Assembly (NCBI GenBank): GCA_026702755.1
Contig: JAPPBX010000031.1
Span: forward strand, 62,001 to 126,000
Length of the DNA: 64,000 nt
DNA from: Candidatus Poribacteria bacterium
GTDB lineage: Bacteria > Poribacteria > WGA-4E > WGA-3G
Direction of reading: 5' to 3'
Of this stretch, positions 1 to 64,000 are shown in pieces. Numbering within the stretch: the first letter of the stretch is position 1; every line of letters starts with the position of its first letter. Below the pieces are notes generated by a model. That model was not told where the DNA came from. It ran no database searches and was given only the letters and a program-made list of their open reading frames with translations. The position numbers were made by a program, and so were the translations under genes.

Positions 1-1
1 T

Positions 2-382
2 GGAACCGTAGAAAAAAACATTGAAACACAGGACAAAAAAATCCGAATTGCTGCGGAAATGGAGGAGCCCGATACTATTTTTGCATCGATGGTAGATGAA
101 TTCATTGAAACCGTCAGAGACTGGGGTATCATAGCGGCCCCCATTCAACTCAACAAAAATAGACAAGGCTTACGTCATAATGCAAGTCACGATATAGCAG
201 ATCGGGTCAGACAATTGGCTATACACCTTTTTAATGAATACGATAAACTTGATTTTTCTCAAAAAATCCTGAATGTGTTACAAGAAGTTTTCACTGGGAT
301 TCCCGCAATCGCTGGACATATCACGGCTGACCTTGAGACATTAAATAAAATCGCCAAACGGCGTGAACAGCAGATATTCTAA
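2..382 (+). CDS. Partial hypothetical protein, paralogue of the next gene
   Basis: The reading frame is open to the left edge of the window, so the real start lies upstream and only the C-terminal 126 residues are visible. The visible part matches one repeat unit of the following gene: both share the pattern MV-x-E-x-I-x-T-V-x-W, then a QGLRHNAS-like stretch and DFS-x-KILN. It looks soluble and mostly helical, and I know no function for it. The gap to the next gene is about 40 bases on the same strand, so the two paralogues are probably co-transcribed. An internal ATG at 59 exists, but the homology runs upstream of it, so it is not the start. Confidence 0.6.
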   Translation, partial: GTVEKNIETQDKKIRIAAEMEEPDTIFASMVDEFIETVRDWGIIAAPIQLNKNRQGLRHNASHDIADRVRQLAIHLFNEYDKLDFSQKILNVLQEVFTGIPAIAGHITADLETLNKIAKRREQQIF

Positions 383-421
383 TCTATAAGTTTTGTTAGT
401 TCTTGATAATCTGGAGAAAAT

Positions 422-2326
422 GTGGACCTTTTAAAAAACCCTTTTCATATTCTCGGTGCTACGACGCGAGATAACCGGCATAGGATTATGGAACTCGCTG
501 AGGAATGTAGTCTGCTAACGGATGCCGACGAGTGTATGGAGGCACAGTCTATACTAACCAATCCACGCAGGCGCATCTCTGCTGAAGTGGCATGGCTGCC
601 GGGTATCAACCAAATACTTACTAACGGATTTTTGAATTTATTGGAACGATCTGCGGAACTCCGCATGGAACTGTTTCACAAATTGATAACGTTCATGGAA
701 AATGTGAATGAAACGGGTTATGAACAGAGCCTTTTCGGGAACGAAAAACTGATTCCTCTCTCTCGTGCGAACTTATTTGCTGCCGGACTATCTCGTGTAC
801 ATGATCATTTGCCAGATGACATTGGCCAGTGGAGTGGTTACATTTATCGCTCCTCTCCTCCGACAACAGTGCAGTGGATACTTGAAATCGCTAAAGCGTT
901 CGACGGAATTGAGATGAAAGAACTCTGCATAACCATCAACGAAGAACGTAGAGAATCGGGTTTTCCCGAAATAACGAACCTGTCAATTATAGAAGATGAA
1001 CTCCAAAATCGACGGCATTATTACCAGCAAGTTATCAATTTGGCGTTAAAGGATCTATCCATCTGGGAACTTGCGAAAGCAGTGACTATAGGAATTAAAA
1101 CAGCAACAAGTAACGGTGAAAAACACGGACCAATTTTGATTGATGACCTGGTAATCTGGTACGAAAACCATATTCAAGGATCTATTGAAAATGTGGAGTT
1201 GAAAATTAATATACACATAGAGGACATCCGGTCAAGGGCTGTTGCTAAACAAACTGACTCTAATTTGGGCTTTATAATTAATGAACTCATCCGGACCGTA
1301 AAAGAATGGAATGTCCTTGCGCAACCGATCCAAGTAAGCAAAAAAAGCAGAGGAGAACGGCATAACGCAAGTTTTGAAATGGTAGGACGCTTTAATGACT
1401 TGGCTGCTGCCTTATTCTTTGAATACCGTAAACCTGATTTCTCCAGAAAAATTTTAAATACACTCAAGGACATATTCTCTGAAGTACCAGAAATTGTTGA
1501 ACAGATTGTTGAGATCTTAAGGGAATTAGAAACACAAATAGGTCTTGTTATAGCAATAGAAAGTTTTGAAAATATCAAGGCACAAGTTGAACAACTCAAG
1601 GAGGCTTCGGACGCGAAACAATCAGATTACACTTTAACTCCGATGGTCAATCAACTCATACAATCTGTCAAGTCATGGGATACCGCTACACAACCGGTTG
1701 AGGCAAATAGCGGTGTGGCATTTACTGTTAGAGAGGTAGCTCTTCATCTCTGTAACAAACACCGAAAAATTGATTTCGCCATACAGATCACAAACGCGCT
1801 AATCGGCGTATTTAATGCAAACAGTGTAGGTGTCGAAGTAGTAACACGTCTTACTGAAGACAAAGCAGCATTAGTTGCAATGAAAAATTTTGAAAACATC
1901 AATACACAAGTTGAACAACTCAAGGAGGCTTCGGACGCGAAACAATCGGATTATACTTTATCACCAATGGTCAATCAGCTTATACAATCTGTCAAGTCAT
2001 GGAACACTACTGCACAAACGGTCGATGCAAATAATGGTGTGGCATTTACTGTTAGAAACATAGCCCTTCACCTTTGGAACGAACATCAAAAACTTGATTT
2101 TGCTATACAGATCACAAACGCGCTAATTGGTGTATTTAAAGGGGTGTATGGGATGGATGAGGTAAATAACCGACTGAAAGAAGACATAATGACATTATAT
2201 GCAATGAATATTCAACGCAGACGGACAATCGAACCGCCACAGAAAAGAGGAGGTACCGGTTGCCTCTTGCAAATCGTCATTTTTGCTATTCTCGCGCTAA
2301 TCGCAGCTTTTTCACAAGGGTGTTAG
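422..2326 (+). CDS. Repeat protein with J-like N-terminus and C-terminal membrane anchor
   Basis: This is a 634-residue protein that starts with GTG; GGAGAA a few bases upstream serves as ribosome binding site, and an overlapping ATG at 420 reads quickly into a stop. The N-terminus (about 1-65, with NPFHILG and R-x-x-I-x-E-L-A-E-E) resembles a degenerate DnaJ-like helical domain without an HPD motif. From about residue 265 there are three copies of a roughly 110-residue helical repeat. Copies two and three are nearly identical in places, including a 44-base DNA stretch near 1580 and again near 1907. The last 20 residues form a hydrophobic segment ending in GC, so the protein is probably tail-anchored. 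Function unknown; a scaffold or chaperone-like role would be a guess. Confidence 0.6.
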   Translation: MDLLKNPFHILGATTRDNRHRIMELAEECSLLTDADECMEAQSILTNPRRRISAEVAWLPGINQILTNGFLNLLERSAELRMELFHKLITFMENVNETGYEQSLFGNEKLIPLSRANLFAAGLSRVHDHLPDDIGQWSGYIYRSSPPTTVQWILEIAKAFDGIEMKELCITINEERRESGFPEITNLSIIEDELQNRRHYYQQVINLALKDLSIWELAKAVTIGIKTATSNGEKHGPILIDDLVIWYENHIQGSIENVELKINIHIEDIRSRAVAKQTDSNLGFIINELIRTVKEWNVLAQPIQVSKKSRGERHNASFEMVGRFNDLAAALFFEYRKPDFSRKILNTLKDIFSEVPEIVEQIVEILRELETQIGLVIAIESFENIKAQVEQLKEASDAKQSDYTLTPMVNQLIQSVKSWDTATQPVEANSGVAFTVREVALHLCNKHRKIDFAIQITNALIGVFNANSVGVEVVTRLTEDKAALVAMKNFENINTQVEQLKEASDAKQSDYTLSPMVNQLIQSVKSWNTTAQTVDANNGVAFTVRNIALHLWNEHQKLDFAIQITNALIGVFKGVYGMDEVNNRLKEDIMTLYAMNIQRRRTIEPPQKRGGTGCLLQIVIFAILALIAAFSQGC

Positions 2327-2364
2327 GAAAAGTTGTTCCTCATTCTATTGCTCATCTGGAAAAT

Positions 2365-2393
2365 TTGACCTTTTCCCACATTTACGGTATACT
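2365..2393 (+). promoter_or_regulatory. Sigma-70-type promoter for the Phd-like antitoxin
   Basis: TTGACC at 2365-2370 and TATACT at 2388-2393 are separated by exactly 17 bases, close to the sigma-70 consensus. The start codon at 2444 leaves a leader of about 45 bases. The block is similar to the promoter at 2780, including the flanking A/T-rich bases. Confidence 0.65.
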
Positions 2394-2443
2394 TTGAAAT
2401 ATGTTGACACCTCGGACACTGACGAAAACAATTGGAAAAAACA

Positions 2444-2725
2444 ATGTGTAAAGAAATTTCGATGACGGAATTACGGGGAAAGCTTGGCGAATTGCTTGAT
2501 GGAGTCCACCATAACGGAGATAGGTTAATCGTCAAACGTGCCAATAAGCCACTCGTTGCCATTGTTCCAATTGAGGCCTATGAAAAAACGCTTCAACAAA
2601 GGGAAAGAGCTTTTTCCGTCCTGGAGCGAATATGGAAAAAAGTACCAGCAGCGAGCGAAGAAGAAGCACAAGCAGATATTGAACAGGCAATGATTGAGGG
2701 GCGCGCGGAGAAAGTCCATAAGTAG
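2444..2725 (+). CDS. Phd/YefM-family antitoxin-like protein (orphan)
   Basis: The 93-residue product has the Phd/YefM signature: ISMTELRGKLGELLDGV at the N-terminus, then a strand with R-L-I-V-K-R-A-N-K-P-L-V-A-I-V-P and E-A-Y-E. Family members bind their own operator and neutralise a RelE/Doc/PIN toxin with the C-terminal half. The ATG at 2444 is preferred; an in-frame TTG at 2432 would add four residues. No toxin gene lies downstream, because the next gene is cysteine synthase under its own promoter. It is therefore either an orphan regulator or an antitoxin whose partner was lost. Confidence 0.75.
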   Translation: MCKEISMTELRGKLGELLDGVHHNGDRLIVKRANKPLVAIVPIEAYEKTLQQRERAFSVLERIWKKVPAASEEEAQADIEQAMIEGRAEKVHK

Positions 2726-2779
2726 ATTTTCTGAATAGTTATGTTTGACCCTACCGCTGAACTGAATCACGCTGAAAAT

Positions 2780-2808
2780 TTGACTTTTCGCAAGGTCTAT
2801 GGTATACT
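2780..2808 (+). promoter_or_regulatory. Sigma-70-type promoter for the cysteine cluster
   Basis: TTGACT at 2780-2785 and TATACT at 2803-2808 are spaced by 17 bases, about 40 bases before the cysteine synthase ATG. It probably drives cysK and cysH, and perhaps the sulfur carrier and protease genes further on. Confidence 0.65.
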
Positions 2809-2848
2809 TTAAAATGGCAATTGTCTAAAGTACGCAAGCAGAACCAAC

Positions 2849-3799
2849 ATGAAAATCGCTAAAAACCTGACAGACCTCATCGGGAATACTCCGACGATTC
2901 GCCTGAACGCCTTGACCGGTAAGGACGATGCGACTATCTTCGCGAAATTGGAGGCTTACAATCCGGGGGGTAGCATCAAGGATCGGATTAGTTATGCAAT
3001 GATCGTTGATGCTGAGGAACGCGGCATTCTCAGAAAAGGAGATACCATCGTTGAACCCACTGCTGGCAACACAGGTTTAGGACTCTCTATTGTCGGTATC
3101 GCGAGAGGTTATCCTGTTACGTTGACGATGCCAGAAAACGTGAGTCGCGAGAAATATGAACTCCTCTCCTCTTTCGGTGCAAAAATTGTGCTAACGCCGG
3201 AACACGGTGGCATGGCAAGTGCTATCTGGGAAGCGGAAGCAATTATCAGAAAAAACCCACGGCACTATATGCCGAACCAGTTCACGAACCCTGCAAACCC
3301 CGAAATCCATCGCCGTACGACAGCGGTGGAAATTCTCAAGGCGATCGGTACCGACATCGACTTTTTCGTTACAGGGGTTGGCACAGGTGGCACACTGACA
3401 GGCGTTGGAGAAGTTTTAAAAACAGAGTGTCCCCACGTGAAAGTCGTTGCGGTGGAACCGAGTGTTTCAGCGGTGCTCTCTGGCGGTAAACCGAGCCCTA
3501 CCCGCATTGATGGGATTGGCGCAGGGATGATCCCTGAAGTGCTCAACGTTGATGTTATTGACGAAGTCATTACAGTCGGCGAAAAAGAGGCTTACGAAAT
3601 GATGAAGTCAATCTCAACAACCGAAGGGTTATTGGTTGGGATGTCGTCCGGTGCAAATGTCTACGCTGCATTACAAGTTGCGAAGGTGCAAGGACCCGAT
3701 AAAACCGTTGTTACGATTCTCCCTGACACGGGGGAACGCTATTTCAGTTTGAGTCGTTATTTTGAAATTGAATCAGACGTTATGGATACGCTTCCGTAA
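2849..3799 (+). CDS. cysK: Cysteine synthase (PLP-dependent)
   Basis: This is a 316-residue fold-type II PLP enzyme of the usual length for CysK/CysM. PGGSIKDR carries the PLP lysine (K44), TAGNTGLGLS (about 71-80) binds substrate, and GTGGTLTG near residue 176 holds the PLP phosphate. The family makes cysteine from O-acetylserine, or O-phosphoserine, and a sulfur donor in the cytoplasm. The neighbours are APS reductase, a sulfur carrier with a diglycine and a JAMM protease. In Mycobacterium the equivalent CysM uses thiocarboxylated CysO as sulfur donor. Whether this enzyme takes sulfide, the carrier or both cannot be read from the sequence. The ATG lies about 40 bases after a good promoter. 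Confidence 0.9.
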   Translation: MKIAKNLTDLIGNTPTIRLNALTGKDDATIFAKLEAYNPGGSIKDRISYAMIVDAEERGILRKGDTIVEPTAGNTGLGLSIVGIARGYPVTLTMPENVSREKYELLSSFGAKIVLTPEHGGMASAIWEAEAIIRKNPRHYMPNQFTNPANPEIHRRTTAVEILKAIGTDIDFFVTGVGTGGTLTGVGEVLKTECPHVKVVAVEPSVSAVLSGGKPSPTRIDGIGAGMIPEVLNVDVIDEVITVGEKEAYEMMKSISTTEGLLVGMSSGANVYAALQVAKVQGPDKTVVTILPDTGERYFSLSRYFEIESDVMDTLP

Positions 3800-3830
3800 G
3801 TTTTTTAACTAAGGGAACACAATTAAAAAA

Positions 3831-4595
3831 TTGAATTATCCAGTAGATCAAACGCTCTGCCAAGAAGTCCTGTTGACGGAGAGTCCCCAAGAAATCCTTT
3901 TCTCTCTCTTCAAGCGGTTCAAAGAACGCGCTGCAATCGTCACAAGTGGGCAACTTTCGGGTATGGTTATGATACACTTAGCCGCCGAAAACCAGTTGCC
4001 GTTCCGCGTCTGTACACTTGACACGCTGCGTCTTTTTCCTGAGACATACGACTTCTTTGAGAAGGTGGAAGCGCGCTACGGTATCCAAATTGAACAGATT
4101 CAGCCCGATCCACAAGAAGTTCAGGAGATGGTTACGCAGCACGGCGAATACCTGTTTTTCGACAGTAAAGCGAAGCAAGAATACTGTTGTAACATCCGAA
4201 AAGTTCGTCCGATGCAACGCCTCCTTGAAACGTTAGATGTCTGGATAACCGGTTTACGTCGTGATCAGTCCGAAGCCAGAAAAGAACTCCGAAAGGCAGA
4301 AATTATTTCATCAGCGACACACCCCGTGCTAAAGGTGAGCCCACTGATACATTGGACAACCGATGAAGTGTGGCAATTTGTCCGTGAAAACGAAATTCCT
4401 GTGAACCCGCTGCTTGAAGCAGATACCCAAGGTCACTATTATGAATCGCTTGGGTGCGTCATCTGTACAACGCCAATAAAACCCGGAGAACCGAATCGGG
4501 CAGGACGGTGGCGTTGGCAAAACGCAGCCCACGCACCAGAAAACGACACTACAGAAGAAAACACTAAAGAGTGTGGATTACACTATTCGATTTAA
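3831..4595 (+). CDS. cysH: APS/PAPS reductase, iron-sulfur type
   Basis: This 254-residue protein reduces adenylyl sulfate (or PAPS) to sulfite. CC at 119-120 and CxxC at 209-212 are the [4Fe-4S] ligands typical of APS reductases. The C-terminal ECGLH carries the catalytic cysteine (C248). The usual N-terminal P-loop is present in a degenerate form (VTSGQLSGMV). The start is a TTG 31 bases after the cysK stop. AAGGGA upstream could serve as ribosome binding site but is rather far, so the exact start is uncertain. With cysK it forms the assimilatory sulfate-to-cysteine step. Confidence 0.87.
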   Translation: MNYPVDQTLCQEVLLTESPQEILFSLFKRFKERAAIVTSGQLSGMVMIHLAAENQLPFRVCTLDTLRLFPETYDFFEKVEARYGIQIEQIQPDPQEVQEMVTQHGEYLFFDSKAKQEYCCNIRKVRPMQRLLETLDVWITGLRRDQSEARKELRKAEIISSATHPVLKVSPLIHWTTDEVWQFVRENEIPVNPLLEADTQGHYYESLGCVICTTPIKPGEPNRAGRWRWQNAAHAPENDTTEENTKECGLHYSI

Positions 4596-4597
4596 TG

Positions 4598-4741
4598 GTT
4601 ATCGGTTATAAGTTATAAGTTAAGAGGATCCTTGGAACAGTTTCGTTCCCTGTGAAGGTTTCCACAGAAAACCTCTTTAACTGTTAACCAAAAGGTTTTT
4701 CGCAGAAAAACCGAACTGATAACTTATAACTATAAAAAAGG
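4598..4741. repeat. Composite intergenic repeat with inverted AACTGATAAC-type arms
   Basis: The left arm is built of GGTTAT and AAGTTA words and the right arm of the reverse-oriented words AACTGATAACTTATAAC. The core carries a hairpin GGTTTTT-CGCAG-AAAAACC at 4694-4712 followed by CGAACT. The same hairpin and flank recur near 54746. It separates cysH from the sulfur carrier gene. Confidence 0.7.
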
Positions 4742-4755
4742 AGAAAATATATTTT

Positions 4756-5043
4756 ATGGCTGTAATAGTCCGTATTCCAACACCGCTGAGACGCTTGACG
4801 CAAAACTTGGCGGAAGTTGAAACAGAAGGTGCCAACATTGAAGGCATTATCGAAAACCTCGAAGCGAACTATCCCGGGATGAAAGAACGCCTTTGCGACG
4901 ACGGCGGAAACATCCGTCGGTTTGTAAATATCTATCTCAATGACGAAGATATCCGCTTCCTTGACGGGAAAGCAACCGCTGTCGCAGATGGTGCTGAAAT
5001 CTCAATTATTCCAGCGATTGCCGGTGGATGTAATCAGTCTTAA
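4756..5043 (+). CDS. MoaD/ThiS/CysO-like sulfur carrier with tail after the diglycine
   Basis: This is a 95-residue ubiquitin-fold (beta-grasp) sulfur carrier: IPTPLRRLTQ at the start, FVNIYLNDEDIRFLDG in the middle, ISIIPAIAGG at the end. The diglycine is G90-G91, but four residues (C-N-Q-S) follow it. In CysO, ThiS and MoaD the GG is the C-terminus and is adenylated, then thiocarboxylated. In QbsE- and HcyS-type carriers extra residues must be cut off by a JAMM protease first. A JAMM gene follows directly, so processing here is a reasonable inference. GGAG upstream of the ATG serves as ribosome binding site. Confidence 0.85.
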   Translation: MAVIVRIPTPLRRLTQNLAEVETEGANIEGIIENLEANYPGMKERLCDDGGNIRRFVNIYLNDEDIRFLDGKATAVADGAEISIIPAIAGGCNQS

Positions 5044-5080
5044 TCGTTATTGCTGTCGGTTATCGACTATAGGAAACCTT

Positions 5081-5107
5081 GTAGGGACGAGGTGACCTCG
5101 CCCCTAC
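5081..5107. repeat. Palindromic intergenic repeat
   Basis: A near-perfect palindrome, GTAGGG-ACGAGGT then ACCTCG-CCCCTAC, lies between the sulfur carrier and JAMM genes. It belongs to the group of short palindromes ending in CCTAC seen across the window. Confidence 0.6.
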
Positions 5108-5122
5108 GATGGCTGCTATTCA

Positions 5123-5587
5123 ATGTTAACTCTGCAACCCGAAACTCTCAGCCAGATATGTGACCATGCGAAATCGGAGTTTCCCAATGAGTGCTGTGGC
5201 ATCATCTTAGGAAGCGAAGCACAAGAATTTGTCCGGAAATGTCGGAATATACAGAACGAACTTCACCAAGAAGATCCAGACAAATATCCGAGAGATGCCC
5301 GCACAGCTTATGTCATACATCCCGACGATCTCATCGCTGTTCACAAAGAGGCTGATACCCAACAACGGCAGATTAAAGCCTTCTACCATTCACACCCGAA
5401 CCACGAAGCATACTTCTCCGAAAAAGACAAAGCAGATGCGACGGTATGGGACGAACCTGCTTATCCGGGTACCACATATCTGGTTATCTCAGTTTACGAC
5501 ACTGAGATACGCGCGGTAAAGGCTTTTGCATGGGATGAAACGGCGAAAGATTTTGTTGAAGTCGAGGGAGCGTTTAAAGAAACTTAA
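5123..5587 (+). CDS. JAMM/MPN+ metalloprotease, Mec-like
   Basis: This 154-residue protein contains a complete JAMM zinc site: E23 in FPNECCGIILG, H89 and H91 in YHSHPNH, S99 and D102 in FSEKDKADA. Bacterial relatives include Mec+, which releases cysteine from the CysO-cysteine adduct, and QbsD/HcyD, which trim residues after the diglycine of a sulfur carrier. The neighbouring carrier ends GG-CNQS, so both activities are plausible. It follows cysK, cysH and the carrier on the same strand. No strong ribosome binding site precedes the ATG, and an upstream ATG at 5109 reads into a stop. Confidence 0.85.
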   Translation: MLTLQPETLSQICDHAKSEFPNECCGIILGSEAQEFVRKCRNIQNELHQEDPDKYPRDARTAYVIHPDDLIAVHKEADTQQRQIKAFYHSHPNHEAYFSEKDKADATVWDEPAYPGTTYLVISVYDTEIRAVKAFAWDETAKDFVEVEGAFKET

Positions 5588-5649
5588 CACGGCAGGATGA
5601 TCCCTCCGTACTTCAGATTGTGCTTTAGTTTTATATTGAGGCAAGAACT

Positions 5650-7968
5650 ATGCAACGCTGGCAAGTCTACCTTCAGCAATTTATGCCGGACATGCGCGTT
5701 GTTAAATCACCCACTCTTAAGCCCTACGTTGGACTTATCACGTTTTCTGCTGCCTCCCTTGCGATTGCCTTAGGAATAACCCTCAATAAAATCCTCGTTT
5801 TTGAATATCACTCAAATTCCGGTGTTGTCGGATGGCTCAGCGTTAACGAGTATCCGAAACAGCAGGAATACTTCTTCTATCTGCTGGCACTGCTCGGTAT
5901 CCCAACAGTAATATGTTTATACTGGTTCGGTTGGTGCGTGTTTTCACGTTGGTGCGCTGAACGCACTACACAACCGATACAGCGTGTCCTGAAAGCAAAC
6001 GCATTGGCATCAATTCCGTTGTGGCTCTGTTGGTTACAGGTCTACCACATCGGTCAGAGTATCCTGATAGGCTTACTGCTACCGATAGGTTTATCTGTTC
6101 TGCTCAAATTGGTGCTGCTCTACCTGCGGTACTTCCCTACACTGTGGAATTCGGCTGTTTCGGATGACACAGGCGAGGTTAAAAACTTCGCCAGCGAAAA
6201 AGAGGGAAACCTCGCCAGCGAAAAAGGGGGGAACCTCGTCAGTGAAACGGATGGCACTTCCGCTCCTGTAAGTTACAGAACCACAAAGATTTGGCGTGGT
6301 GGACTTGAATACATTATCCTTCCAGTTTTCATCTATCTCCTTACCTACTCTGCGAGTATTCACGGCAATATAGATTTATTCCACGAAGGGGAGCGGCTCG
6401 CGCCTCTCAATGAAATGCTACGCGGCGGAGTACCGTTTCGGGATATCTACATTCAGCACGGACTCTTTCAAAACGCTTACTTGGCATGGGTTGGCAGTCA
6501 ACTCTTTGAACCAACCCTATTCGGTGTGCGTTTAATGGAGGACATATTGGCTCCGCTCGGTTATGTCGCGCTTTATGTGCTCGGCTTGCAAGTATTCCGA
6601 AGCAGATTCTTGGTTGCTTTCTTATGTGTGATTATCGCTTCTGGAACCCAGTTCTGGGTATCTCCACGGCATAGTCTCGGCTTAATTAGTTTCGCCTTCG
6701 TAGCGAATTCCCTTATGCACTCCCAAGAAACTCGCACGAACAAGGTCCCTACCTATGTATGGAAACTACTCCTCGCTGGACTCTCCACGAGCTTGGCATT
6801 CTGGTATAGCACTGAAGTCGGACTCTACACACTGGGTGCCATCGGATTGTTTCTGGTTATATATGTTTCACGGGGCGGCTTTGGAACAGAGAGCAGAGGA
6901 GGGCGAGGTTACAAACCTCGCCAGCAAGTGGTAAGGGTGACAGAATACCTGCGTCCCTTAGTCAGTTATGGTTGCGGGGTGTTGGTAGGTTTTTTTTCGG
7001 TAGGCATCTACTTCTTGTCCCACGGTGCATTGGACGATGTCATTTGGAATTCCTATATCCAGTGTCGTTATCAACTCGCAACATGGGGACTCGCCTTCCC
7101 GTCTCTATCGAAAACGCTTGCGCTATTGTCAACAGATGGATGGCACGCTTTCATCTTCAGCGAAGGGTTTCGATGGTATCTGCCGATCTGTATCTTTCTG
7201 ATTGTCGCAGCCTACTTGACCTACCGAGGACTATCCAGCACGCATTCAGCCAACACGATGAAACTTCTTCTCTTACTCCTCGGTGGCATCGCATTCTTCC
7301 GTACGGCACTGGGACGTTCAGATGGTGGTCACTTGATTTACGGCGCGACCTTCTTATGGCTGCTCTGTCTGTTTCCACTGGAAGGTGGTATTTTTTCGAT
7401 GTTTCGTGCTTTAAAAGGCGAGAGACGTTGGCAGCATGCCCTGAAAACGGCATGGGTGCTAATTCCGATAGCGATATTCTGTTGGTACGTTGGGGAAGCA
7501 CATCAACCTTTGGCGGGTTTCAATGGGAAATGGCAACGCTTGCGTCAGAATCCGTTCAAGCAAAGCACCGGAACGCAGGAATTAGTGCGCGCGGGAAGGG
7601 TAGACATTCCAGATGACCAAGTTGAACAGATTCAAAAGGTCGTCGCCTATATTAAGGAAAACACGGCAGAGAACGAAAAGATTTTCGATTTTACGAGTCA
7701 GGGTGCTTACTATTTTTTCGCGAATCGACTGGGTGTCTCCCGATTCCATCAGGTCTCGTACGCATCAACACCAGCAATGCAGCAAGAGGTTATTGATGCT
7801 CTTGAGGAAGACAAAACGCGTTTGGTGATCTTTAAAACAGGGGGATGGTTCGATGCCGTTGACGGTATTCGCGTGGAGGAACGGCATCCGTTAATTGCGG
7901 AATACCTGCAGGAAAATTACGAACCCGCGGTGAATATAAATAGTACGGAGATCCTGCTTAGAAAATAG
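5650..7968 (+). CDS. Polytopic membrane protein, GT-C glycosyltransferase-like
   Basis: This 772-residue protein has roughly a dozen hydrophobic segments. A loop after residue 240 contains D-L-F-H-E-G-E-R and PFRDIYIQHG, a layout seen in GT-C/PMT-like membrane glycosyltransferases with acidic residues in the first outer loop. The C-terminal part (about 650-772) is soluble with a mixed alpha/beta look. Two stretches are not native in character: residues about 175-200 are encoded by a GGCGAGG palindrome plus 24-base tandem units, and RGGRGYKPRQQ near 418 by a second palindrome. Both sit in frame in loops between membrane segments. The substrate is unknown; transfer of a lipid-linked sugar is a family-level guess. 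GAGG precedes the ATG. Confidence 0.7.
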   Translation: MQRWQVYLQQFMPDMRVVKSPTLKPYVGLITFSAASLAIALGITLNKILVFEYHSNSGVVGWLSVNEYPKQQEYFFYLLALLGIPTVICLYWFGWCVFSRWCAERTTQPIQRVLKANALASIPLWLCWLQVYHIGQSILIGLLLPIGLSVLLKLVLLYLRYFPTLWNSAVSDDTGEVKNFASEKEGNLASEKGGNLVSETDGTSAPVSYRTTKIWRGGLEYIILPVFIYLLTYSASIHGNIDLFHEGERLAPLNEMLRGGVPFRDIYIQHGLFQNAYLAWVGSQLFEPTLFGVRLMEDILAPLGYVALYVLGLQVFRSRFLVAFLCVIIASGTQFWVSPRHSLGLISFAFVANSLMHSQETRTNKVPTYVWKLLLAGLSTSLAFWYSTEVGLYTLGAIGLFLVIYVSRGGFGTESRGGRGYKPRQQVVRVTEYLRPLVSYGCGVLVGFFSVGIYFLSHGALDDVIWNSYIQCRYQLATWGLAFPSLSKTLALLSTDGWHAFIFSEGFRWYLPICIFLIVAAYLTYRGLSSTHSANTMKLLLLLLGGIAFFRTALGRSDGGHLIYGATFLWLLCLFPLEGGIFSMFRALKGERRWQHALKTAWVLIPIAIFCWYVGEAHQPLAGFNGKWQRLRQNPFKQSTGTQELVRAGRVDIPDDQVEQIQKVVAYIKENTAENEKIFDFTSQGAYYFFANRLGVSRFHQVSYASTPAMQQEVIDALEEDKTRLVIFKTGGWFDAVDGIRVEERHPLIAEYLQENYEPAVNINSTEILLRK
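6172..6240. repeat. Palindrome plus two 24-base units inside a coding region
   Basis: The palindrome GGCGAGGTT-AAA-AACTTCGCC (6172-6192) is followed by two 24-base units beginning AGCGAAAAAG (6193-6216 and 6217-6240). The unit length is a multiple of three, so the frame of the membrane protein is kept and reads as a hydrophilic ASEK-type repeat. Confidence 0.75.
6902..6922. repeat. GGCGAGG palindrome inside a coding region
   Basis: GGCGAGGTT-ACA-AACCTCGCC is a perfect 9-base inverted repeat, followed by AGCAAG as in the intergenic copy at 61238. It is in frame in the membrane protein gene. Confidence 0.75.
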
Positions 7969-7970
7969 TA

Positions 7971-8066
7971 GTCTGAACCCAGATACTTATGATTTTAAGA
8001 TTTACCATGATTACAAGAACATCTAATCCCTGTAAATCTGGTAATCTCATCAATCACAGTTCAGAC
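7971..8066. repeat. Intergenic element bounded by GTCTGAAC / GTTCAGAC
   Basis: An 8-base inverted pair bounds about 96 bases that hold words such as GATTTACCATGATTAC and TAAATCTGGTAATC. A run of AACTGACAACTGATAACTGG words follows up to 8103. The layout resembles a small non-autonomous repeat between the convergent genes; no transposase is nearby. Confidence 0.5.
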
Positions 8067-8102
8067 CTCTTTAACTGACAACTGATAACTGGTAACTGAC
8101 AA

Positions 8103-9167
8103 CTATTTCTGCTGTTCGACAAAGATTCGGTAGATGTCCTCAAAGAGTCTGACATCGGTGAGTGTATCTTCGGCTGAAGAACGGAAGGGTTCATCGTTAC
8201 GGAGGTTTGCGACAAAGTATTCCGCTTCCCTGTGATATGCCCACGTCCAACTCGGTCTTGGAATCGGGCGCGTGATCTCCTGTTCCTCCCCGGCGCGGTA
8301 GATTTCAACCTCGGCAGGCGTGTTTTTCAAGAGCAACGGCGGTGCCCACGTATGAACCCAGCCATTCTCAAAATAGATTTGGCTATGCTCATCCCAGCGG
8401 TAGTGTGAAACATGCCCGGTCTCCAGCGCTACACGAACGCCGTCCATATCAAAGATAACAACACCGGAATACCCGTTTGCGTCCAAATCAACAGCTTTGA
8501 CAGTGACTTTATCACCAGCATCGAGGAACCAACGCATCAGATTGATATTGTGCGTATACTGCTGGAGGTATCCCAAATAGGAACCGCGCCACTGCTCCGG
8601 TATCCATTCTGGCGTTTTAGCAGGTGCACCCGGTTTTGCCTCTGTTGTCCCGTCCATGTGGGTATCAAGATTGCACACCCAATCCCCACCGAAGCCGTGA
8701 TTTCTGGCGTAAGTCAAGCGTCCGAGTTCACCGGTTTCTCGGAACTGTGAGACCCGTGACTTGACAATCTCGTTTCCGGCATCGTAGCGTTTCATATAGC
8801 CGACCATCAATTTCTTCCCAGACTTCTGCGATGCCGCCACAATCGCCTCGGCTTGTTCAGTGGAAACCGCCATCGGTTTTTCCATGAAGACATGCTTGCC
8901 TGCTAAAAGGAGATCCTTCGCGATCTCGCCTTGTAATGCGAAGTCGGCGGAGACAGCGACCGCCTCGATATCGGCGTTTTGTGCAAGTTCTTCATGGTCC
9001 CGATAAAGGTGCGGGATACCGAAACGACTTTGGACTTTCCTACCGAGCTCAGAGCGTACTTCTGCGAGTCCGATGAGTTCACAGTCAGGAATGCTTGTAA
9101 AATTGGGGATATGGACCTTCTGTGCCATGAATCCACAGCCGATATAACCGAGTCGAACTTTCTCCAT
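8103..9167 (-). CDS. Gfo/Idh/MocA family oxidoreductase
   Basis: This 354-residue NAD(P)-dependent oxidoreductase has the N-terminal Rossmann motif G-Y-I-G-C-G-F-M-A and the family motif MEKPMAVSTEQAEAIV. The C-terminal half is the alpha/beta domain that binds a sugar or inositol-like substrate. The lysine in EKP is the usual catalytic residue. The substrate cannot be told from sequence. The ATG is preceded by a conserved repeat sequence, CCGAACCGCAAGGAAAATTAAA, whose AAGGA gives the ribosome binding site. No operon partner is evident, because the upstream neighbour is separated by about 160 bases of repeats. Confidence 0.85.
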   Translation of the reverse strand: MEKVRLGYIGCGFMAQKVHIPNFTSIPDCELIGLAEVRSELGRKVQSRFGIPHLYRDHEELAQNADIEAVAVSADFALQGEIAKDLLLAGKHVFMEKPMAVSTEQAEAIVAASQKSGKKLMVGYMKRYDAGNEIVKSRVSQFRETGELGRLTYARNHGFGGDWVCNLDTHMDGTTEAKPGAPAKTPEWIPEQWRGSYLGYLQQYTHNINLMRWFLDAGDKVTVKAVDLDANGYSGVVIFDMDGVRVALETGHVSHYRWDEHSQIYFENGWVHTWAPPLLLKNTPAEVEIYRAGEEQEITRPIPRPSWTWAYHREAEYFVANLRNDEPFRSSAEDTLTDVRLFEDIYRIFVEQQK

Positions 9168-9190
9168 GTTTTTAATTTTCCTTGCGGTTC
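9168..9190 (-). promoter_or_regulatory. Conserved GAACCGCAAGGNAAAATTAAA block at a start codon
   Basis: On the minus strand this block sits directly before the Gfo/Idh ATG and supplies AAGGA as ribosome binding site. Near-identical copies occur before the ECF sigma gene (37548 on) and, in opposite orientation, at 29795 and 35001. Confidence 0.5.
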
Positions 9191-9295
9191 GGTTAGGTGA
9201 GTTGAGTCAAAAACGTTCCTCTCCGTATTCCCAGTGTACCCCCCCCATCCCAGTAACGGGTGGGGACCCCGGTCGCGCTTACTAATTCCGTCCCA

Positions 9296-9330
9296 AAACT
9301 GACAACTGACGACCGATAACCGATAACCAC
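9296..9330. repeat. AACTGACAACTGACGACCGATAACC repeat tract
   Basis: A short array of degenerate 7-10 base words of the AACTGATAAC type lies just downstream of the HEAT-repeat gene stop. It is one member of the family described in the findings. Confidence 0.6.
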
Positions 9331-9770
9331 TAAGACACGTCGCGCGATTCTATCTGCTCAACTGCCGTTTTCGCCCCTTCCCGTACGAGTGCGGAAGCAT
9401 CGTTTCGGGCAAGCTGCTTGAGTTTGTCAAGGCTAAGACTCGCCTCCAATTTACCGAGAGCAACGGCAACGAAGTAGCGGACATCCGCATCCTCGTCGTC
9501 CAACGCTTCGAGCAAGGCATTTGTGTCCATCATAGTGGCGAGGTGCCGGTCGGCATCACCAATATTAATCAACGCTTGCGCCGCGATTCGCCGAGAATGA
9601 AGGTCTCCATGACGGAGAGAGACGATCAATTCGTCATTGTCTTTCGGAATAACTGCAAGGTTATCCCAGTCACAATCCAAGCAAAACCAAGAATTACCCT
9701 CCAACTGTCGGAGGTTCGCATTTCCACAGGCGGGGCATCCCTCAAATACCTGTTGCTGACTCATGTTCAT
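9330..9770 (-). CDS. Zinc-ribbon plus HEAT-repeat protein
   Basis: This is a 146-residue protein. The N-terminus holds a zinc ribbon with CPACGN and CLDCDW (two CxxC pairs about 20 residues apart). The rest is HEAT-like helical repeats with D-x-D-V-R-Y-F-V-A-V-A-L-G-K-L and ALVREGA. HEAT repeats usually bind other proteins; the ribbon may bind nucleic acid or act structurally. A second protein with the same two modules in reversed order lies at 37881-38444. The start MNMSQQQ is the first ATG after the repeat region; its function is unknown. Confidence 0.7.
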   Translation of the reverse strand: MNMSQQQVFEGCPACGNANLRQLEGNSWFCLDCDWDNLAVIPKDNDELIVSLRHGDLHSRRIAAQALINIGDADRHLATMMDTNALLEALDDEDADVRYFVAVALGKLEASLSLDKLKQLARNDASALVREGAKTAVEQIESRDVS

Positions 9771-9822
9771 TGTCCACGGTTACGGCACATATCTTGGTGT
9801 GCCTACTCCTTTAAGTGCCAGT

Positions 9823-10200
9823 TTAGTCGATTGTAGGATTGGTTTCCATTTCCGGTAGTTCGCGCCAGATTTCAGGACCTTCTGGTTTGAAGTTAATGGT
9901 AGCGATAAACTGCATGCCGTGATAGAAGTTGATTTTGAATTTGCCGCCCCCGAAATTCTCTCTGAGATACGCCAATGGAGTTTCAATCAAGGGACCCATT
10001 TCGTCGGCATGATAGAACGCGAGCGGTTTAAATCGCACCGTATTGCCGACCGGTTCCTGCACGAGGAGCTGTGCCGATGTCGCAGGGAAGAGTACTTGAA
10101 ATGCTTCCCAAAGGTCAGCAACGGTGGGATTTGCGTTCCCGATTCGTTTTTTGAAGTCGTTCTCAAGATATTCCGAGAACGTGTTGAAAACCCAGTCCAT
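9823..10200 (-). CDS. Hypothetical protein, 125 residues
   Basis: The product starts MDWVFNTFSEYLENDFKKR and has a mixed helix/strand pattern with a GGGKFKINFYHG loop near residue 85. There is no signal peptide or membrane segment. I do not recognise the family. It is flanked upstream by a dense AACTGATAAC-type repeat and downstream by the zinc-ribbon/HEAT gene on the same strand. Amino acid composition looks like a real protein. Confidence 0.55.
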   Translation of the reverse strand: MDWVFNTFSEYLENDFKKRIGNANPTVADLWEAFQVLFPATSAQLLVQEPVGNTVRFKPLAFYHADEMGPLIETPLAYLRENFGGGKFKINFYHGMQFIATINFKPEGPEIWRELPEMETNPTID

Positions 10201-10202
10201 GA

Positions 10203-10340
10203 TTTAGCCATCGGTTATCGGTTATCGGTTGTCGGTAGGATATGCAGCAGTTACAATAGTTTTGCACACCACAAACTGCTCTTAACCGATAACTGACAAC
10301 TGACAACTGACAACCATTCCTCTGATAACTGATAACTATT
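10203..10340. repeat. Composite intergenic repeat with inverted arms
   Basis: The left arm reads ATCGGTTATCGGTTATCGG and continues GTTGTCGG. The right arm reads CTTAACCGATAACTGACAAC and continues with more AACTGATAACT words. The arms are reverse-complementary in type, enclosing about 60 unique bases. Confidence 0.7.
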
Positions 10341-10380
10341 ACATTGGAGCCTTCAAGAAGTCCTTCCAATCAAAATTGGG

Positions 10381-10397
10381 CAGAGGAAACTCCTCTG
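10381..10397 (-). promoter_or_regulatory. Hairpin 13 bases after an in-frame UGA (possible SECIS-like element)
   Basis: Read on the minus strand, CAGAGGA-GTT-TCCTCTG forms a perfect 7-base-pair stem with a 3-base loop that starts with G. It begins 13 bases after the TGA that closes the 137-residue PCP_red-like gene. The reading frame continues for 23 codons after that TGA. Spacing and a G at the loop start fit the loose bacterial SECIS pattern, but the match may be chance. Confidence 0.3.
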
Positions 10398-10410
10398 TGG
10401 CTTTGCATTG

Positions 10411-10824
10411 TCAAAAAGTTGCTGCTTTCTCGAAGAACTCAATATCTACACGTTCAACACCGGCTTGCCGAGCATTCTCAGCGACGCGCTGCACAACCAT
10501 CTCACGAACAAACGGAATTGGTATCCGCTTGACCCGATGCTTGACTTCCTCGGTACAAGGCACCGCAGTGTTATCAAGATAGGGACCGTCCTGAAGGGCA
10601 CCCTCATCAGGATGATCGCACGTCTCTGGCACTAACTGCTGTAAACGCATTGAGACGTAATCGGTTACCCACTGCTTAAGTCCCTCTGCCTTTTCGGTAT
10701 CAACTTGACCGACATCAGAACGTTGTCCCAACTTCTCGTTGATACTGACGAGTAGATTTTCCACACGTGTCAAGCGTTCTTCTACATCCGTAAGCCGTTC
10801 GTTTGCGTTATTTTGTTCGCTCAT
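10411..10824 (-). CDS. Small protein with coiled coil and PCP_red-like C-terminus
   Basis: This is a 137-residue protein. Residues about 8-35 form a coiled coil (ERLTDVEERLTRVENLL). The C-terminal 48 residues match the short domain known from the C-terminus of the light-independent protochlorophyllide reductase B subunit (PCP_red), with RIPIPFVREMVVQRV followed by a helix and VERVDIEFFEKA. The same domain type ends the radical SAM protein at 12553-13896. After the TGA the frame stays open for 23 codons up to a TAA at 10339-10341 and reads LPNFDWKDFLKAPM at its end, so the protein might be longer. Its role is unknown; in other proteins the domain accompanies redox or radical enzymes. Confidence 0.65.
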   Translation of the reverse strand: MSEQNNANERLTDVEERLTRVENLLVSINEKLGQRSDVGQVDTEKAEGLKQWVTDYVSMRLQQLVPETCDHPDEGALQDGPYLDNTAVPCTEEVKHRVKRIPIPFVREMVVQRVAENARQAGVERVDIEFFEKAATF

Positions 10825-10894
10825 TTCTTCTCCTTTTTTAATTTAACCTGAGTTCCGTAATAAAAATGCAAATATATCCTTAGAGATAGCGAAA

Positions 10895-10955
10895 CCCAAC
10901 AACCCAACTAATCCTGAAAATCCTAAAATCCTACGAATCCTGATTCAGACAACTG
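10895..10955. repeat. AATCCTGAAAATCC-type intergenic repeat
   Basis: Tandem degenerate words (AATCCTGAAAATCCTAAAAT, then CCTACGAATCC) end in GATTCAGAC, the terminal word also seen at 8059. It is non-coding and lies between the small PCP_red gene and the first dioxygenase. Confidence 0.5.
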
Positions 10956-10983
10956 AAAACCGCCGGAAACCGATAGCCATTTC

Positions 10984-11703
10984 CTAAACGACCCAATATT
11001 TCCAAAGATCCTCTGGAATTTCGTATTTAATCTCTTCCCGTTTTTTATGGGAATAGCGTGCAAAGATACCAAAACGAGGAATGTCTCTTATATTTCCTGA
11101 GCCGGTATGGCAGAGAAACGCATGCCACAAGACGACATCACCCGCAGCACCTACAAACTCACGAGGTCCATCCGGCGATAAATCTGAAAGTACATGCCAT
11201 CCCCAATCCTCGATATCGTAGAAACTACCATCAATTTGCTCAGGATATTGAAGGAAGTATTTGTGTGTTGAATAATGGCTTCGGGGCCAAAAAACAAACG
11301 CACCACCGCCGGGTTTGACATCATAGAGATAGGTCGTCGCACCGAGCATAAACGGACTCCAGCCACCGGGACCGTAGGCATCAATGTGTCCGCTACCGGG
11401 CATCGACCACTCTTCCTCTGGATTGGGCCACTTGACAAGCGGTGAACCGCCACCACCGGTAAATTGCCCGCCGCCGAGTTGCTCGGTAATCTCTTGCATC
11501 GCAGGCAACTGCCCAAACAGCGGTGAGAAACTGAAGTTCTGGACCACATAGTCATTGGGCCATGTCTCCGGTGTTTTTAAGCTGGAATCAAAATGTTTCC
11601 AGATCTGTTCTCGCCATTCGTCAATTATCTCGGAGTCAATAAAATTTTCAAGGATAAGGTATCCATGTTCCTGAAAAAATGCAATCTGTTCTGTTGTAAG
11701 CAT
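10984..11703 (-). CDS. Phytanoyl-CoA dioxygenase family protein
   Basis: This 239-residue Fe(II)/2-oxoglutarate oxygenase starts MLTTEQIAFFQEHGYLIL, the standard PhyH opening. HID in GHIDAYG gives the first His and Asp iron ligands, H in LWHAFLCHTG the second His, and R in RFGIFARY the 2-oxoglutarate arginine. The substrate is unknown. It is a tandem copy of the next gene, with roughly four in five residues identical by eye. They are separated by about 40 bases and likely co-transcribed. Confidence 0.87.
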   Translation of the reverse strand: MLTTEQIAFFQEHGYLILENFIDSEIIDEWREQIWKHFDSSLKTPETWPNDYVVQNFSFSPLFGQLPAMQEITEQLGGGQFTGGGGSPLVKWPNPEEEWSMPGSGHIDAYGPGGWSPFMLGATTYLYDVKPGGGAFVFWPRSHYSTHKYFLQYPEQIDGSFYDIEDWGWHVLSDLSPDGPREFVGAAGDVVLWHAFLCHTGSGNIRDIPRFGIFARYSHKKREEIKYEIPEDLWKYWVV

Positions 11704-11742
11704 CTAAGTTCCCTCTATCGGTAAAGGGCTGATAACCGTTTT

Positions 11743-12468
11743 TTAAATTGCCCAATATTTCCAAAGATCCTCTGGAATCTCGTATTTGAACTCTTCCTGT
11801 TGTTTGTGGGCATAGCGCGCAAAGAGACCAAAACGCGGAACACTTCTTATATTTTCTGATCCGGTATGGCAAAGAAACGCATGCCACAACACAACATCAC
11901 CCGCAGCACCTATAAACTCACGAGGTCCCTCTGGCGATAAATCCGAAAGCACATCCCAGTTCCAACCTTCGATATCGTAGAAACTGCCATCAATCTGCTC
12001 TGGATATTGGAGAAAGTATTTATGCGTTGAATAGTGGCTTCGGGGCCAAAAGATGAAAGCACCACCCTTGGGTTCAGCATCATAGAGATAGGTTGTTGCC
12101 CCTACCATAAAGGGACTCCAACCAGCAACAGCACCATACGCGTCGATGTGTCCATCCTTGGGCATTGACCACGCTTCTCCAGGCTTGGGCCATTTGATAA
12201 TTGGTGAGCCGCCACCGCCTGTAAAAAATTGTCCGCCACCAAGCTGCTCAGTAACCTCTTGCATCACAGGTAGATGCCCAAATAATGGTGAGAAGGTGAA
12301 GCCTTGAATTTCATAGTCGTTGGGCCACGTCTCTGGCGTTTCAAAGCTGGAACCAAAATGTTCCCAGACTTGGGCGCGCCATTCATCAACTATTTCAGGA
12401 TCGATTAAATTCTTAAGAATAAGGTATCCGTGTTCCTGAAAAAATGCTATCTGTTCCGTTGTGAGCAT
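11743..12468 (-). CDS. Phytanoyl-CoA dioxygenase family protein (tandem copy)
   Basis: This 241-residue paralogue of the preceding gene keeps the HxD, distal His and Arg motifs at the same places. The main differences are one extra residue in the GGGQFFTGGGG loop and changes around the substrate side (AVAGW in place of GPGGW). Both lie downstream of a radical SAM/SPASM gene on the same strand, so they might act on the same pathway, but nothing in the sequence proves this. Confidence 0.87.
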   Translation of the reverse strand: MLTTEQIAFFQEHGYLILKNLIDPEIVDEWRAQVWEHFGSSFETPETWPNDYEIQGFTFSPLFGHLPVMQEVTEQLGGGQFFTGGGGSPIIKWPKPGEAWSMPKDGHIDAYGAVAGWSPFMVGATTYLYDAEPKGGAFIFWPRSHYSTHKYFLQYPEQIDGSFYDIEGWNWDVLSDLSPEGPREFIGAAGDVVLWHAFLCHTGSENIRSVPRFGLFARYAHKQQEEFKYEIPEDLWKYWAI

Positions 12469-12491
12469 ACAAGTTCCTTTTAAAACTGTTA

Positions 12492-12546
12492 AGACACAGC
12501 GACATGTGTCTACTCCTGTGACGGCACAACGGAGTGTGCCTACTAC
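12492..12546. repeat. Two short palindromes followed by TACTCC / TACTAC
   Basis: GACACA-gcgaca-TGTGTC-TACTCC (12492 on) and GGCACA-acggag-TGTGCC-TACTAC (12523 on) stand between the radical SAM gene and the second dioxygenase. Both belong to the CCTAC-palindrome family. Confidence 0.6.
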
Positions 12547-12552
12547 TTTGCA

Positions 12553-13896
12553 TTAGCGTTTCGGTCGGAAAGATGGGATGCCGGTTTTGTCAAATCGTTT
12601 TTTGACGGCTTGCATCAACTCAGGCGTAACCTCACGATAACCGTGTTCACGTGCATATTTCTCAACGCTTTTGATGACCATGCCACGCGCAAATGACGGC
12701 ACGCGCTTCAACCGCTTTTCTGCTGCCTTGCTCCACTGCAAATCATAATCGGTTTCGGTTGCAAAAGCAATCTTTTTCTCTATTTGAACAGGAGGTGCGT
12801 TGTGTTGTCCGGGCTGATACTCACACGACGCATCTTCAGCGAGGTAGTTATTGGTAGTCGCATAGGCTCGCGCACGGCAACCGCCGCACACCTCTTTGAA
12901 TTCACAAACCCCGCACTTTCCTTCAAGCAGATCTCGATTTCGTAAGTCCTGAAAGGTTTCCGATTCATTCCAGAGTTTGACAAAACTCTCCTCCTTGAGG
13001 TTACCGACGCTAACAGGTAGATAGGGACAAGGCGTCAGTTCACCTTCAGGTGTGATACGGCAGTAGTAGATACCACACGGACAGGTCCCACTCGGATATC
13101 CCTGAAGGAAAGCAGAGTCGGATTGCTGTTCATAGATAACACGTTTATAATGCGGTGCGCATTTCGCTGCGATGAGCATCTTCCCAGCATAAGCTGCTTG
13201 CAACTCGAAAAACGTTTCAAACGCCTTTTCATACTGCTCAGGCGTAATGTCCATTACTGTCTTACCCCTTCCCGTCCGGACAAGAAAATAGAGATTTAGC
13301 ACCTTCGCACCGAGTTGATACGCGAATTCTACAATCTTCGGAATTTCGTCGTAATTCCACTGTGTCACGGAGGTTTGAACGAGGAAATCGAGTTGGGCAC
13401 GTTTGAGTGCCTCTACACCGTTCATCGTTGCTTTCCACGCGCCTTCCATACCCCGAAACCGATCATGGTTTGTGGGTTGAACAGAGTCGAGACTGATGCC
13501 CGCACCGGTAACACCGTGCTGTTGCATTTTCTCAACGACGCTATCGTTCAACAGCACACCGTTCGTGCCCATGACAACAAGAAACCCGGTATCGGAGGCA
13601 TACTTTGATATCTCCAAGATATCCGGGCGTAATAAGGGTTCCCCACCGGTGAGAATAAGGAGGATGTGTGGATTGATTTCGGCGATTTCATCGATGACGC
13701 GAAAACATTGTGATTGGCTTAGTTCCGCATCCCTGGAATATTCCTGTGAACCTTGAATATCGGACACTTGAAAGGTTCCATCCGCTAATTCGTTTGTGTC
13801 AACAAAGCCTGCGGGGAGATAACAGTGTGTGCATTTCAGATTACATAATCGGGTGATATTCCACGAAACTGCCTGAACTTTGGTATTTTGCATCTT
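12553..13896 (-). CDS. Radical SAM/SPASM protein with PCP_red-like C-terminus
   Basis: This is a 447-residue radical SAM enzyme. CNLKCTHC near the N-terminus binds the 4Fe-4S cluster and SAM. The SPASM region carries CPCGIYYC, a C-P-Y-L segment and a CGVCEFKEVCGGC cluster, for additional iron-sulfur centres. The order and length resemble the NirJ/AhbC/AhbD and peptide-modifying groups. The last 60 residues are a PCP_red-like domain (RLKRVPSFARGMVIKSV). The ATG at 13896, 29 bases after the TPR gene stop, is preferred over a TTG at 13959, because the radical SAM homology starts just after it. Substrate unknown. No precursor peptide gene is visible next to it. Confidence 0.82.
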   Translation of the reverse strand, partial: KMQNTKVQAVSWNITRLCNLKCTHCYLPAGFVDTNELADGTFQVSDIQGSQEYSRDAELSQSQCFRVIDEIAEINPHILLILTGGEPLLRPDILEISKYASDTGFLVVMGTNGVLLNDSVVEKMQQHGVTGAGISLDSVQPTNHDRFRGMEGAWKATMNGVEALKRAQLDFLVQTSVTQWNYDEIPKIVEFAYQLGAKVLNLYFLVRTGRGKTVMDITPEQYEKAFETFFELQAAYAGKMLIAAKCAPHYKRVIYEQQSDSAFLQGYPSGTCPCGIYYCRITPEGELTPCPYLPVSVGNLKEESFVKLWNESETFQDLRNRDLLEGKCGVCEFKEVCGGCRARAYATTNNYLAEDASCEYQPGQHNAPPVQIEKKIAFATETDYDLQWSKAAEKRLKRVPSFARGMVIKSVEKYAREHGYREVTPELMQAVKKRFDKTGIPSFRPKR

Positions 13897-13924
13897 TTTG
13901 AAAGTATTTTCGCTCTGCACCTGT

Positions 13925-14716
13925 CTATAGCGGGACAGATGGAATGGTATCCGTCTCAAGTGTTTTAGCGACCGTCAAGTCAGCATCGGCTTTTTCCGTC
14001 TCTTTAAGGTGTCGCCAGGCTTCGCCGCGGCTGCGATAGGCTTCAGCATGCTCAGGATCGCGTTGGATGACCTGGTTATAGTCAGCGATGGCTTTGGCAT
14101 ACTCAGCATTTTTAGCGTAAGCTACACCTCGTCTGTAATAAACTTTAGGGTACTCTGGCTTGAGTTCTATCGCCGTGTTATAGTCAGCAATGGCTTTGGC
14201 ATGCTCACCGATGTAACTATAGGCGTTACCACGCCTGATGTAGTCCTCAACTATTTTCGGATTGAGTCTCAAGCTTGCTGTATAAAGCTTAATGTTTTCT
14301 TCCGCTTCTTCTCGGTTCTCGATCCGGTCAAGCGGATAACCGCCGTTCAGTTCTTGACATTGCCGTAGAAAGTTCATCGACCCAGCAACTCCAAGTGTTT
14401 TGGTAAGGACGCGCGCCCCAATTTCATAGATTTCGAGGTCTGTCATTTTCTGGATTTCGCTCTGGCTCGCTGCGAATCGATGGGCGCGGGCGCGTTCTTC
14501 AGCTTCCCTGGTGGACTCACGTTCGTGGATGTGTTTGGCGATGGTGTCAATATCTGGAAGATTCGCTAACAATTGGTGACGATCAACAGAGTAATCACCT
14601 GTACCCGGTTGGCATTGCCGGATAAACCACTGCGTTTTGGCAGTACCAAGTTTATTTATCAGGGCTTTCATCCCAAGTTCATAAATTTCACTATCGGTCA
14701 TTTCCAATATGTTCAT
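13925..14716 (-). CDS. TPR protein with duplicated antitoxin-like domain
   Basis: This is a 263-residue protein. Residues 5-60 and about 75-125 are two copies of a domain with MTDxEIYExG, then LG-x6-F-x-RQCQ and G-x-Y-x-x-DR. I recall single-domain versions encoded beside PIN genes. Three TPR units follow (about 135-240), for example AIADYNTAIELKPEY. The start MNILEMTDSE is chosen because GAGG lies just upstream and homology begins there. It overlaps the 3' end of the PIN gene by 26 bases, so translation is probably coupled. An antitoxin or adaptor role is inferred from the gene order. Confidence 0.65.
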   Translation of the reverse strand: MNILEMTDSEIYELGMKALINKLGTAKTQWFIRQCQPGTGDYSVDRHQLLANLPDIDTIAKHIHERESTREAEERARAHRFAASQSEIQKMTDLEIYEIGARVLTKTLGVAGSMNFLRQCQELNGGYPLDRIENREEAEENIKLYTASLRLNPKIVEDYIRRGNAYSYIGEHAKAIADYNTAIELKPEYPKVYYRRGVAYAKNAEYAKAIADYNQVIQRDPEHAEAYRSRGEAWRHLKETEKADADLTVAKTLETDTIPSVPL

Positions 14717-15179
14717 TTTCGCCTCGCCTCTGGAACCATACGTAAGGATTTTCAACTTGGACGTAAAGGTTTGAACTATTGCGTTTCGCCGTTCTAAGGA
14801 GCCTATCATCCGTTGTTAGAAAAATATTCGCGTCGCCGCTTTCCGCACAAGCGATATGCAGCGCATCCAATTCTTTAAACCCCAATACCTCTAACTGCTT
14901 ACCTCTTGAGATTTCCGGCATTCCAACGGAAACAGTTTCGTTCACATCAGTTAGTCGATCCTTAATTTGGAAACGGTGCCCCAGGTTTGGGTTTTGCTCA
15001 ACTTCTTCCTCTAAAGCATGGCTGGAAATCCAGTACCAAGAACCGGCGCGGATATGATCAAGGATTCGGCTAATAGCTTCGGATTCTTGACGAACCCGAG
15101 GGTGCGTTTGGACATCAAAAAGTCGGCTCAAGCAACAAGTATCGAAATAAATCGTCCAGATTTGCGAATCAGTTTGCAC
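14691..15179 (-). CDS. PIN-domain protein, VapC-like putative toxin
   Basis: This 162-residue protein has PIN acidic residues in order: D13 in YFDTCCLSRL, E in SSHALEEEVEQNP, D in LDALHIACAE and D-D in LTTDDRLL. PIN enzymes are Mg-dependent RNases and are often toxins. Its end overlaps the TPR/antitoxin-like gene. The order toxin first, partner second is less usual than antitoxin first. The ATG at 15179 is the first in frame. RNA target unknown. Confidence 0.8.
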   Translation of the reverse strand: MQTDSQIWTIYFDTCCLSRLFDVQTHPRVRQESEAISRILDHIRAGSWYWISSHALEEEVEQNPNLGHRFQIKDRLTDVNETVSVGMPEISRGKQLEVLGFKELDALHIACAESGDANIFLTTDDRLLRTAKRNSSNLYVQVENPYVWFQRRGENEHIGNDR

Positions 15180-15259
15180 ACGTGTCCGCCTACGCTGTTT
15201 TGTGATTTTGTATATTGCCTACAAAGGGATGCGGTTGAAACCTCATCCATAGAACAAGA

Positions 15260-15739
15260 CTATAGTAGCAGTGCAAGTGCGAAAACGATTACGCCTGCTA
15301 TCAACATCAAGCCTCTCCACACATTGATATACGGGCTTGGGTTGCGATATGTTTTGTCGTCAGGCGGGATTACCTCAAGGTGTCGTCGATAGAGTGAACT
15401 GTACAGTCCCCAAAAGAGTGTCATTACACCAAACGCCGCAAGTTTTGCGACGAACGTTAGCATATAGGCTTTGAAATCGTAATTTTCGTTCTGCGCCGCG
15501 AAAAACCCGTTATTCCATGCAACAATAAAGAATACCATCGCACCCGTTATCAGGAGTATATGAATCATCAATCGTATCCAGGTGCGAAAACGGTTGTGAA
15601 CCGCCAAAAGGCTTTGCGGTGGCAAACTTTGCTGCAGGATTGGCATCGCGATGAATGTAGAAAAGATTACGCCTCCGAACCAGACTATTGCCGCTATTAG
15701 GTGGACGCTTCGGATGAAAAGTTCTACGCTTTCCCGCAT
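15260..15739 (-). CDS. Four-helix membrane protein, CopD-like
   Basis: This 159-residue protein has four predicted membrane helices. It starts with VHLIAAIVWFGGVIFSTFIA, a pattern seen in CopD-like and related small membrane proteins with a conserved His and WxGG. A histidine in the second helix (LMIHILLITGA) could be a haem or metal ligand. It is flanked by unrelated genes. The family call is moderate; the role may be copper handling or an unspecified membrane function. Confidence 0.6.
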   Translation of the reverse strand: MRESVELFIRSVHLIAAIVWFGGVIFSTFIAMPILQQSLPPQSLLAVHNRFRTWIRLMIHILLITGAMVFFIVAWNNGFFAAQNENYDFKAYMLTFVAKLAAFGVMTLFWGLYSSLYRRHLEVIPPDDKTYRNPSPYINVWRGLMLIAGVIVFALALLL

Positions 15740-15842
15740 TCTTCTTTAGAATTCCATTTTTCATAAATGATAACACATTCCACATTCAAAGTCAAATTTG
15801 ATTTGGGATAAAAGTAAACAGCAGCTTTTTAGAAATTCCTCC

Positions 15843-17111
15843 TTAATTCTCGGCGCGGAGCGCATCAATAGGTGAAAGTCGTGCTGCTCGCATCGCAGGG
15901 TAGACTCCGAAACAAACGCCCATGAAAATCGAAAAAAGAACGGAAGTTAGCATCCAAGGTAAAGAAAGGACGACGGGCCACTCTGGCACAATCGGTACAA
16001 TGCGTACAGCAACCCTCGCCATGCCATGCGCTGCTAACCAGCCCCCTACAATGCCGAATACCCCACCGCAGAGACAGAGACAGATGGATTCGGTCAGAAA
16101 TTGCCAGAAAATATCAATCCGTCTTGCTCCAACGGATTTCCGCAAACCTATTTCCTGCGTCTTTTCGCCGACAGAAACGAGACAGATATTCATAATGCCG
16201 ATACCACTGACAAACAACGAGAAACCTGCAACGCCACCTAACGCAATTTTCATCACCTTTTCAAGGTGTTCAAGTTGTTCGACAGTTCGTTTGGGCCTCC
16301 AATAACTCGTAAAATTATCGATACCCCTATGTCTTTGCCTAATCACCTTCCGGGCGGATTTAACTACATCGTAAGCCTCTGCATCTTTTTGAAAAAATAT
16401 ATTAATCCTTTCAACATAGCGGATGCCTGTAATACGTTGTTGATACGTTGTTATTGGAACGCATATCAGATCATCTAAACTCCCCCAGGTAACACTGAGA
16501 TTTCTCCCTTTCGGTGCCATGGTACCGACAACGCGCATCCGAACGGGGGCTTGCCGCCAATGATTCCGAATTTTTACCTCTTGACCGATTGCGGAGGTAT
16601 TTCCGAACAATTCTACCGCAACGTTAGCACCTAAGACGCAGACCTGCGTGGCGTTGTTGATATCGTTCTCGGAGAGAAATCTACCTTCTTGCAAATCATA
16701 CCGCATAAGTTGTGCATAGTCAGATGTTACACCCTCTAGCGAGGCAGATCTGAATGCTCCACCTTGGAGGCTGGTGACAAGTATTCCATATCTTCGATTC
16801 CGGGGAAGGACACCTGTGACCTCCGGGCATTCTGCCTCAATTGCATAAGCGTCGCCCAAAGTATATCGCTCCGTTGTTGGATATCGCCGACCGCGTCTCC
16901 TCACGGATTGGCGTGTCCAGAGTTGCACTTGGTTGGCTCCCCCGAGTTTTTCAATGTCATCGGTAATGATTTGTTTCGCGCCATCGCCGATAGCCATCAT
17001 GCACAGCACACTAGCAATCCCAATGGAAATGCCGAGAATGGATAACCCTGCACGGAGCCTATTTTCCTGGATATGCCGTATACCGGCAGCAATTGCACCA
17101 GAGAATTTCAT
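15843..17111 (-). CDS. ABC transporter permease, MacB/FtsX type
   Basis: This is a 422-residue permease. One membrane helix near the N-terminus (LRAGLSILGISIGIASVLCM) is followed by a large periplasmic MacB_PCD domain and three C-terminal helices with the FtsX motif (EKTQEIGLRKSVGARRIDI). MacB-type permeases work mechanically on outer-membrane or periplasmic substrates and need a cytoplasmic ATPase. None is encoded next to it, so the partner must be elsewhere or the fused ATPase was lost. The N-terminus is complete for the ATPase-less subclass. Confidence 0.87.
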   Translation of the reverse strand: MKFSGAIAAGIRHIQENRLRAGLSILGISIGIASVLCMMAIGDGAKQIITDDIEKLGGANQVQLWTRQSVRRRGRRYPTTERYTLGDAYAIEAECPEVTGVLPRNRRYGILVTSLQGGAFRSASLEGVTSDYAQLMRYDLQEGRFLSENDINNATQVCVLGANVAVELFGNTSAIGQEVKIRNHWRQAPVRMRVVGTMAPKGRNLSVTWGSLDDLICVPITTYQQRITGIRYVERINIFFQKDAEAYDVVKSARKVIRQRHRGIDNFTSYWRPKRTVEQLEHLEKVMKIALGGVAGFSLFVSGIGIMNICLVSVGEKTQEIGLRKSVGARRIDIFWQFLTESICLCLCGGVFGIVGGWLAAHGMARVAVRIVPIVPEWPVVLSLPWMLTSVLFSIFMGVCFGVYPAMRAARLSPIDALRAEN

Positions 17112-17447
17112 GCCACACCCAAATCAACTTGAACGGATTAAGAGTCTATCCCCGCTTTCATATCCGAGAGCAGGAACGAGTACTGCTGCCGCAATCCATC
17201 TCCCCCCACACTCACAGCACTCAAGATTATCACCTAAGTACGTACAATTTGGATTTTCTCCATCACCATCGCAGCACTCGCTGCTTGAGAAGAGGGCAGT
17301 ATCTGTTTCGCCGTCCCAGCGTTCTTGTCATCCATTTGAGTGAATTTACGTTGGATCGCGATTAACGCAAAACATAGGAATCAAATTTGTTGATATTATA
17401 CAGAAAAAAGAAATATCCACCAAATTACATAAATTCAAAAAACTGCA
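17112..17447. other. Gap between permease and EamA genes holding a cysteine-rich open frame
   Basis: On the minus strand 17124-17327 is an open frame of 67 codons bounded by TGA on both sides, with no ATG, GTG or TTG near its front. It reads like a protein, with SECCDGDGENPNC and LECCECGG and then a hydrophobic stretch. It may be the C-terminal remnant of a broken gene. Otherwise the gap shows nothing I can name. Confidence 0.35.
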
Positions 17448-18317
17448 TCACGTTTTCAGATTGACAAAAATCAATGCGATCATTGCCAGGAATGCGCCGA
17501 TAAGGGAGGTTCGGCTCAGTCGCTCATGGAGGAATACCATGCCGACGAACATGGTGAACAACACGCCACCGGAACTTGACATCGGGAAGGCAATCAAGGC
17601 ACTCACCTGATCCAACGCGATGAGGAGCGCCCAACTCCCACCGACATTACAGACACCTATCAGTACGCCGTAGAAGACTTCCCACCAATTCGGCCATGTT
17701 CTCTGATAGAGGCATATCCCCAAATAGATAACCGTGGCGACACCGAACAGCAGACTCATATAGAGCGACTTTTCATCAATAGGACACATTTCGTTGAAGG
17801 CTTTCATGGTGAGTCGGGAGATGCCGGTAACCAGCAGAATTGTAATAGCAATAGCGAACCCCAACCCTTGAGGCACTTCCGGCTTGTCAGGTGTGAATGC
17901 ATACGTCGGCTCTTTTTCCCGCTGGCTAAGGAGTGGAATCGCTACGAAGGTTAAGAGAAGTCCTATGGTTTGCCACAGGTTTGGAATCTCTTGCCAGAAT
18001 ATCATCGCCACCAGAATCGGTAATACGATTGACAGCCTGACGAGCGCAGCCGTGACGACTATCCCGCTGAGCTGGATACCGATAGTGAACAACTCAAATC
18101 CGAGCGCGTATGTCACGCCGTTTGATATACCTAACGCGAAGGTCAGCTTTGAGAATTCAAAATCTTGCTCCTGTGACAGAACCCAGATACTGATGAAAAA
18201 CGCGCTGAGATAGTTGATAAAGCCGATAGGGTTTAAGCGTTGTTGGTTATTTTTGGCGTGTTTGAGGAAAAGCCCGAAGCCGGAAAGCAGGACGATATTG
18301 AGGGCGAGAAAAAGCAT
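17448..18317 (-). CDS. EamA/DMT-family transporter
   Basis: This is a 289-residue protein with ten hydrophobic segments arranged as two EamA halves; the second half carries G-V-C-N-V-G-G-S-W-A-L-L-I-A-L-D. The family exports or imports small metabolites through the inner membrane; the substrate is unknown. A longer frame to 18425 exists, but its extra 36 residues are translated from a GGAAG-rich repeat, so the ATG at 18317, just before the first membrane helix, is chosen. Confidence 0.8.
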   Translation of the reverse strand: MLFLALNIVLLSGFGLFLKHAKNNQQRLNPIGFINYLSAFFISIWVLSQEQDFEFSKLTFALGISNGVTYALGFELFTIGIQLSGIVVTAALVRLSIVLPILVAMIFWQEIPNLWQTIGLLLTFVAIPLLSQREKEPTYAFTPDKPEVPQGLGFAIAITILLVTGISRLTMKAFNEMCPIDEKSLYMSLLFGVATVIYLGICLYQRTWPNWWEVFYGVLIGVCNVGGSWALLIALDQVSALIAFPMSSSGGVLFTMFVGMVFLHERLSRTSLIGAFLAMIALIFVNLKT

Positions 18318-18324
18318 AGGCTTT

Positions 18325-18483
18325 AAAAATTGGAAGGTTGGAAGGTTGAAAGATTGGAAAGTCGGAAGATTGGAAGATTGGAAGTTGGAACCCTTTTCCA
18401 TCCCTCCACCCTTCCAGCCTTCCATCCGAGATGCTTCCTCCCTTCCATTCTTCCAGCCAAGTCCTTCTATTCCTCCATCGGCA
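18325..18483. repeat. GGAAG/TTCCA-rich intergenic repeat
   Basis: Degenerate tandem words GGAAGATTGGAAGATTGGAA change into the opposite orientation (CCTTCCAGCCTTCCATCC) at about 18410, so the two halves could pair. It lies between the EamA and Gfo/Idh genes. Confidence 0.65.
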
Positions 18484-19444
18484 GCGCGACTTTAGTTTTC
18501 TCTTTCGCAGATTGATAGGTTGCTAAAACGACCTCTACGGCGTGTTTTCCACCCCTACCATCGATCATAGGGGTTCTATCTTCTCGGACACAATCAACAA
18601 AATGGGTTAGCTCACCGACGACACCGTGCGGTCCCTCGCGATCTGGAACAATTTCCTCCCAGTCGCCACCGCGTTTTTTGAGATAGACGAGATCGGCTGA
18701 CATATTTAAACGGAGTGACCCCTCGGTTCCGTCAATAATCGTATCGTTGGTGCCGCGTGCCCCGAGGAAACCACCCCACCGCAAAATACCGACCGCGCCC
18801 GAATCGTAACGGATGAGAGATATAGTATAATCCTCCCAATCGTCATGCCCGGAAAAGCTGCCGACCTCGGCGGCGACAGTCAGAGCCGTGCCACCGAACC
18901 AGTTAATCAGATCGGATTTGTGGATACCGTTTTCCAAGAGTCCACCGACGGTGCCGTACCAACTATCGGGACGGCCGCGCGGGGCGTTATAGGGACCCGA
19001 GTAGTCGGTTTCGATGTAGGTGATGTCCCCGATGTCACCATTATCCACCATCTGTCTACCGAGTTCATGGACAGGATAGAAGCGTAATACCTGTCCTACC
19101 ATCAGATGCGTTCCCGCCTTATCCGATGCCTCAATCATCGTATCTGCTTCGGCAAGCGTCAAGGAGAGCGGTTTTTCACAGAACGCATGCACACCCGCCG
19201 CTGCGGCATCAACGACGACTTGTGTATGTGCCACAGGCGGTGTCGCCACGACGACAGCGTCCACAACAGCAAACAATTCCTGATAATCTTGGAAGGCGCG
19301 GATCTTATGCTGTTCAGCAACGGCTTGCGCTGCGTCCAAACGAAGGTCAGCCACACCTACAAACTCACAATTTTCAACGTTAGGGAGCGCGTTGCAATGG
19401 CCATTTCCCATGCCACCGACTCCAACTACACCTATACGAACCAT
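18467..19444 (-). CDS. Gfo/Idh/MocA family oxidoreductase
   Basis: This 325-residue NAD(P)-dependent enzyme has the Rossmann motif VRIGVVGVGGMGNGHCNAL and FCEKPLSLTLAEAD with the catalytic-region lysine. The C-terminal domain binds the polyol-like substrate. GGAGG lies six bases before the ATG at 19444; the in-frame TTG two codons upstream is inside that site. The upstream gene, an L,D-transpeptidase, stops about a dozen bases before, so the two are probably co-transcribed. Substrate unknown. It is paralogous to the gene at 8103-9167 but not a close copy. Confidence 0.87.
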   Translation of the reverse strand: MVRIGVVGVGGMGNGHCNALPNVENCEFVGVADLRLDAAQAVAEQHKIRAFQDYQELFAVVDAVVVATPPVAHTQVVVDAAAAGVHAFCEKPLSLTLAEADTMIEASDKAGTHLMVGQVLRFYPVHELGRQMVDNGDIGDITYIETDYSGPYNAPRGRPDSWYGTVGGLLENGIHKSDLINWFGGTALTVAAEVGSFSGHDDWEDYTISLIRYDSGAVGILRWGGFLGARGTNDTIIDGTEGSLRLNMSADLVYLKKRGGDWEEIVPDREGPHGVVGELTHFVDCVREDRTPMIDGRGGKHAVEVVLATYQSAKEKTKVALPMEE

Positions 19445-19456
19445 TTTCAACCTCCT

Positions 19457-20227
19457 CTATTCCCCTAAAGAATCCGAGAACTGATATGTGCCATCCCGAT
19501 TTATTGAGATCGTCGGCAATTTCTGGTACTGTTCAAACCAATTATATCCGATTCTCAGATTTTTCCAAAAGTTTATCAGAGTCTCATCATTTGGAAAAGT
19601 GTTTTGTAAGCGGGACATTGCACGATCATCTAATTTTGTTGGAAAAATATGCACCGGGATTTTTGCGTGTCCATTTGATTTCGTTTGAACTGCTAACCAA
19701 TAGACCTCCTTAATATATTCATCAGTGATTGGAACACAGCCGACCGTGACACATCCGCCGTGTATAAATATATCACCCCCGAGTTCGCCTTTTCTACCCA
19801 AAATCTTATCCGCTTGGTTTGGATAATTAATCCCAAGTGATAGGTAAAAGTTGCTTTCGGGGTTAAACCTATCAATATAATAAAAGCCTTCCGGAATTTG
19901 CAAGTCGCCCTCGCGTCTTTTGGGCCCCAAATTTCCTGATGTGCGGCAGATACGGTAGGACTTCACAGGTTTGAAAACCGCCTCGGATGTTGAAAACGCC
20001 CAGACCTCCAAGACCTTTTCCTCTTTGAAGACTCGGATAAAGAGCTTCTGTGGCGGATAGGGGATACCCTGGTTTGCAAACAGACTGCGAAACTGGTTGT
20101 CTTTTTCTTCAAACGCTGTCCGGACGCGAGGGTATCTTTGCTGTTTGTCTTTGAAGCTTTGTGGCTCTGTTAGTTGGCAAGCAAAGGTCATCATAAAACT
20201 GAGGGAGATGATGAGGTGTAGTTTCAT
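19457..20227 (-). CDS. L,D-transpeptidase (YkuD domain)
   Basis: This is a 256-residue protein with a hydrophobic N-terminal signal (LHLIISLSFMMTFAC) whose cysteine could be a lipoprotein site, although the lipobox is weak. The catalytic YkuD block is IFIHGGCVTVGCVPI, with the nucleophile cysteine in VGC and the preceding His. Such enzymes make 3-3 peptidoglycan cross-links or attach proteins to the wall in the periplasm. This one belongs to the murein L,D-transpeptidase-like group with a long N-terminal domain. The ATG follows AAGGTT closely. Confidence 0.85.
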   Translation of the reverse strand: MKLHLIISLSFMMTFACQLTEPQSFKDKQQRYPRVRTAFEEKDNQFRSLFANQGIPYPPQKLFIRVFKEEKVLEVWAFSTSEAVFKPVKSYRICRTSGNLGPKRREGDLQIPEGFYYIDRFNPESNFYLSLGINYPNQADKILGRKGELGGDIFIHGGCVTVGCVPITDEYIKEVYWLAVQTKSNGHAKIPVHIFPTKLDDRAMSRLQNTFPNDETLINFWKNLRIGYNWFEQYQKLPTISINRDGTYQFSDSLGE

Positions 20228-20267
20228 AACCTTACAAGTTTTTTTATCGATGGCACAAGGACTGCGC

Positions 20268-20969
20268 CTACTGCTTTTCTCGGTGTTTTACGAGTCCGAT
20301 TATAATTGAAACCGCTATGACGATCCCGAACCCCCAAAACAGTGCCTTGATACTTCCAGTCACGCGATCACCGAGGTAGGAATAAAGTAGCGTCGCTGGC
20401 AATTGTCCAATTCCGGTGGCAATGCCAAACCATAAAAACCGCATGCCAGTGAGTCCCGCACCGTAACTGATAGCGTCAAAAGAGATGACTGGAACCAACC
20501 GTGCGATGAGGACTGCATGTTTGCCGTATCGTTGAAAAAACTGGTCAGATGTGTTGACGGCAGATTCACTTAATAATCTAACAATGACAGGGCGCCCGAG
20601 GAGGCGCGCGATAAAAAAACAGAGGGTAGCCCCCAGCATCGCACTGCTCCAGGACAACGCTGCGCCCCACCAAACACCAAACAGCAATCCGTTTGCAAAG
20701 GTGATCAGGAATGCTGGCAAAGGAGCAATCACACTCTGAAAAATCATCAGGACTGCTGACACAACAGGCGCAAGTGCTCCATAACTCGCGATGTACGCCC
20801 GTGCTGTTTCGAGACTGTGAAAAGCAGCGGTGAGTTCAAGAAGATAATCCCAAACCTGTTTGTGGTAGACCCCGAGAAGTACTAAACCAACCAGTATCAC
20901 AGGCAAAAACACAAGGAAACGCTTTTTATGGACGGAAACCGAACGGAGTCTGCCTATGACTTTACACAT
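20268..20969 (-). CDS. TVP38/TMEM64 (VTT, DedA-like) membrane protein
   Basis: This 233-residue protein has about six hydrophobic segments. The VTT signature is present: TFANGLLFGVWWGAALSW followed by GATLCFFIARLLGRP and, near the C-terminus, GIATGIGQLPATLLYSYLGD. The family is thought to move lipids or handle membrane homeostasis. Its ATG overlaps the end of the 3-hydroxyacyl-CoA dehydrogenase gene by eight bases, giving a coupled operon with that gene and rsmI. Confidence 0.85.
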   Translation of the reverse strand: MCKVIGRLRSVSVHKKRFLVFLPVILVGLVLLGVYHKQVWDYLLELTAAFHSLETARAYIASYGALAPVVSAVLMIFQSVIAPLPAFLITFANGLLFGVWWGAALSWSSAMLGATLCFFIARLLGRPVIVRLLSESAVNTSDQFFQRYGKHAVLIARLVPVISFDAISYGAGLTGMRFLWFGIATGIGQLPATLLYSYLGDRVTGSIKALFWGFGIVIAVSIIIGLVKHREKQ

Positions 20970-21900
20970 CTTTTGCCTGCTGTATCAATGCCTGATTCAT
21001 CTTGTCCCGAAGTGCTTGCACCTTCTCATCTGTCCAATCGTAGAAACCCTCCTTAGACTTCACACCGAACTTGCCTGATTCAACCATTTGTCGGAGAAGC
21101 GGATTGATGTCAGCCGAACTATTGAGGTCCTTATAGAGCTCTTCAAAGGCGGCAAGCACGAGGTCCCAACCTGCGAGTTCAAAAACCTCAAAGGGACCGG
21201 CGACACTGAGTCTTCGTCCGAAACTATTCCGTACGACGAGGTCCACAGTTTCTGCGCTGGCAATGCCTCGCTCTACAATAGAGAACGCTTCACGAATCAG
21301 GGCGGCTTGCAACCGCGGGCCGACAAAACCGAGCGCCTCTTTCTCAATAATTGCCGGGGTTTTACCGATAGCCGTTAGGAGTTCAAACGTCACAGCAACT
21401 GTTTCATCAGAGGTATCGGGACTGCGAATCAGTTCAACCAATGGAATCAGATAGGGTGGATTAAAATAGTGGGTATTGAGTATCTTATCCTTGCGTTTCG
21501 CGTTTACGCCGATTTGGCTCGGCATTAATGCTGTTGTATTGCTTGCCAGAATCGTGTGGGGCGGGCATATCGCATCTAATTCTTCAAATATCTGCTGCTT
21601 GAGTGGCAGATTCTCAGTGACGGCTTCAATAACAAAGTCGGCATTTTCGGCGACTGTTGCGAGTTCGGTGGCAGTCTGAATCCGCTGCAGCGTTGAAGGG
21701 ATACTCCCCTTTTCAATAACGGCATTTTCTGCAAGCACATCGAGATTTTTCTCTATTTGCGTGCGTGCCGTTTGAAGTTGTTCGTCGGTGACATCATGCA
21801 AACGCACGTGATAGCCTGCACTTGCGAACTCTTGCGCGATGCCGTGTCCCATCAAGCCCGCGCCGATGACTGCGATGTGGGAAATGTTATGAATTGTCAC
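20962..21900 (-). CDS. 3-hydroxyacyl-CoA dehydrogenase (hbd-like)
   Basis: This 312-residue enzyme matches monofunctional 3-hydroxybutyryl-CoA dehydrogenases in length. The NAD site is IAVIGAGLMGHGIAQEFA. The catalytic region has HYFNPPYLIPLVELI with the His, and the C-terminal dimer domain has G-P-F-E-V-F-E-L-A-G-W-D. It oxidises 3-hydroxyacyl-CoA to 3-oxoacyl-CoA in fatty-acid or butanoate metabolism. The start is GTG at 21900, with AGGAG five bases upstream; the longer frame to 22005 lies inside rsmI. The rsmI stop and this GTG overlap by 14 bases. Confidence 0.87.
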   Translation of the reverse strand: MTIHNISHIAVIGAGLMGHGIAQEFASAGYHVRLHDVTDEQLQTARTQIEKNLDVLAENAVIEKGSIPSTLQRIQTATELATVAENADFVIEAVTENLPLKQQIFEELDAICPPHTILASNTTALMPSQIGVNAKRKDKILNTHYFNPPYLIPLVELIRSPDTSDETVAVTFELLTAIGKTPAIIEKEALGFVGPRLQAALIREAFSIVERGIASAETVDLVVRNSFGRRLSVAGPFEVFELAGWDLVLAAFEELYKDLNSSADINPLLRQMVESGKFGVKSKEGFYDWTDEKVQALRDKMNQALIQQAKDV

Positions 21901-22588
21901 TTTTTCTCCTTTCACCGGCAATAACGATCGTAAATTCGCCCCGCGGTGTGGTACTCTGAAATTTTTCCAATGCAGCACTGACCTGTCCGCGGAAGATCTC
22001 CTCAAACTGTTTCGTCAACTCGCGCGTGACAACGATGTCGCGTTCACCCATCACTTCAAGAACATCTTCAAGGAAACGACAGAGTCGATGCGGGGACTCA
22101 AAAAGAATTAACGTTCGTCCTTCAGCAGCGAGGGCACTCAATTGACGTTTTCTTTTCCCTGATTTTGGAGAGAGAAAACCTTCAAAGGTAAAGTTGTGTA
22201 AGGGCAGCCCAGAGATGGATGCTGCGGCGATGGCTGCTGATGCACCGGGAATGGGAACGATTGGGATTTCTGCGGCGATGCATGCGCGTAGGAGCGGATA
22301 CCCCGGATCGGAAATAATAGGCGTACCAGCATCTGAAACAAGGGCAATTGCTTCGCCTGTTTGCAAGCGTGCAATCAGTTTATCAGATTTTGATTGCTCG
22401 TTACCTTCAAAGTAGCTTGTCAGTGGTGTTTGAATATCATAATGCGTTAGCAGGCGACGTGTCTGACGCGTATCCTCAGCAGCGATGAGGTCTACCTCTT
22501 CAAGGATGCGTAGCGCACGCAAGGTAATATCCTCTAAATTCCCGATCGGTGTACTCACGAGGTAAAGTGTGCCGGGTGGCGTGTTCAT
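21887..22588 (-). CDS. rsmI: 16S rRNA (cytidine1402-2'-O)-methyltransferase
   Basis: This 233-residue SAM-dependent methyltransferase of the tetrapyrrole-methylase fold starts with LYLVSTPIGNLEDITLRAL, then AAEDTRQTRRLLTHYDI, and has LVSDAGTPIISDPGYPLL, all hallmarks of RsmI. It methylates C1402 of 16S rRNA with RsmH. It is slightly shorter than the usual 280 residues because the C-terminal extension is missing. It is the first gene of the rsmI-hbd-VTT overlapping run. Confidence 0.93.
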   Translation of the reverse strand: MNTPPGTLYLVSTPIGNLEDITLRALRILEEVDLIAAEDTRQTRRLLTHYDIQTPLTSYFEGNEQSKSDKLIARLQTGEAIALVSDAGTPIISDPGYPLLRACIAAEIPIVPIPGASAAIAAASISGLPLHNFTFEGFLSPKSGKRKRQLSALAAEGRTLILFESPHRLCRFLEDVLEVMGERDIVVTRELTKQFEEIFRGQVSAALEKFQSTTPRGEFTIVIAGERRKSDNS

Positions 22589-22688
22589 TTTATTAGTTAT
22601 CAGTTATCGGTTATCAGTTGTCGGTTAAAGAGGTTCTGACTCATACTAAGTATTTCTTTTTAACCGACGACTGACAATTACTGACTAC
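22589..22688. repeat. Composite intergenic repeat with inverted arms
   Basis: The left arm is TTAGTTATCAGTTATCGG and on to GTTGTCGG, and the right arm TTAACCGACGACTGACAAT. It lies between the divergent rsmI and PorV-like genes. Confidence 0.7.
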
Positions 22689-22732
22689 CACTCCCCTTGC
22701 TATATTGGGCGTTCCATGCTAAATTAACGACA

Positions 22733-23557
22733 ATGAAAACGACCTACGCTATCATAAGTCTTCTGTGGTTGATAACGCCAGTATGTGCCAAGACGGAACT
22801 CCCATTTGAATCGACACGCCCGCTCTACGTTGGGGCACGGGCTTTAGGTATGGGCAATGCCTTCACCGCTGTCGCCGACGATGCCAGTGCAGGTTTTTGG
22901 AACCCTGCCGGACTAATTCAGTGGCAAGGTGTGAAACTCTTCGCGGTCAATAAGTTTCATGACCGAAGTGAGTACCGATTTGACCCAAAAGGGATCGGCT
23001 ATAGTTACCGCGGCTATAGCCTTTTTTGGGGAAACAAAATCGCGATCGGTGTTGACAGTGGCGTTCCTGATTTCAACTATTATGGGATCGCTCGCCAACT
23101 CGGTCCGTATGCTGCAGCCGGATTGAGTCTTAAGTTCAAGCGAAGACACCCTTCCAATGTCTATCAATTTTTCGGCTACGAGACGACGTACGATCTCGGA
23201 GTCCTTTTCAAACCACACCCAGATTTCAAATTTGGGTGTCTCGCTCAGAATCTGGAGGGCTTTGGTATTCAATGGCTGACGCTCGGTATCGCCTATCGTT
23301 ACGCGGAACACTGGTTGAAAAGCGCGCCTTGCGAATTTTCAGTCGATGTCGCTGTCCCCACAGCAGGCGAAACACCTGAATTATACATCGGTGCGGAGTG
23401 GCATCCCCTCCAAGTACTCCACATCCGTCTCGGTAGTTCAAACGGTGTCTTGACAACCGGAATAGGCATTGCGTGGAAAGGGGTTGGTATCAACTACGCC
23501 CGAATTTTTGAGAAGCCCTCCACATCGGATTTTATTGGGATAACCATCAGTCTTTAG
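22733..23557 (+). CDS. PorV/PorQ-like outer-membrane barrel protein
   Basis: This 274-residue protein has a signal peptide (MKTTYAIISLLWLITPVCA). The mature part begins with the family block VGARALGMGNAFTAVADD, ASAGFWNPAGL, shared by PorV, PorQ and UPF0164 proteins. The remaining sequence shows alternating strands with C-terminal aromatic and hydrophobic residues typical of a beta-barrel (IGITISL). PorV acts in type IX secretion in Bacteroidota; whether that holds here is unknown. The ATG at 22733 is preferred over one at 22697 because the signal peptide starts there. Confidence 0.75.
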   Translation: MKTTYAIISLLWLITPVCAKTELPFESTRPLYVGARALGMGNAFTAVADDASAGFWNPAGLIQWQGVKLFAVNKFHDRSEYRFDPKGIGYSYRGYSLFWGNKIAIGVDSGVPDFNYYGIARQLGPYAAAGLSLKFKRRHPSNVYQFFGYETTYDLGVLFKPHPDFKFGCLAQNLEGFGIQWLTLGIAYRYAEHWLKSAPCEFSVDVAVPTAGETPELYIGAEWHPLQVLHIRLGSSNGVLTTGIGIAWKGVGINYARIFEKPSTSDFIGITISL

Positions 23558-23637
23558 TAGTCAGTTATCAGTTAAGATGTGCTACACCCAAGTCCAGGTC
23601 TCTTTTAACTGACAACCGATAACTGACAACTGAAAAC
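23557..23637. repeat. Composite intergenic repeat with inverted arms
   Basis: AGTCAGTTATCAGTTAAG is paired with TTTTAACTGACAACCGATAA and further AACTGA words, between the convergent PorV-like and HtrA-like genes. Confidence 0.7.
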
Positions 23638-25079
23638 TATTTATCACCTGTCTCTTTCCAGTCCAATACCTCTTGACTCCATTCAAATTGTTGCAATGGA
23701 CCAAATTTGAGATTGACCGTTAAACTTTTCGGTGTCGGCGAACTGTCGAATAGATTGAAATCACGAACGACAACATAAGTGTGCTGTCCATCGGTAATCG
23801 TCTTGCACGCCTCAATGAAGTCGTCTAAGTTACGGATCTGTTTTCCGTTTATATCAAGGATAACGACCTTAGAGTTCCCATTCCGCTCCTGCAAACCGAC
23901 CCGCGAGAAACTACTACCAGCAACGGCATGGGGTAAATAAACACCGTCGGCTTCCAAAAAAAGTATGCGACGCAGCTGCGGTGTAATATCGTGAAAGATC
24001 GCGCCACCAAACCTGACAAAACGACTGACCTTTTTTGCCTCCAAATCTTCCACAGGGACATCAATGCTCAGATTTTCCCCATTCCGATAGAGGTCTAAAT
24101 TGACGCTTTTTCCAACGTTCTGATTCAGGACAGCATCGAAGGTATAGAGATCGTCCTTGATAAGTTCACCATTGATACGATAGATAATATCAGATGCGCG
24201 AAGGTCGGCTTCACCGGTCGTCCGCGGGACAATGGATTCAATTTGGATGACCTTGGGTGTCCCGGCTTTGGAGGGACCAATCTCTTTTCGCAGAGCGGCG
24301 GGAAAATTAAAATGTTTGATGGCTTCACCAATAGAGACGAGTTCCAGATCCACACCGATTTCGCCGCGTTGGATTGACATTTTGTTCCGAATCAATTCAA
24401 GCGCATCGTAGAGATAGTCGATTGGCAGTTCAAAACTGGAGGTATCCGTGCCGCGCGCATGAATAGCGATAACTTTGCCTTCGGTATTCCAGACGGGGCT
24501 TCCACTTGAGCCACCCGTCCGGTCAAACGTGGTGTGAATGTAACTGGAATGCCGGTCCCCTTTGTTAACATTGAGGTTCGTAATTCTTCCGAATTTGATG
24601 GTATATTCCTCTTTCTCGTTGTTCCCAATGAGTAAAAGTTCATCACCAAGAGAGAGGGAATCCCATTCGCCGAGTTCAACCGCCTTGAGTTCAAAATCGA
24701 CCTCGGCAGGATCAATTTGATAAAACCCGAAGTCGTGTGTCGGATCGTAGTAGAGAATGCGCGCTTCCGTAAAACTACCGTCGTGAAAGTTAATTTTGAC
24801 GTAAGAAGGGCTGCTGCCGGTGACATGGCGGTTCGTGGCGATAATACCGTGCTCCGCATCCACAACAAAACCGGTGGCAAAATTTGTGCCCTTCACTTCC
24901 GTTTCAAAGACGACCTCTGAGGAGGTTTCGACATTTACCACCATCGGTTTGTAGGCGGCAACCTGTTCTGTCCAATCGTGTTGGGCATTGGCGTTTATAA
25001 CCAGCGTAAAGAGCAGGAACATCGCCAAAATTGCACTGCTTGTGTAGTTTCTAACCACACTTCTAAAAATTTGTTTCAT
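23637..25079 (-). CDS. HtrA/DegP-like serine protease with PDZ domains
   Basis: This 480-residue protein has a signal peptide of about 33 residues. The trypsin-like triad is His in ATNRHVTG, Asp in DPTHDFGFYQID and Ser in TGGSSGSPVW. Two PDZ-like domains follow (about 265-350 and 370-465). HtrA proteases act in the periplasm on misfolded envelope proteins. The ATG at 25079 has AAGGA six bases upstream; another ATG two codons earlier overlaps that site. About 30 residues longer than standard DegQ. Confidence 0.85.
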   Translation of the reverse strand: MKQIFRSVVRNYTSSAILAMFLLFTLVINANAQHDWTEQVAAYKPMVVNVETSSEVVFETEVKGTNFATGFVVDAEHGIIATNRHVTGSSPSYVKINFHDGSFTEARILYYDPTHDFGFYQIDPAEVDFELKAVELGEWDSLSLGDELLLIGNNEKEEYTIKFGRITNLNVNKGDRHSSYIHTTFDRTGGSSGSPVWNTEGKVIAIHARGTDTSSFELPIDYLYDALELIRNKMSIQRGEIGVDLELVSIGEAIKHFNFPAALRKEIGPSKAGTPKVIQIESIVPRTTGEADLRASDIIYRINGELIKDDLYTFDAVLNQNVGKSVNLDLYRNGENLSIDVPVEDLEAKKVSRFVRFGGAIFHDITPQLRRILFLEADGVYLPHAVAGSSFSRVGLQERNGNSKVVILDINGKQIRNLDDFIEACKTITDGQHTYVVVRDFNLFDSSPTPKSLTVNLKFGPLQQFEWSQEVLDWKETGDK

Positions 25080-25484
25080 GATCATCCTTTTCTGCTTTGG
25101 AACGTTTTTTATTTTTTTAAGAGTTTAGCACAGCGGTGTAGAGATGTCAAATCATTTTTTAAAGCCGATTAAACATAAGCGGATAGGGGTTGGGAAACGC
25201 AATCCCTACAGTTCCCTCCGCGTGTGCAAATAATTACGGGTTCTACTGTAATTGGGTGCTACAAGTACTAATTGTCTGAATCGCGGATTACACGGATGAC
25301 GCGGATGACGCGGATTTTAATCGACTTTCATTGAAGATTTTACTCCCATAATAATGGCATCTATAAAATAGCAGCTCTTGACGGTGCTTCTCAAATCTGA
25401 TATATTATTGACACTTTTACATAACAAACTCCAAAAACTTGTAAACTACATCGAATAGTCTTAAGTAGGAGAGGAACTTGAGAA
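25080..25484. other. Divergent intergenic region between protease and formamidase genes
   Basis: It holds a degenerate repeat at about 25263-25320 (GTCTGAATCGCGGATTACAC then two GGATGACGC units) and the promoter for the formamidase gene at 25378. The T-rich stretch at 25100-25125 precedes the protease gene on the minus strand. Confidence 0.6.
25378..25406 (+). promoter_or_regulatory. Sigma-70-type promoter for the formamidase gene
   Basis: TTGACG (25378-25383) and TATATT (25401-25406) have 17 bases between them, and TG one base before the -10 box makes it an extended -10. The ATG at 25485 is about 75 bases downstream with GGAG before it. Confidence 0.65.
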
Positions 25485-26405
25485 ATGGCGACACATCACT
25501 TTGAACCAACGGTCTATTATACGGCGATTGGCGCGCATGAACCGGTACTCCATATCGAGAGCGGCGACACCGTCTTCACAACTACCGTGGACAACGCAGG
25601 GTACGATGCCAACGATACACAGGTCACTGAAAGAGGCAATCCACAGACGGGTCCTTTTTATATCGAATCGGCAGAACCGGGGGATACACTATCCGTTCAT
25701 TTCGATCGGATCGTCCCGAACCGTTCGATCGGACGGACGGCTATGGTCGTTGCGCCCAATGTTTTGGATCCGCACTATGTAGCATCCGAGATGCCGGAAG
25801 GCGGTCTCGCAGAGTGGCACGTGGATGTAGAGAAATGGACAGCGACATTGATGACCCCAGAGACGCAGTTGGGTAAACTCACACTGCCGCTTGAACCGAT
25901 GGTCGGATGTTTCGGAGTGGCACCACCTCGTGGGCAGGCGATTTCGACAGCTACCTCCTCTACACACGGCGGAAATATGGATTATCGCGGTTTTCAGGAA
26001 GGTGTCACCGTCTACTTTCCCGTTTTTGTCTCCGGCGCGCTCTTCTACCTCGGCGATGGACACGCCGTGCAGGGTGACGGCGAAATCGTCGGGACCGGTA
26101 TCGAAATCTCTTTCGACGTTCAGTTTACGGTTGAAGTGCTGAAAGGGAAAGGCATCAACTGGCCCCGCGCCGAAAATAGTGATTACATCCTGACAGCAGG
26201 CAACGCGCGTCCGTTAGATCAGGCAGTGCAGCACGCGACGACGGAACTACTCCGGTGGTTGGGTGAACTCGGTTTGGAGAAAAGTGCAGCACACATCCTT
26301 TTAGGACAAGCGGTAGAGTACGATATGGGTAACGTGTTCGATCCAGCGTATACGATGGTCTGCAAAATCAAAAAGTCGATATTACAAGATATCGGGATTA
26401 TGTAA
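25485..26405 (+). CDS. Acetamidase/formamidase family protein
   Basis: This 306-residue enzyme has the FmdA/AmdA pattern: H-x-E-S-G-D-T-V (LHIESGDTVF), GPFYIESAEPGDTLSV, and the block around GCFGVAPP with STHGGNMDYRG, where conserved residues form the active site. Family members hydrolyse formamide or acetamide to ammonia and the acid. It is shorter than most characterised amidases (about 310-410), but all core blocks are present. It is a single gene with its own promoter. The substrate preference cannot be deduced. Confidence 0.85.
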   Translation: MATHHFEPTVYYTAIGAHEPVLHIESGDTVFTTTVDNAGYDANDTQVTERGNPQTGPFYIESAEPGDTLSVHFDRIVPNRSIGRTAMVVAPNVLDPHYVASEMPEGGLAEWHVDVEKWTATLMTPETQLGKLTLPLEPMVGCFGVAPPRGQAISTATSSTHGGNMDYRGFQEGVTVYFPVFVSGALFYLGDGHAVQGDGEIVGTGIEISFDVQFTVEVLKGKGINWPRAENSDYILTAGNARPLDQAVQHATTELLRWLGELGLEKSAAHILLGQAVEYDMGNVFDPAYTMVCKIKKSILQDIGIM

Positions 26406-26486
26406 TGTGTTTGGCGTGCCATCAAACGAAAACTGTGCTGCATTTGGCGAAACAATTGAGATTGTTGTTTACTATTTCTTATCTGC

Positions 26487-27029
26487 CTAAAGAAGATTAG
26501 AATTCGCGGTCAGGATCGCGATTTCCTGAGTTTTAAAATCGCCATCGTTTGTTATTAAGGTGAATCCGTTGCTTTTGCAGATTTCAGTTATGACCTGATC
26601 GTTAAAGTCTAAATTACCGGTGGCATAATCAGCGAGCAGAGCGTTCATTGGTAACGCTCTGAAGCTGCTTTCTACCTTTGAACAAGAACTCAGAACTAAC
26701 TCAACATCAGCAGCAATATCTTCAGCAACTGGTTTAAAATACGAACTGCTGCGAAAAGTTTTGAAGGTGTTCGGATAGGATGAGGCATCTCTCCATTTCA
26801 ACCGAGCATAAGCGTTAATGAATTCTGAAACAACAAGCACATCAATATAAATTCGGCTTTTTGCTCTCAAAATACGGTTAAAGACGCTTGCGTAGATAGA
26901 CCGCCAATAAGATCTCCGTTTCGGCGGTCCGTATAGATACAACCAGATATTAGAATCCAGAAACAGTTTATCTTGTGGGGTGAAGTTATAGTACCGGACA
27001 TCAGATGCCTTATATGTCATAGTCATCAT
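26487..27029 (-). CDS. PIN-domain protein, putative toxin
   Basis: This 180-residue protein has PIN acidic residues: D in LFLDSNIWLYLYG, E in VVSEFINAYARL, D in LDFNDQVITEI and D in LITNDGDF. It is probably a Mg-dependent RNase. Its start overlaps the stop of the DUF4325-like gene by 20 bases, so the two are translationally coupled. The first gene takes the place usually held by a VapB-type antitoxin. Confidence 0.8.
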   Translation of the reverse strand: MMTMTYKASDVRYYNFTPQDKLFLDSNIWLYLYGPPKRRSYWRSIYASVFNRILRAKSRIYIDVLVVSEFINAYARLKWRDASSYPNTFKTFRSSSYFKPVAEDIAADVELVLSSCSKVESSFRALPMNALLADYATGNLDFNDQVITEICKSNGFTLITNDGDFKTQEIAILTANSNLL

Positions 27030-27375
27030 CCTCTAACACCTCTTGAAATATTTGATTGAATCTCTGCGGATCCTTGAAATACAATTTGGCATTACGAGTG
27101 ACGCGGTCCAGGAAAGCGAGGTCGTCTGGTGCTATATCTTCCACTTTCAGTAGAGAACGGATCTTTTCCTCACTGAATGTTCCGTACAATTCACCAACTG
27201 CAGCAGTGAGGAAAGGCGTTGTTAATGCTGTGACGTTGTGAAACGAGAGGACAACCTCTTGATCCGCCCTCAGCGCAGCGGCAAGGTGTTTATGAACCTT
27301 CTCGCCATCGTCGGAAGCAACGCAGAAAGGGCTGCCCACGACTTCAAACATGGATATTCTAATATTTTCTGACAT
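27010..27375 (-). CDS. STAS-like DUF4325 domain protein
   Basis: This 121-residue protein has a STAS-like layout: strand, a helix with KVHKHLAAAL, then EVVLSFHNVTALTTPFLTAAVGELYG, which matches the DUF4325 block (D/H-F-x-x-V-x-x-x-x-x-x-F). The start is ATG at 27375, with AAGGTGA five to six bases upstream; the GTG in that site is not the start. Such proteins often act as regulatory partners. The coupled PIN gene suggests it could be the cognate antitoxin. Confidence 0.7.
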   Translation of the reverse strand: MSENIRISMFEVVGSPFCVASDDGEKVHKHLAAALRADQEVVLSFHNVTALTTPFLTAAVGELYGTFSEEKIRSLLKVEDIAPDDLAFLDRVTRNAKLYFKDPQRFNQIFQEVLEDDDYDI

Positions 27376-27594
27376 AATTATCACCTTAAAAATGTGTAAG
27401 TCCTAATAGATGTAAACTGTCCAAACTTTAGTAATATCATATCACAAAAAATCGAGAAATCCAAAGAAATACGCGAGAAAAACTTTATTAATCATAAGTA
27501 TTTTTGGTATTCGTTAAATCTTGCCCATTCTTCCACACTTCCAAAATTATCTCACAGTTTCGTGTGAGGAACAACTTGCGTTATAATAGCCATT

Positions 27595-28422
27595 CTAAGA
27601 TTTATTCATATCCAATTCCGCCATAGATCTGAGATTCAATAACGGTGTCATCACGCCGCCAGCAGCGGGGAGGACGACCCCCGTATCGTAAAGTTTCATC
27701 GCAGAAATGGTGGCGTGTGCAACATCTTCAGGCGCACCCGCGCGGACCATAAAGATGTAGCCTTTCTCCGCCGCCTCCTCATAATCCGGGATACGGACGC
27801 GCGAGAGGTCCGTATCAATCACCCCTGCAGCGATGCCGTTGACCTTAATCCCGTGCGCCGCCAATCGTCCAGCAAAGGCACGCATGCTCATCTCCAATCC
27901 TGCTTTTGAGATACAGTAGGCTGTACGGTTGTCGGATGCCATGATATCGGAAATCGAGAGCGTGTAGATAATGCACCCGCGGATCTCGTTTGCTACCATG
28001 TAGTTTGCGACGCGTTGTGTGAGGAAATGGGTTGCCTTGAGGTTCGTATTGACGATCAGATCAAACTGTTCCGGGGTCTCCTCAAGAATATCAGCGATGC
28101 GGGTGATACCAGCGTTATTGATGAGGATATCAACTTTTCCGAAGGCATCGTGTGCGGTGTTAAGCAATCTTTCATGTGCATCAAGGTCGCTGATGTCGGC
28201 TTGGATGATAACCGCTTTCCTGCCGAGTGCTTCCACCTCTTGTTGCACGGATTCAGCGGCATCACGGTTTTGGTTGTAGTTGATAAGCACGTCGGCACCT
28301 TGGCGTGCCAATTCGATGGCGATTGCGCGCCCGATGCCTCGACTGGAGCCAGTTACGATTGCGGACTTGTCTGTGAATGAAACGTCTGTTGCGAAAAATC
28401 CAAGGTCTTTATCTGTTGGCAT
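27595..28422 (-). CDS. SDR-family oxidoreductase
   Basis: This 275-residue short-chain dehydrogenase has TGSSRGIGRAIAIEL (nucleotide binding), NNAGI, a serine in the strand YTLSISDI and the catalytic YCISK (Tyr-x-x-x-Lys). Near residue 195 it has G-I-A-A-G-V-I-D-T-D. It resembles FabG and related 3-oxoacyl or sugar reductases in length and order. Substrate unknown. It is followed downstream by about 170 bases containing the CCTAC-type palindromes, and no operon partner is visible. Confidence 0.87.
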   Translation of the reverse strand: MPTDKDLGFFATDVSFTDKSAIVTGSSRGIGRAIAIELARQGADVLINYNQNRDAAESVQQEVEALGRKAVIIQADISDLDAHERLLNTAHDAFGKVDILINNAGITRIADILEETPEQFDLIVNTNLKATHFLTQRVANYMVANEIRGCIIYTLSISDIMASDNRTAYCISKAGLEMSMRAFAGRLAAHGIKVNGIAAGVIDTDLSRVRIPDYEEAAEKGYIFMVRAGAPEDVAHATISAMKLYDTGVVLPAAGGVMTPLLNLRSMAELDMNKS

Positions 28423-28464
28423 ATTTTCTCCATAAGTGTCAATTAAGGTTTCTACCTAAAATCC

Positions 28465-28585
28465 GGTGCGGTTCCAAACCGCACCTACCGGGCCTGGGGG
28501 GCGAGACGGCACACGGCGTGTGTCTAATGTAGTGAAAAGATAAGTTGGACAATTTTGTGAACGGCACACGGAGTGTGCCTACTAC
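28465..28585. repeat. Cluster of three CCTAC-type palindromes
   Basis: GGTGCGGTT-CCA-AACCGCACC-TACCGGG (28465-28492), a GGCACAC/GTGTGTC copy (about 28508-28524) and GGCACAC-GGA-GTGTGCC-TACTAC (28563-28585) follow one another in the gap between the SDR and OppC genes. Confidence 0.7.
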
Positions 28586-28587
28586 CT

Positions 28588-29670
28588 TTAATCTGAGTAT
28601 GGATCCGCGGCATCGCGGAGGGCATCTCCTAAGAAGTTGAAAGCGATGACGACGATGAGTACTGGAACAGCAGGGAAAATGAGCCACGGATAATGGAGCA
28701 GCACGGTGACGCGTTGTGCCTCTTCCAGCAGAACACCCCAACTCGTCATCGGGGGACGGATGCCCAATCCCAAGAAACTGAGAGCGGTCTCGCCCAAGAT
28801 CATACCGGGGATAGCGAGCGTGGCGATAACGATGATATGGCTATAACATCCGGGTAATAAGTGCCTTGTGATGATGTGCCAATGTCCCGCGCCTGCGGCG
28901 CGTGCTGCCATCACGAAATCGCTCTCCCGATACGCCAAGACCTTACCGCGCACCTGTCGTGCCAAACCACCCCAACGTATAATCGACAAAATGATCGTAA
29001 TTCCGAAGTAGATTTGGATGCTCGACCAACCGGGTGGCAGTGCGGCACCGAGTGCCATCCACAGTGGGATGTCCGGGAATGCCGAAAGGATTTCAATAAT
29101 ACGTTGGATCAGGTTGTCCACCCATCCGCCCCAGTATCCAGATATCGTGCCGAGGATAGAACCGAGGACGATACTCAGAAACACACCGACCAAGCCGAGC
29201 GTCATTGAGACGCGCGCGCCGTACATGATCCGTGAAAACAGGTCGCGTCCCATCCGATCGGTACCTAACAGGAACATGGGACCGGCGGAACTGAAGAAAT
29301 GTCTTCTGCCCTCCGCATCCTTAAAGAAGAATTCAACGGGATGCCGCTGCGTTAAATCCTTAGTGAATTCTAACTCAAGACTTTCTGGGTTGCGGACAGA
29401 TTTTAACCCGTGCACATAGAAGCCATCTTCGACTGAGAAATGGAGGCGTTGGGGCGGCACGTGCCGCAGTCGCATGTTAATTTCGTTATAGTGATAGGGT
29501 GCGAAGAAATCTGCACCGATCGCAAGAATATAGAAGAGCAGCAGGAGGACACCAGCGATAAGCCCCATCCGATTTTTGCGAAACCGTCGCCAGATGAGTT
29601 GACGATAACTTAATTGTCCTACTTCCCCTGCATCTTTAACTTCTTCCCCAGTCTCAATTGTAGGTTCCAT
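28588..29670 (-). CDS. Oligopeptide ABC transporter permease, OppC/DppC type
   Basis: This 360-residue permease has six membrane segments and, between segments 3 and 4, the EAA-like motif (ESDFVMAARAAGAGHWHIITRHLLPGC). An N-terminal extension and an extra soluble loop (about 90-125) carry no known domain. It pairs with the permease encoded just upstream and the two ATPases further on, so it forms the inner-membrane half of a peptide or nickel-type importer. The start ATG lies inside a repeated sequence, AATTTGGATTAATATATG. Confidence 0.87.
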   Translation of the reverse strand: MEPTIETGEEVKDAGEVGQLSYRQLIWRRFRKNRMGLIAGVLLLLFYILAIGADFFAPYHYNEINMRLRHVPPQRLHFSVEDGFYVHGLKSVRNPESLELEFTKDLTQRHPVEFFFKDAEGRRHFFSSAGPMFLLGTDRMGRDLFSRIMYGARVSMTLGLVGVFLSIVLGSILGTISGYWGGWVDNLIQRIIEILSAFPDIPLWMALGAALPPGWSSIQIYFGITIILSIIRWGGLARQVRGKVLAYRESDFVMAARAAGAGHWHIITRHLLPGCYSHIIVIATLAIPGMILGETALSFLGLGIRPPMTSWGVLLEEAQRVTVLLHYPWLIFPAVPVLIVVIAFNFLGDALRDAADPYSD

Positions 29671-29814
29671 ATATTAATCCAAATTGTGTAGCCCGTAATG
29701 AAATTATGCCTTAAATGGCATAATTTGTCTTTGCTTTACATGTGGAGGGCGGATAGGTGAAATGCACATCATAGACTTAACAGACGTTATTACTCCGCAA
29801 GGTAAAATTAAAAA
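29661..29814. repeat. Spacer element between dppB and oppC
   Basis: Its left end (TAGGTTCCATATATTAATCC, then AAATTGTGTAGCCCGTAATG) and right end (CCGCAAGGTAAAATTAAA) are shared with the spacer at 34890-35021 between dppD and oppF. The middle parts differ. The left end includes the oppC start codon. Confidence 0.65.
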
Positions 29815-30801
29815 TCATTCATAGCGAATCCTCGGATCCACCCAAGCGAGGGCTATGTCTGCAAGCAGGTTGCCAATAACTAAAAGGAGACTCAACATCA
29901 TAATTAACGTCCCCGCGAGATAGATGTCCTCGTTTAATAGACTGCGCAAGAGAATCGGTCCGACTGTCGGTAAGCCCAAGACAATTGAGACAATCGCTGA
30001 ACCGGAGAGAATGCCCGGTAGGCTCATTCCTAAAATACTGATGAGTGGGTTGATCGCAATCCGCACCGCATGTTTACTCACCACGACGATTTCCTTAAGT
30101 CCTTTCGCTCGTGCCGTTTGGACGAAAGGTTGTCCCAGAACATCAAGCAAATTGCCGCGCATAATCCGCATTAGGCTTGCTGTCCCATTAATCCCGACAA
30201 CGATGACAGGAATCCAGAGATGTTTGAAAAGGTCGTTCAGTTTGCCCCAGGTCCACGGTGCGCCCTCATAGTAAGCGGAGAACAGTCCAAACAGGGGAAC
30301 ACCGAAGATGTCAAACGCAAATACCATCAACGATAGTGCTAAGAGAAACGCTGGTATTGACATCCCGACAAAACTGAGGAAGGTGAGAAAGTTATCCGAC
30401 CACTTGTATTGATGCGTTGCGGAATAGACACCGAGTGGGATAGCAACAACATAAGTAAAGATGAGCGATCCAACAGAAATCATCAGGGTAAAGGCTATCC
30501 TATCCCATATCAGTTCGTGAACTTCTCGCCTATATTCAAACGACTCGCCGAAGTTGCCACGTACAAAACCACCGATCCAGATAAAATAGCGTTTCCACAA
30601 AGGTTCGTTCAAGCCGTAGCGTGCCCGTAATTCTTCAACATGTGCCAGTGAGCTGCTATCGCCAAACTCCTCTTCCAACCGCTGAATTTCTCGGTCGAGG
30701 TAATCGCCTTGCGGGAGCTGGATAATAATAAAAGAGATAATAGAAATCGCCAAGAGTGTCGGAATTGCGATCAAACATCGGCGAATGATATAGGTAATTA
30801 T
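29815..30801 (-). CDS. Oligopeptide ABC transporter permease, DppB type, probable AUA start
   Basis: This is a 328-residue permease with six membrane segments and the EAA-like motif FVQTARAKGLKEIVVVSKHA. The natural N-terminus of the family, xITYIIRRCLIAIPTLL, is encoded in frame upstream of the first canonical codon (TTG at 30774). The codon in the initiator place is ATA at 30799-30801, with AAGGAG eight bases before it and an in-frame TAA just beyond. ATA therefore probably acts as start, or is an ATG with a sequence error or mutation. It works with OppC, the two ATPases and the solute-binding lipoprotein. Confidence 0.82.
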   Translation of the reverse strand: MITYIIRRCLIAIPTLLAISIISFIIIQLPQGDYLDREIQRLEEEFGDSSSLAHVEELRARYGLNEPLWKRYFIWIGGFVRGNFGESFEYRREVHELIWDRIAFTLMISVGSLIFTYVVAIPLGVYSATHQYKWSDNFLTFLSFVGMSIPAFLLALSLMVFAFDIFGVPLFGLFSAYYEGAPWTWGKLNDLFKHLWIPVIVVGINGTASLMRIMRGNLLDVLGQPFVQTARAKGLKEIVVVSKHAVRIAINPLISILGMSLPGILSGSAIVSIVLGLPTVGPILLRSLLNEDIYLAGTLIMMLSLLLVIGNLLADIALAWVDPRIRYE

Positions 30802-30819
30802 GGGTGTATCTCCTTCTTA

Positions 30820-30958
30820 TTAGTTGTCAGTTACCAGTTTTCAGTTTTCAGTTAAGGCACCCATTTAATGGAATCCGTTTGATATACAGAAAGTCCATCT
30901 TAACTGACTACTGAAAGGCTAACCTGCGGAGCAGGTTAGCCGAACTGACAACTGATAA
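30820..30958. repeat. Composite intergenic repeat with a GC-rich hairpin
   Basis: The left arm (TTAGTTGTCAGTTACCAG and more) and the right arm (CGAACTGACAACTGATAACT) enclose a perfect hairpin, GGCTAACCTGC-GGA-GCAGGTTAGCC, at 30917-30941. The hairpin is followed by CGAACT, as in the copies at 4694 and 54746, although the stem sequence differs. Confidence 0.7.
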
Positions 30959-32911
30959 CTATTCCTTAGACAGCCAACACTGTTCAGGATAACTGGTCGC
31001 GGGTGTGACAATTGCCCACGGTCCTAAAATGCCGTCGTTAGGCACATTGTGAAAATGATCCGCTACAACCAAGAGCGATGGCGAACGCGCTGCAGAACCG
31101 AGGTGAAAGGGTCCCTCATCAATATGAATCCTGACGGCGTCCCGGACATACTGATGTCGCTGTTTTTCATCGGGTTCGCGCTTAATCTCATCGTATAAAT
31201 CAAGCAACTTTTTTAGAGGTCCGGTGGCAGGTTCGCCCTTTTCACCGTCTGTTTCATACCATTTCCCTACCTTGGGGTGCCAGTACTTCGGGAGTGTCGG
31301 AAACACCCAATCGGGATACGTAAAGAGATCCATTTCCGCCTCACCGTGCATACTGATTGTGAATTTGCCGAGTGTGCGACGTAAACTCAATTCGGCACCC
31401 GGAGGTGTGTAGAGCAGCGTTTTTAAGCCGAGTTCCTCCCATCCGTCCTGAATAATCAACCCGATGTCATTCTCTTGGCTGTTAAGATTGGAACTTGGTA
31501 CATCCATGAGTATTTCAATCGGGTCCCCATCTGGACGCAGCCTATAACCATTTTTATCACGCGCTGTGAGTCCCATTTCATCTAAGAGACGGTTTCCCGC
31601 ATCAATATCAAAATCAGCGTCGGCTCGTTTCCATTCCTCAAAGAGAGCTTGCCCATCCTCATCGGCAAAATGCCACCCTTCTTGGCTGACAGTTGCCGCC
31701 TGCGGTTCCAGCAAGCCGCGCCATGCGATTTCGTTACATTTCACACGGTCAATGCCATAAGCGAGTGCCTTTCGGAATCGTTGGTCGCGGATGATTTTTC
31801 TTAAGACAGGATCGGGGGCAGTCCAATTAATTAGAATAGCAGGTTGCGCTCCGGCAGTGCTTTTCCATCGGCGAACCTTATAACCGCCCTTCTCCTGTCC
31901 TTTCAGATAAAGTGCGAGATCACGGAGTTCCATCCCACGGTACTGGCAGTCGATTTCGCCAGCGAGGATTTTGAGCACGCGCACTTGGGGTTCGGGAACC
32001 AAACTTGTCTTGACCCTGTCGATGTAAGGGAGTTGTCTGCCGAGTGTATCAACGACGTAGTAATACGGGTTGCGCTCCAATTCAACGCGGAAGCCTCCCT
32101 TTTCGTATTTTATCACCCGCCAGGGCCACAACGTTGGACGCTCCGGGTTCTGATGTGGGATGTTCGCTTTCTCGAATTGAATGAAATCGGCATATTCGGC
32201 GTTGCCATCTGGATGAAACTGCATCATGTGGTGTTTGGGAATGTTATACTGATTACACCACCAAAATCCGGTTGCCAGCCAAAGCGGTACGAGCCAGTTG
32301 GGACCGGCGAATTTCATTACAATTGTGTGGTCATCAGGAGTTTCGACCTCCATCGGGATGCCGTTTACCTTGCACCAAACCGGTGGGCTGTACTTGTGCC
32401 GGTCATCAAGACAGAGTTCATAATAGAAAGCAAATGAGGCTGATGTATAAGGGTGTCCATCCGACCATTTGACCCCTTTACGGAGATGTAAGGTCAACAT
32501 ACTGCCGTCTTCGTTAAACTCCCACGCTTCGGCAAGACCGGGTTCCAGACCAGAGGCATCAAATTTCCATCGGATGAGGGGTGCATACCCTGCTGTCATC
32601 TTCCACGTCCCTAAATCCGGATGTGTGTGAAACCGGTGCCATGTCCCACCGTATGGACCGGGACGTTCGTATCCGTCGTAATCGGTTTTAGCAACGAGCG
32701 GATTTTGGGGGAGCCGTTCTGAAAGCGGTGGGAGTTTACCCGCCTCGACCTGTTTTGCCCACATCGGTGCCTCTTTCGCCTCAACCCCACTTGGAAAATC
32801 GGAGGTGTCTTCTAATTGACCGCCTGAACACCCAAGAATAAGAATGGGTAAGATGAACAGTAGTTTAATATAATTCAGGGCAGATTGGAAAGTTCCTGTT
32901 GTTTTATGCAT
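30959..32911 (-). CDS. Peptide/oligopeptide-binding lipoprotein, SBP family 5
   Basis: This 650-residue solute-binding protein has a lipoprotein signal with the lipobox LILGC near residue 30, then the SBP_bac_5 pattern (LTLHLRKGVKWSDGHPYTSA, the hallmark W-S-D-G, and IRDQRFRKALAYGIDR). It collects a peptide or similar ligand in the periplasm and hands it to the DppB/OppC permease. It is longer than DppA (about 535 residues), like the large family members that carry extra domains. The start is ATG at 32911, right after the MNT-HEPN gene stop, with GGAGGA upstream; a longer frame to 33058 lies inside that gene. Confidence 0.87.
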   Translation of the reverse strand: MHKTTGTFQSALNYIKLLFILPILILGCSGGQLEDTSDFPSGVEAKEAPMWAKQVEAGKLPPLSERLPQNPLVAKTDYDGYERPGPYGGTWHRFHTHPDLGTWKMTAGYAPLIRWKFDASGLEPGLAEAWEFNEDGSMLTLHLRKGVKWSDGHPYTSASFAFYYELCLDDRHKYSPPVWCKVNGIPMEVETPDDHTIVMKFAGPNWLVPLWLATGFWWCNQYNIPKHHMMQFHPDGNAEYADFIQFEKANIPHQNPERPTLWPWRVIKYEKGGFRVELERNPYYYVVDTLGRQLPYIDRVKTSLVPEPQVRVLKILAGEIDCQYRGMELRDLALYLKGQEKGGYKVRRWKSTAGAQPAILINWTAPDPVLRKIIRDQRFRKALAYGIDRVKCNEIAWRGLLEPQAATVSQEGWHFADEDGQALFEEWKRADADFDIDAGNRLLDEMGLTARDKNGYRLRPDGDPIEILMDVPSSNLNSQENDIGLIIQDGWEELGLKTLLYTPPGAELSLRRTLGKFTISMHGEAEMDLFTYPDWVFPTLPKYWHPKVGKWYETDGEKGEPATGPLKKLLDLYDEIKREPDEKQRHQYVRDAVRIHIDEGPFHLGSAARSPSLLVVADHFHNVPNDGILGPWAIVTPATSYPEQCWLSKE

Positions 32912-32912
32912 T

Positions 32913-33857
32913 TCAAGCGTCCTCCTCACGTTTAGCGAGGGAATCGGTGAATATACTGAGGTCTTCAGATACGCTTGTAAATAGTTGGTCAATTGACTTG
33001 GCACGCGGTTCGGTTTTTTCATAAACCAATTCTTCGGCATAGATATTATTGAACGCATGACGGAATTTCAGGAGATCGTCTAATCGGCGAAAGATATCTT
33101 CAGAAATTACAGGAGGACGTTCCGGTCTCTGTTCTGTCATTTGTGTTAGTAGGTCCTTATGCCAACTATCCCCAGTCGGTAAGTGCCTATCCACCTGGCG
33201 GGCAATTCTCTTAAAAATGTTCTCTATACCGTTATAGACATCAGCAAGTTTTTTTGCAATTGATTCTTGTATATATGGTCTGGCGGCAACGGGGAGCACT
33301 TCAATATCTTCCAACGCCTTGGCGATTCCACCAACGGTAGATTCTATTTTTGAAAGTTCATCGTTGATGCGTTGTGTCAACCTTTTTCGGTTCATTTCGT
33401 AAATTTCTCCATCCTCGGTCGGGAAAACCTGCCGTTGAAGATGTTCATAAAGCCTCTTCCACAATACTGGTCGCACCCCTCGTTCGATAGGAATCGCTTG
33501 GTATTTCACCCGTTCCCGGAAAAGTCCCTTTGACCTATCAAAATTAATTATGTCTATTTTGAATTCCGAATCGAAATCCATAATCTTTTTGTATGCCTTA
33601 TCATATAGATCATTGGAGAGTCCCGACACAGCAATATCGATATCCGACCCCTTCGTGAACCACATCGGTTCCGTGAGCGAGCCGAAGATAACGACCTGGG
33701 TTGCACCGAACTCCTTATAAAGGAGTATTGCCACTTCCTGCGCGTCACGCCATGCCTGATGGAGCAACCCTTCGTCCACGATTCGGCTTTTCCACACTTG
33801 CTCCAGCCGTTTTCTACACGCTGAGAGTTCAGATGGAGACATCTTTTGTTTTGACAT
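32913..33857 (-). CDS. MNT nucleotidyltransferase fused to HEPN/HepT-like domain
   Basis: This is a 314-residue protein. The first part (about 40-130) is a minimal nucleotidyltransferase with GSLTEPMWFTKGSDIDIAVSG and a third acidic residue in FKIDIINF. The C-terminal half is helical with the block LLKFRHAFNNIYAEEL, which I recall as the HepT-like_2 HEPN signature, normally Rx4H; here the position of the His is Asn. MntA and HepT are normally a separate antitoxin-toxin pair. The start MSKQKMSPSE is chosen because AGGGGG precedes the ATG, three bases after the oppF stop. It lies between oppF and the solute-binding protein on the same strand, in the transporter operon. Confidence 0.7.
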   Translation of the reverse strand: MSKQKMSPSELSACRKRLEQVWKSRIVDEGLLHQAWRDAQEVAILLYKEFGATQVVIFGSLTEPMWFTKGSDIDIAVSGLSNDLYDKAYKKIMDFDSEFKIDIINFDRSKGLFRERVKYQAIPIERGVRPVLWKRLYEHLQRQVFPTEDGEIYEMNRKRLTQRINDELSKIESTVGGIAKALEDIEVLPVAARPYIQESIAKKLADVYNGIENIFKRIARQVDRHLPTGDSWHKDLLTQMTEQRPERPPVISEDIFRRLDDLLKFRHAFNNIYAEELVYEKTEPRAKSIDQLFTSVSEDLSIFTDSLAKREEDA

Positions 33858-33859
33858 CA

Positions 33860-34858
33860 CTAAACCCCCTGTAACTCCAGCGTATCGCTGTGGTGACATG
33901 CCACCTGAACACCCGATGCCACCTGACGAAGTTCAGGTGTTTCCTGTTTACATAGATCGGTTGCATAACGACACCGTGGATGGAAATAGCACCCAGTCGG
34001 TGGCTGAGACGGATCGGGGACATCGCCTTCAAGCCGAATGTGTTCACGTTTCCGCTGCGCGCTCGGATCGGGAAGTGGTACAGCCGATATCAACGCTTCA
34101 GTGTAGGGGTGCTGCGGCGATTGATAGAGCGTTTCAGCATCGCTGATCTCCACAATTTTGCCGAGATACATGACTGCGACACGGTCACTGATATGTTCAA
34201 CAACGCTCAAGTCATGTGCGATAAAGATATAGGAGAGGTTGAATTCTTCGCGGAGTTCTGCGAGCAGGTTGAGAATCTGTGCTTGAACGGAAACATCCAA
34301 CGCAGATACTGGTTCATCTGCGACGATGAGTTCCGGTTGGAGTGCTAACGCTCGCGCAATGCCGATACGTTGGCGTTGTCCACCGCTGAAGGCGTGTGGA
34401 TAACGACGCATATCCTGTGATTTCAATCCTACAGATTCCAGCAACTCAACAATTCGGTCCTGAAGTGCTGTCCCTTTTTCGGTCTGATTGACGCGCATCG
34501 GTTCCCCGACGATATCTCCTACCGTCATCCGTGGGTTGAGCGATGCGTGTGGGTCTTGGAAGATCATCTGGATGCGTCTGCGAAAGGGGCGCATCTCTCG
34601 GTGTGTCAATTTCGCCAGATCGACCTGTTCCTCGCCGAAAATGAAACTTCCACTTGTCGGTGGAATTAACCGGAGTAAACATCGACCAGCCGTCGTCTTT
34701 CCACAACCACTCTCACCAACGAGACCAAGCGTTTCACCGCGTTGCACGTCGAAGTTGATACCATCGACCGCCTTGACATAACCGATGGTGCGTTGAAAGA
34801 TGCCTTTTTGTATCGGAAAGTATTTTCTTAGGTTGTTTACTTGAAGCAGTTTTGCCAT
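33860..34858 (-). CDS. Oligopeptide ABC transporter ATPase, OppF/DppF type
   Basis: This 332-residue ATPase has Walker [16 protein letters not shown], the signature [16 protein letters not shown], Walker [15 protein letters not shown] and the C-terminal OppF extension with a Cys-rich segment ([14 protein letters not shown]) found in this family. It powers import together with DppD. A spacer element of about 160 bases separates it from dppD, which is unusually long for this operon type. Confidence 0.92.
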
Positions 34859-34889
34859 TGTTTATCTCTTATTTTAGGAAAATCAGAAA

Positions 34890-35021
34890 TAGGTTCATAT
34901 ATTAATCCAAATTATGTAGCCTGTAATGTAATGGAAGGTTTTTGCTTGGGCGTTTCTTCAGATATACGGAAAGGCACTTCAATATCCAACCCCCCTTACT
35001 GAACCGCAAGGTAAAATTAAA
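34890..35021. repeat. Spacer element between dppD and oppF
   Basis: Left TAGGTTCATATATTAATCC and AAATTATGTAGCCTGTAATG; right GAACCGCAAGGTAAAATTAA overlapping the dppD stop. Both ends match the element at 29661-29814. The two copies separate consecutive genes of the same transporter operon. Confidence 0.65.
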
Positions 35022-36048
35022 GATCTGTGTGAAGCCAGCATCGGACAGCATGCCCACCTTTCTCCGATTCTCCGTTGATGACCGCGAGTTCTGGCATCTG
35101 CTCACATTCCGGCATCCGTTCCGAACATCTGGGTTGAAATGAACATCCCTCCGGCAGCCCCAACGGATGTGGCACTGTCCCGGGTATAGAGGGCAAGGTT
35201 TTTTGCGGCGTTTTTCCAAGGATGGGTATAGATTTTAGCAATCCCTGCGTGTAAGGGTGCAACGGATTATAGAAGATGTCATCAACGGTGCCTCTTTCGA
35301 CGACACGCCCCGCGTACATGACAACGACTTCATCCGCGATATCCGCAATAACACCAAGATCATGGGTGATGAGCATAATCGCCATTCCCATTTCCGCCTG
35401 AAGTTCTTGCATAAGACCAAGTACCTGTGCCTGGATCGTCACATCAAGTGCTGTTGTCGGTTCATCCGCGATGAGCAACGTGGGCGAACAACAGAGTGCC
35501 ATCGCAATCATGATACGTTGACGCATACCACCGGAGAGTTGGTGCGGATATTCATCAACGCGTTGCGCAGGGGCAGGTATGCCAACACGGGCAATCATTT
35601 CAATAGCGCGTTCGCGTGCCGTTTTTTTATCAACCTGCTCATGTAACACAATTGCTTCGGCAATCTGGTTTCCGACAGTATAAACTGGATTGAGGGAAGT
35701 CATCGGCTCCTGGAAAATGATGGCAATTTCGTTGCCACGGATTTGGCGCATCAATTCACTCTTCGGCGACACTTGCGCGATATCCAGCGGTTCATCACCA
35801 TTGCGATGAAATAAGATCTCGCCCGCTTCGATTCGTCCGGGCGATGGCACGAGTTGCAGCAGGGATAGCCCAGTGATGCTTTTTCCACAGCCACTTTCGC
35901 CGACAACGCCGACGGTCTGTCCGGGACCGATTTCAAAACTGACATCACTTACAGCGTTCACGATGCCATCGTCTGTTGGAAAGACAGTTTTTAAGCCAGA
36001 AATTTCCAGGAGCGGTTTTTCGTGAGATGTTTTTTCTGCTGAAGCCAT
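35017..36048 (-). CDS. Oligopeptide ABC transporter ATPase, DppD/OppD type
   Basis: This 343-residue ATPase has Walker [16 protein letters not shown], the signature HQLSGGMRQRIMIAMAL and Walker B LLIADEPTTALDVT, with the C-terminal extension GCSFQPRCSERMPEC. It is the first gene of the ABC operon on the minus strand (dppD, oppF, MNT-HEPN, solute-binding protein, dppB, oppC). Its stop codon lies in the spacer element described above. Confidence 0.92.
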   Translation of the reverse strand: MASAEKTSHEKPLLEISGLKTVFPTDDGIVNAVSDVSFEIGPGQTVGVVGESGCGKSITGLSLLQLVPSPGRIEAGEILFHRNGDEPLDIAQVSPKSELMRQIRGNEIAIIFQEPMTSLNPVYTVGNQIAEAIVLHEQVDKKTARERAIEMIARVGIPAPAQRVDEYPHQLSGGMRQRIMIAMALCCSPTLLIADEPTTALDVTIQAQVLGLMQELQAEMGMAIMLITHDLGVIADIADEVVVMYAGRVVERGTVDDIFYNPLHPYTQGLLKSIPILGKTPQKTLPSIPGTVPHPLGLPEGCSFQPRCSERMPECEQMPELAVINGESEKGGHAVRCWLHTDL

Positions 36049-36164
36049 TCTCTTGGGTTACCTCAGAAGGTGTGCCAAACTTTAGGCTATTATACACAAA
36101 AAGCAGTCGCGTGTCAATTTTTAAATTTGGCAAGGGTATTTAAACAAACCTAAAGGGGGATATA

Positions 36165-36186
36165 GGCGCGGTCGTTAAACCGCGCC
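36165..36186. repeat. Palindrome in the gap after the anti-sigma gene
   Basis: GGCGCGG-TCGTTAAA-CCGCGCC is a perfect 7-base inverted repeat. Between anti-sigma and dppD it could form a terminator-like stem, but no U-run follows. Confidence 0.5.
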
Positions 36187-36253
36187 GGGGCAAAAGGAAG
36201 GATTTCAAAAGTCAGCGTCGAAAATGAATGCGCCACAAACCGGAACTATAACC

Positions 36254-36973
36254 TTACAACGCTGTTTTAATATGATTCCAAAATACAGTAAGTTTCTCGC
36301 TCGCAACATCTTGCGAATAGTTAACGACGCTGGTTTCACCTGTCTGCTTCTCATAAGCTGCAGTATTGGCGCGCCACATCTTTGACGCATCTGGCGTTGT
36401 ACTGAAGAAATAATCAGGATCGTGCTGAACAGTCGTTATTGATTGCTGTTGCGTGTGTGGGTCCTCCACTTTTGTATCGGTGTTCTTAATCCCTGCCCAC
36501 GGAGACGGTGAGATTTTGACGTATTGGAGCCGTGTTTTTTCCATCGCAGTTAAGTCGAACTCTGGTTCTATAGAGTCTGTAAAGAACGCAACCTTGAGGA
36601 CAAAACCGGAAGCAACGAGATAGAACAGCAGAGCAATGGCGTTGACAAGCCTCGGGGAAAGTTCTAACTTCAACCGATCAAAACACCACGCTAATGGATT
36701 CGCGAAGAACGCGAGTTGCCGTCGTCGGTGGAGTTGTCGGACGCGTTGTTGAATGTTCCCGGCTAATTCTGGTGGTGGAATCGGTTCCTCTGCGTTCTCC
36801 AATACATTCGCGGTGTTCCACAACGCTTCGTATTCCATCTGGCATTCTGGACAGGTCCGCAGATGTTCCAAAAGCGCACGCCGTGAAACGTCCTCAGAAA
36901 CCGGATCTGCCATCTGAGCATCCTTTTTCACGACAAGATACGGTAGATTGTTAAGAGTTTGTTCGCAATTCAT
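36254..36973 (-). CDS. Anti-sigma factor with putative zinc finger
   Basis: This is a 239-residue protein. The N-terminal ZAS-type motif is HLRTCPEC (H-x3-C-x2-C) near residue 35-42. One membrane helix lies at about 118-138. The periplasmic tail (about 140-239) is not a known domain. It is encoded 16 bases downstream of an ECF sigma gene, the standard arrangement, so it probably holds that sigma factor until an envelope signal releases it. Confidence 0.8.
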   Translation of the reverse strand: MNCEQTLNNLPYLVVKKDAQMADPVSEDVSRRALLEHLRTCPECQMEYEALWNTANVLENAEEPIPPPELAGNIQQRVRQLHRRRQLAFFANPLAWCFDRLKLELSPRLVNAIALLFYLVASGFVLKVAFFTDSIEPEFDLTAMEKTRLQYVKISPSPWAGIKNTDTKVEDPHTQQQSITTVQHDPDYFFSTTPDASKMWRANTAAYEKQTGETSVVNYSQDVASEKLTVFWNHIKTAL

Positions 36974-36989
36974 TGAGATACCCCCTTCC

Positions 36990-37547
36990 TTAGAGATAAT
37001 ATTTGCTCAGCTTCCGCTTGAGATTTTTCAGTGCCTGATTCAACCGTGAAGCCACAGTACCCTCTGAGCACTTTAAGATATCAGCAATTTCCCGGTATTT
37101 AAGGTGCTGCATATAATAAAGCGTGACAACCTCGCGTTGCTTTGCCGGTAAACGACTAATAGCACCTTGTACCACCTCGCTTTGCTCGGTCTTAATTACC
37201 GACCGTTCAGGTGAATCCTCTTCAGAAGCTACACTATCAATCTCTGTTTCTCTGGTGTAAGCGGTAAGCTTGCGTTCATGCGATTGCGATTTACGAATAT
37301 GCTGTTGGCACGTATTGATGCCGATACTATATAACCATGTCCCGAACTGCGACTGAAATCGAAACGATTTAATTGATTTGTATGCCTCTAAAAACGTTTC
37401 CTGCGTTGCGTCGGCGGCATCTTCTGGATTACCAAGCATCCGGTAGGCAAGCCCATAAATCTTTGAATGATGCCGATTGACGAGCTCGTTGAATGCCTCG
37501 GCATCGCCTTCTACTGTTTTGTGTACGTACACATCATCAGGAATCAT
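36990..37547 (-). CDS. RNA polymerase ECF sigma factor
   Basis: This 185-residue sigma factor has region 2 (FNELVNRHHSKIYGLAYRML and AADATQETFLEAYKS) and region 4 (ISRLPAKQREVVTLYYMQ, YREIADILKCSEGTVASRLN). Length and order fit ECF sigma factors. The ATG follows a conserved GAACCGCAAGGTAAATTAGA block whose AAGG serves as ribosome binding site. The downstream anti-sigma gene is its likely partner. Confidence 0.9.
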   Translation of the reverse strand: MIPDDVYVHKTVEGDAEAFNELVNRHHSKIYGLAYRMLGNPEDAADATQETFLEAYKSIKSFRFQSQFGTWLYSIGINTCQQHIRKSQSHERKLTAYTRETEIDSVASEEDSPERSVIKTEQSEVVQGAISRLPAKQREVVTLYYMQHLKYREIADILKCSEGTVASRLNQALKNLKRKLSKYYL

Positions 37548-37880
37548 ATTTCTAATTTACCTTGCGGTTCGGTGAAAGTGGATTTCATACTTGACGTTCC
37601 CCCACGTAGAACCAGCCCTCCACTACGTTACGGACTTACGTCTTCGCGGCTAAGAATACAAAAACTTCTCACAGACATATTTCTAATTTGGACCACCCGA
37701 CTCCTATCCCTTAAAAATGGGATGTTATCTGTTTTGTTGTATCGGAATCGATTTTCCTTCAAGTTTTTTTATTTTCTCCCGTTTTTGAGGGTGGAGAAAG
37801 GAAACTACGAACCAATTGTTTGTATTATCGTTAGTTTTCTGGCGAACGCCACGGATGACAGTGTCCAGCAAACAGAAGTG
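37548..37880. other. Gap between the sigma factor and HEAT-repeat genes
   Basis: It contains the conserved AACCGCAAGG block next to the sigma ATG and otherwise T-rich, unstructured sequence; no gene or clear terminator is visible. Confidence 0.5.
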
Positions 37881-38444
37881 TCAAACTTCACACGCCTCAC
37901 AGACCAAGGCGAAGCGTTTGGTACCGTTCGTCTCAAGCTCGGTTTCGTAATCGTAACTGACCGGCACGTTTGACGCGCCACACCAATCGCATCGTCCAGA
38001 AAAGGTGTGCGCTTTCTGTCCCAACAGCATCTCCTTCTGTTCTTCAACCTTTCGGGTCGCAGCGATGAGGTCAAGTGCACTTTGACGGAGTTTCTGATCG
38101 GTTTCCTCTTTGGCGATCCTTTCAAGGAGCGGTTGCAGTCTCGGATCGTTCGGATTCCCGCCGTCCTCGAGTGTATGCCACGCGGCTTTGCGGACACGCA
38201 GATCGGGATCAACCAACCCTTTGTAGAGTGCCACCCAAACTTTGTCAACACTTTTCCGAACATGACAAGGACAGAGATTATCCATTGCCTCAACGCGATC
38301 ATCCGGGTTGGAAGAATACGCAAGCGAGAGATAGTATTCTACCTCATTGCCGCGCAACCGATCTTCACGTCGGCGATGTGCATTCTTCTGATATTTGTTC
38401 ATGCCTCTCATTTTTTTTTGCTTCGGAATTCCATGTTTTGGCAT
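37881..38444 (-). CDS. HEAT-repeat protein with C-terminal zinc ribbon
   Basis: This is a 187-residue protein. Two or three HEAT repeats (for example LYKGLVDPDLRVRKAAWHTL) are followed by a C-terminal zinc ribbon, CDWCGA and CEAC. The N-terminal 25 residues are very basic, so nucleic acid or ribosome binding is possible. It mirrors the small zinc-ribbon/HEAT protein at 9330-9770. GGAGGAAACAG precedes the ATG. Confidence 0.7.
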   Translation of the reverse strand: MPKHGIPKQKKMRGMNKYQKNAHRRREDRLRGNEVEYYLSLAYSSNPDDRVEAMDNLCPCHVRKSVDKVWVALYKGLVDPDLRVRKAAWHTLEDGGNPNDPRLQPLLERIAKEETDQKLRQSALDLIAATRKVEEQKEMLLGQKAHTFSGRCDWCGASNVPVSYDYETELETNGTKRFALVCEACEV

Positions 38445-38518
38445 CTGTTTCCTCCATTATTAGAATTGTAACACAGGTTTTTCGGCTTCTTCCAGTTAAT
38501 CAGTGCTAATAGGTCTTC

Positions 38519-41500
38519 TTAATCAAACTTCAGTTTATCTGTGATCTTCTGAAGTGCTTCATTTATCTTTTCCAGCACTTCACTTGATGGAGGTTCACCC
38601 TCAGCGGTAATTGATATGTGAAACTTAAAGTCGAGTTCAGGTGCGATGTTAGTCAAATCAGCAACCGCTTCAGCCAAATTCTGAATTTCGATTTCCGTAA
38701 GGTATGATTCTGTATGGCGGACCCACGCTGCCTGCTCCACAGGAATTTCGTAAAAGTCGTCTGGGAGCACTCCTTCCAAAATGACTAACCTGTTGTCATT
38801 TGAAATGATTAATCTATTGTCAATTGCCCCTTTGACTGCACCGCGAAACACATCATCAGGAATAGAAACACTTATCTTGGATTCAAGTACTTGTTTAATC
38901 AATCCGAGTGTGGACTGACCGAATGTCCATGCGGATTTTGCCTCCTCGCCAATGAGATCCTTCGGTGTTATTCTCACAAGTGCTTGTGAAACTTTTAAAC
39001 CGACTCCATTGGCTACCCCCGCATCACAGGGCCACTTGGCATCCTTACTGGCAAATTCAAAGAGATTCTTAGACACACCATCGGTGACAGCATCAACAAT
39101 CAGTGACCACGGAATCGGCGTGCCTTTGCGTGTGGCTAACACGTCCATCAGCTTACCGACAGATGATGTTCCGTTCTCCCATGCATCAGGCAAGTTGTTG
39201 TGGTTGAGTTCAGAACCACTAACGGATTCTAACGGCGCAAGCAATTCTAGATCGTCAGTTATCTCGGTGTCAGGAATGAGTTCTTTAAGATAGGCTTTGT
39301 CCTGACGACGTGCCATGAGTAAGCTGTTTTGAACAACAGACTGGATTGCTTCCAAAAGCACATTGTCAGAAGCGAGTTTGGGCACTTCGTCTCCGTTGAA
39401 GAATTCGCGGATCGCACCTACCGTTGTAACGGAATTATCACTTTGCCATAACTCCGGTAGTTGGCCCGGAGTTAATAACTCAGGACTAAGGTTGTGGAGT
39501 TCTGCGTATTCAATCGGAACGATTTCTAACGCTTTGCTCCAGAAATCCTCGTCAGCAGCGGGTGCTTCACGCCAATGGGTATACTGTGAACCATCCGGAC
39601 GGACGGTGCGTAGCACAATCCGACCCTCCGTAACACCGCGCCGAAGCGTATCAACGAATACCCGTCGGTTTAGCAGACGCGGTAGACGGGGAAGGCTGGC
39701 AAACATACCATATAACCCTTGAACAGGTTTGGCAGTTTCATTTTCTCCCCAGATATCAAAGTAACTTTCCGGTGTGAGCAGATCTGGATCAAGCGAGGTT
39801 GTTAGCAGTCTGTCTTCAGCTATCAAAGTGGTTTTGACCCGTTCAAAAGGTGAATCTGTGCCCGGTGGTAATGAATTTGCTTTAATGTCGCCATTTTCAT
39901 CAACGGAAATCAGGACGCTATAAACTGATATAATCGACTCTAAAATGTTGGCTTGGTCGTCTTGCTTGCGTTGTAAAAGTAGTGCCTCCTGCGATCCATT
40001 CAAAAGACTCATATCGTCACCAGTCTCGATATTCTGCCATCCAAGAATTCTACGGATGCGTTGTCGCAATCCTGCTAATAACGAGTTCTCAGGAGCAAGG
40101 ACAATGACACTGTTTTGATAGGTTCTTTTGAAAAACGCGGTAATTGATTCGGAAATGTCTTCACCGGGTACTGCGGTATATTCGGGACCGACAATCACAA
40201 AGCGAAGTTCAGGGGTATCGGGAACATCAGCAGGCGAATCTGGTAATGTATGAGGTTTGACCTCATCTGTGTTTCGGCCCAAAGCGGCATCTCTTATCCG
40301 CTTCATCACATCTTCAGTGATTTGGTCGTCATTGATTCTCGCCATTGCGCGGACGTGCATGTTGGTCAGATTGGGAGTGGTTCCCAAAGCCCAGTTATTA
40401 TCGTTTTCTTTCAGAAACCAGGAGGCTTCTCGCCATTCAGAAAGCCCTTTCTCTACGGACATCAGGTCAATATCGGCGTGTGCAAGCAGGAGGTAGAGGT
40501 CTGCCCATTCTGCTTTCTGTCCGGCCGGTTGTGAATGCAAAAAGGTGGTAATGACAGCGGCTTCAACTTCTCGGGCTGTGAGGAGCGGTAAGTCTTTCTG
40601 AATCGCGCGGGCTCTTTCGAGCTCTCCCGTGAGAATGGGTGTCCACTGATTGCCTTCATCACAGGCTTTAATGAGTTCTTGGACAGCATCCGAGAGTTCG
40701 GCATTCGTAGCAAGTAAGGCGTTCGGCCCTACGAAAGCTGCAATATCTTTTCCGGCAGCTTCTCTCAAGAGAAGTGCGAATGTCCGAAACATGCCACGCG
40801 TCCCCTGGAAGTTACTGAGTTGTGTCCATTTCTGATAGAAAATCTCTATGAGGTCCGGGTGAAATGGATAAGAGCTCAGGAGTTCATCATACGCCTCTTG
40901 ATCCTTATGAGACTCACGGATGGGCAATGTTTGCCTTGATGCAACAAGGCTATCCACAACGGTACGGCGTTCCTTTTCGGTGGGGACAAACTCAAACAAT
41001 CGCCGTCGGAGCAATTCTGAAACGTCTCCTCGTGAGACAGGTTCAAAGGTTTCTTCCAACCGACGAAATACGCCTTCCAACATATTTAGCACACGAACGC
41101 CGGTCGGATCGTCTGCAATAATATCAGAGGTAATGAGACTCGCTACAATTGAAGCACTATCCACCTTTTCAACGGCCTGCGTAAGGGCTTGGAAGAAATC
41201 CTGAAGCATTCCGAATCGCTTTGGGTCATCATTGACAGCAGCGCGCGTGTACATGAGGGCTTCGTCAAGCAAAATGAGGGTGGATAGCCCCTCGTTCTGT
41301 GGCACTTTAAGCAGGTCAACAAGCGTCTGTTCAGCAGGGTTGATATAATCCGCTTCATGCTCAGCGACGATTGCGAGCCCTTCATCGCCAGCGAGTTGGT
41401 ATGCTAACGCCCCCCAGGGCGTTTTAACCCGATGCTGCTTACCGTCAGGCCCAACCACCAAAAGCCCGTTTATGACATCGAATTTGTCAAAAGGTAGAAG

Positions 41501-41887
41501 TGCGACTCTTGTTTGAGGCAACGTGTCTAAACCGCTAAAACCCATAAACTCCTGCACGGTGGGATGTGTTTGGAATTTAGAACCTTGCTCAGCCAGATGC
41601 AAGAGAGCAATCAGTGCATGGGTTTTTCCACCACCGTAAGCGACTTGAACGGTGATAACGGGGTTGCCGCCTTGCCCAGCTAACCGCTGAAGGACATCTC
41701 GCGCTAATCTTTTAAGATTGTAGGTCGGATAGGTGCGGTCAAAAAAGAGCGTGGGGATTTGATAGACGTTTGGGGCATCTTTCATTCGCACTGCATAGAG
41801 ATCCGCTGCGAATTCTGCAAGTTCGAGTGTGCCTTGTCGGACATCGTCTCTTAAAACACAATGTTCATGCCACGCGTTATTGTCCAT
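38519..41887 (-). CDS. DUF499 ATPase of the defence operon
   Basis: This is a 1122-residue P-loop protein. Walker A is in QVAYGGGKTHAL near residues 84-92 and Walker B in TLILLDEALMY. The DUF499 pattern continues with R-R-L-F-E-F-V-P-T and the long C-terminal half. DUF499 ATPases are reported next to DUF1156 methyltransferases and helicases in anti-phage gene clusters. The start ATG at 41887 has GAGGAA upstream; the frame begins 20 bases after the MNT gene stop. It is the last gene of a seven-gene operon. It may supply ATP-driven translocation or regulation; its exact role is not known. Confidence 0.8.
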   Translation of the reverse strand: MDNNAWHEHCVLRDDVRQGTLELAEFAADLYAVRMKDAPNVYQIPTLFFDRTYPTYNLKRLARDVLQRLAGQGGNPVITVQVAYGGGKTHALIALLHLAEQGSKFQTHPTVQEFMGFSGLDTLPQTRVALLPFDKFDVINGLLVVGPDGKQHRVKTPWGALAYQLAGDEGLAIVAEHEADYINPAEQTLVDLLKVPQNEGLSTLILLDEALMYTRAAVNDDPKRFGMLQDFFQALTQAVEKVDSASIVASLITSDIIADDPTGVRVLNMLEGVFRRLEETFEPVSRGDVSELLRRRLFEFVPTEKERRTVVDSLVASRQTLPIRESHKDQEAYDELLSSYPFHPDLIEIFYQKWTQLSNFQGTRGMFRTFALLLREAAGKDIAAFVGPNALLATNAELSDAVQELIKACDEGNQWTPILTGELERARAIQKDLPLLTAREVEAAVITTFLHSQPAGQKAEWADLYLLLAHADIDLMSVEKGLSEWREASWFLKENDNNWALGTTPNLTNMHVRAMARINDDQITEDVMKRIRDAALGRNTDEVKPHTLPDSPADVPDTPELRFVIVGPEYTAVPGEDISESITAFFKRTYQNSVIVLAPENSLLAGLRQRIRRILGWQNIETGDDMSLLNGSQEALLLQRKQDDQANILESIISVYSVLISVDENGDIKANSLPPGTDSPFERVKTTLIAEDRLLTTSLDPDLLTPESYFDIWGENETAKPVQGLYGMFASLPRLPRLLNRRVFVDTLRRGVTEGRIVLRTVRPDGSQYTHWREAPAADEDFWSKALEIVPIEYAELHNLSPELLTPGQLPELWQSDNSVTTVGAIREFFNGDEVPKLASDNVLLEAIQSVVQNSLLMARRQDKAYLKELIPDTEITDDLELLAPLESVSGSELNHNNLPDAWENGTSSVGKLMDVLATRKGTPIPWSLIVDAVTDGVSKNLFEFASKDAKWPCDAGVANGVGLKVSQALVRITPKDLIGEEAKSAWTFGQSTLGLIKQVLESKISVSIPDDVFRGAVKGAIDNRLIISNDNRLVILEGVLPDDFYEIPVEQAAWVRHTESYLTEIEIQNLAEAVADLTNIAPELDFKFHISITAEGEPPSSEVLEKINEALQKITDKLKFD

Positions 41888-41907
41888 GCGCTTATTCCTC
41901 TTCCAGG

Positions 41908-42195
41908 TCATAGATATATAGCTTCGCTGAACACGGACTCCCGCAGCTCCTCTCGGAGTGAGTTTCGCGTTCCCACATCCACCTTACATCCGAGTCTATC
42001 CTCCAAAAAGTGTTGGAGCCGCACAAGATCGAACAGCGTAGCACCAGCATCCATATCCACCAAAAGATCCAAATCGCTATCTGCCTCGAAATCGCCACGC
42101 GCGTAGGAACCGAAGACGGCTTTAATTTGTGCCTTGTACTGCTGACGGATTTCGTCCTTCTCTTCTGCAACTATTTTTTTTAGTGCTTCAATCAT
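41908..42195 (-). CDS. MNT-type nucleotidyltransferase, standalone
   Basis: This 95-residue minimal nucleotidyltransferase has AVFGSYARGDFEADSDLDLL (GS-x8-D-x-D) and the third Asp in VDVG. MntA-type proteins AMPylate or otherwise neutralise HEPN toxins. No HEPN partner follows in this operon; the next gene is the DUF499 ATPase. It may regulate an operon component or be a remnant of a TA pair. AGGAA precedes the ATG. Confidence 0.8.
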   Translation of the reverse strand: MIEALKKIVAEEKDEIRQQYKAQIKAVFGSYARGDFEADSDLDLLVDMDAGATLFDLVRLQHFLEDRLGCKVDVGTRNSLREELRESVFSEAIYL

Positions 42196-42295
42196 GATGC
42201 AATTCCTTTTTATTACCTTCGTGCTGTCCTCTTATCGTGTCGTGTAGTTTAACACAGTTTGACAGCGAAAGTCAACGAAAAAAAGACGATCGCTT

Positions 42296-45226
42296 TTACG
42301 ACGAACCTTCGCCAAGTGGAAGCTCGGGTTGGACTACGTCAGAGTCTGAGCGTCCAGGACCGGAAACGCCGCTTACCGGTTCTCCCGGTTCATAATTGAT
42401 GAGCGTCTCCAAAAGCGACCTTTCACTGGAACCTTGCGGACTCGTTTCAATGAGTGCCTGAACGACAGCCTTGAAAAGCGGGTTCTCTTGCAGTCCATAC
42501 TCGTGGAAGTAGGCGTTGATTTGCGCGCTTTCACCAGCGTCCCAAAGTTTCATAACTTTGTGAATCATATCTATCATCGGAATTTTTCCCGACGTGTGGG
42601 CATAGCCGATTCGGTCCGAAGTGCGTTCGGTGTGTCCAAGGAGTTTGAGGGCATTGCCGGAGCTAGCCTTCTTCAAAATGCCAGTCTGTGCGGCACGTAG
42701 ATCGTCGAGGGGCACCCCATAGCCTTGTGCCAAGAGGATACACTCGCCCACGGGGGCGTTTTCTGTCCTGAAGTAGTCCTTATGCATCAGATAGTAACGC
42801 GTCCATTCGTCCAATGCTTCCGTGCTTGCACCGTGCAGTATTTGACCCAATGCGAAGTCGGTCACCATCCGCCGCACCTCTGTGAGAAATTCTGTTACAG
42901 TGAAGACCTTCCCATCCAGACGTTTGACCTCTTTGTGGCTGGAGTAACTTTCCAGAGCGGGGCCTATGGCAGCCCAGACGAAGTCGGGGCCTCGGATGCC
43001 TTGGTCCCAGAAATAGCGGAGGCGTTCGGTAATCCGTTTCTGCATTTCGCGTTTGACTTTGCCGTAATGTCCTGCTTTCGCTTTTGTGGAACGCTTCCGA
43101 CAGACGAGCCATAGCGACGTTGCGAGTGCAGCGATTTTCACCTTAAGTCCTCCCTGTAGCTCCGTATCAATAGGCCATGATGCTGTAACCACCAAACCTG
43201 CTTCAATCATTGCTCTAACAAGAGTTTCCCATGCTTCTGGGGATTTGTGAGCGAATACAATTACTATCCTACCATTAACATCTAATGAGTCATGAGCTGC
43301 CTGGAAACTTTCTGCCATACCATTTTCATAAAATTGTTTACCAATTTTTCCTCGTACCCCTGTTTTATGATGTTGAACAAGTTCCTCCACTTTTGGAGTA
43401 AGTAAATTATCAAAAATACTTGGAAATCGATCACCAATTGAACGACGGAGCCACACGTAAAAAAAATCAGAGATATCTGCATAAGGAATTGCATCATAAT
43501 AAGGGGGATCGGTAATAATTGCATCAGCAAAACCTTTAAGGCCTCGTTGTGCAGGTAAATTTAGGATATCGGGACAATGAAGTTCCGAGAGCAAATTCAT
43601 ACAATTTTTTCGCAGCACGCGCTCAACAGAATTGATGGATCCTCTATAATATCTATTTCGATGAGAAAGTGGATTACTCTCTGCGAAATCCCATGTTATT
43701 GGAAGAGCATATCGGAGAAACACCTGTTTGATTGCTCCTGTAGCTGTTTCCCAGATGCAAATCGTGCTAGTGTAGTTAGCAAGTCTATTCGTTAAAATGC
43801 CCAAATACGCTTGAATCGCTTCACGCCAGTCTGCAAAATAGCCAGCATTCTCCATTTCTACCCATGCTGCACGTGTCCATTTCACAAAGGTCATCAATGA
43901 CAATAATTGCCGTAATGTAAAGAGACTTTCCCATGTTTTAAAGCCGTAATCGGGTAACTGCGAACCAACCGCTCGGTGTCTTTCTTTGCTTGGCAAAGGC
44001 TCATTAGGAATTCCATAAGGAATCTGATCAGCTATTGCTTCCAACGCTTCTTTTGACACATCAGCACCGTCAATATCCGCTTGGGTAGGTGCTCGGTACT
44101 CATCACCATACGATTCTTGATACACAACCGCTGTCATTTGTGCCTTGAATTTGCTTTCCTGACCACAAGTCTTAATGTAATTTGCCGGTTGTTGTGCACC
44201 GCAAAATGGACAGATCACATTTGATCCTAACCTTGTAGGTTGGCCAACATCATCTGCATTTTTAGGTGTGATAATCTCAAATCGTACACGTTTTGTCTTA
44301 GGATCTGGGTAAAGTTTGAGTGCCCGTTTCCTGTTGATAACGACTTTAGTTTTGCTCCTTGTTTTTTCTAACCGCATGAAATCGGAACGGCTTCTATTTT
44401 TCTCTGTGTCTGGAAGCATTTTCTCCGCTTGTTTGCAAACCCACAGCGTCTTAAGCAGCGGAATAGTTGCTCCACACTGTGGATCTTGGCACGGAATAGT
44501 TCTCGCCCAGAGATAGGCGACCACTGTTTTACCATCAACCTCAGGATAGTATTGGATAAGTTCTTTTTCAGCATTTTCCAAAACCCATTGTGCCCATAGA
44601 CGGACATGATCGGCGAGGTCTCCGTTTTTCAGATTAGGTTTTTCATCAAGGTTGAGATCGGGGAGCGGAGCGGTTTTTCCAGCGAGACGTTGTGGATATT
44701 CAAGTGTACATTTGAGCAGGAACCACGCCACTGAATTATAGTCGCTTGCGGTGACTTCACAACCGAGGCGCATTGCCTCAAAGGGAATCGCGCCCCCACC
44801 GGCAAACATATCTAAAATTTTTGGTGGGTTTCCTTCATACGCCATCAAAATGAGTTCTCTGGCGATTCGGAGTTTATTCAACCAACGTCCTTTTTTATCC
44901 TTTACGTTCCAATTGCCATGTCCATTCTCATCTCCCCACCGTGTTAATGAAGCAATCAAATCGTCACACAAGTATTCACGCTGTTTTTCAGGTAGTGGTG
45001 AACCGGAAAGACGTGTGTATTCCACCTTCATTTTTTCTTCCGCATCTTCGGGATCTGGTAGCAATGTCGCTATTGTGACAGCGCGGCATGCGGCGAGCGG
45101 ACGGCGAGCGGGCCACATGTGTAGTGTAGAAATGTGACCGGGGCGCGGTCGTGGGTTCTTTTCATGTTTTGAGTCTTCGGAGACTTTTTTCAGTGGAAAG
45201 GCTTCTTCAATGAGTCTACGTGGCAA
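42296..45226 (-). CDS. DUF1156 DNA methyltransferase
   Basis: This is a 976-residue protein. The N-terminal DUF1156 block RPGHISTLHMWPARRPLAAC, SAM-motif I in MFAGGGAIPFEAMRLG, and the catalytic TDPPYYDAIPY (DPPY) near residue 585 point to an adenine- or N4-cytosine-specific enzyme. A C4 zinc ribbon (CQDPQCG, CPFCG) lies at about 255-355. The start is TTG with AGGAGG eight bases upstream. DUF1156 enzymes probably mark self DNA in the defence operon. The central part (about 43.2-43.85 kb) is more AT-rich than the ends, as if that piece had been replaced. Confidence 0.87.
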   Translation of the reverse strand: MPRRLIEEAFPLKKVSEDSKHEKNPRPRPGHISTLHMWPARRPLAACRAVTIATLLPDPEDAEEKMKVEYTRLSGSPLPEKQREYLCDDLIASLTRWGDENGHGNWNVKDKKGRWLNKLRIARELILMAYEGNPPKILDMFAGGGAIPFEAMRLGCEVTASDYNSVAWFLLKCTLEYPQRLAGKTAPLPDLNLDEKPNLKNGDLADHVRLWAQWVLENAEKELIQYYPEVDGKTVVAYLWARTIPCQDPQCGATIPLLKTLWVCKQAEKMLPDTEKNRSRSDFMRLEKTRSKTKVVINRKRALKLYPDPKTKRVRFEIITPKNADDVGQPTRLGSNVICPFCGAQQPANYIKTCGQESKFKAQMTAVVYQESYGDEYRAPTQADIDGADVSKEALEAIADQIPYGIPNEPLPSKERHRAVGSQLPDYGFKTWESLFTLRQLLSLMTFVKWTRAAWVEMENAGYFADWREAIQAYLGILTNRLANYTSTICIWETATGAIKQVFLRYALPITWDFAESNPLSHRNRYYRGSINSVERVLRKNCMNLLSELHCPDILNLPAQRGLKGFADAIITDPPYYDAIPYADISDFFYVWLRRSIGDRFPSIFDNLLTPKVEELVQHHKTGVRGKIGKQFYENGMAESFQAAHDSLDVNGRIVIVFAHKSPEAWETLVRAMIEAGLVVTASWPIDTELQGGLKVKIAALATSLWLVCRKRSTKAKAGHYGKVKREMQKRITERLRYFWDQGIRGPDFVWAAIGPALESYSSHKEVKRLDGKVFTVTEFLTEVRRMVTDFALGQILHGASTEALDEWTRYYLMHKDYFRTENAPVGECILLAQGYGVPLDDLRAAQTGILKKASSGNALKLLGHTERTSDRIGYAHTSGKIPMIDMIHKVMKLWDAGESAQINAYFHEYGLQENPLFKAVVQALIETSPQGSSERSLLETLINYEPGEPVSGVSGPGRSDSDVVQPELPLGEGSS

Positions 45227-45238
45227 TGTGGTTTCCTC

Positions 45239-46249
45239 CTACTCTACATTCGCCGGGGAATGGGTATCGTCGGAGGCGGTAATGCCGACCGTTTCCTCGT
45301 AGTGCTGCAGTGCCTTCAGGAACTTCAATGCGCGCTGCTTTGTTTGATGCGGAATTTCTACTTCTACCCCCCCCTTTTGCTTTACTTGCGTTAAGTTTTT
45401 TGGAAAATCTTCCGTTTGTAATAGGGTTTCCGCGACTTTTTGCATATAGGTGTCCAATTCTTTGACATTCACACCACTATACCATGCCCCGCTTGGCTGC
45501 CAAACGCCGAGTGCATGCATGGTTTTTTCAGCGTACGCGTCATCTAAGAAAAACCCAAACGCTTGTTGAAAGGCATCGAAGGCTTGGGCTTCTGCCTCAT
45601 TCGCGAAGAAGCCCGGGGGTGGCAATTCAGCACTGATCCGCCGGCGTAAGGCCCCGACGGGTGTCTCTGCCATCGTGTTTTGCGGGCGCGCTTTCCAGCG
45701 TCCCGTTAACATTTCCTGCGTGTCCAGCCGCTGAACAAGCGTGTCCAGCTGCCCCTCAAGTATCTCAAATCGCATGACATCCCAGACTTCACTAAAGCCT
45801 TCCCAATCATGTTGGAGGGGTATCTGTAAAAGTGCGGTAGCGCGGCGGATATTGTTAGGTGTCCACCGCTCGGTTCCTGTTGGTATATCAAGTGTGTAAC
45901 TTTCCAATAGGGCGCGTCCTTCCTTGTTAGCATCTTGGAGTATTTCTTCAATTGCGGCCCATGCAGCCTCGCCGTAGTGTTTCAGTTCGTCAGGTGTAGG
46001 TGCGCCGCCGTCTTCCTCATAGTGCCACATTGCGCGGAGGTCGTCTAACACGTCCATCCGGCGGTTCCGTTCGGCATTTGCATCTGCCTCATAAAGTTCG
46101 TTCAGTGAGGGGTGGCGGCTTAAGAAGGCATAGAGTTGGCCGAGCGACAACGTCTCCCAACTCGGAATCTCTGCGGGGTCAATACCGAATGCTCTGATAA
46201 TTTGTTCTGTGAATTTAGGTGAGTCGGCGTTTCGCTCTTGATTTTTCAT
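45239..46249 (-). CDS. Unrecognised protein of the defence operon
   Basis: This is a 336-residue acidic protein, mostly helical by look, without clear catalytic motifs, signal or membrane segment. I do not recognise a family; it might occupy the place of DUF3780 in related operons. It lies 12 bases before the methyltransferase start and 87 bases after the HNH gene, on the same strand. AGGAGAAAATT precedes the ATG. A helper or specificity role in the operon is a guess. Confidence 0.55.
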   Translation of the reverse strand: MKNQERNADSPKFTEQIIRAFGIDPAEIPSWETLSLGQLYAFLSRHPSLNELYEADANAERNRRMDVLDDLRAMWHYEEDGGAPTPDELKHYGEAAWAAIEEILQDANKEGRALLESYTLDIPTGTERWTPNNIRRATALLQIPLQHDWEGFSEVWDVMRFEILEGQLDTLVQRLDTQEMLTGRWKARPQNTMAETPVGALRRRISAELPPPGFFANEAEAQAFDAFQQAFGFFLDDAYAEKTMHALGVWQPSGAWYSGVNVKELDTYMQKVAETLLQTEDFPKNLTQVKQKGGVEVEIPHQTKQRALKFLKALQHYEETVGITASDDTHSPANVE

Positions 46250-46336
46250 AATTTTCTCCTGATTTGGTGCAGGGTGCGGTATGCGAAAGACGCGGGTGTC
46301 CGTACGACTATACTCTCCATTGATTTTCTCATAAAC

Positions 46337-47215
46337 TCAGCCTTCCGGTATAGGAGAAAGTGCATCGAAGTAGCGAATCATACCAGCAAAGGGTGCTCCA
46401 GATAACATCATTCTTTCTATAGCTTTTCTGTTGCGGATCCGAGTTTCCGGACTGATACCATCATCTTCAAGCGTAGCTCTGTGGATACTATACGAAGAGT
46501 AAACACCGTATCTCCTTGATTTGAGTTCTGTGCGATTCAAACCGTAGTGCTGGATAGATGCTGCAGCAATAGGTTCAACTTCAGGGTTTTCAGTGTTAAT
46601 GATGACCTCAACTTGGAAATTTTCAGAGTTAGGAGTGATTTCAACTTCTCTCAGGACATCATCAGCGCGCCATGCAAAATATTCAACTGGATCATCGAAA
46701 TAAGGGTTGAGCAGGAGCGGGCGTTCCTGTTTATGTTCGCGAATGAAATCATTAACTTCATCTTGATTTAGTGGATTAGGGACAATTTTTCCAACTTTAG
46801 AGGTTATATACGTATCTGTTGTGTCACGACGAATTACCGTACTCTGCATTTTTCGATTTTGGATCGGGAAAGCATCCTTCTTGAACCCCTGATTACAAAG
46901 TTGACATGAAACAAGATAATTGTCATAGCAATAGGCGAGCCACCAATAGCTGCTTTTGGGGCGATAATGCTCAACATCTCCGAAGGCAATCATCGAAGTT
47001 GGTGCTTCACAGTAGGCACATTTGCCGCCTGTCTCGGCAAGGAGTTGTTTTTTTGCTGGCTTCCAACGGTTGCTGTTGAAAGTGTGTTTTTGAATCTCAC
47101 CGCGCCTGATGCGTCGCTGATTGAGCAACAATTCCTTTTCAAATGCCTTCTTTTTTTGACCGTAAAAGTTGTGATGGATGGTACTTTCCGTGCGAACTCT
47201 CGTTAAGGGTATCAT
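46337..47215 (-). CDS. HNH nuclease, PtuB-like
   Basis: This 292-residue nuclease has C66-AYC-E (CxxC), the HNH-like block DVEHYRPKSSYWWLAYCYDN and a second CxxC in SCQLCNQGFKKDAF. The order matches the PtuB family of Septu systems and the Ec78 retron effector. The start ATG follows AGGAGG, and its first four bases overlap the ATPase stop (ATGA), so the pair is coupled. It probably cuts DNA when the neighbouring ATPase signals. Confidence 0.8.
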   Translation of the reverse strand: MIPLTRVRTESTIHHNFYGQKKKAFEKELLLNQRRIRRGEIQKHTFNSNRWKPAKKQLLAETGGKCAYCEAPTSMIAFGDVEHYRPKSSYWWLAYCYDNYLVSCQLCNQGFKKDAFPIQNRKMQSTVIRRDTTDTYITSKVGKIVPNPLNQDEVNDFIREHKQERPLLLNPYFDDPVEYFAWRADDVLREVEITPNSENFQVEVIINTENPEVEPIAAASIQHYGLNRTELKSRRYGVYSSYSIHRATLEDDGISPETRIRNRKAIERMMLSGAPFAGMIRYFDALSPIPEG

Positions 47216-48474
47216 ACCCTATCCTCCTGCAATTCTTTCTCAATTTTTCGCAGGAGCTGCTCATGATCTTCAGAAAGTATCATACTTGCTCTACCGCCAA
47301 AGGGCAGTTCAGTAATGACGGTAGTTAGTTTATCCAATTCTGCTTGCTCCTTAGCCGACAGGTCCGCTTTGTCTCGGAGAGTCCGGTATCGATTCTTCAT
47401 GTCCTCAACCGATTTTGACTCATCGGTATCTAACCCGAACGCGGGAGACATTACCAGTTGGTGTAAAAGGAGCGTGTTAGGGGCACCGGAAAATGGATAG
47501 AGGCGAATTTTCCCTCTTTCGCGCATCAAATAGTGAAGTTCCCCTTCACCTGCCTGTTGCGCGGCCATGGGCGAGTGCGTCGTTGCAACGAACTGAAAAT
47601 TCGGTAACCATTTGTCAAGAAGTGATAATAGTTGGCGTTGCCGCTTTGGATGGAGATGCAGGTCAATCTCATCAATGAGGAGGAGTCCCTTTGCGGTAAG
47701 CGGTTTTTCCTGTGAATCACCAGAGACTTCTGAAACTTGGAACAACAAGTCGCCTATCCAAGCTGCCATTGCGAGATACCCGTCGCTGAGACAATGTAAC
47801 GGCACAATACCATCTGGAGTATCAAACAGTAAGTGCCCCTTCTGTTTATCAATGCTGTGAAACTTTATCTTCGGTAGTAGCTTGCTGAGTACCTTTCGGA
47901 CGGTTTCCAATGCAGTGCCGTTTCCTCTGTAGTCGAGGTCCATTGCCCAAGAATCGATCGATTTGGTGGTCGCATTAGGGTCGAATAGGGTAGCGACGCG
48001 TTGTGCTCTTTTGTTTGTGAATTCCGATGTCTTTGTTCTTCGACTGTTTGCTGTATTGAGATGGCGGGACGCACCGAAACCGAGAACAAAGTAGTCCTCC
48101 TTTTTCCCTTTGAGTGCCTTATCAAGCCAGGCGAGACTCTGTTCGTTTTTCTTGATGACATCAGTGCGGGTATCTTCGGGCGCGATCTGTAAGCGAATCT
48201 CGCGTTCCTCTCCTTCCGTTGTAACCAAAACGGCAGAGATTTCACATCCGCGCGTTTCGGACCGGACCCAGTCGGAGGGTTCTCCTAACAGATCCGTTAT
48301 CGCGTCACTACCCCCAGTTATCAAGGCAATAACTTTCAGAAGTGTACTCTTACCCATGCCATTTTCAGCCAGCAAGAGGGTCCACTTGCGGGTGCCGCCA
48401 TTCTCGTCTTCAAATGGTAGAGCAATATCAGAAAAACATTTGACATTGTTCAAACGGATTGATTTGAGAAACAT
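47212..48474 (-). CDS. AAA/ABC-type ATPase, PtuA-like
   Basis: This 420-residue ATPase has Walker A LLAENGMGKSTLLK (about 35-48), a signature-like CLSDGYLAM, Walker B GLLLIDEIDLHLHP (about 263-276) and the switch VATTHSPMAA. The architecture is that of RecF/SMC-like AAA_21 proteins; paired with the HNH gene it resembles Septu PtuA. It starts a few bases after the helicase stop. ATP use could set a trigger threshold for the HNH nuclease; this is known for the family and inferred here. Confidence 0.8.
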   Translation of the reverse strand: MFLKSIRLNNVKCFSDIALPFEDENGGTRKWTLLLAENGMGKSTLLKVIALITGGSDAITDLLGEPSDWVRSETRGCEISAVLVTTEGEEREIRLQIAPEDTRTDVIKKNEQSLAWLDKALKGKKEDYFVLGFGASRHLNTANSRRTKTSEFTNKRAQRVATLFDPNATTKSIDSWAMDLDYRGNGTALETVRKVLSKLLPKIKFHSIDKQKGHLLFDTPDGIVPLHCLSDGYLAMAAWIGDLLFQVSEVSGDSQEKPLTAKGLLLIDEIDLHLHPKRQRQLLSLLDKWLPNFQFVATTHSPMAAQQAGEGELHYLMRERGKIRLYPFSGAPNTLLLHQLVMSPAFGLDTDESKSVEDMKNRYRTLRDKADLSAKEQAELDKLTTVITELPFGGRASMILSEDHEQLLRKIEKELQEDRV

Positions 48475-48479
48475 TTAAT

Positions 48480-51400
48480 CTACCCTCTTATGGTTGGATT
48501 GACGTTTGAATTGAATGCCTCTATATCCGAGTTTCTCATGATGTCACCGGCATTGATCCGTATGCTTCCTGTGGCCTTTTCGGTCAGAGTTTCAAAAGGA
48601 TCTTGGCATCGGTGTAACTGTGGTTCAGTATCACAATGATAGACCACATAGAGCCAGTACCGATCGCGATGATTCATGGCTTGCCTCCATTCGTTTGCTG
48701 TCAATTCAACACCCGCAATTCCTGTACGTCCTTTGACTTCAATATAACGTACCTCACCGTTTGAGTGTCTGGATTGTAAGTCAAACCCTTTTTTGAGGCT
48801 CGGATTAGAGACATCTTTGACTTCAGCACCACGCTTGCGTTCATGTTCTATAGCAGTCTTGATAGCGATAGCCTCGGCATCTCGTAGTGTCTTTGTCGGG
48901 AATTCTTCAGTTGGAGATTCAGTAACAAAGGCACGAACATAGACAACTACGGGACCTAATTGAGTATTTTCAATTTCCTCAGTAAGACTTGCCACTGCTT
49001 GTTCACGTTTCGTAGGAAGGGCATTGAGTTCGTTCTCACAGTTGTTCAGTTTCGTCTGCGCTGCCGGTACGCTTTTAGCAACAGCCTCTCTGAGGTCGCG
49101 TCGTTGTTCAAGAAGTTCTGCTTTCCGCAAGTTAGATGAAACCTGAATTTGCCTCTTTTTGTTTTCCAACTCAAGATGGAGCGCATCTCGGATGTGAGAA
49201 AGCTTTGGATTTCCGATGTTTTCACAGACGGAATTTTCAATAGGTTGCATTTCGTCAGCGCGGTTAATCCATTCAGCGGACAAAGTTGCAGGTATGCTGT
49301 GTTGTTCTGCCCGTGGCATCAGGGTCAACAAGAGATGCGCGGGTGTTTCTTCACATCGTCCATCCGCAAAACGTTTGATTCCGACAAGCATTTCATCAAG
49401 AACCTGAGGTCTGTCATCCGTTTGCCGTATCACAGGTATTCTCGCCAAATAGAACAGATACGGTTCATCCGCTTGTGGATCGAAATAGACTGCCCCGCGC
49501 TCACCTTCAATGTCGAATTTTTCCAAAAAGCAGAAGCGAATTGCATCAAAAATTGGTTCACCAGGGTGCAGAAAAATAGCCTCTGGTTTTTCAGATCCAA
49601 CAGGCAGTGCGAGTTCACGTGAGAATGTTAACCGATCGCGTAACTGAGATGGATATCCATCAATGGCACTTTGAACAGACACAGGGCAACGGGATAACTT
49701 AAAAATTGTCTCAATATCACCGTTAACTCGATAACCAAGTAGTGGTGCAGCGTCTTCAAAGAAACTACGGACATAAGCGGGCAACATACGTAGCGTTTCG
49801 GCGGATTCTCTTTGATTTTGGACATTTCCGAGTAAACGTTTGACTTCGCTACTAACAACCGATCTCTGCCGTCCTTCAAGCTGCTTTTGTATATTTTCCG
49901 ATGTAAATTGTGTGTTGATCGTCTGGATTGAGGCATCGGTTTGATTTTCCACAATGGCTTTCGTGATAAGTTCCTTCAAAGAGACTTGACTGAACTGTTG
50001 CCCAATGACATCAAAGACCTTATCATCATCCAATTCTTCGCGCATGTTTTGCATCTTTTCCAGCAGCACTTTCAGCACGCGGCCTTCGCGCGTATCTTCA
50101 GCAACGAGATTTAGCAAAACTACCTTGCGTGTCTGCTTGTATCTGTGAATTCGCCCCATGCGTTGTTCAAGTCTAGCAGGATTCCACGGAATATCGTAGT
50201 TCACCATGAGCCAACAGAATTGAAGGTTGATACCTTCCCCAGCAGCATCGGTTGCGACAAGATATTGTGCACCCTTCGGGTCACGAAAGAACTCGACTTG
50301 TTTCTCACGTTCGCTATATCTCATACCACCGTGGATTTGGGCAACTTTTCCGGTAAAGCCCAATGCCTCTAAACGTTCAATGATAAAATTCATCGTGTCG
50401 CGATGCTCAGTGAAAATAAGAACTTTCTCGTCTGGATATTCCGTTAATGCCTCCCATAGATTCTCAAACTTGCTTTCAGATCTCAGGTTGTAAACTTTTC
50501 TTGCCAATTCAACCAAGTTTTCAACATGATCAACTTCAGTTTCAAGATCAACAATTGAACGTGCAGCAGTTGCGCGCTCAAAATCCTCATCGACTTGTTC
50601 TGCCTCTTCCTTTCCGTCAACAGGCTCTTCCTCATCGCCCGTCTTTTCTTCTCTGATATCCGCATCCGAAAGTTTCGCTTGTGCTTTTTCCAGTTCCTCT
50701 GTTGACAACCTTCCATCTTTGAGATTACGAAGCGTGATTTGGAGTTTTTCTGCACGTCTGATAAGACTCCGCAGCAGCGCAAAAGTTGAACTGGCAAGCC
50801 GTCTTTGTAAAATCATCATTGCCATTTTTGCTGCACTTCGGTTGTATTGACCAGCCAGATCGAAATATTTTTCACAATATGCTGTGACGGCATCATAGAG
50901 TGATTGCTCGCTTATCTCTCCTTGCTTGAGTGGATAGGCGATGGTTTGACTCCGCCGCGGCGGGTAGATAGGTTTCTCATCAAAGGTGATCATCTCCTCC
51001 TTCATACGTCGGAGTAGATGTTTAGACTTCTCTTCGTCAGTCAACCGAGTAAAGGCATTTTGTGCTGCGAGGTGCTCAGGTAAAAGTAGCCGCCATAAGA
51101 AATAGTAAGCGTCATCTTTTCCCATATGCGGTGTTGCGGTGAGCAACAACAGATTCTTCTGTTGATCAGCGATTCGCTCAGCAAGTTCATACCGCTTTGA
51201 TTTTTCTATTGTTCCATCCGCCTCGTATCGTGCAGAGAGTTTATGTGCTTCGTCAAAAACGACCAGATCATAGGGTTGTGCTTCAAGCAGATAGTCCTGC
51301 ATTCGATCCTTCCGTAAGGTATCAAGGCTAATAATGGCTAAGCGATTTTCAGGATTAGTAAAGGGATTGGTATCTGCTGCATCAGCACTGGACAGAATGC

Positions 51401-51944
51401 GAAATTGGAGTCGAAAACAGACTCGCAATTCGCGTTCCCAGTTCCCAATCAGTCCCGCTGGTGGTACAACGAGCACACGTTCCACTTGCCGCCGGAGTAA
51501 CGCTTCTTGGATATAGAGTCCTGTCATGATCGTTTTTCCGGCACCGGCATCGTCAGCCAATAGGAATCGCAAAGGATTATGCTTCAATAGGTGTTCATAA
51601 ACGGCAATGAATTGGTGTGGCAGCGGATCAATCAACGACGTTTCAGTCGCAAAGATTGGGTTAAACAGATAGGCGTGTTGAAGCCTATGTGCTTCAGCAA
51701 CAAGTCTCACCAGATTGGCATCTGCGCGAAAAGCGTCCGATACAAACTCAAAACGGGACTGCAGTTGTTCAATAGAGCAGGTAAGCGGTTGGTCATCGTT
51801 TTCAAAAAAGAGTTGGACAAACGTATCGTGTGACTCAACTCGACGGATTACCCTTTCCTTGTTCTGGTACGTGTCAATCAGCAATATACCAGGATGGAGA
51901 TCACGTATATGGATTACGTCTGTTTGCTGTGCTACGGAACTCAT
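48480..51944 (-). CDS. SNF2-type helicase with C-terminal NOV_C-like domain
   Basis: This is a 1154-residue SF2/SNF2 helicase. Motif I is LADDAGAGKTIMTGLY (about 129-144), motif II DEAH (about 231-234), motif III LTATPHMGK, motif VI QRMGRIHRYKQ. The last 130 residues carry GEVRYIEVKGRTG and YWLYVV, the DUF3883/NOV_C pattern, which resembles a nuclease-like fold. It is like DrmD of DISARM and other SNF2 proteins of defence clusters. It is the first gene of the seven-gene operon; an inverted repeat lies about 45 bases upstream of its ATG. Confidence 0.85.
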   Translation of the reverse strand: MSSVAQQTDVIHIRDLHPGILLIDTYQNKERVIRRVESHDTFVQLFFENDDQPLTCSIEQLQSRFEFVSDAFRADANLVRLVAEAHRLQHAYLFNPIFATETSLIDPLPHQFIAVYEHLLKHNPLRFLLADDAGAGKTIMTGLYIQEALLRRQVERVLVVPPAGLIGNWERELRVCFRLQFRILSSADAADTNPFTNPENRLAIISLDTLRKDRMQDYLLEAQPYDLVVFDEAHKLSARYEADGTIEKSKRYELAERIADQQKNLLLLTATPHMGKDDAYYFLWRLLLPEHLAAQNAFTRLTDEEKSKHLLRRMKEEMITFDEKPIYPPRRSQTIAYPLKQGEISEQSLYDAVTAYCEKYFDLAGQYNRSAAKMAMMILQRRLASSTFALLRSLIRRAEKLQITLRNLKDGRLSTEELEKAQAKLSDADIREEKTGDEEEPVDGKEEAEQVDEDFERATAARSIVDLETEVDHVENLVELARKVYNLRSESKFENLWEALTEYPDEKVLIFTEHRDTMNFIIERLEALGFTGKVAQIHGGMRYSEREKQVEFFRDPKGAQYLVATDAAGEGINLQFCWLMVNYDIPWNPARLEQRMGRIHRYKQTRKVVLLNLVAEDTREGRVLKVLLEKMQNMREELDDDKVFDVIGQQFSQVSLKELITKAIVENQTDASIQTINTQFTSENIQKQLEGRQRSVVSSEVKRLLGNVQNQRESAETLRMLPAYVRSFFEDAAPLLGYRVNGDIETIFKLSRCPVSVQSAIDGYPSQLRDRLTFSRELALPVGSEKPEAIFLHPGEPIFDAIRFCFLEKFDIEGERGAVYFDPQADEPYLFYLARIPVIRQTDDRPQVLDEMLVGIKRFADGRCEETPAHLLLTLMPRAEQHSIPATLSAEWINRADEMQPIENSVCENIGNPKLSHIRDALHLELENKKRQIQVSSNLRKAELLEQRRDLREAVAKSVPAAQTKLNNCENELNALPTKREQAVASLTEEIENTQLGPVVVYVRAFVTESPTEEFPTKTLRDAEAIAIKTAIEHERKRGAEVKDVSNPSLKKGFDLQSRHSNGEVRYIEVKGRTGIAGVELTANEWRQAMNHRDRYWLYVVYHCDTEPQLHRCQDPFETLTEKATGSIRINAGDIMRNSDIEAFNSNVNPTIRG

Positions 51945-51988
51945 TTCTACCGTCTGAAAATGCCTTGTACTTTAGATTAGAAAATCAA

Positions 51989-52008
51989 TAGTAGCATATA
52001 GTCTACTA
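51989..52008. promoter_or_regulatory. Inverted repeat upstream of the defence operon, possible operator
   Basis: TAGTAG and CTACTA are perfect inverted arms around eight bases containing CATATAGT. It is 45-64 bases upstream of the helicase ATG, where a promoter and regulator site would be expected. No regulator gene is adjacent. Confidence 0.35.
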
Positions 52009-52167
52009 CATCTGCCCATTTTTTCAAATAAAATTTTGAAGCAATCAGGATTATTTGGTTTTAAAAATGCCGCCCTTATAGGGCTAAAGAGGGCAGAATG
52101 CTTTTCTATACAAATGCCGTCCCTAATGAAGATTAAGAATTTAATCGGGTAATTTTTTCCGATGCCC

Positions 52168-52195
52168 GGTGCGGTTACAAACCGCACCTACCGGG
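52168..52195. repeat. GGTGCGGTT palindrome with TACCGGG
   Basis: GGTGCGGTT-ACA-AACCGCACC-TACCGGG is nearly identical to the copy at 28465; only the loop and the outer base differ. Confidence 0.7.
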
Positions 52196-52275
52196 TCTGA
52201 GGGAACATAGAATTACCCAAATATTTTATTAAACTTCATATGGGACTAAAGAACGGAAAACTACACAGCATGCCC

Positions 52276-53583
52276 CTACCACTTTGTCGAGTTTATAAGG
52301 TCTTCGACTTCGTCAATCTCTTTTGGAACGCCGCTTGTTAGGACCTCACAACCCGTCTCAGTGACGAGGATATCGTCCTCTATGCGGACACCAATACCTA
52401 AGTAGACTGGTGGGACCTTCCCTCTATCTTCAGCAACATAAAGTCCCGGCTCAATCGTCATCACCATCCCCGGTTGGAAGGTTTTGAAATCACCGCTCGA
52501 TTCGTGGACACAATTGACATCGTGTACATCTAAACCGAGCATGTGTCCGACTCGGTACATGTAAAACTTTCGGTACTTCTCTTTCTCTATCAATTGCTTG
52601 GCTTTTCCCTTGAGCAGACCGAGACTGAGCATACCCTCTGTCAATAACTCAATTGATTTTTGGTGCGGTTCGTCAATAGAAACACCCGGACGGATACAAT
52701 CAATAATGGCATAATGTGCTTCAAGGACAAGCTGATAGATTTCTCGCTGTGCGTCAGTGAAGGTGCCATTTGCGGGGAAGGTGCGGGTTACATCGCCGGA
52801 GTATCGTTCGTATTCTGCGCCTGCGTCAATAAGTACGAGCGTGTTGTCTTCAATTCGGCAGTCATTCGTTGTATAGTGGAGTGTCGTCGCGTTTCCGCCA
52901 CTCGCAACAATAGTAGGAAAGGCTGGACCGTTCGCGCCGTTCATACGGAACGTGGAATCAACGAGAGCCTCCAACTCGTATTCATACAGCCCTGGTCGAA
53001 CCACCTTCATTGCCGCAACGTGACCAGCGACTGTAATCTCCGTCGCCAATCGGAGACGTTGTTGTTCCGTCTCATTTTTGATTAACCGCAGTTCACTGAG
53101 AATCGGACTCGGATCAACCAGCGTGTCAAACCCTTTCCCCGAGCGAATTCGTGACCTGACAGACTGCGTAAAGCGCGCAAGGATTTCTGTGTCAACATCT
53201 TGATTGGAACCAAGGGTATAGTAAAGTCTTTCAGCACCCTGTAGATACTTCCCGATTTTTTCACTGAATTTCTCTATCGAATAGGCTTTATCTGCCCCAT
53301 AGTGTCTACGAGCATTCTTAACGCCGACGCGCTTACCATTCCAGATCTCCGCCTGTCTGTCTTTCGGGCGGACGAAAAGAATATACTGATGCTTCGGATG
53401 ATCAGGAGCGATAACGCAGATCGACTCCGGTTCTTCAAACCCTGTTAAGTAATAAAAATTCGGATCCGGACGATAATTATATTCGGTGTCGTGGTTCCAC
53501 TTTGCCGGGGAGGCACTGGCGAAGATAGCAACTCCTCCAGGTCCCATTTTTTTAATAAAGGCTTTGCGATTCTGCTTATGCAA
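52276..53583 (-). CDS. pepP: Xaa-Pro aminopeptidase
   Basis: This 435-residue protein has an N-terminal AMP_N domain (about 1-160) and a C-terminal M24 peptidase. Metal ligands are visible: two Asp in LIDAGAEYERYSGDVTR, His in GHMLGLDVHDV, Glu in MTIEPGLYV and Glu in VRIEDDILV. It removes N-terminal residues before proline in the cytoplasm using two Mn ions. The start is a TTG with AAGGAGG eight bases upstream. The neighbour upstream is the AstE-like gene, about 30 bases away. Confidence 0.9.
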   Translation of the reverse strand: MHKQNRKAFIKKMGPGGVAIFASASPAKWNHDTEYNYRPDPNFYYLTGFEEPESICVIAPDHPKHQYILFVRPKDRQAEIWNGKRVGVKNARRHYGADKAYSIEKFSEKIGKYLQGAERLYYTLGSNQDVDTEILARFTQSVRSRIRSGKGFDTLVDPSPILSELRLIKNETEQQRLRLATEITVAGHVAAMKVVRPGLYEYELEALVDSTFRMNGANGPAFPTIVASGGNATTLHYTTNDCRIEDNTLVLIDAGAEYERYSGDVTRTFPANGTFTDAQREIYQLVLEAHYAIIDCIRPGVSIDEPHQKSIELLTEGMLSLGLLKGKAKQLIEKEKYRKFYMYRVGHMLGLDVHDVNCVHESSGDFKTFQPGMVMTIEPGLYVAEDRGKVPPVYLGIGVRIEDDILVTETGCEVLTSGVPKEIDEVEDLINSTKW

Positions 53584-53615
53584 GCCGTTTCCTCCTTATA
53601 AAGATCAAGCGATTG

Positions 53616-54602
53616 TTAGAGATACTCAATGGGTGTCCCGATTTTTCCGATGATGCCACCGCTCGCTACCATTGGATAGACGGGCTTTGCCCAGAAAATA
53701 CCATCGACTGGGGCACGGACGGATTCTCGGACATTGCCGAACACATCACAGATGTCAGCAACATGTTGATACATCGCAAGTTGCTCATACAACTCCGCTT
53801 TGTAATAAACAAACCCACCTTCATTGCTGAGGAGCGGCACGAATTTCTTAACAACGATTTGCCGTTCAGGAATCTGCGGTGTCCCAGAAATGAATTTATA
53901 GTATTGCAGGACATTGAACACACCGCGCACGCCTTTTTCGATGCTCTCCACATCCCATCCGTGGGTCCCTCCCAATTCGGGATCGATGGTGGGAATGCCG
54001 ATCTCTGGTGCTGCTTGTGCAAGTTGTCCCTCCGGTCCCTTCTGATTGAGAATATGTCCTATGCCGAAAACACGGGCGAGTTCAAGGCAGTCATTATGTA
54101 GGGCATGCTTTTCGTCAACACGGACACGCACCTCATCAATCATCGGGTGTACACCGCCTTGGTGTAGGTCGAGGCAGTAATCGACTTGCTTAATAGCGCG
54201 CTGAAATAGATGATAGGCTATCCGCTCGCTCGATGTTCCGTCCCGTTTTCCTGGGAAACATCGGTTCATCTTGCGGTTATCCACGGGGTTTAGTGCCTGT
54301 TTCGTGTGAAACGCGTAGAAGTTAACGAGCGGAACGGCGATAATCCTGCCGTGCAACTGCTCGGGCGTGATCGTGGAGAGCACCTTGTGAATAACAGCAA
54401 TTCCATTGAGTTCGTCTCCATCACTGATCGCTTGGATGTAGAGTGTTTTACCCGGGTACCCCCCGTTGATTAGGACAACAGGCAGCCGGACAGCCGTCCC
54501 ATCAGGCATGCTGCCGACCTTGATATGTCCTTCCATCCGAGTTCCGGGTTCGGCAACCAATTGCCCAACTACCAGTTGACTATGGCGAATCTTATTCCTC
54601 AT
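53616..54602 (-). CDS. AstE/AspA-family deacylase-like protein
   Basis: This 328-residue protein belongs to the succinylglutamate desuccinylase/aspartoacylase group: FYAFHTKQALNPVDNRKMNR, FPGKRDGTSSERIA and CLDLHQGG (a zinc His). In the first metal motif the usual GxHGDE is ISDGDE, so the normal zinc His is replaced by Asp. Its activity is therefore uncertain. The start ATG at 54602 lies only seven bases after a strong extended -10 box, so the mRNA is probably leaderless. It could share a transcript with pepP downstream. Confidence 0.75.
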   Translation of the reverse strand: MRNKIRHSQLVVGQLVAEPGTRMEGHIKVGSMPDGTAVRLPVVLINGGYPGKTLYIQAISDGDELNGIAVIHKVLSTITPEQLHGRIIAVPLVNFYAFHTKQALNPVDNRKMNRCFPGKRDGTSSERIAYHLFQRAIKQVDYCLDLHQGGVHPMIDEVRVRVDEKHALHNDCLELARVFGIGHILNQKGPEGQLAQAAPEIGIPTIDPELGGTHGWDVESIEKGVRGVFNVLQYYKFISGTPQIPERQIVVKKFVPLLSNEGGFVYYKAELYEQLAMYQHVADICDVFGNVRESVRAPVDGIFWAKPVYPMVASGGIIGKIGTPIEYL

Positions 54603-54609
54603 AACGGCT

Positions 54610-54638
54610 ATTTTAGCACAATTGGTAAAAAGAATCAA
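54610..54638 (-). promoter_or_regulatory. Extended -10 promoter for the AstE-like gene, leaderless
   Basis: On the minus strand TTGATT (54638-54633), 17 bases, then TG-C-TAAAAT (54615-54610). The ATG begins eight bases further, at the expected transcription start. Confidence 0.65.
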
Positions 54639-54647
54639 AAGTTTTAT

Positions 54648-54796
54648 TGGCTATCAGTTTTCAGAGGAATAGTTGTCAGTACTCAGTTGTCAGTTATCAG
54701 TTAATAGGTTTTGGAATCATCCCAATTCTCTTTCTGAAAACTGAAGGTTTTTCGCAGAAAAACCGAACTAATAACTGATGACTGATAACTATATAA
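54648..54796. repeat. Composite intergenic repeat with hairpin
   Basis: The left arm (TTATCAGTTAATAGGTTTTG) and the right arm (AACTAATAACTGATGACTG) bracket the hairpin GGTTTTT-CGCAG-AAAAACC at 54746-54764, identical to that at 4694. Confidence 0.7.
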
Positions 54797-54800
54797 AAAC

Positions 54801-54829
54801 TTGATTTCAAGGGGATTTTCTGGTAAACT
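54801..54829 (+). promoter_or_regulatory. Extended -10 promoter for rpiA, leaderless or nearly so
   Basis: TTGATT (54801-54806), 17 bases, TG-G-TAAACT (54821-54829). The start ATG is only ten bases after the -10 box. Same architecture as the divergent promoter at 54610-54638. Confidence 0.7.
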
Positions 54830-54839
54830 TATACGTATC

Positions 54840-55529
54840 ATGAACACTGAAAACCAAAAGAAAATTGCTGCAGAAAAAGCGACAGAGAGTATCCAGTCGG
54901 GCATGGTTGTCGGATTAGGAACGGGTTCCACCGTCTATTACGCACTCCTGAAACTCGGTGCGATGGTGCGAGAAGGACTTGATATTATCGGTATTCCTAC
55001 TTCTGAGGGGACCGAGAAAATCGCATTAGAACAAAAGATACCACTCACAACGCTCGCGACACACCCTACCATCGATCTGACGATTGACGGTGCCGATGAG
55101 GTCGATAAAGACCTCAATCTCATCAAAGGTGGCGGTGCAGCACTTGTCAGAGAAAAGATTATCGCCAACGCGTCGAAAAAAATACTGATTGTTGTCGATG
55201 AAAGCAAGGTGTCGCGTGTCCTCGGCACGAAGTTTCCGCTTCCTGTGGAAATTGTACGGTTTGGGTGGGAAGCCACACAGACTGAGGTCAATCGGATTTG
55301 TGGAAGGTCAACGTTACGCGTCGCATCTACTCAGGACGGCAGGCAAAACCCGCTAATCACCGACAATGGTAACTATATCCTTGACTGCGACTTTGACGGT
55401 ATTCCCGCGCCAGAAGAGACTGAGCTGCAGCTAAATAACATTCCGGGTGTAGTGGAGAACGGAATTTTCGTCAACCGTGCTGACAAGATTATTGTTGGTA
55501 CGTCCTCCGGTATCCAGTATATGGGGTAA
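54840..55529 (+). CDS. rpiA: Ribose-5-phosphate isomerase A
   Basis: This 229-residue enzyme interconverts ribose-5-phosphate and ribulose-5-phosphate in the pentose phosphate pathway. It contains VVGLGTGSTVYYAL, DLTIDGADEVDKDLNLIKGGG with the active-site Asp residues, and the Lys in LIKGGGAALVREKI. The ATG at 54840 sits right after the promoter; a TTG 13 codons upstream lies inside the promoter itself, so it is not the start. The next gene begins six bases after the stop and is co-transcribed. Confidence 0.93.
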   Translation: MNTENQKKIAAEKATESIQSGMVVGLGTGSTVYYALLKLGAMVREGLDIIGIPTSEGTEKIALEQKIPLTTLATHPTIDLTIDGADEVDKDLNLIKGGGAALVREKIIANASKKILIVVDESKVSRVLGTKFPLPVEIVRFGWEATQTEVNRICGRSTLRVASTQDGRQNPLITDNGNYILDCDFDGIPAPEETELQLNNIPGVVENGIFVNRADKIIVGTSSGIQYMG

Positions 55530-55534
55530 CATTA

Positions 55535-56425
55535 ATGGTTCGACACCTGACTTTGATTTTTCTCCTCTTTTCCGCATCTATCACGGTTTCCAACCCGGTC
55601 AGGGGTGAAATATTCACGGAGAGTGGGTTGGTAGATATACCGACCGGCAATGTGATGAAACACGGGATATTCGGGGCAAGTACGTATATCGCTTTCCAAC
55701 ACCCCTCTGAAAATACATCCCTAACTAACGAGAATAGTGCCCTCGGCGATGCCGTTGCGGTTCGCTTTAATTTCGGGCTGCTCGATCGGGTTGAAATTGG
55801 GCTGACACACCTATGGAATGAATACGGTTCTAAACCTTCCACCGAACGGACTGGAAATCTGAAAGTCCAACTCTTAAGGGAACAAGAGGTGGGAGCAATT
55901 CCGAGTGTAGCGATAGGGATTGAGAACGTCGGCAATAAACTTCTTCCGTGGGACTCGGAAGCGGAAGCAAATGAAATCCACTCAGCGTTTCTTGCCATCA
56001 GTAAAACCTTTAATCTACCTCGGATTCACCAATTCTCTGGACACATCGGCATGGGGACGCAGCGTTTCGCGACTGAGGAAAGTCCCATAGGTTTGTTTGT
56101 TGGACTGAGCAAAGAATTCCAACCGGCTTTCGCGAGAGGCGACATTACGACGAGTTTGGAATTCGATGGTGTAGGTGTGAACGCGGGGCTGCGGTATATC
56201 ACGCCAAGTGGCCTTCGGGTCGCACTCGGTGCTGAAACGTTGAACAATCCAGACGAATTAAACTATCTCGTTGTCGTCTCATGGTCAAATGAGCAGATGC
56301 TTGAACAGATCAAGGAAACGAGACGACTGGCAAAACGCGCGACAGAACTCGTGGTTGAGGTAAAACGCGCGATCACACAGCGAAAATCGGCGGATAAAAC
56401 TACTGAGACACCTTCGCCTCAATAG
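55535..56425 (+). CDS. YjbH-like outer-membrane beta-barrel protein
   Basis: This 296-residue protein has a signal peptide (MVRHLTLIFLLFSASITVS), then strands like those of YjbH-type barrels (ESGLVDIPTGNVMKHGIFG, FNFGLLDRVEIGL). The C-terminal 45 residues are helical and charged (LAKRATELVVEVKRA), which is unusual for a barrel end. It lies just downstream of rpiA. Its role is unknown; YjbH proteins accompany exopolysaccharide secretion. Its end overlaps the convergent OmpA gene by 26 bases. Confidence 0.6.
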   Translation: MVRHLTLIFLLFSASITVSNPVRGEIFTESGLVDIPTGNVMKHGIFGASTYIAFQHPSENTSLTNENSALGDAVAVRFNFGLLDRVEIGLTHLWNEYGSKPSTERTGNLKVQLLREQEVGAIPSVAIGIENVGNKLLPWDSEAEANEIHSAFLAISKTFNLPRIHQFSGHIGMGTQRFATEESPIGLFVGLSKEFQPAFARGDITTSLEFDGVGVNAGLRYITPSGLRVALGAETLNNPDELNYLVVVSWSNEQMLEQIKETRRLAKRATELVVEVKRAITQRKSADKTTETPSPQ

Positions 56426-57302
56426 ATTCCATCACTTTTTGGAGCGATGTCAGAAGTTCAGACAAAAAGTCTTGGGGTGGCACGAGTATAATTTCGATCC
56501 TCCGATTTTTGGCTTTTGCTTCCGGTGTTTCAGCGGTATCTATGGGTTGGTAGAAGGCGTACCCTGTTGCTGCCAAACGTTCCGCACTGACATTGGCGTG
56601 TTCCTGCAAGTACTTCACAGCGGCGATTGCGCGTTCGGTGGAGAGGTTCCAATTCCGCAGTGCTGAGCCGCCGATGGGTGTATTATCCGTATGTCCCTCA
56701 ATCCGAATCGCGTAATCCGAATAGTCTGCGTTTAGCAACACTTCTTCCGAAATTGCGTCCAGAAGTCCTTTTCCTTCGGCACTCAGAATCGCACTGCCTG
56801 TCTCAAACAGAATTTTTCCTTTAACATCAAGTGTCAACCGTCCTGCCTCATCCAACACAGCACCCACTGTATCTTTAAACCGCTCTTGGATAGCCGCAAT
56901 TGAACGTTGCGACTGCTCCCGAATCCTCTGTAATTCAGATTCAATCTCAGTGAGTTTTGCGCGGAGACTTTCTTTCTCTTGCTCAAGTGCGCTTTTGTCC
57001 TGTTGAAGTGCGTTCCGTTCCGTTGCGATTTTCCGAGCGGCTTCGCTTGCATTTTGCAATATCTCTTGCGTCTGCCTAAGTTCTGAACGTGTTTTCTCCA
57101 GCGTGGTTTGCGTTTCAGCTAACTTCTTTTCCAGATCGGCTTTGGCGGTTTCAGTTTCTTGCAATGTGGTTTTGGTCGTAGCCAATTCAGTTTGTGTCTG
57201 TTTAAGTTCGTCCGAGGTTGAATGGAGTCGTACCGCCAAAACGATGGCAGCAACAGCAACAATACAGATAGATACAATCGCCAGAATTCCTTTTTTAGAC
57301 AT
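56400..57302 (-). CDS. OmpA/MotB-family protein with coiled coil
   Basis: This is a 300-residue protein. An N-terminal membrane helix (about 4-24) is followed by a long coiled coil (about 30-150) and a C-terminal OmpA-like peptidoglycan-binding domain (TGSAILSAEGKGLL, EGHTDNTPIGG, NWNLSTERAIAAVKYLQ). The layout is that of envelope anchors, with the helix in the inner membrane and the OmpA domain on the murein. It belongs to the YiaD/MotB-like group without a motor motif. It starts inside the 3' end of the RNHCP gene (about eight bases overlap). Confidence 0.83.
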   Translation of the reverse strand: MSKKGILAIVSICIVAVAAIVLAVRLHSTSDELKQTQTELATTKTTLQETETAKADLEKKLAETQTTLEKTRSELRQTQEILQNASEAARKIATERNALQQDKSALEQEKESLRAKLTEIESELQRIREQSQRSIAAIQERFKDTVGAVLDEAGRLTLDVKGKILFETGSAILSAEGKGLLDAISEEVLLNADYSDYAIRIEGHTDNTPIGGSALRNWNLSTERAIAAVKYLQEHANVSAERLAATGYAFYQPIDTAETPEAKAKNRRIEIILVPPQDFLSELLTSLQKVMESIEAKVSQ

Positions 57303-57600
57303 TTAGTTCTCCTTGTAGGCTAAGGATGGCTTCAAAGTTATCATTTTTTGAGGTTTTGTTCTTTTTCTCTATGCCGCACGTCATGCAGCGGTGTGTCAGG
57401 ATATAATTGCCGTGCTTTACAGTAAACCCTACCGGTTCCATCAACCCACGACAAGATGCGGCTCGGTCGCCGGGATTCACATCAACGTGCTGGCTCCAGA
57501 GACATTCTGGACAGTGATTGGTGTAGCCGTCTCCCGTGACAGAAACACCGCAATGTGAGCAAGTAAAATCTTCAATATGGCGTTGAAATTTTTTGTTCAC
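57295..57600 (-). CDS. RNHCP domain protein
   Basis: This 101-residue zinc-binding protein has F-T-C-S-H-C-G, the RNHCP-type block TNHCPECLWSQHVDVNPGDR, then C-R-G-L-M-E-P and a third pair in HRCMTCG. The family is small and of unknown role. The GTG start overlaps the stop of a gene remnant upstream (GTGA), so it was translated in a row with the AAA and second genes. It is co-transcribed with the OmpA gene downstream. Confidence 0.75.
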   Translation of the reverse strand: MNKKFQRHIEDFTCSHCGVSVTGDGYTNHCPECLWSQHVDVNPGDRAASCRGLMEPVGFTVKHGNYILTHRCMTCGIEKKNKTSKNDNFEAILSLQGELNV

Positions 57601-57745
57601 TGGTCAGTGCTTATATTCTTGCCATGTGCAAGTCGGTCTAATGTTCGTTTTAGACTCGGAGATGCGGTAGCAGCGCGTTCTAAATCCCAGAAACTGCCTC
57701 ACCAAGTTCATCCTCAACTGCCAGAATTACGTGCTTTAACCTCAT
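57597..57745 (-). pseudogene. Remnant of a second gene between the AAA and RNHCP genes
   Basis: The ATG overlaps the restored AAA stop (ATGA) and the frame reads MRLKHVILAVEDELGEAVSG before a TAG. The C-terminal part in another frame reads SFWDLERAATASPSLKRTLD and ends DQ with a TGA that overlaps the RNHCP GTG. The middle is missing, so the gene appears to have a large internal deletion. I believe relatives of this N-terminus lie beside such AAA genes as a DUF4276 or Toprim-like partner, but this is from memory. Confidence 0.55.
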
Positions 57746-57821
57746 TGTATCAGACTTACTCCGGCAGTACCTTTGGGTCTGGTTCGTGAAAGGACAACCT
57801 CACCTACTGTGAACCCATTCT

Positions 57822-58895
57822 CTAAAAGGATGCGAATGTCCTCAATATCAGACGAGATTTTAACCGATGTTCCTGCCCTTGCAGGTGTGAGCAAAGCACT
57901 TCTGTGCCGTCAATGCACGGTTCTGTTAGAAGCGTACTGCTATGCGTGCTAACAAACACTTGGCTCTGATGGATTCTCGGTATACGGGCAAACAGCGGTA
58001 CAAGTTTAGAGACAATGCCTATGTTTAAGGAGAGTTCAGGCTCCTCCAACAAAACAAGCGATTCATTTTCAAGGAGTGCCCACAAAAGCCCAATCAACCG
58101 AAGCACTCCATCCGAAAATTGGTCTTCGCGCTGCCACGCTTCGTTCAACTGCCAATAGGAATAACGCGCTTGTAAATGTGGATGCCCTGTGCGTTTATTT
58201 TGAATAAACGCTAATTCCTCAAACTGCGGCACCACAATTTTCAAGGCACGTTCAATCCTTTTGAGACGAGCACGGCGGGTACTCGGATGCACACTCGCGA
58301 CTCTTTCAAGGAAAGCCTGACCAAAAGGGTCGTCTTCAATAATTTTACCTTGTATCGAATCAGCAAAACGAATGAGTTGCGGGACCAGATGGAGATAGGT
58401 GACCTTCCGAAGAAATCCCCCAATCTCCCGAAACTTCGCGTTGGCAGCGATCTGCTCAAGTGCGGTCTGCGTAAGGCGATCCGGGTCTTCGTTGTCCTCT
58501 GCATCAGGTCTATCAAGAAGGCATTCATCCTCTCTCCAGACGCGTTCATAAGTGAGATGCGTTTGGCAATGTTCACGATCTGCTTGACGAAACCCCACGC
58601 TATATCGCCATGTGGCGGGGGCATCCGGCGTGTCCGAGATGTGAATTTCGATGGCAACCTCTGGATCTTGCCGTGCGGATAGGCACCGAATTTTGGAAAC
58701 ACCCCCTCGGTCACTGACTGCTTTTTGGAGTCCACCACCTTCGGCTTTGGCGATATCGCGGAGAAAGCGAAAGAGGTCCAACAGATTCGATTTACCTGAA
58801 GCATTCGGACCGACAATAAATTGGCGTTCCCGAAGCGGTACATTCATCTGTTGAAAATTTCGCCAGTTTTTGACGATAAGCCGATTGATAATCAT
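57822..58895 (-). CDS. AAA_21-type ATPase with frameshifted C-terminus
   Basis: This is a 357-residue ATPase as it stands: Walker A IVGPNASGKSNLL (about 28-40), signature DQFSDGVLRLIGL, Walker B LVLLEEPELSLN, then VSTHSSTLLTE. After GTEVLC the present frame reads an unrelated 22-residue tail. Another frame from the same point reads LTPARAGTSVKISSDIED and on to G-E-V-V-L-S-R-T-R-P. A single missing T in a TTT run at 57893-57895 would restore EVLLLTPARAG, with the stop at 57742. The start ATG is at 58895, with AAGGAA nine bases before it. It was the first gene of a coupled AAA/second-gene/RNHCP run. Confidence 0.82.
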   Translation of the reverse strand: MIINRLIVKNWRNFQQMNVPLRERQFIVGPNASGKSNLLDLFRFLRDIAKAEGGGLQKAVSDRGGVSKIRCLSARQDPEVAIEIHISDTPDAPATWRYSVGFRQADREHCQTHLTYERVWREDECLLDRPDAEDNEDPDRLTQTALEQIAANAKFREIGGFLRKVTYLHLVPQLIRFADSIQGKIIEDDPFGQAFLERVASVHPSTRRARLKRIERALKIVVPQFEELAFIQNKRTGHPHLQARYSYWQLNEAWQREDQFSDGVLRLIGLLWALLENESLVLLEEPELSLNIGIVSKLVPLFARIPRIHQSQVFVSTHSSTLLTEPCIDGTEVLCSHLQGQEHRLKSRLILRTFASF

Positions 58896-59042
58896 AACGA
58901 TCGGTTCCTTTAAAAAATTTCTATTTTCGCGAATGTGATATGGAAATAATAACATATCCAAGGCAGGAAATCAAACCAAAACGGATAGCCTATCCCGTTC
59001 TTAGAGAGGTAGGATAACAAGGAAATTACGCCTAATGAAAAT

Positions 59043-61163
59043 TTAAACGTCTATGAAGGGTTTTAGATCCCACAGCAGGATTGTGCAGTCGTGACTCCCG
59101 CTTGCGAGAAGTGTGTTGTTTGGTGAAAAGGCGAGTGACTGTACATCCGTCGGATGGCCCCAGAAGGTTGTGATTTCCTCACCAGTAGCGACTTCCCACA
59201 ACCGAATTGTCATCTTCTGCATTCCTTCCTCCCTCCGCCACCAAGTCCCGGATGCGAGATACTTACCACACGGTGAAAAAGCGAGGGCGTACGGTTTCTG
59301 TGTCTGTGGCTGCGGTATCTCCAAAAGTGTTGCCAGCGTTTCAGCGCACCACAAACGGAGTCCGCCGAACTTCCCTGTAGCAATTACGCTGCCACATGGT
59401 GAGAACGCTACTCCCATAAGCGTCCGAGGTTCATCCAAGGGAAATGTCCCAATTTGTTCACCCGACGCAACATCCCATAACTTAGAGGTTTTATCGCTTG
59501 AACTACTGACCAGTCGCTTGCCGTCCGGTGAGAAGGACACTGACCAGATGAAATCTGTATGTCCTGTGAAAACTTTCAACTTTTCGTTACGTTTGAGATC
59601 GTATAGATAGATTACGCCCTCTCTACTTCCAACTGCAATCTGATCCCCCGTCGGTGCGAATGCCATACGCCAAACTAAGTGTGACTGTTCAGTAAATTCA
59701 GCAATCGGTTCATCAGGCTTCTCAGCATCCCACACCTTGACATTTTCTTCGTTCTGAACAGTGGCAGCCAGCATGTTTCCACACGGCAAAACAGTAAAAG
59801 AGGTGATACGTTTATCCTCTAATAATGTTTTCTGTGCCTGTTTACGTTCAACATCCCATAACACAACTCCCATGCGATAGCCCTTCGTGGCAAGGGTTGC
59901 TTCATCCGGCAAAAACATTATGGGATCTGGATAACAGGCAAACTCACGAAGCGTTGAAGATGTATGAATATTACCAGCCTTCTTAGCTTTTTTGTCGGCA
60001 ATAGCCAACTGTGGGAACTTCTTAAACCATTTGGCATCAATGCTCTTCGGGTGCAATTCGAGGGTGTATAGTTTTTCACGGAGTTCCATATTCCAAATCT
60101 CAATCGTATCTTCCCGATCAACAGCGGCAAGCAGCACACCTTCTGACGAGTAGAATAGCTCTTTCGAGGATTTACCTGAGTCTGTATAAATTATTTTTTG
60201 TACACCCTTTCGGAGCTCCCATACACGCAGTATTTTCTCTTCACCGTCTTCACCGATTGATGCAGATGATGCCAAGAATAGACCGCATGGCGAGAAGACA
60301 ATACGATGTCCCCACTTACTATGTTCTGTGAGGTAAGCGAAGCGTTTACCCGTCGCGATTTCCCATACAGAGATAAAATTGTAAATACTGCCGGCAGCCT
60401 CAGTTTTGCTTAAGGTTTCATCGGGACACGCACACGCTATCAGACGACTATCTGGAGAAAAGACAAAATTTCTACCCGCAAACTTAGCGATTGCCTCACC
60501 CGTTTCTGGATGCCATACGTAAGTTTGTGTTCCTTCTGTGCCAGGGTTAACAAGTGTGCGTTCACCGTCTCGGAACGAATAAACTTTAGGATTACTTACA
60601 GTAGCAGCGAGGAATTTGCCGTCCGGAGAAAACTCAAGATGATTAACATCATTTGATTGCGTATCACGTTCACCCCGATTCATCTGTGCAATGCACACAC
60701 CTTGATGAACATCCAATACTTCAACATTGCCATCCCGATTCGCTATGGCAATCCACTTGCGATCTGGGGAAAAGACAACATGCGCATAGATATTCTGCGC
60801 TTCTGTCCTATCCATCCGTGCGATGCACTCACCACTCTGAACATCCATCACTTTGAGAACACCATCCCAATTGGCGATAGCGATCCACTCGCCATCGGGT
60901 GAAAAATCAGCACTGGCAATCAACCCTCGCTCTGTTTCCCACAATGCAATAGGGGACTTTGACGACATTTCATACCACCAGAGTCCTATGCGGGTTTGAA
61001 CGGCGAAATATATACCGCTGGGAGGGAATGACAGTTTCGGTCCCGGACCAGACGATACAATTCCTTTTCCCAATCGGGCAATCGCGCCTTCTGGCAATGC
61101 CCACGTTGTTCCTTCAGAGTCGCCTAATACTACATTGAATGGTGCTGGTTTTCGGCTTTGCAT
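59043..61163 (-). CDS. WD40-repeat protein, first tandem copy
   Basis: This 706-residue protein is made of WD40 repeats (about ten), for example GHTDFIWSVSFSPDGKRLVS then SSDKTSKLWDVASGEQI, with no signal or second domain. WD40 barrels bind proteins. The last repeat ends DCTILLWDLKPFIDV. It is a paralogue of the next gene: both start with the same MQSxKPAPFNVV block. Together with the M20 peptidase gene it lies in one run on the minus strand. Function unknown. Confidence 0.85.
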   Translation of the reverse strand: MQSRKPAPFNVVLGDSEGTTWALPEGAIARLGKGIVSSGPGPKLSFPPSGIYFAVQTRIGLWWYEMSSKSPIALWETERGLIASADFSPDGEWIAIANWDGVLKVMDVQSGECIARMDRTEAQNIYAHVVFSPDRKWIAIANRDGNVEVLDVHQGVCIAQMNRGERDTQSNDVNHLEFSPDGKFLAATVSNPKVYSFRDGERTLVNPGTEGTQTYVWHPETGEAIAKFAGRNFVFSPDSRLIACACPDETLSKTEAAGSIYNFISVWEIATGKRFAYLTEHSKWGHRIVFSPCGLFLASSASIGEDGEEKILRVWELRKGVQKIIYTDSGKSSKELFYSSEGVLLAAVDREDTIEIWNMELREKLYTLELHPKSIDAKWFKKFPQLAIADKKAKKAGNIHTSSTLREFACYPDPIMFLPDEATLATKGYRMGVVLWDVERKQAQKTLLEDKRITSFTVLPCGNMLAATVQNEENVKVWDAEKPDEPIAEFTEQSHLVWRMAFAPTGDQIAVGSREGVIYLYDLKRNEKLKVFTGHTDFIWSVSFSPDGKRLVSSSSDKTSKLWDVASGEQIGTFPLDEPRTLMGVAFSPCGSVIATGKFGGLRLWCAETLATLLEIPQPQTQKPYALAFSPCGKYLASGTWWRREEGMQKMTIRLWEVATGEEITTFWGHPTDVQSLAFSPNNTLLASGSHDCTILLWDLKPFIDV

Positions 61164-61237
61164 TGTATTTATTCCCTTAATAAGTTCAATGTCCCTTGTT
61201 ATAGTAAAGCCCGTAACTATCTATACACCAACGAAAG

Positions 61238-61258
61238 GGCGAGGATACAATCCTCGCC
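61238..61258. repeat. GGCGAGG palindrome between the WD40 genes
   Basis: GGCGAGGAT-ACA-ATCCTCGCC followed by AGCAAAGG, the same family as the copies in the membrane protein gene at 6172 and 6902. Confidence 0.7.
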
Positions 61259-61301
61259 AGCAAAGGAGAGGGGTTTTTGTTTGTCAAATGTCAACTTATT
61301 T

Positions 61302-63260
61302 TCAGGCTTTATTATAAGAATTGATAAAGGGTTTCACATCCCACAATAGGATTGTCCCATCAAAACTCCCACTCGCCAGCAGCGTGCCGTCCGGAGAGAA
61401 GTCGAGTGACTGCACGTCTGTCGTATGTCCCCAGAAGGTATGAATATTCTCACCTGTGGCAACGTCCCATAAACGTATCGCCATCTTTTTCATCCCTTTC
61501 TGCCACCAGGTGCCAGAAGCGATATATTTACCACACGGAGAAAAAGCGATCGCATAAGGTTTTATGCTGTTCTTGGGTTGTGGTATAGTATCCAAAGGTA
61601 TTGGTTCTTCAATGTTCCACAAACGTATTTCCCCGTAAAGTCCAGTAGCAATAATATTAGCACATGGAGAAACCGTTATTGAATAGGTACGTGAATCTTT
61701 CTTCTTGGACCAATCAATAGAGGCAAAACGAGGATCGCTCTTCAATGTTTCCCATGCTTGTTTCTGTTCTGTTTTCTGTTCAGAAGTTAATATGGCAAAA
61801 GCATTTTTCCGTGCAGCGTCTGAATATTTAACCCGATTGATTTTTGCATGTAACTTTGCAACGAAACTTTGTTTATATTTCTGTGGTACTTTCCATAATA
61901 CAGATCCACCACCATCACTGTCACTCACAATTGTTTGTCCATCCCGAGAAAACCACATTGAATCCAGATCGGAATCTGTTCGGGGTAGAAATGTAGGTTC
62001 ACGAAGTGTTACCCATGAGTTTGTTTTGTCAAAATTTCCTAATTTGTTGTGAAATGAACATGCGGTTGCTAGCTCTGGGCATTTCGTTAACCATATTGAA
62101 CCGATGCTCCCAGGTAATCGTTCTATTGATTCTACCTTTTTACGACGTTCTACATCCCATACTTCAACAATATTCGTGGTATCAGGAAATACAACAGCAA
62201 AGAGTTTTCCTTCCAGCGAATATGCGGGTACTAAGCGAGTGATTCTGAATTCAAAATCATAATATTTAGCGTTCCAATAATCCATGTCCCAACGTTTAGA
62301 ATCAATACCGCTATGTGTCCAATCCTCCTTGAGTGCACCTTTTTCGATTTCCCAAACTCGTAAATTTCCTCCTCTGTCCGCTGATACAATGAATTGACCG
62401 CAAGGTGAAAAGGTGACAATATCTATCCAATGCTCATGTGCCTTGAAATATGCAACGCGTTTGCTTGTTGCTATGTCCCAAACTGAAATGAAAAGTTGAT
62501 GTAAACCATCATCGCTATTAGCAGTGTCATCTGGACACGCGCATGCAATTAATCCACTATCTGGCGAAAACGCAAACTTGTTACCTGGAAACTTCGCAAC
62601 TAATTCACCTTTCCCAGAATCCCAAACAGCAGTTTGCGAACCGTCTCGTGAAGGTGTATATCCTCCGTTGTCAGAGTTAATTGGTGTTTCTGTTACAGCA
62701 AGGTATTGCCCATTAGGAGAAAATTCGACTCCTGCATAGATATTGAACCCTACGTTTATGGGCTCTAACTGAACCTGTGTGACGCATTCACCATGTTGAA
62801 CATCTAACACCTCAACCCCTTGTTTCCACGGAGCTGAGGCAATCAACCGACCATCCGGTGAAAAGACGAGAAAATCAACAAAAGAAGATAATTCGTATCT
62901 TTCCATCTGTGTGATGATCTTTCCGCTTTGGATATTCAGTACTTTTACTATTCCATCCCAATTTGCAATGGCGATTAACTTACCATCGGTTGAAATATCC
63001 ACAGCGGAAATAAGCCCACGTTCTGTCTCCCACAAAGCAATCGGCAACATTGTTGAAACATCATAGAACCACAATCCCATTCCAGTTCCAACGGCAAAAT
63101 ATGCGCCATCTGGGGAGAGTGCTACACTATCCAAATCTGGAGACGAGTTGCGTACCCCTTTTCCAAATCGAACGATTGCGCCTTCCGGTAATGCCCATGT
63201 GGTTCCTGTGGTATCGCCTGGTACGACATTGAAGGGTGCAGGCTTTGGACTTTGCATCAT
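61302..63260 (-). CDS. WD40-repeat protein, second tandem copy
   Basis: This 652-residue paralogue of the preceding gene has the same N-terminal block and closing repeat (DGTILLWDVKPFIN). The central portion lacks two or so repeats and diverges most (around 330-470). Its start lies ten bases after the stop of the M20 peptidase gene. Duplication was followed by divergence; both frames are intact. Confidence 0.85.
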   Translation of the reverse strand: MMQSPKPAPFNVVPGDTTGTTWALPEGAIVRFGKGVRNSSPDLDSVALSPDGAYFAVGTGMGLWFYDVSTMLPIALWETERGLISAVDISTDGKLIAIANWDGIVKVLNIQSGKIITQMERYELSSFVDFLVFSPDGRLIASAPWKQGVEVLDVQHGECVTQVQLEPINVGFNIYAGVEFSPNGQYLAVTETPINSDNGGYTPSRDGSQTAVWDSGKGELVAKFPGNKFAFSPDSGLIACACPDDTANSDDGLHQLFISVWDIATSKRVAYFKAHEHWIDIVTFSPCGQFIVSADRGGNLRVWEIEKGALKEDWTHSGIDSKRWDMDYWNAKYYDFEFRITRLVPAYSLEGKLFAVVFPDTTNIVEVWDVERRKKVESIERLPGSIGSIWLTKCPELATACSFHNKLGNFDKTNSWVTLREPTFLPRTDSDLDSMWFSRDGQTIVSDSDGGGSVLWKVPQKYKQSFVAKLHAKINRVKYSDAARKNAFAILTSEQKTEQKQAWETLKSDPRFASIDWSKKKDSRTYSITVSPCANIIATGLYGEIRLWNIEEPIPLDTIPQPKNSIKPYAIAFSPCGKYIASGTWWQKGMKKMAIRLWDVATGENIHTFWGHTTDVQSLDFSPDGTLLASGSFDGTILLWDVKPFINSYNKA

Positions 63261-63270
63261 ATCTTCGAGA

Positions 63271-64000
63271 TTACAATTCAGCGCGGGTTATGAAGGTTGC
63301 ATAGATAGTGGAGGTCCTGACCAAATCAGGGATATGTACGCGCTCATTGATGGCATGTCCGCCCTCGCCCCGCGGTCCATATCCGACTCCGGGCAAACCT
63401 GTATTGACGAAATAGTGTAAGTCTGTAAACCCCGTGGTGCCCTTAAACCGCGGTTTATTGAAGCGGACAATACGGACCGCGTCGGCGAACGCTTGTGCTA
63501 TTGGGGAAGTGGTATCCGTCAAGCAGGGTTCAATTCGCAAGATAGCGCGTGCTTCTGCGTCCAAATCGGGGTAGTATTGACATGCGCCAGAAATCGCTTC
63601 TCGCAATTCAAGCTCAGCAAATTCAAGTTCCTCGTTTGGCGTAATCCGGCGGTCAACTGAAAACGTGACGCTTGCTGGGACAGTGTTGACTTTGTCGCCA
63701 TCGGTGCCGTGAAAGGTTCCACCGATGTTCAACGTTGGATAACGGTCGCTGCCATCAGGGAGTTTAAATGCCCGTTCCGACGATTTTAAATTCCGTTTAA
63801 CCCGTTGGAGTGCTGTCACGAGTTCGGCAGTCTTCTCAAAGGCGTTTACTCCCTTATCCGGCTGCGCACCGTGCGCTGCTTTGCCCTTGACCTCAATTTC
63901 CAACCAAAGCACACCGTTATGTCCGTTGCCGATGTTCATCTCCGAACCGCCCTCACAGTTGACAACATAGTCCGCATTAACCAAACCTTCCTCAACAACG
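63271..64000 (-). CDS. M20-family peptidase/deacylase, 5' end cut by the window
   Basis: The visible part is the C-terminal 242 residues of an ArgE/DapE/M20-type enzyme; the frame stays open to the right edge. The dimerisation domain begins around GVLWLEIEVKGKAAHGAQPD with the conserved His. NTVPASVTFSVDRRITP and, near the end, GYGPRGEGGHAINERV carry the second-half metal/active-site residues. The family removes acyl groups or cuts dipeptides with two zinc ions. The substrate is unknown. Confidence 0.85.
   Translation of the reverse strand, partial: VVEEGLVNADYVVNCEGGSEMNIGNGHNGVLWLEIEVKGKAAHGAQPDKGVNAFEKTAELVTALQRVKRNLKSSERAFKLPDGSDRYPTLNIGGTFHGTDGDKVNTVPASVTFSVDRRITPNEELEFAELELREAISGACQYYPDLDAEARAILRIEPCLTDTTSPIAQAFADAVRIVRFNKPRFKGTTGFTDLHYFVNTGLPGVGYGPRGEGGHAINERVHIPDLVRTSTIYATFITRAEL

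Follow-up and report, generated by a model that had tools for sequence, protein, structure and literature searches.

The selenoproteins of prokaryotes were catalogued in 2026 as 119 families and subfamilies, in a table that includes the families of Haft and Tolstoy 2025 (PMC13188914). In the accompanying model, the bacterial SECIS element (bSECIS) is a hairpin with a stem of 4–16 bp and a loop of 3–9 nt, has G in the first two loop positions, lies 16–37 nt from the UGA and folds with an MFE of −7.5 or lower (PMC13188914). SelA and SelB are reported to be found together in the majority of sponge-symbiont bins, across various phyla, and to be lacking in most related references (PMC5649159).

We analyzed a window of 64,000 nucleotides of a Candidatus Poribacteria genome (GCA_026702755.1, contig JAPPBX010000031.1, positions 62,001–126,000), in which a short minus-strand reading frame ends at a TGA followed by a further open stretch. 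We read this UGA (10413–10411) as a selenocysteine codon, with a probability of roughly 0.93 judged from sequence comparison, because the TGA is kept among relatives, the tail behind it is conserved as protein and the arms of a hairpin just downstream are synonymously frozen. The features of the gene, in window coordinates, are as follows.

10342–10824, minus strand: candidate selenoprotein gene, 161 codons from ATG (10824) to TAA (10342), defined by translation with TGA as U and by 68 homologues with in-frame TGA
10612–10620, minus strand: C69-x-H71, invariant
10555–10557, minus strand: C90, start of the PCP_red-like segment, invariant
10423–10554, minus strand: PCP_red-like segment, residues 91–134 (Pfam PF08369, 28.7 bits, cut-off 32.5)
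10411–10413, minus strand: probable UGA selenocysteine codon (U138), TGA at this site in all 48 sequences read and all 68 genomes, with a terminal stop that varies among TAA, TAG and TGA
10405–10407, minus strand: C140, putative resolving Cys or ligand of the U-x-C pair, invariant
10381–10397, minus strand: SECIS-like hairpin, 7-bp stem with a GUU loop starting 20 nt after the UGA, identified by folding and synonymous freeze
10345–10410, minus strand: conserved C-terminal tail, Q-C-K-A-T-E-E-F-P-L-P-x-F-x-W-x-D-F-L

The UGA codon, its hairpin and the decoding machinery

Read conventionally, the frame (10824–10411) encodes 137 amino acids and stops at the TGA. Beyond it the frame remains open for 23 codons, reads QCKATEEFPLPNFDWKDFLKAPM and ends with TAA at 10344–10342 on the minus strand, as a first-pass annotation made from the letters of the window had described in raising possible UGA readthrough; the peptide ATEEFPLPNFDWK is an example spanning or following U138. 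That annotation had cautioned that 23 open codons are not rare, and the window bears this out: 8 of its 17 ORFs that have at least 100 codons, an ATG start and a TGA end carry a tail open for at least 23 codons, so openness by itself is ordinary. An open tail together with a bSECIS-like hairpin is found in one of the 17, namely the ORF described here.

The hairpin, CAGAGGA-GTT-TCCTCTG, is the perfect 7-bp stem with a G-first three-base loop that had been pointed out 13 nt past the TGA. Folding gives it about −8.5 kcal/mol, and it agrees with the bSECIS model in geometry and energy (PMC13188914), as do TTC variants found in relatives, where the stem is 6 bp and AGUUC stands at 19 nt. Of 48 sequences, 46 have a core that folds at −8 to −9.6 kcal/mol; the other two, at −6.7, both come from family f2 (one of three families of the order, f1–f3, discussed below). 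When the same tail was redrawn with synonymous codons, a stem of at least 7 bp arose in about 2% of cases. The four stem-arm codons, +6, +7, +9 and +10 (GAG, GAG, CCT and CTG), have accumulated one third-position change in total, compared with a mean of 10.4 changes per codon across conserved body codons; in 100,000 random draws of four body codons, no total came out this low. Codons flanking the stem vary freely (+11 Pro, 15 changes). Covariation is scarce because the stem is nearly invariant, and the A-U to G-U changes that do occur in it preserve pairing. This freeze, read from codon changes among relatives, is what an RNA hairpin recognized by SelB would require.

The machinery for selenocysteine is complete in the window's genome, where selA, selB and selC had been named as genes to look for and selD was found as well: SelA (E 7.5e-157), SelB, tRNA-Sec and SelD are all present, and SelB (351 bits) adjoins tRNA-Sec (78 bits, anticodon TCA) on contig C86. 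A UGA also interrupts the SelD gene, at its catalytic site, ...KCAG-U-ASKLAPGEL (L103, G000:C96:159939-160862), which gives this genome an internal positive control for UGA decoding. Of the phylum's 85 genomes, 73 have a detected SelA and 72 a detected tRNA-Sec, and at least one of the two was detected in 65 of the 68 that carry the candidate gene. The remaining three (G030, G033 and G062) have the gene with SelA and tRNA-Sec undetected; all are multi-contig assemblies, and the missing genes are probably assembly gaps. As a separate observation, the hairpin of the SelD gene matches the bSECIS geometry weakly.

Conservation of the gene and competing readings of the UGA

When genome contigs were scanned, 36 relatives came up; their records all name Poribacteria, and every one shares the TGA codon and the tail. 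A profile search, confirmed with a wider profile, extended the set to 68 of 85 phylum genomes, with the TGA and a near-identical tail kept in every one. The set spans families f1, f2 and f3 of the order, and the f2 and f3 proteins are about 66–70% identical to the window protein. In the 48 sequences read, the Sec site is always TGA and the terminal stop is TAA in 30, TAG in 9 and TGA in 9. Mapped on a tree built from the gene body, changes in tail codons +1 to +19 number 26 at the first two positions together and 82 at the third; judged by this codon pattern, the tail is under protein-level purifying selection. Homologues that end at the TGA without the tail, which would have spoken for a stop, are absent from the 68 genomes with the gene. 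No relative appeared in a scan of viral contigs with the alignment or in a tblastn search of plasmids. Two sets of matches were set aside: a weak one in G012 (residues 116–147, with TGA) is antisense to a nadD-like gene, and copies in G056 with TAA and TAG both sit at contig ends and were judged assembly artefacts.

Exchange of Sec and Cys among homologues is the classic proof of a selenoprotein; it is the usual support and no requirement. A form with Cys at the Sec position was found in none of the 85 Poribacteria genomes, in a search whose sensitivity was low for other phyla. Such a form may exist outside Poribacteria.

Two readings of the UGA compete with selenocysteine. If the TGA were a real stop, the tail would be chance or the remnant of a nonsense change, an idea to which the frequency of 23-codon open tails in the window lends some initial plausibility. 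The tail's amino acids are, however, conserved in three or more families of the order, most changes falling at third positions, and the purifying selection on the tail together with the frozen arms exclude the recent nonsense change or chance that the first-pass annotation had listed as alternatives, save for a vanishingly small residue of doubt. Low-rate read-through by a near-cognate tRNA, which would place Trp or another residue at the site, fares little better. A C after UGA makes the stop leaky, and this gene has that context; protein-level selection on the tail would be expected whether Sec or another residue were inserted. Read-through nevertheless leaves unexplained why the hairpin arms are frozen within the SelB window, why TGA has become neither TAA, TAG nor a sense codon in 68 genomes, and why the site has U-x-C geometry in a genome that makes Sec; we consider it very improbable. 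On the selenocysteine reading, the nearby downstream hairpin would direct SelB and tRNA-Sec to insert selenocysteine at position 138 and so yield a 161-residue protein with a Sec-Gln-Cys pair right after the PCP_red-like segment. Without selenium, the product would presumably be a 137-residue form that lacks the pair.

Gene neighbourhood and possible function

The candidate selenoprotein consists of an N-terminal coiled-coil-type helix, a C-x-H motif (C69, H71), C90, the PCP_red-like segment, U138-Q-C140 and the tail. In 28 aligned sequences each protein has exactly four Cys or Sec residues, every one invariant. The gene had been described as encoding a PCP_red protein; the resemblance at residues 91–134 stands, whereas the score falls below the family cut-off, leaving a remote resemblance rather than membership. 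Two structure predictions were poor (pLDDT 46.5 and 59.7) and the models unsuitable for a fold search, so structure does not inform function; among solved structures no relatives were found. The C69/C90/U138/C140 pattern suggests, from residue conservation, a redox relay or a metal site, without telling which.

Around the gene lie the following.

15260–15739, minus strand: CopD-like membrane protein, a relative of which lies directly upstream of the radical-SAM gene in f2 and f3
12553–13959, minus strand: putative partner radical-SAM/SPASM gene with C-terminal PCP_red (Pfam and NCBIfam; nearest models AhbD and NirJ, below cut-offs); true start probably near 13884
9823–10200, minus strand: conserved downstream gene, 125 aa, MDWVFNTFSEYL... 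(MDWV gene), no known family
9330–9770, minus strand: conserved downstream gene with HEAT repeats

Of the 85 genomes, 68 carry both the radical-SAM orthologue and the candidate selenoprotein, and the other 17 have neither. In f2 and f3 the radical-SAM gene is directly upstream of the selenoprotein gene, in the order Mrp/NUBPL ATPase, zinc-ribbon-like/PCP_red protein, CopD-like protein, radical-SAM enzyme, selenoprotein, and several of these genomes continue from the selenoprotein gene into the MDWV gene, HEAT and DUF420. Mrp is an Fe-S carrier. In f1 the radical-SAM and selenoprotein genes are separated by one or two PhyH genes, and Mrp and a second PCP_red protein are found elsewhere (C11), by eye near cytochrome-oxidase-type genes. 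Divergent radical-SAM homologues in G007, G004 and G024 have no selenoprotein homologue beside them and were set aside. The partner scores best with AhbD and NirJ2. Because the window's genome has ferrochelatase, ordinary heme b synthesis is not an obvious role for it.

Several observations concern the surroundings. The tandem PhyH (phytanoyl-CoA dioxygenase-like) genes of the window, at 10984–11703 and 11743–12468, vary in copy number by species, with none at this place in f2 and f3. The MDWVFNTFSEYL gene is about 78–94% identical among relatives. PCP_red also occurs in UspA-, radical-SAM- and zinc-ribbon-like proteins of the window's genome: on contig C11, a universal stress protein (L097, 8926–10833) has three PCP_red domains and a rubredoxin-like segment, and the same contig carries Mrp and the zinc-ribbon-like PCP_red protein, so that PCP_red looks like a shared module. 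A dispersed, apparently intergenic repeat (ACTGACAACTGA / GATAACTGATAACT) recurs at 8074–8085, 9298–9309, 10292–10310, 22614–23633, 30820–30955 and 54683–54701, with 14 near-matches versus 0.44 expected in the window; in many f1 relatives, repeats of a similar kind come after the stop codon of the selenoprotein gene.

From the neighbourhood and the invariant residues, it is conceivable, at somewhat less than even odds, that the selenoprotein is a redox or metal partner of the radical-SAM enzyme. U138-x-C140, together with C69, C90 and the invariant H71, would then form a thiol/selenol redox centre or a metal site, and the protein might serve the adjacent radical-SAM/SPASM/PCP_red enzyme as an electron, thiol or metal partner, in what the gene order suggests is a metal- or tetrapyrrole-cofactor module. 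More speculatively, Sec could be a metal ligand or catalytic group in an undescribed cofactor- or peptide-maturation system of Poribacteria, whose radical-SAM enzyme would work only with the Sec protein, which would help to explain why these sponge-associated bacteria retain Sec; we regard this extension as doubtful.

The selenoprotein might instead be a substrate of the radical-SAM/SPASM enzyme, modified in the conserved tail around U-x-C. Some SPASM enzymes are peptide maturases, a small protein encoded near a radical-SAM/SPASM enzyme often undergoes modification, and here a small protein with a near-invariant, apparently disordered tail lies next to such an enzyme in the same 68 genomes; SbtM, a selenopeptide-modifying enzyme family, is also among the partner's weaker matches. 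The best models, AhbD and NirJ2, nonetheless act on tetrapyrrole side chains and are not peptide maturases, and conservation extends beyond the tail to the whole protein, with C69 and C90 invariant too, which makes a substrate role unlikely.

Relation to known selenoprotein and PCP_red systems

Neither a PCP_red selenoprotein nor a recognizable counterpart occurs among the 119 families and subfamilies tabulated in the catalogue (PMC13188914). No NCBIfam model matches the protein, and we found no literature linking Poribacteria or PCP_red with selenoproteins. We conclude that this is a new selenoprotein family, as seen from a search concentrated on Poribacteria, and that its UGA/bSECIS decoding is itself of a known type. 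The family escapes methods based on homology or on Cys swaps, since annotation ordinarily ends the gene at the UGA and a Cys form did not turn up; the phylum's gene models probably stop short at this codon. As a conserved Sec client, the protein is encoded in 68 of the 85 Poribacteria genomes, each time accompanied by one radical-SAM gene.

The gene shares with known bSECIS/SelB-decoded selenoproteins (FdhA, SelD, Trx-like) an in-frame UGA, a hairpin 16–37 nt downstream with an early loop G, and a full selABCD set, and differs from known bacterial selenoproteins in its PCP_red resemblance, no catalogued member having that domain. The U-x-C spacing recalls the SO_0444 Cu/Zn efflux transporter and Thioredoxin-like Sec.2 (PMC13188914), whereas the new protein matches neither a transporter nor a thioredoxin family. 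Residues 91–134 align with PCP_red (PF08369, the C-terminus of BchB) at a sub-threshold 28.7 bits, but the protein has Cys90 at the start of the segment and, after it, a U-x-C tail foreign to that domain. The partner, for its part, resembles AhbD and NirJ in combining radical SAM and SPASM, and these are its best models (TIGR04545 and TIGR04055, 318 and 304 bits). It scores well under their 500-bit cut-offs (318.5 and 326.1 versus 500 for TIGR04545, the AhbD heme b synthase model), and it differs from both in carrying an extra C-terminal PCP_red.
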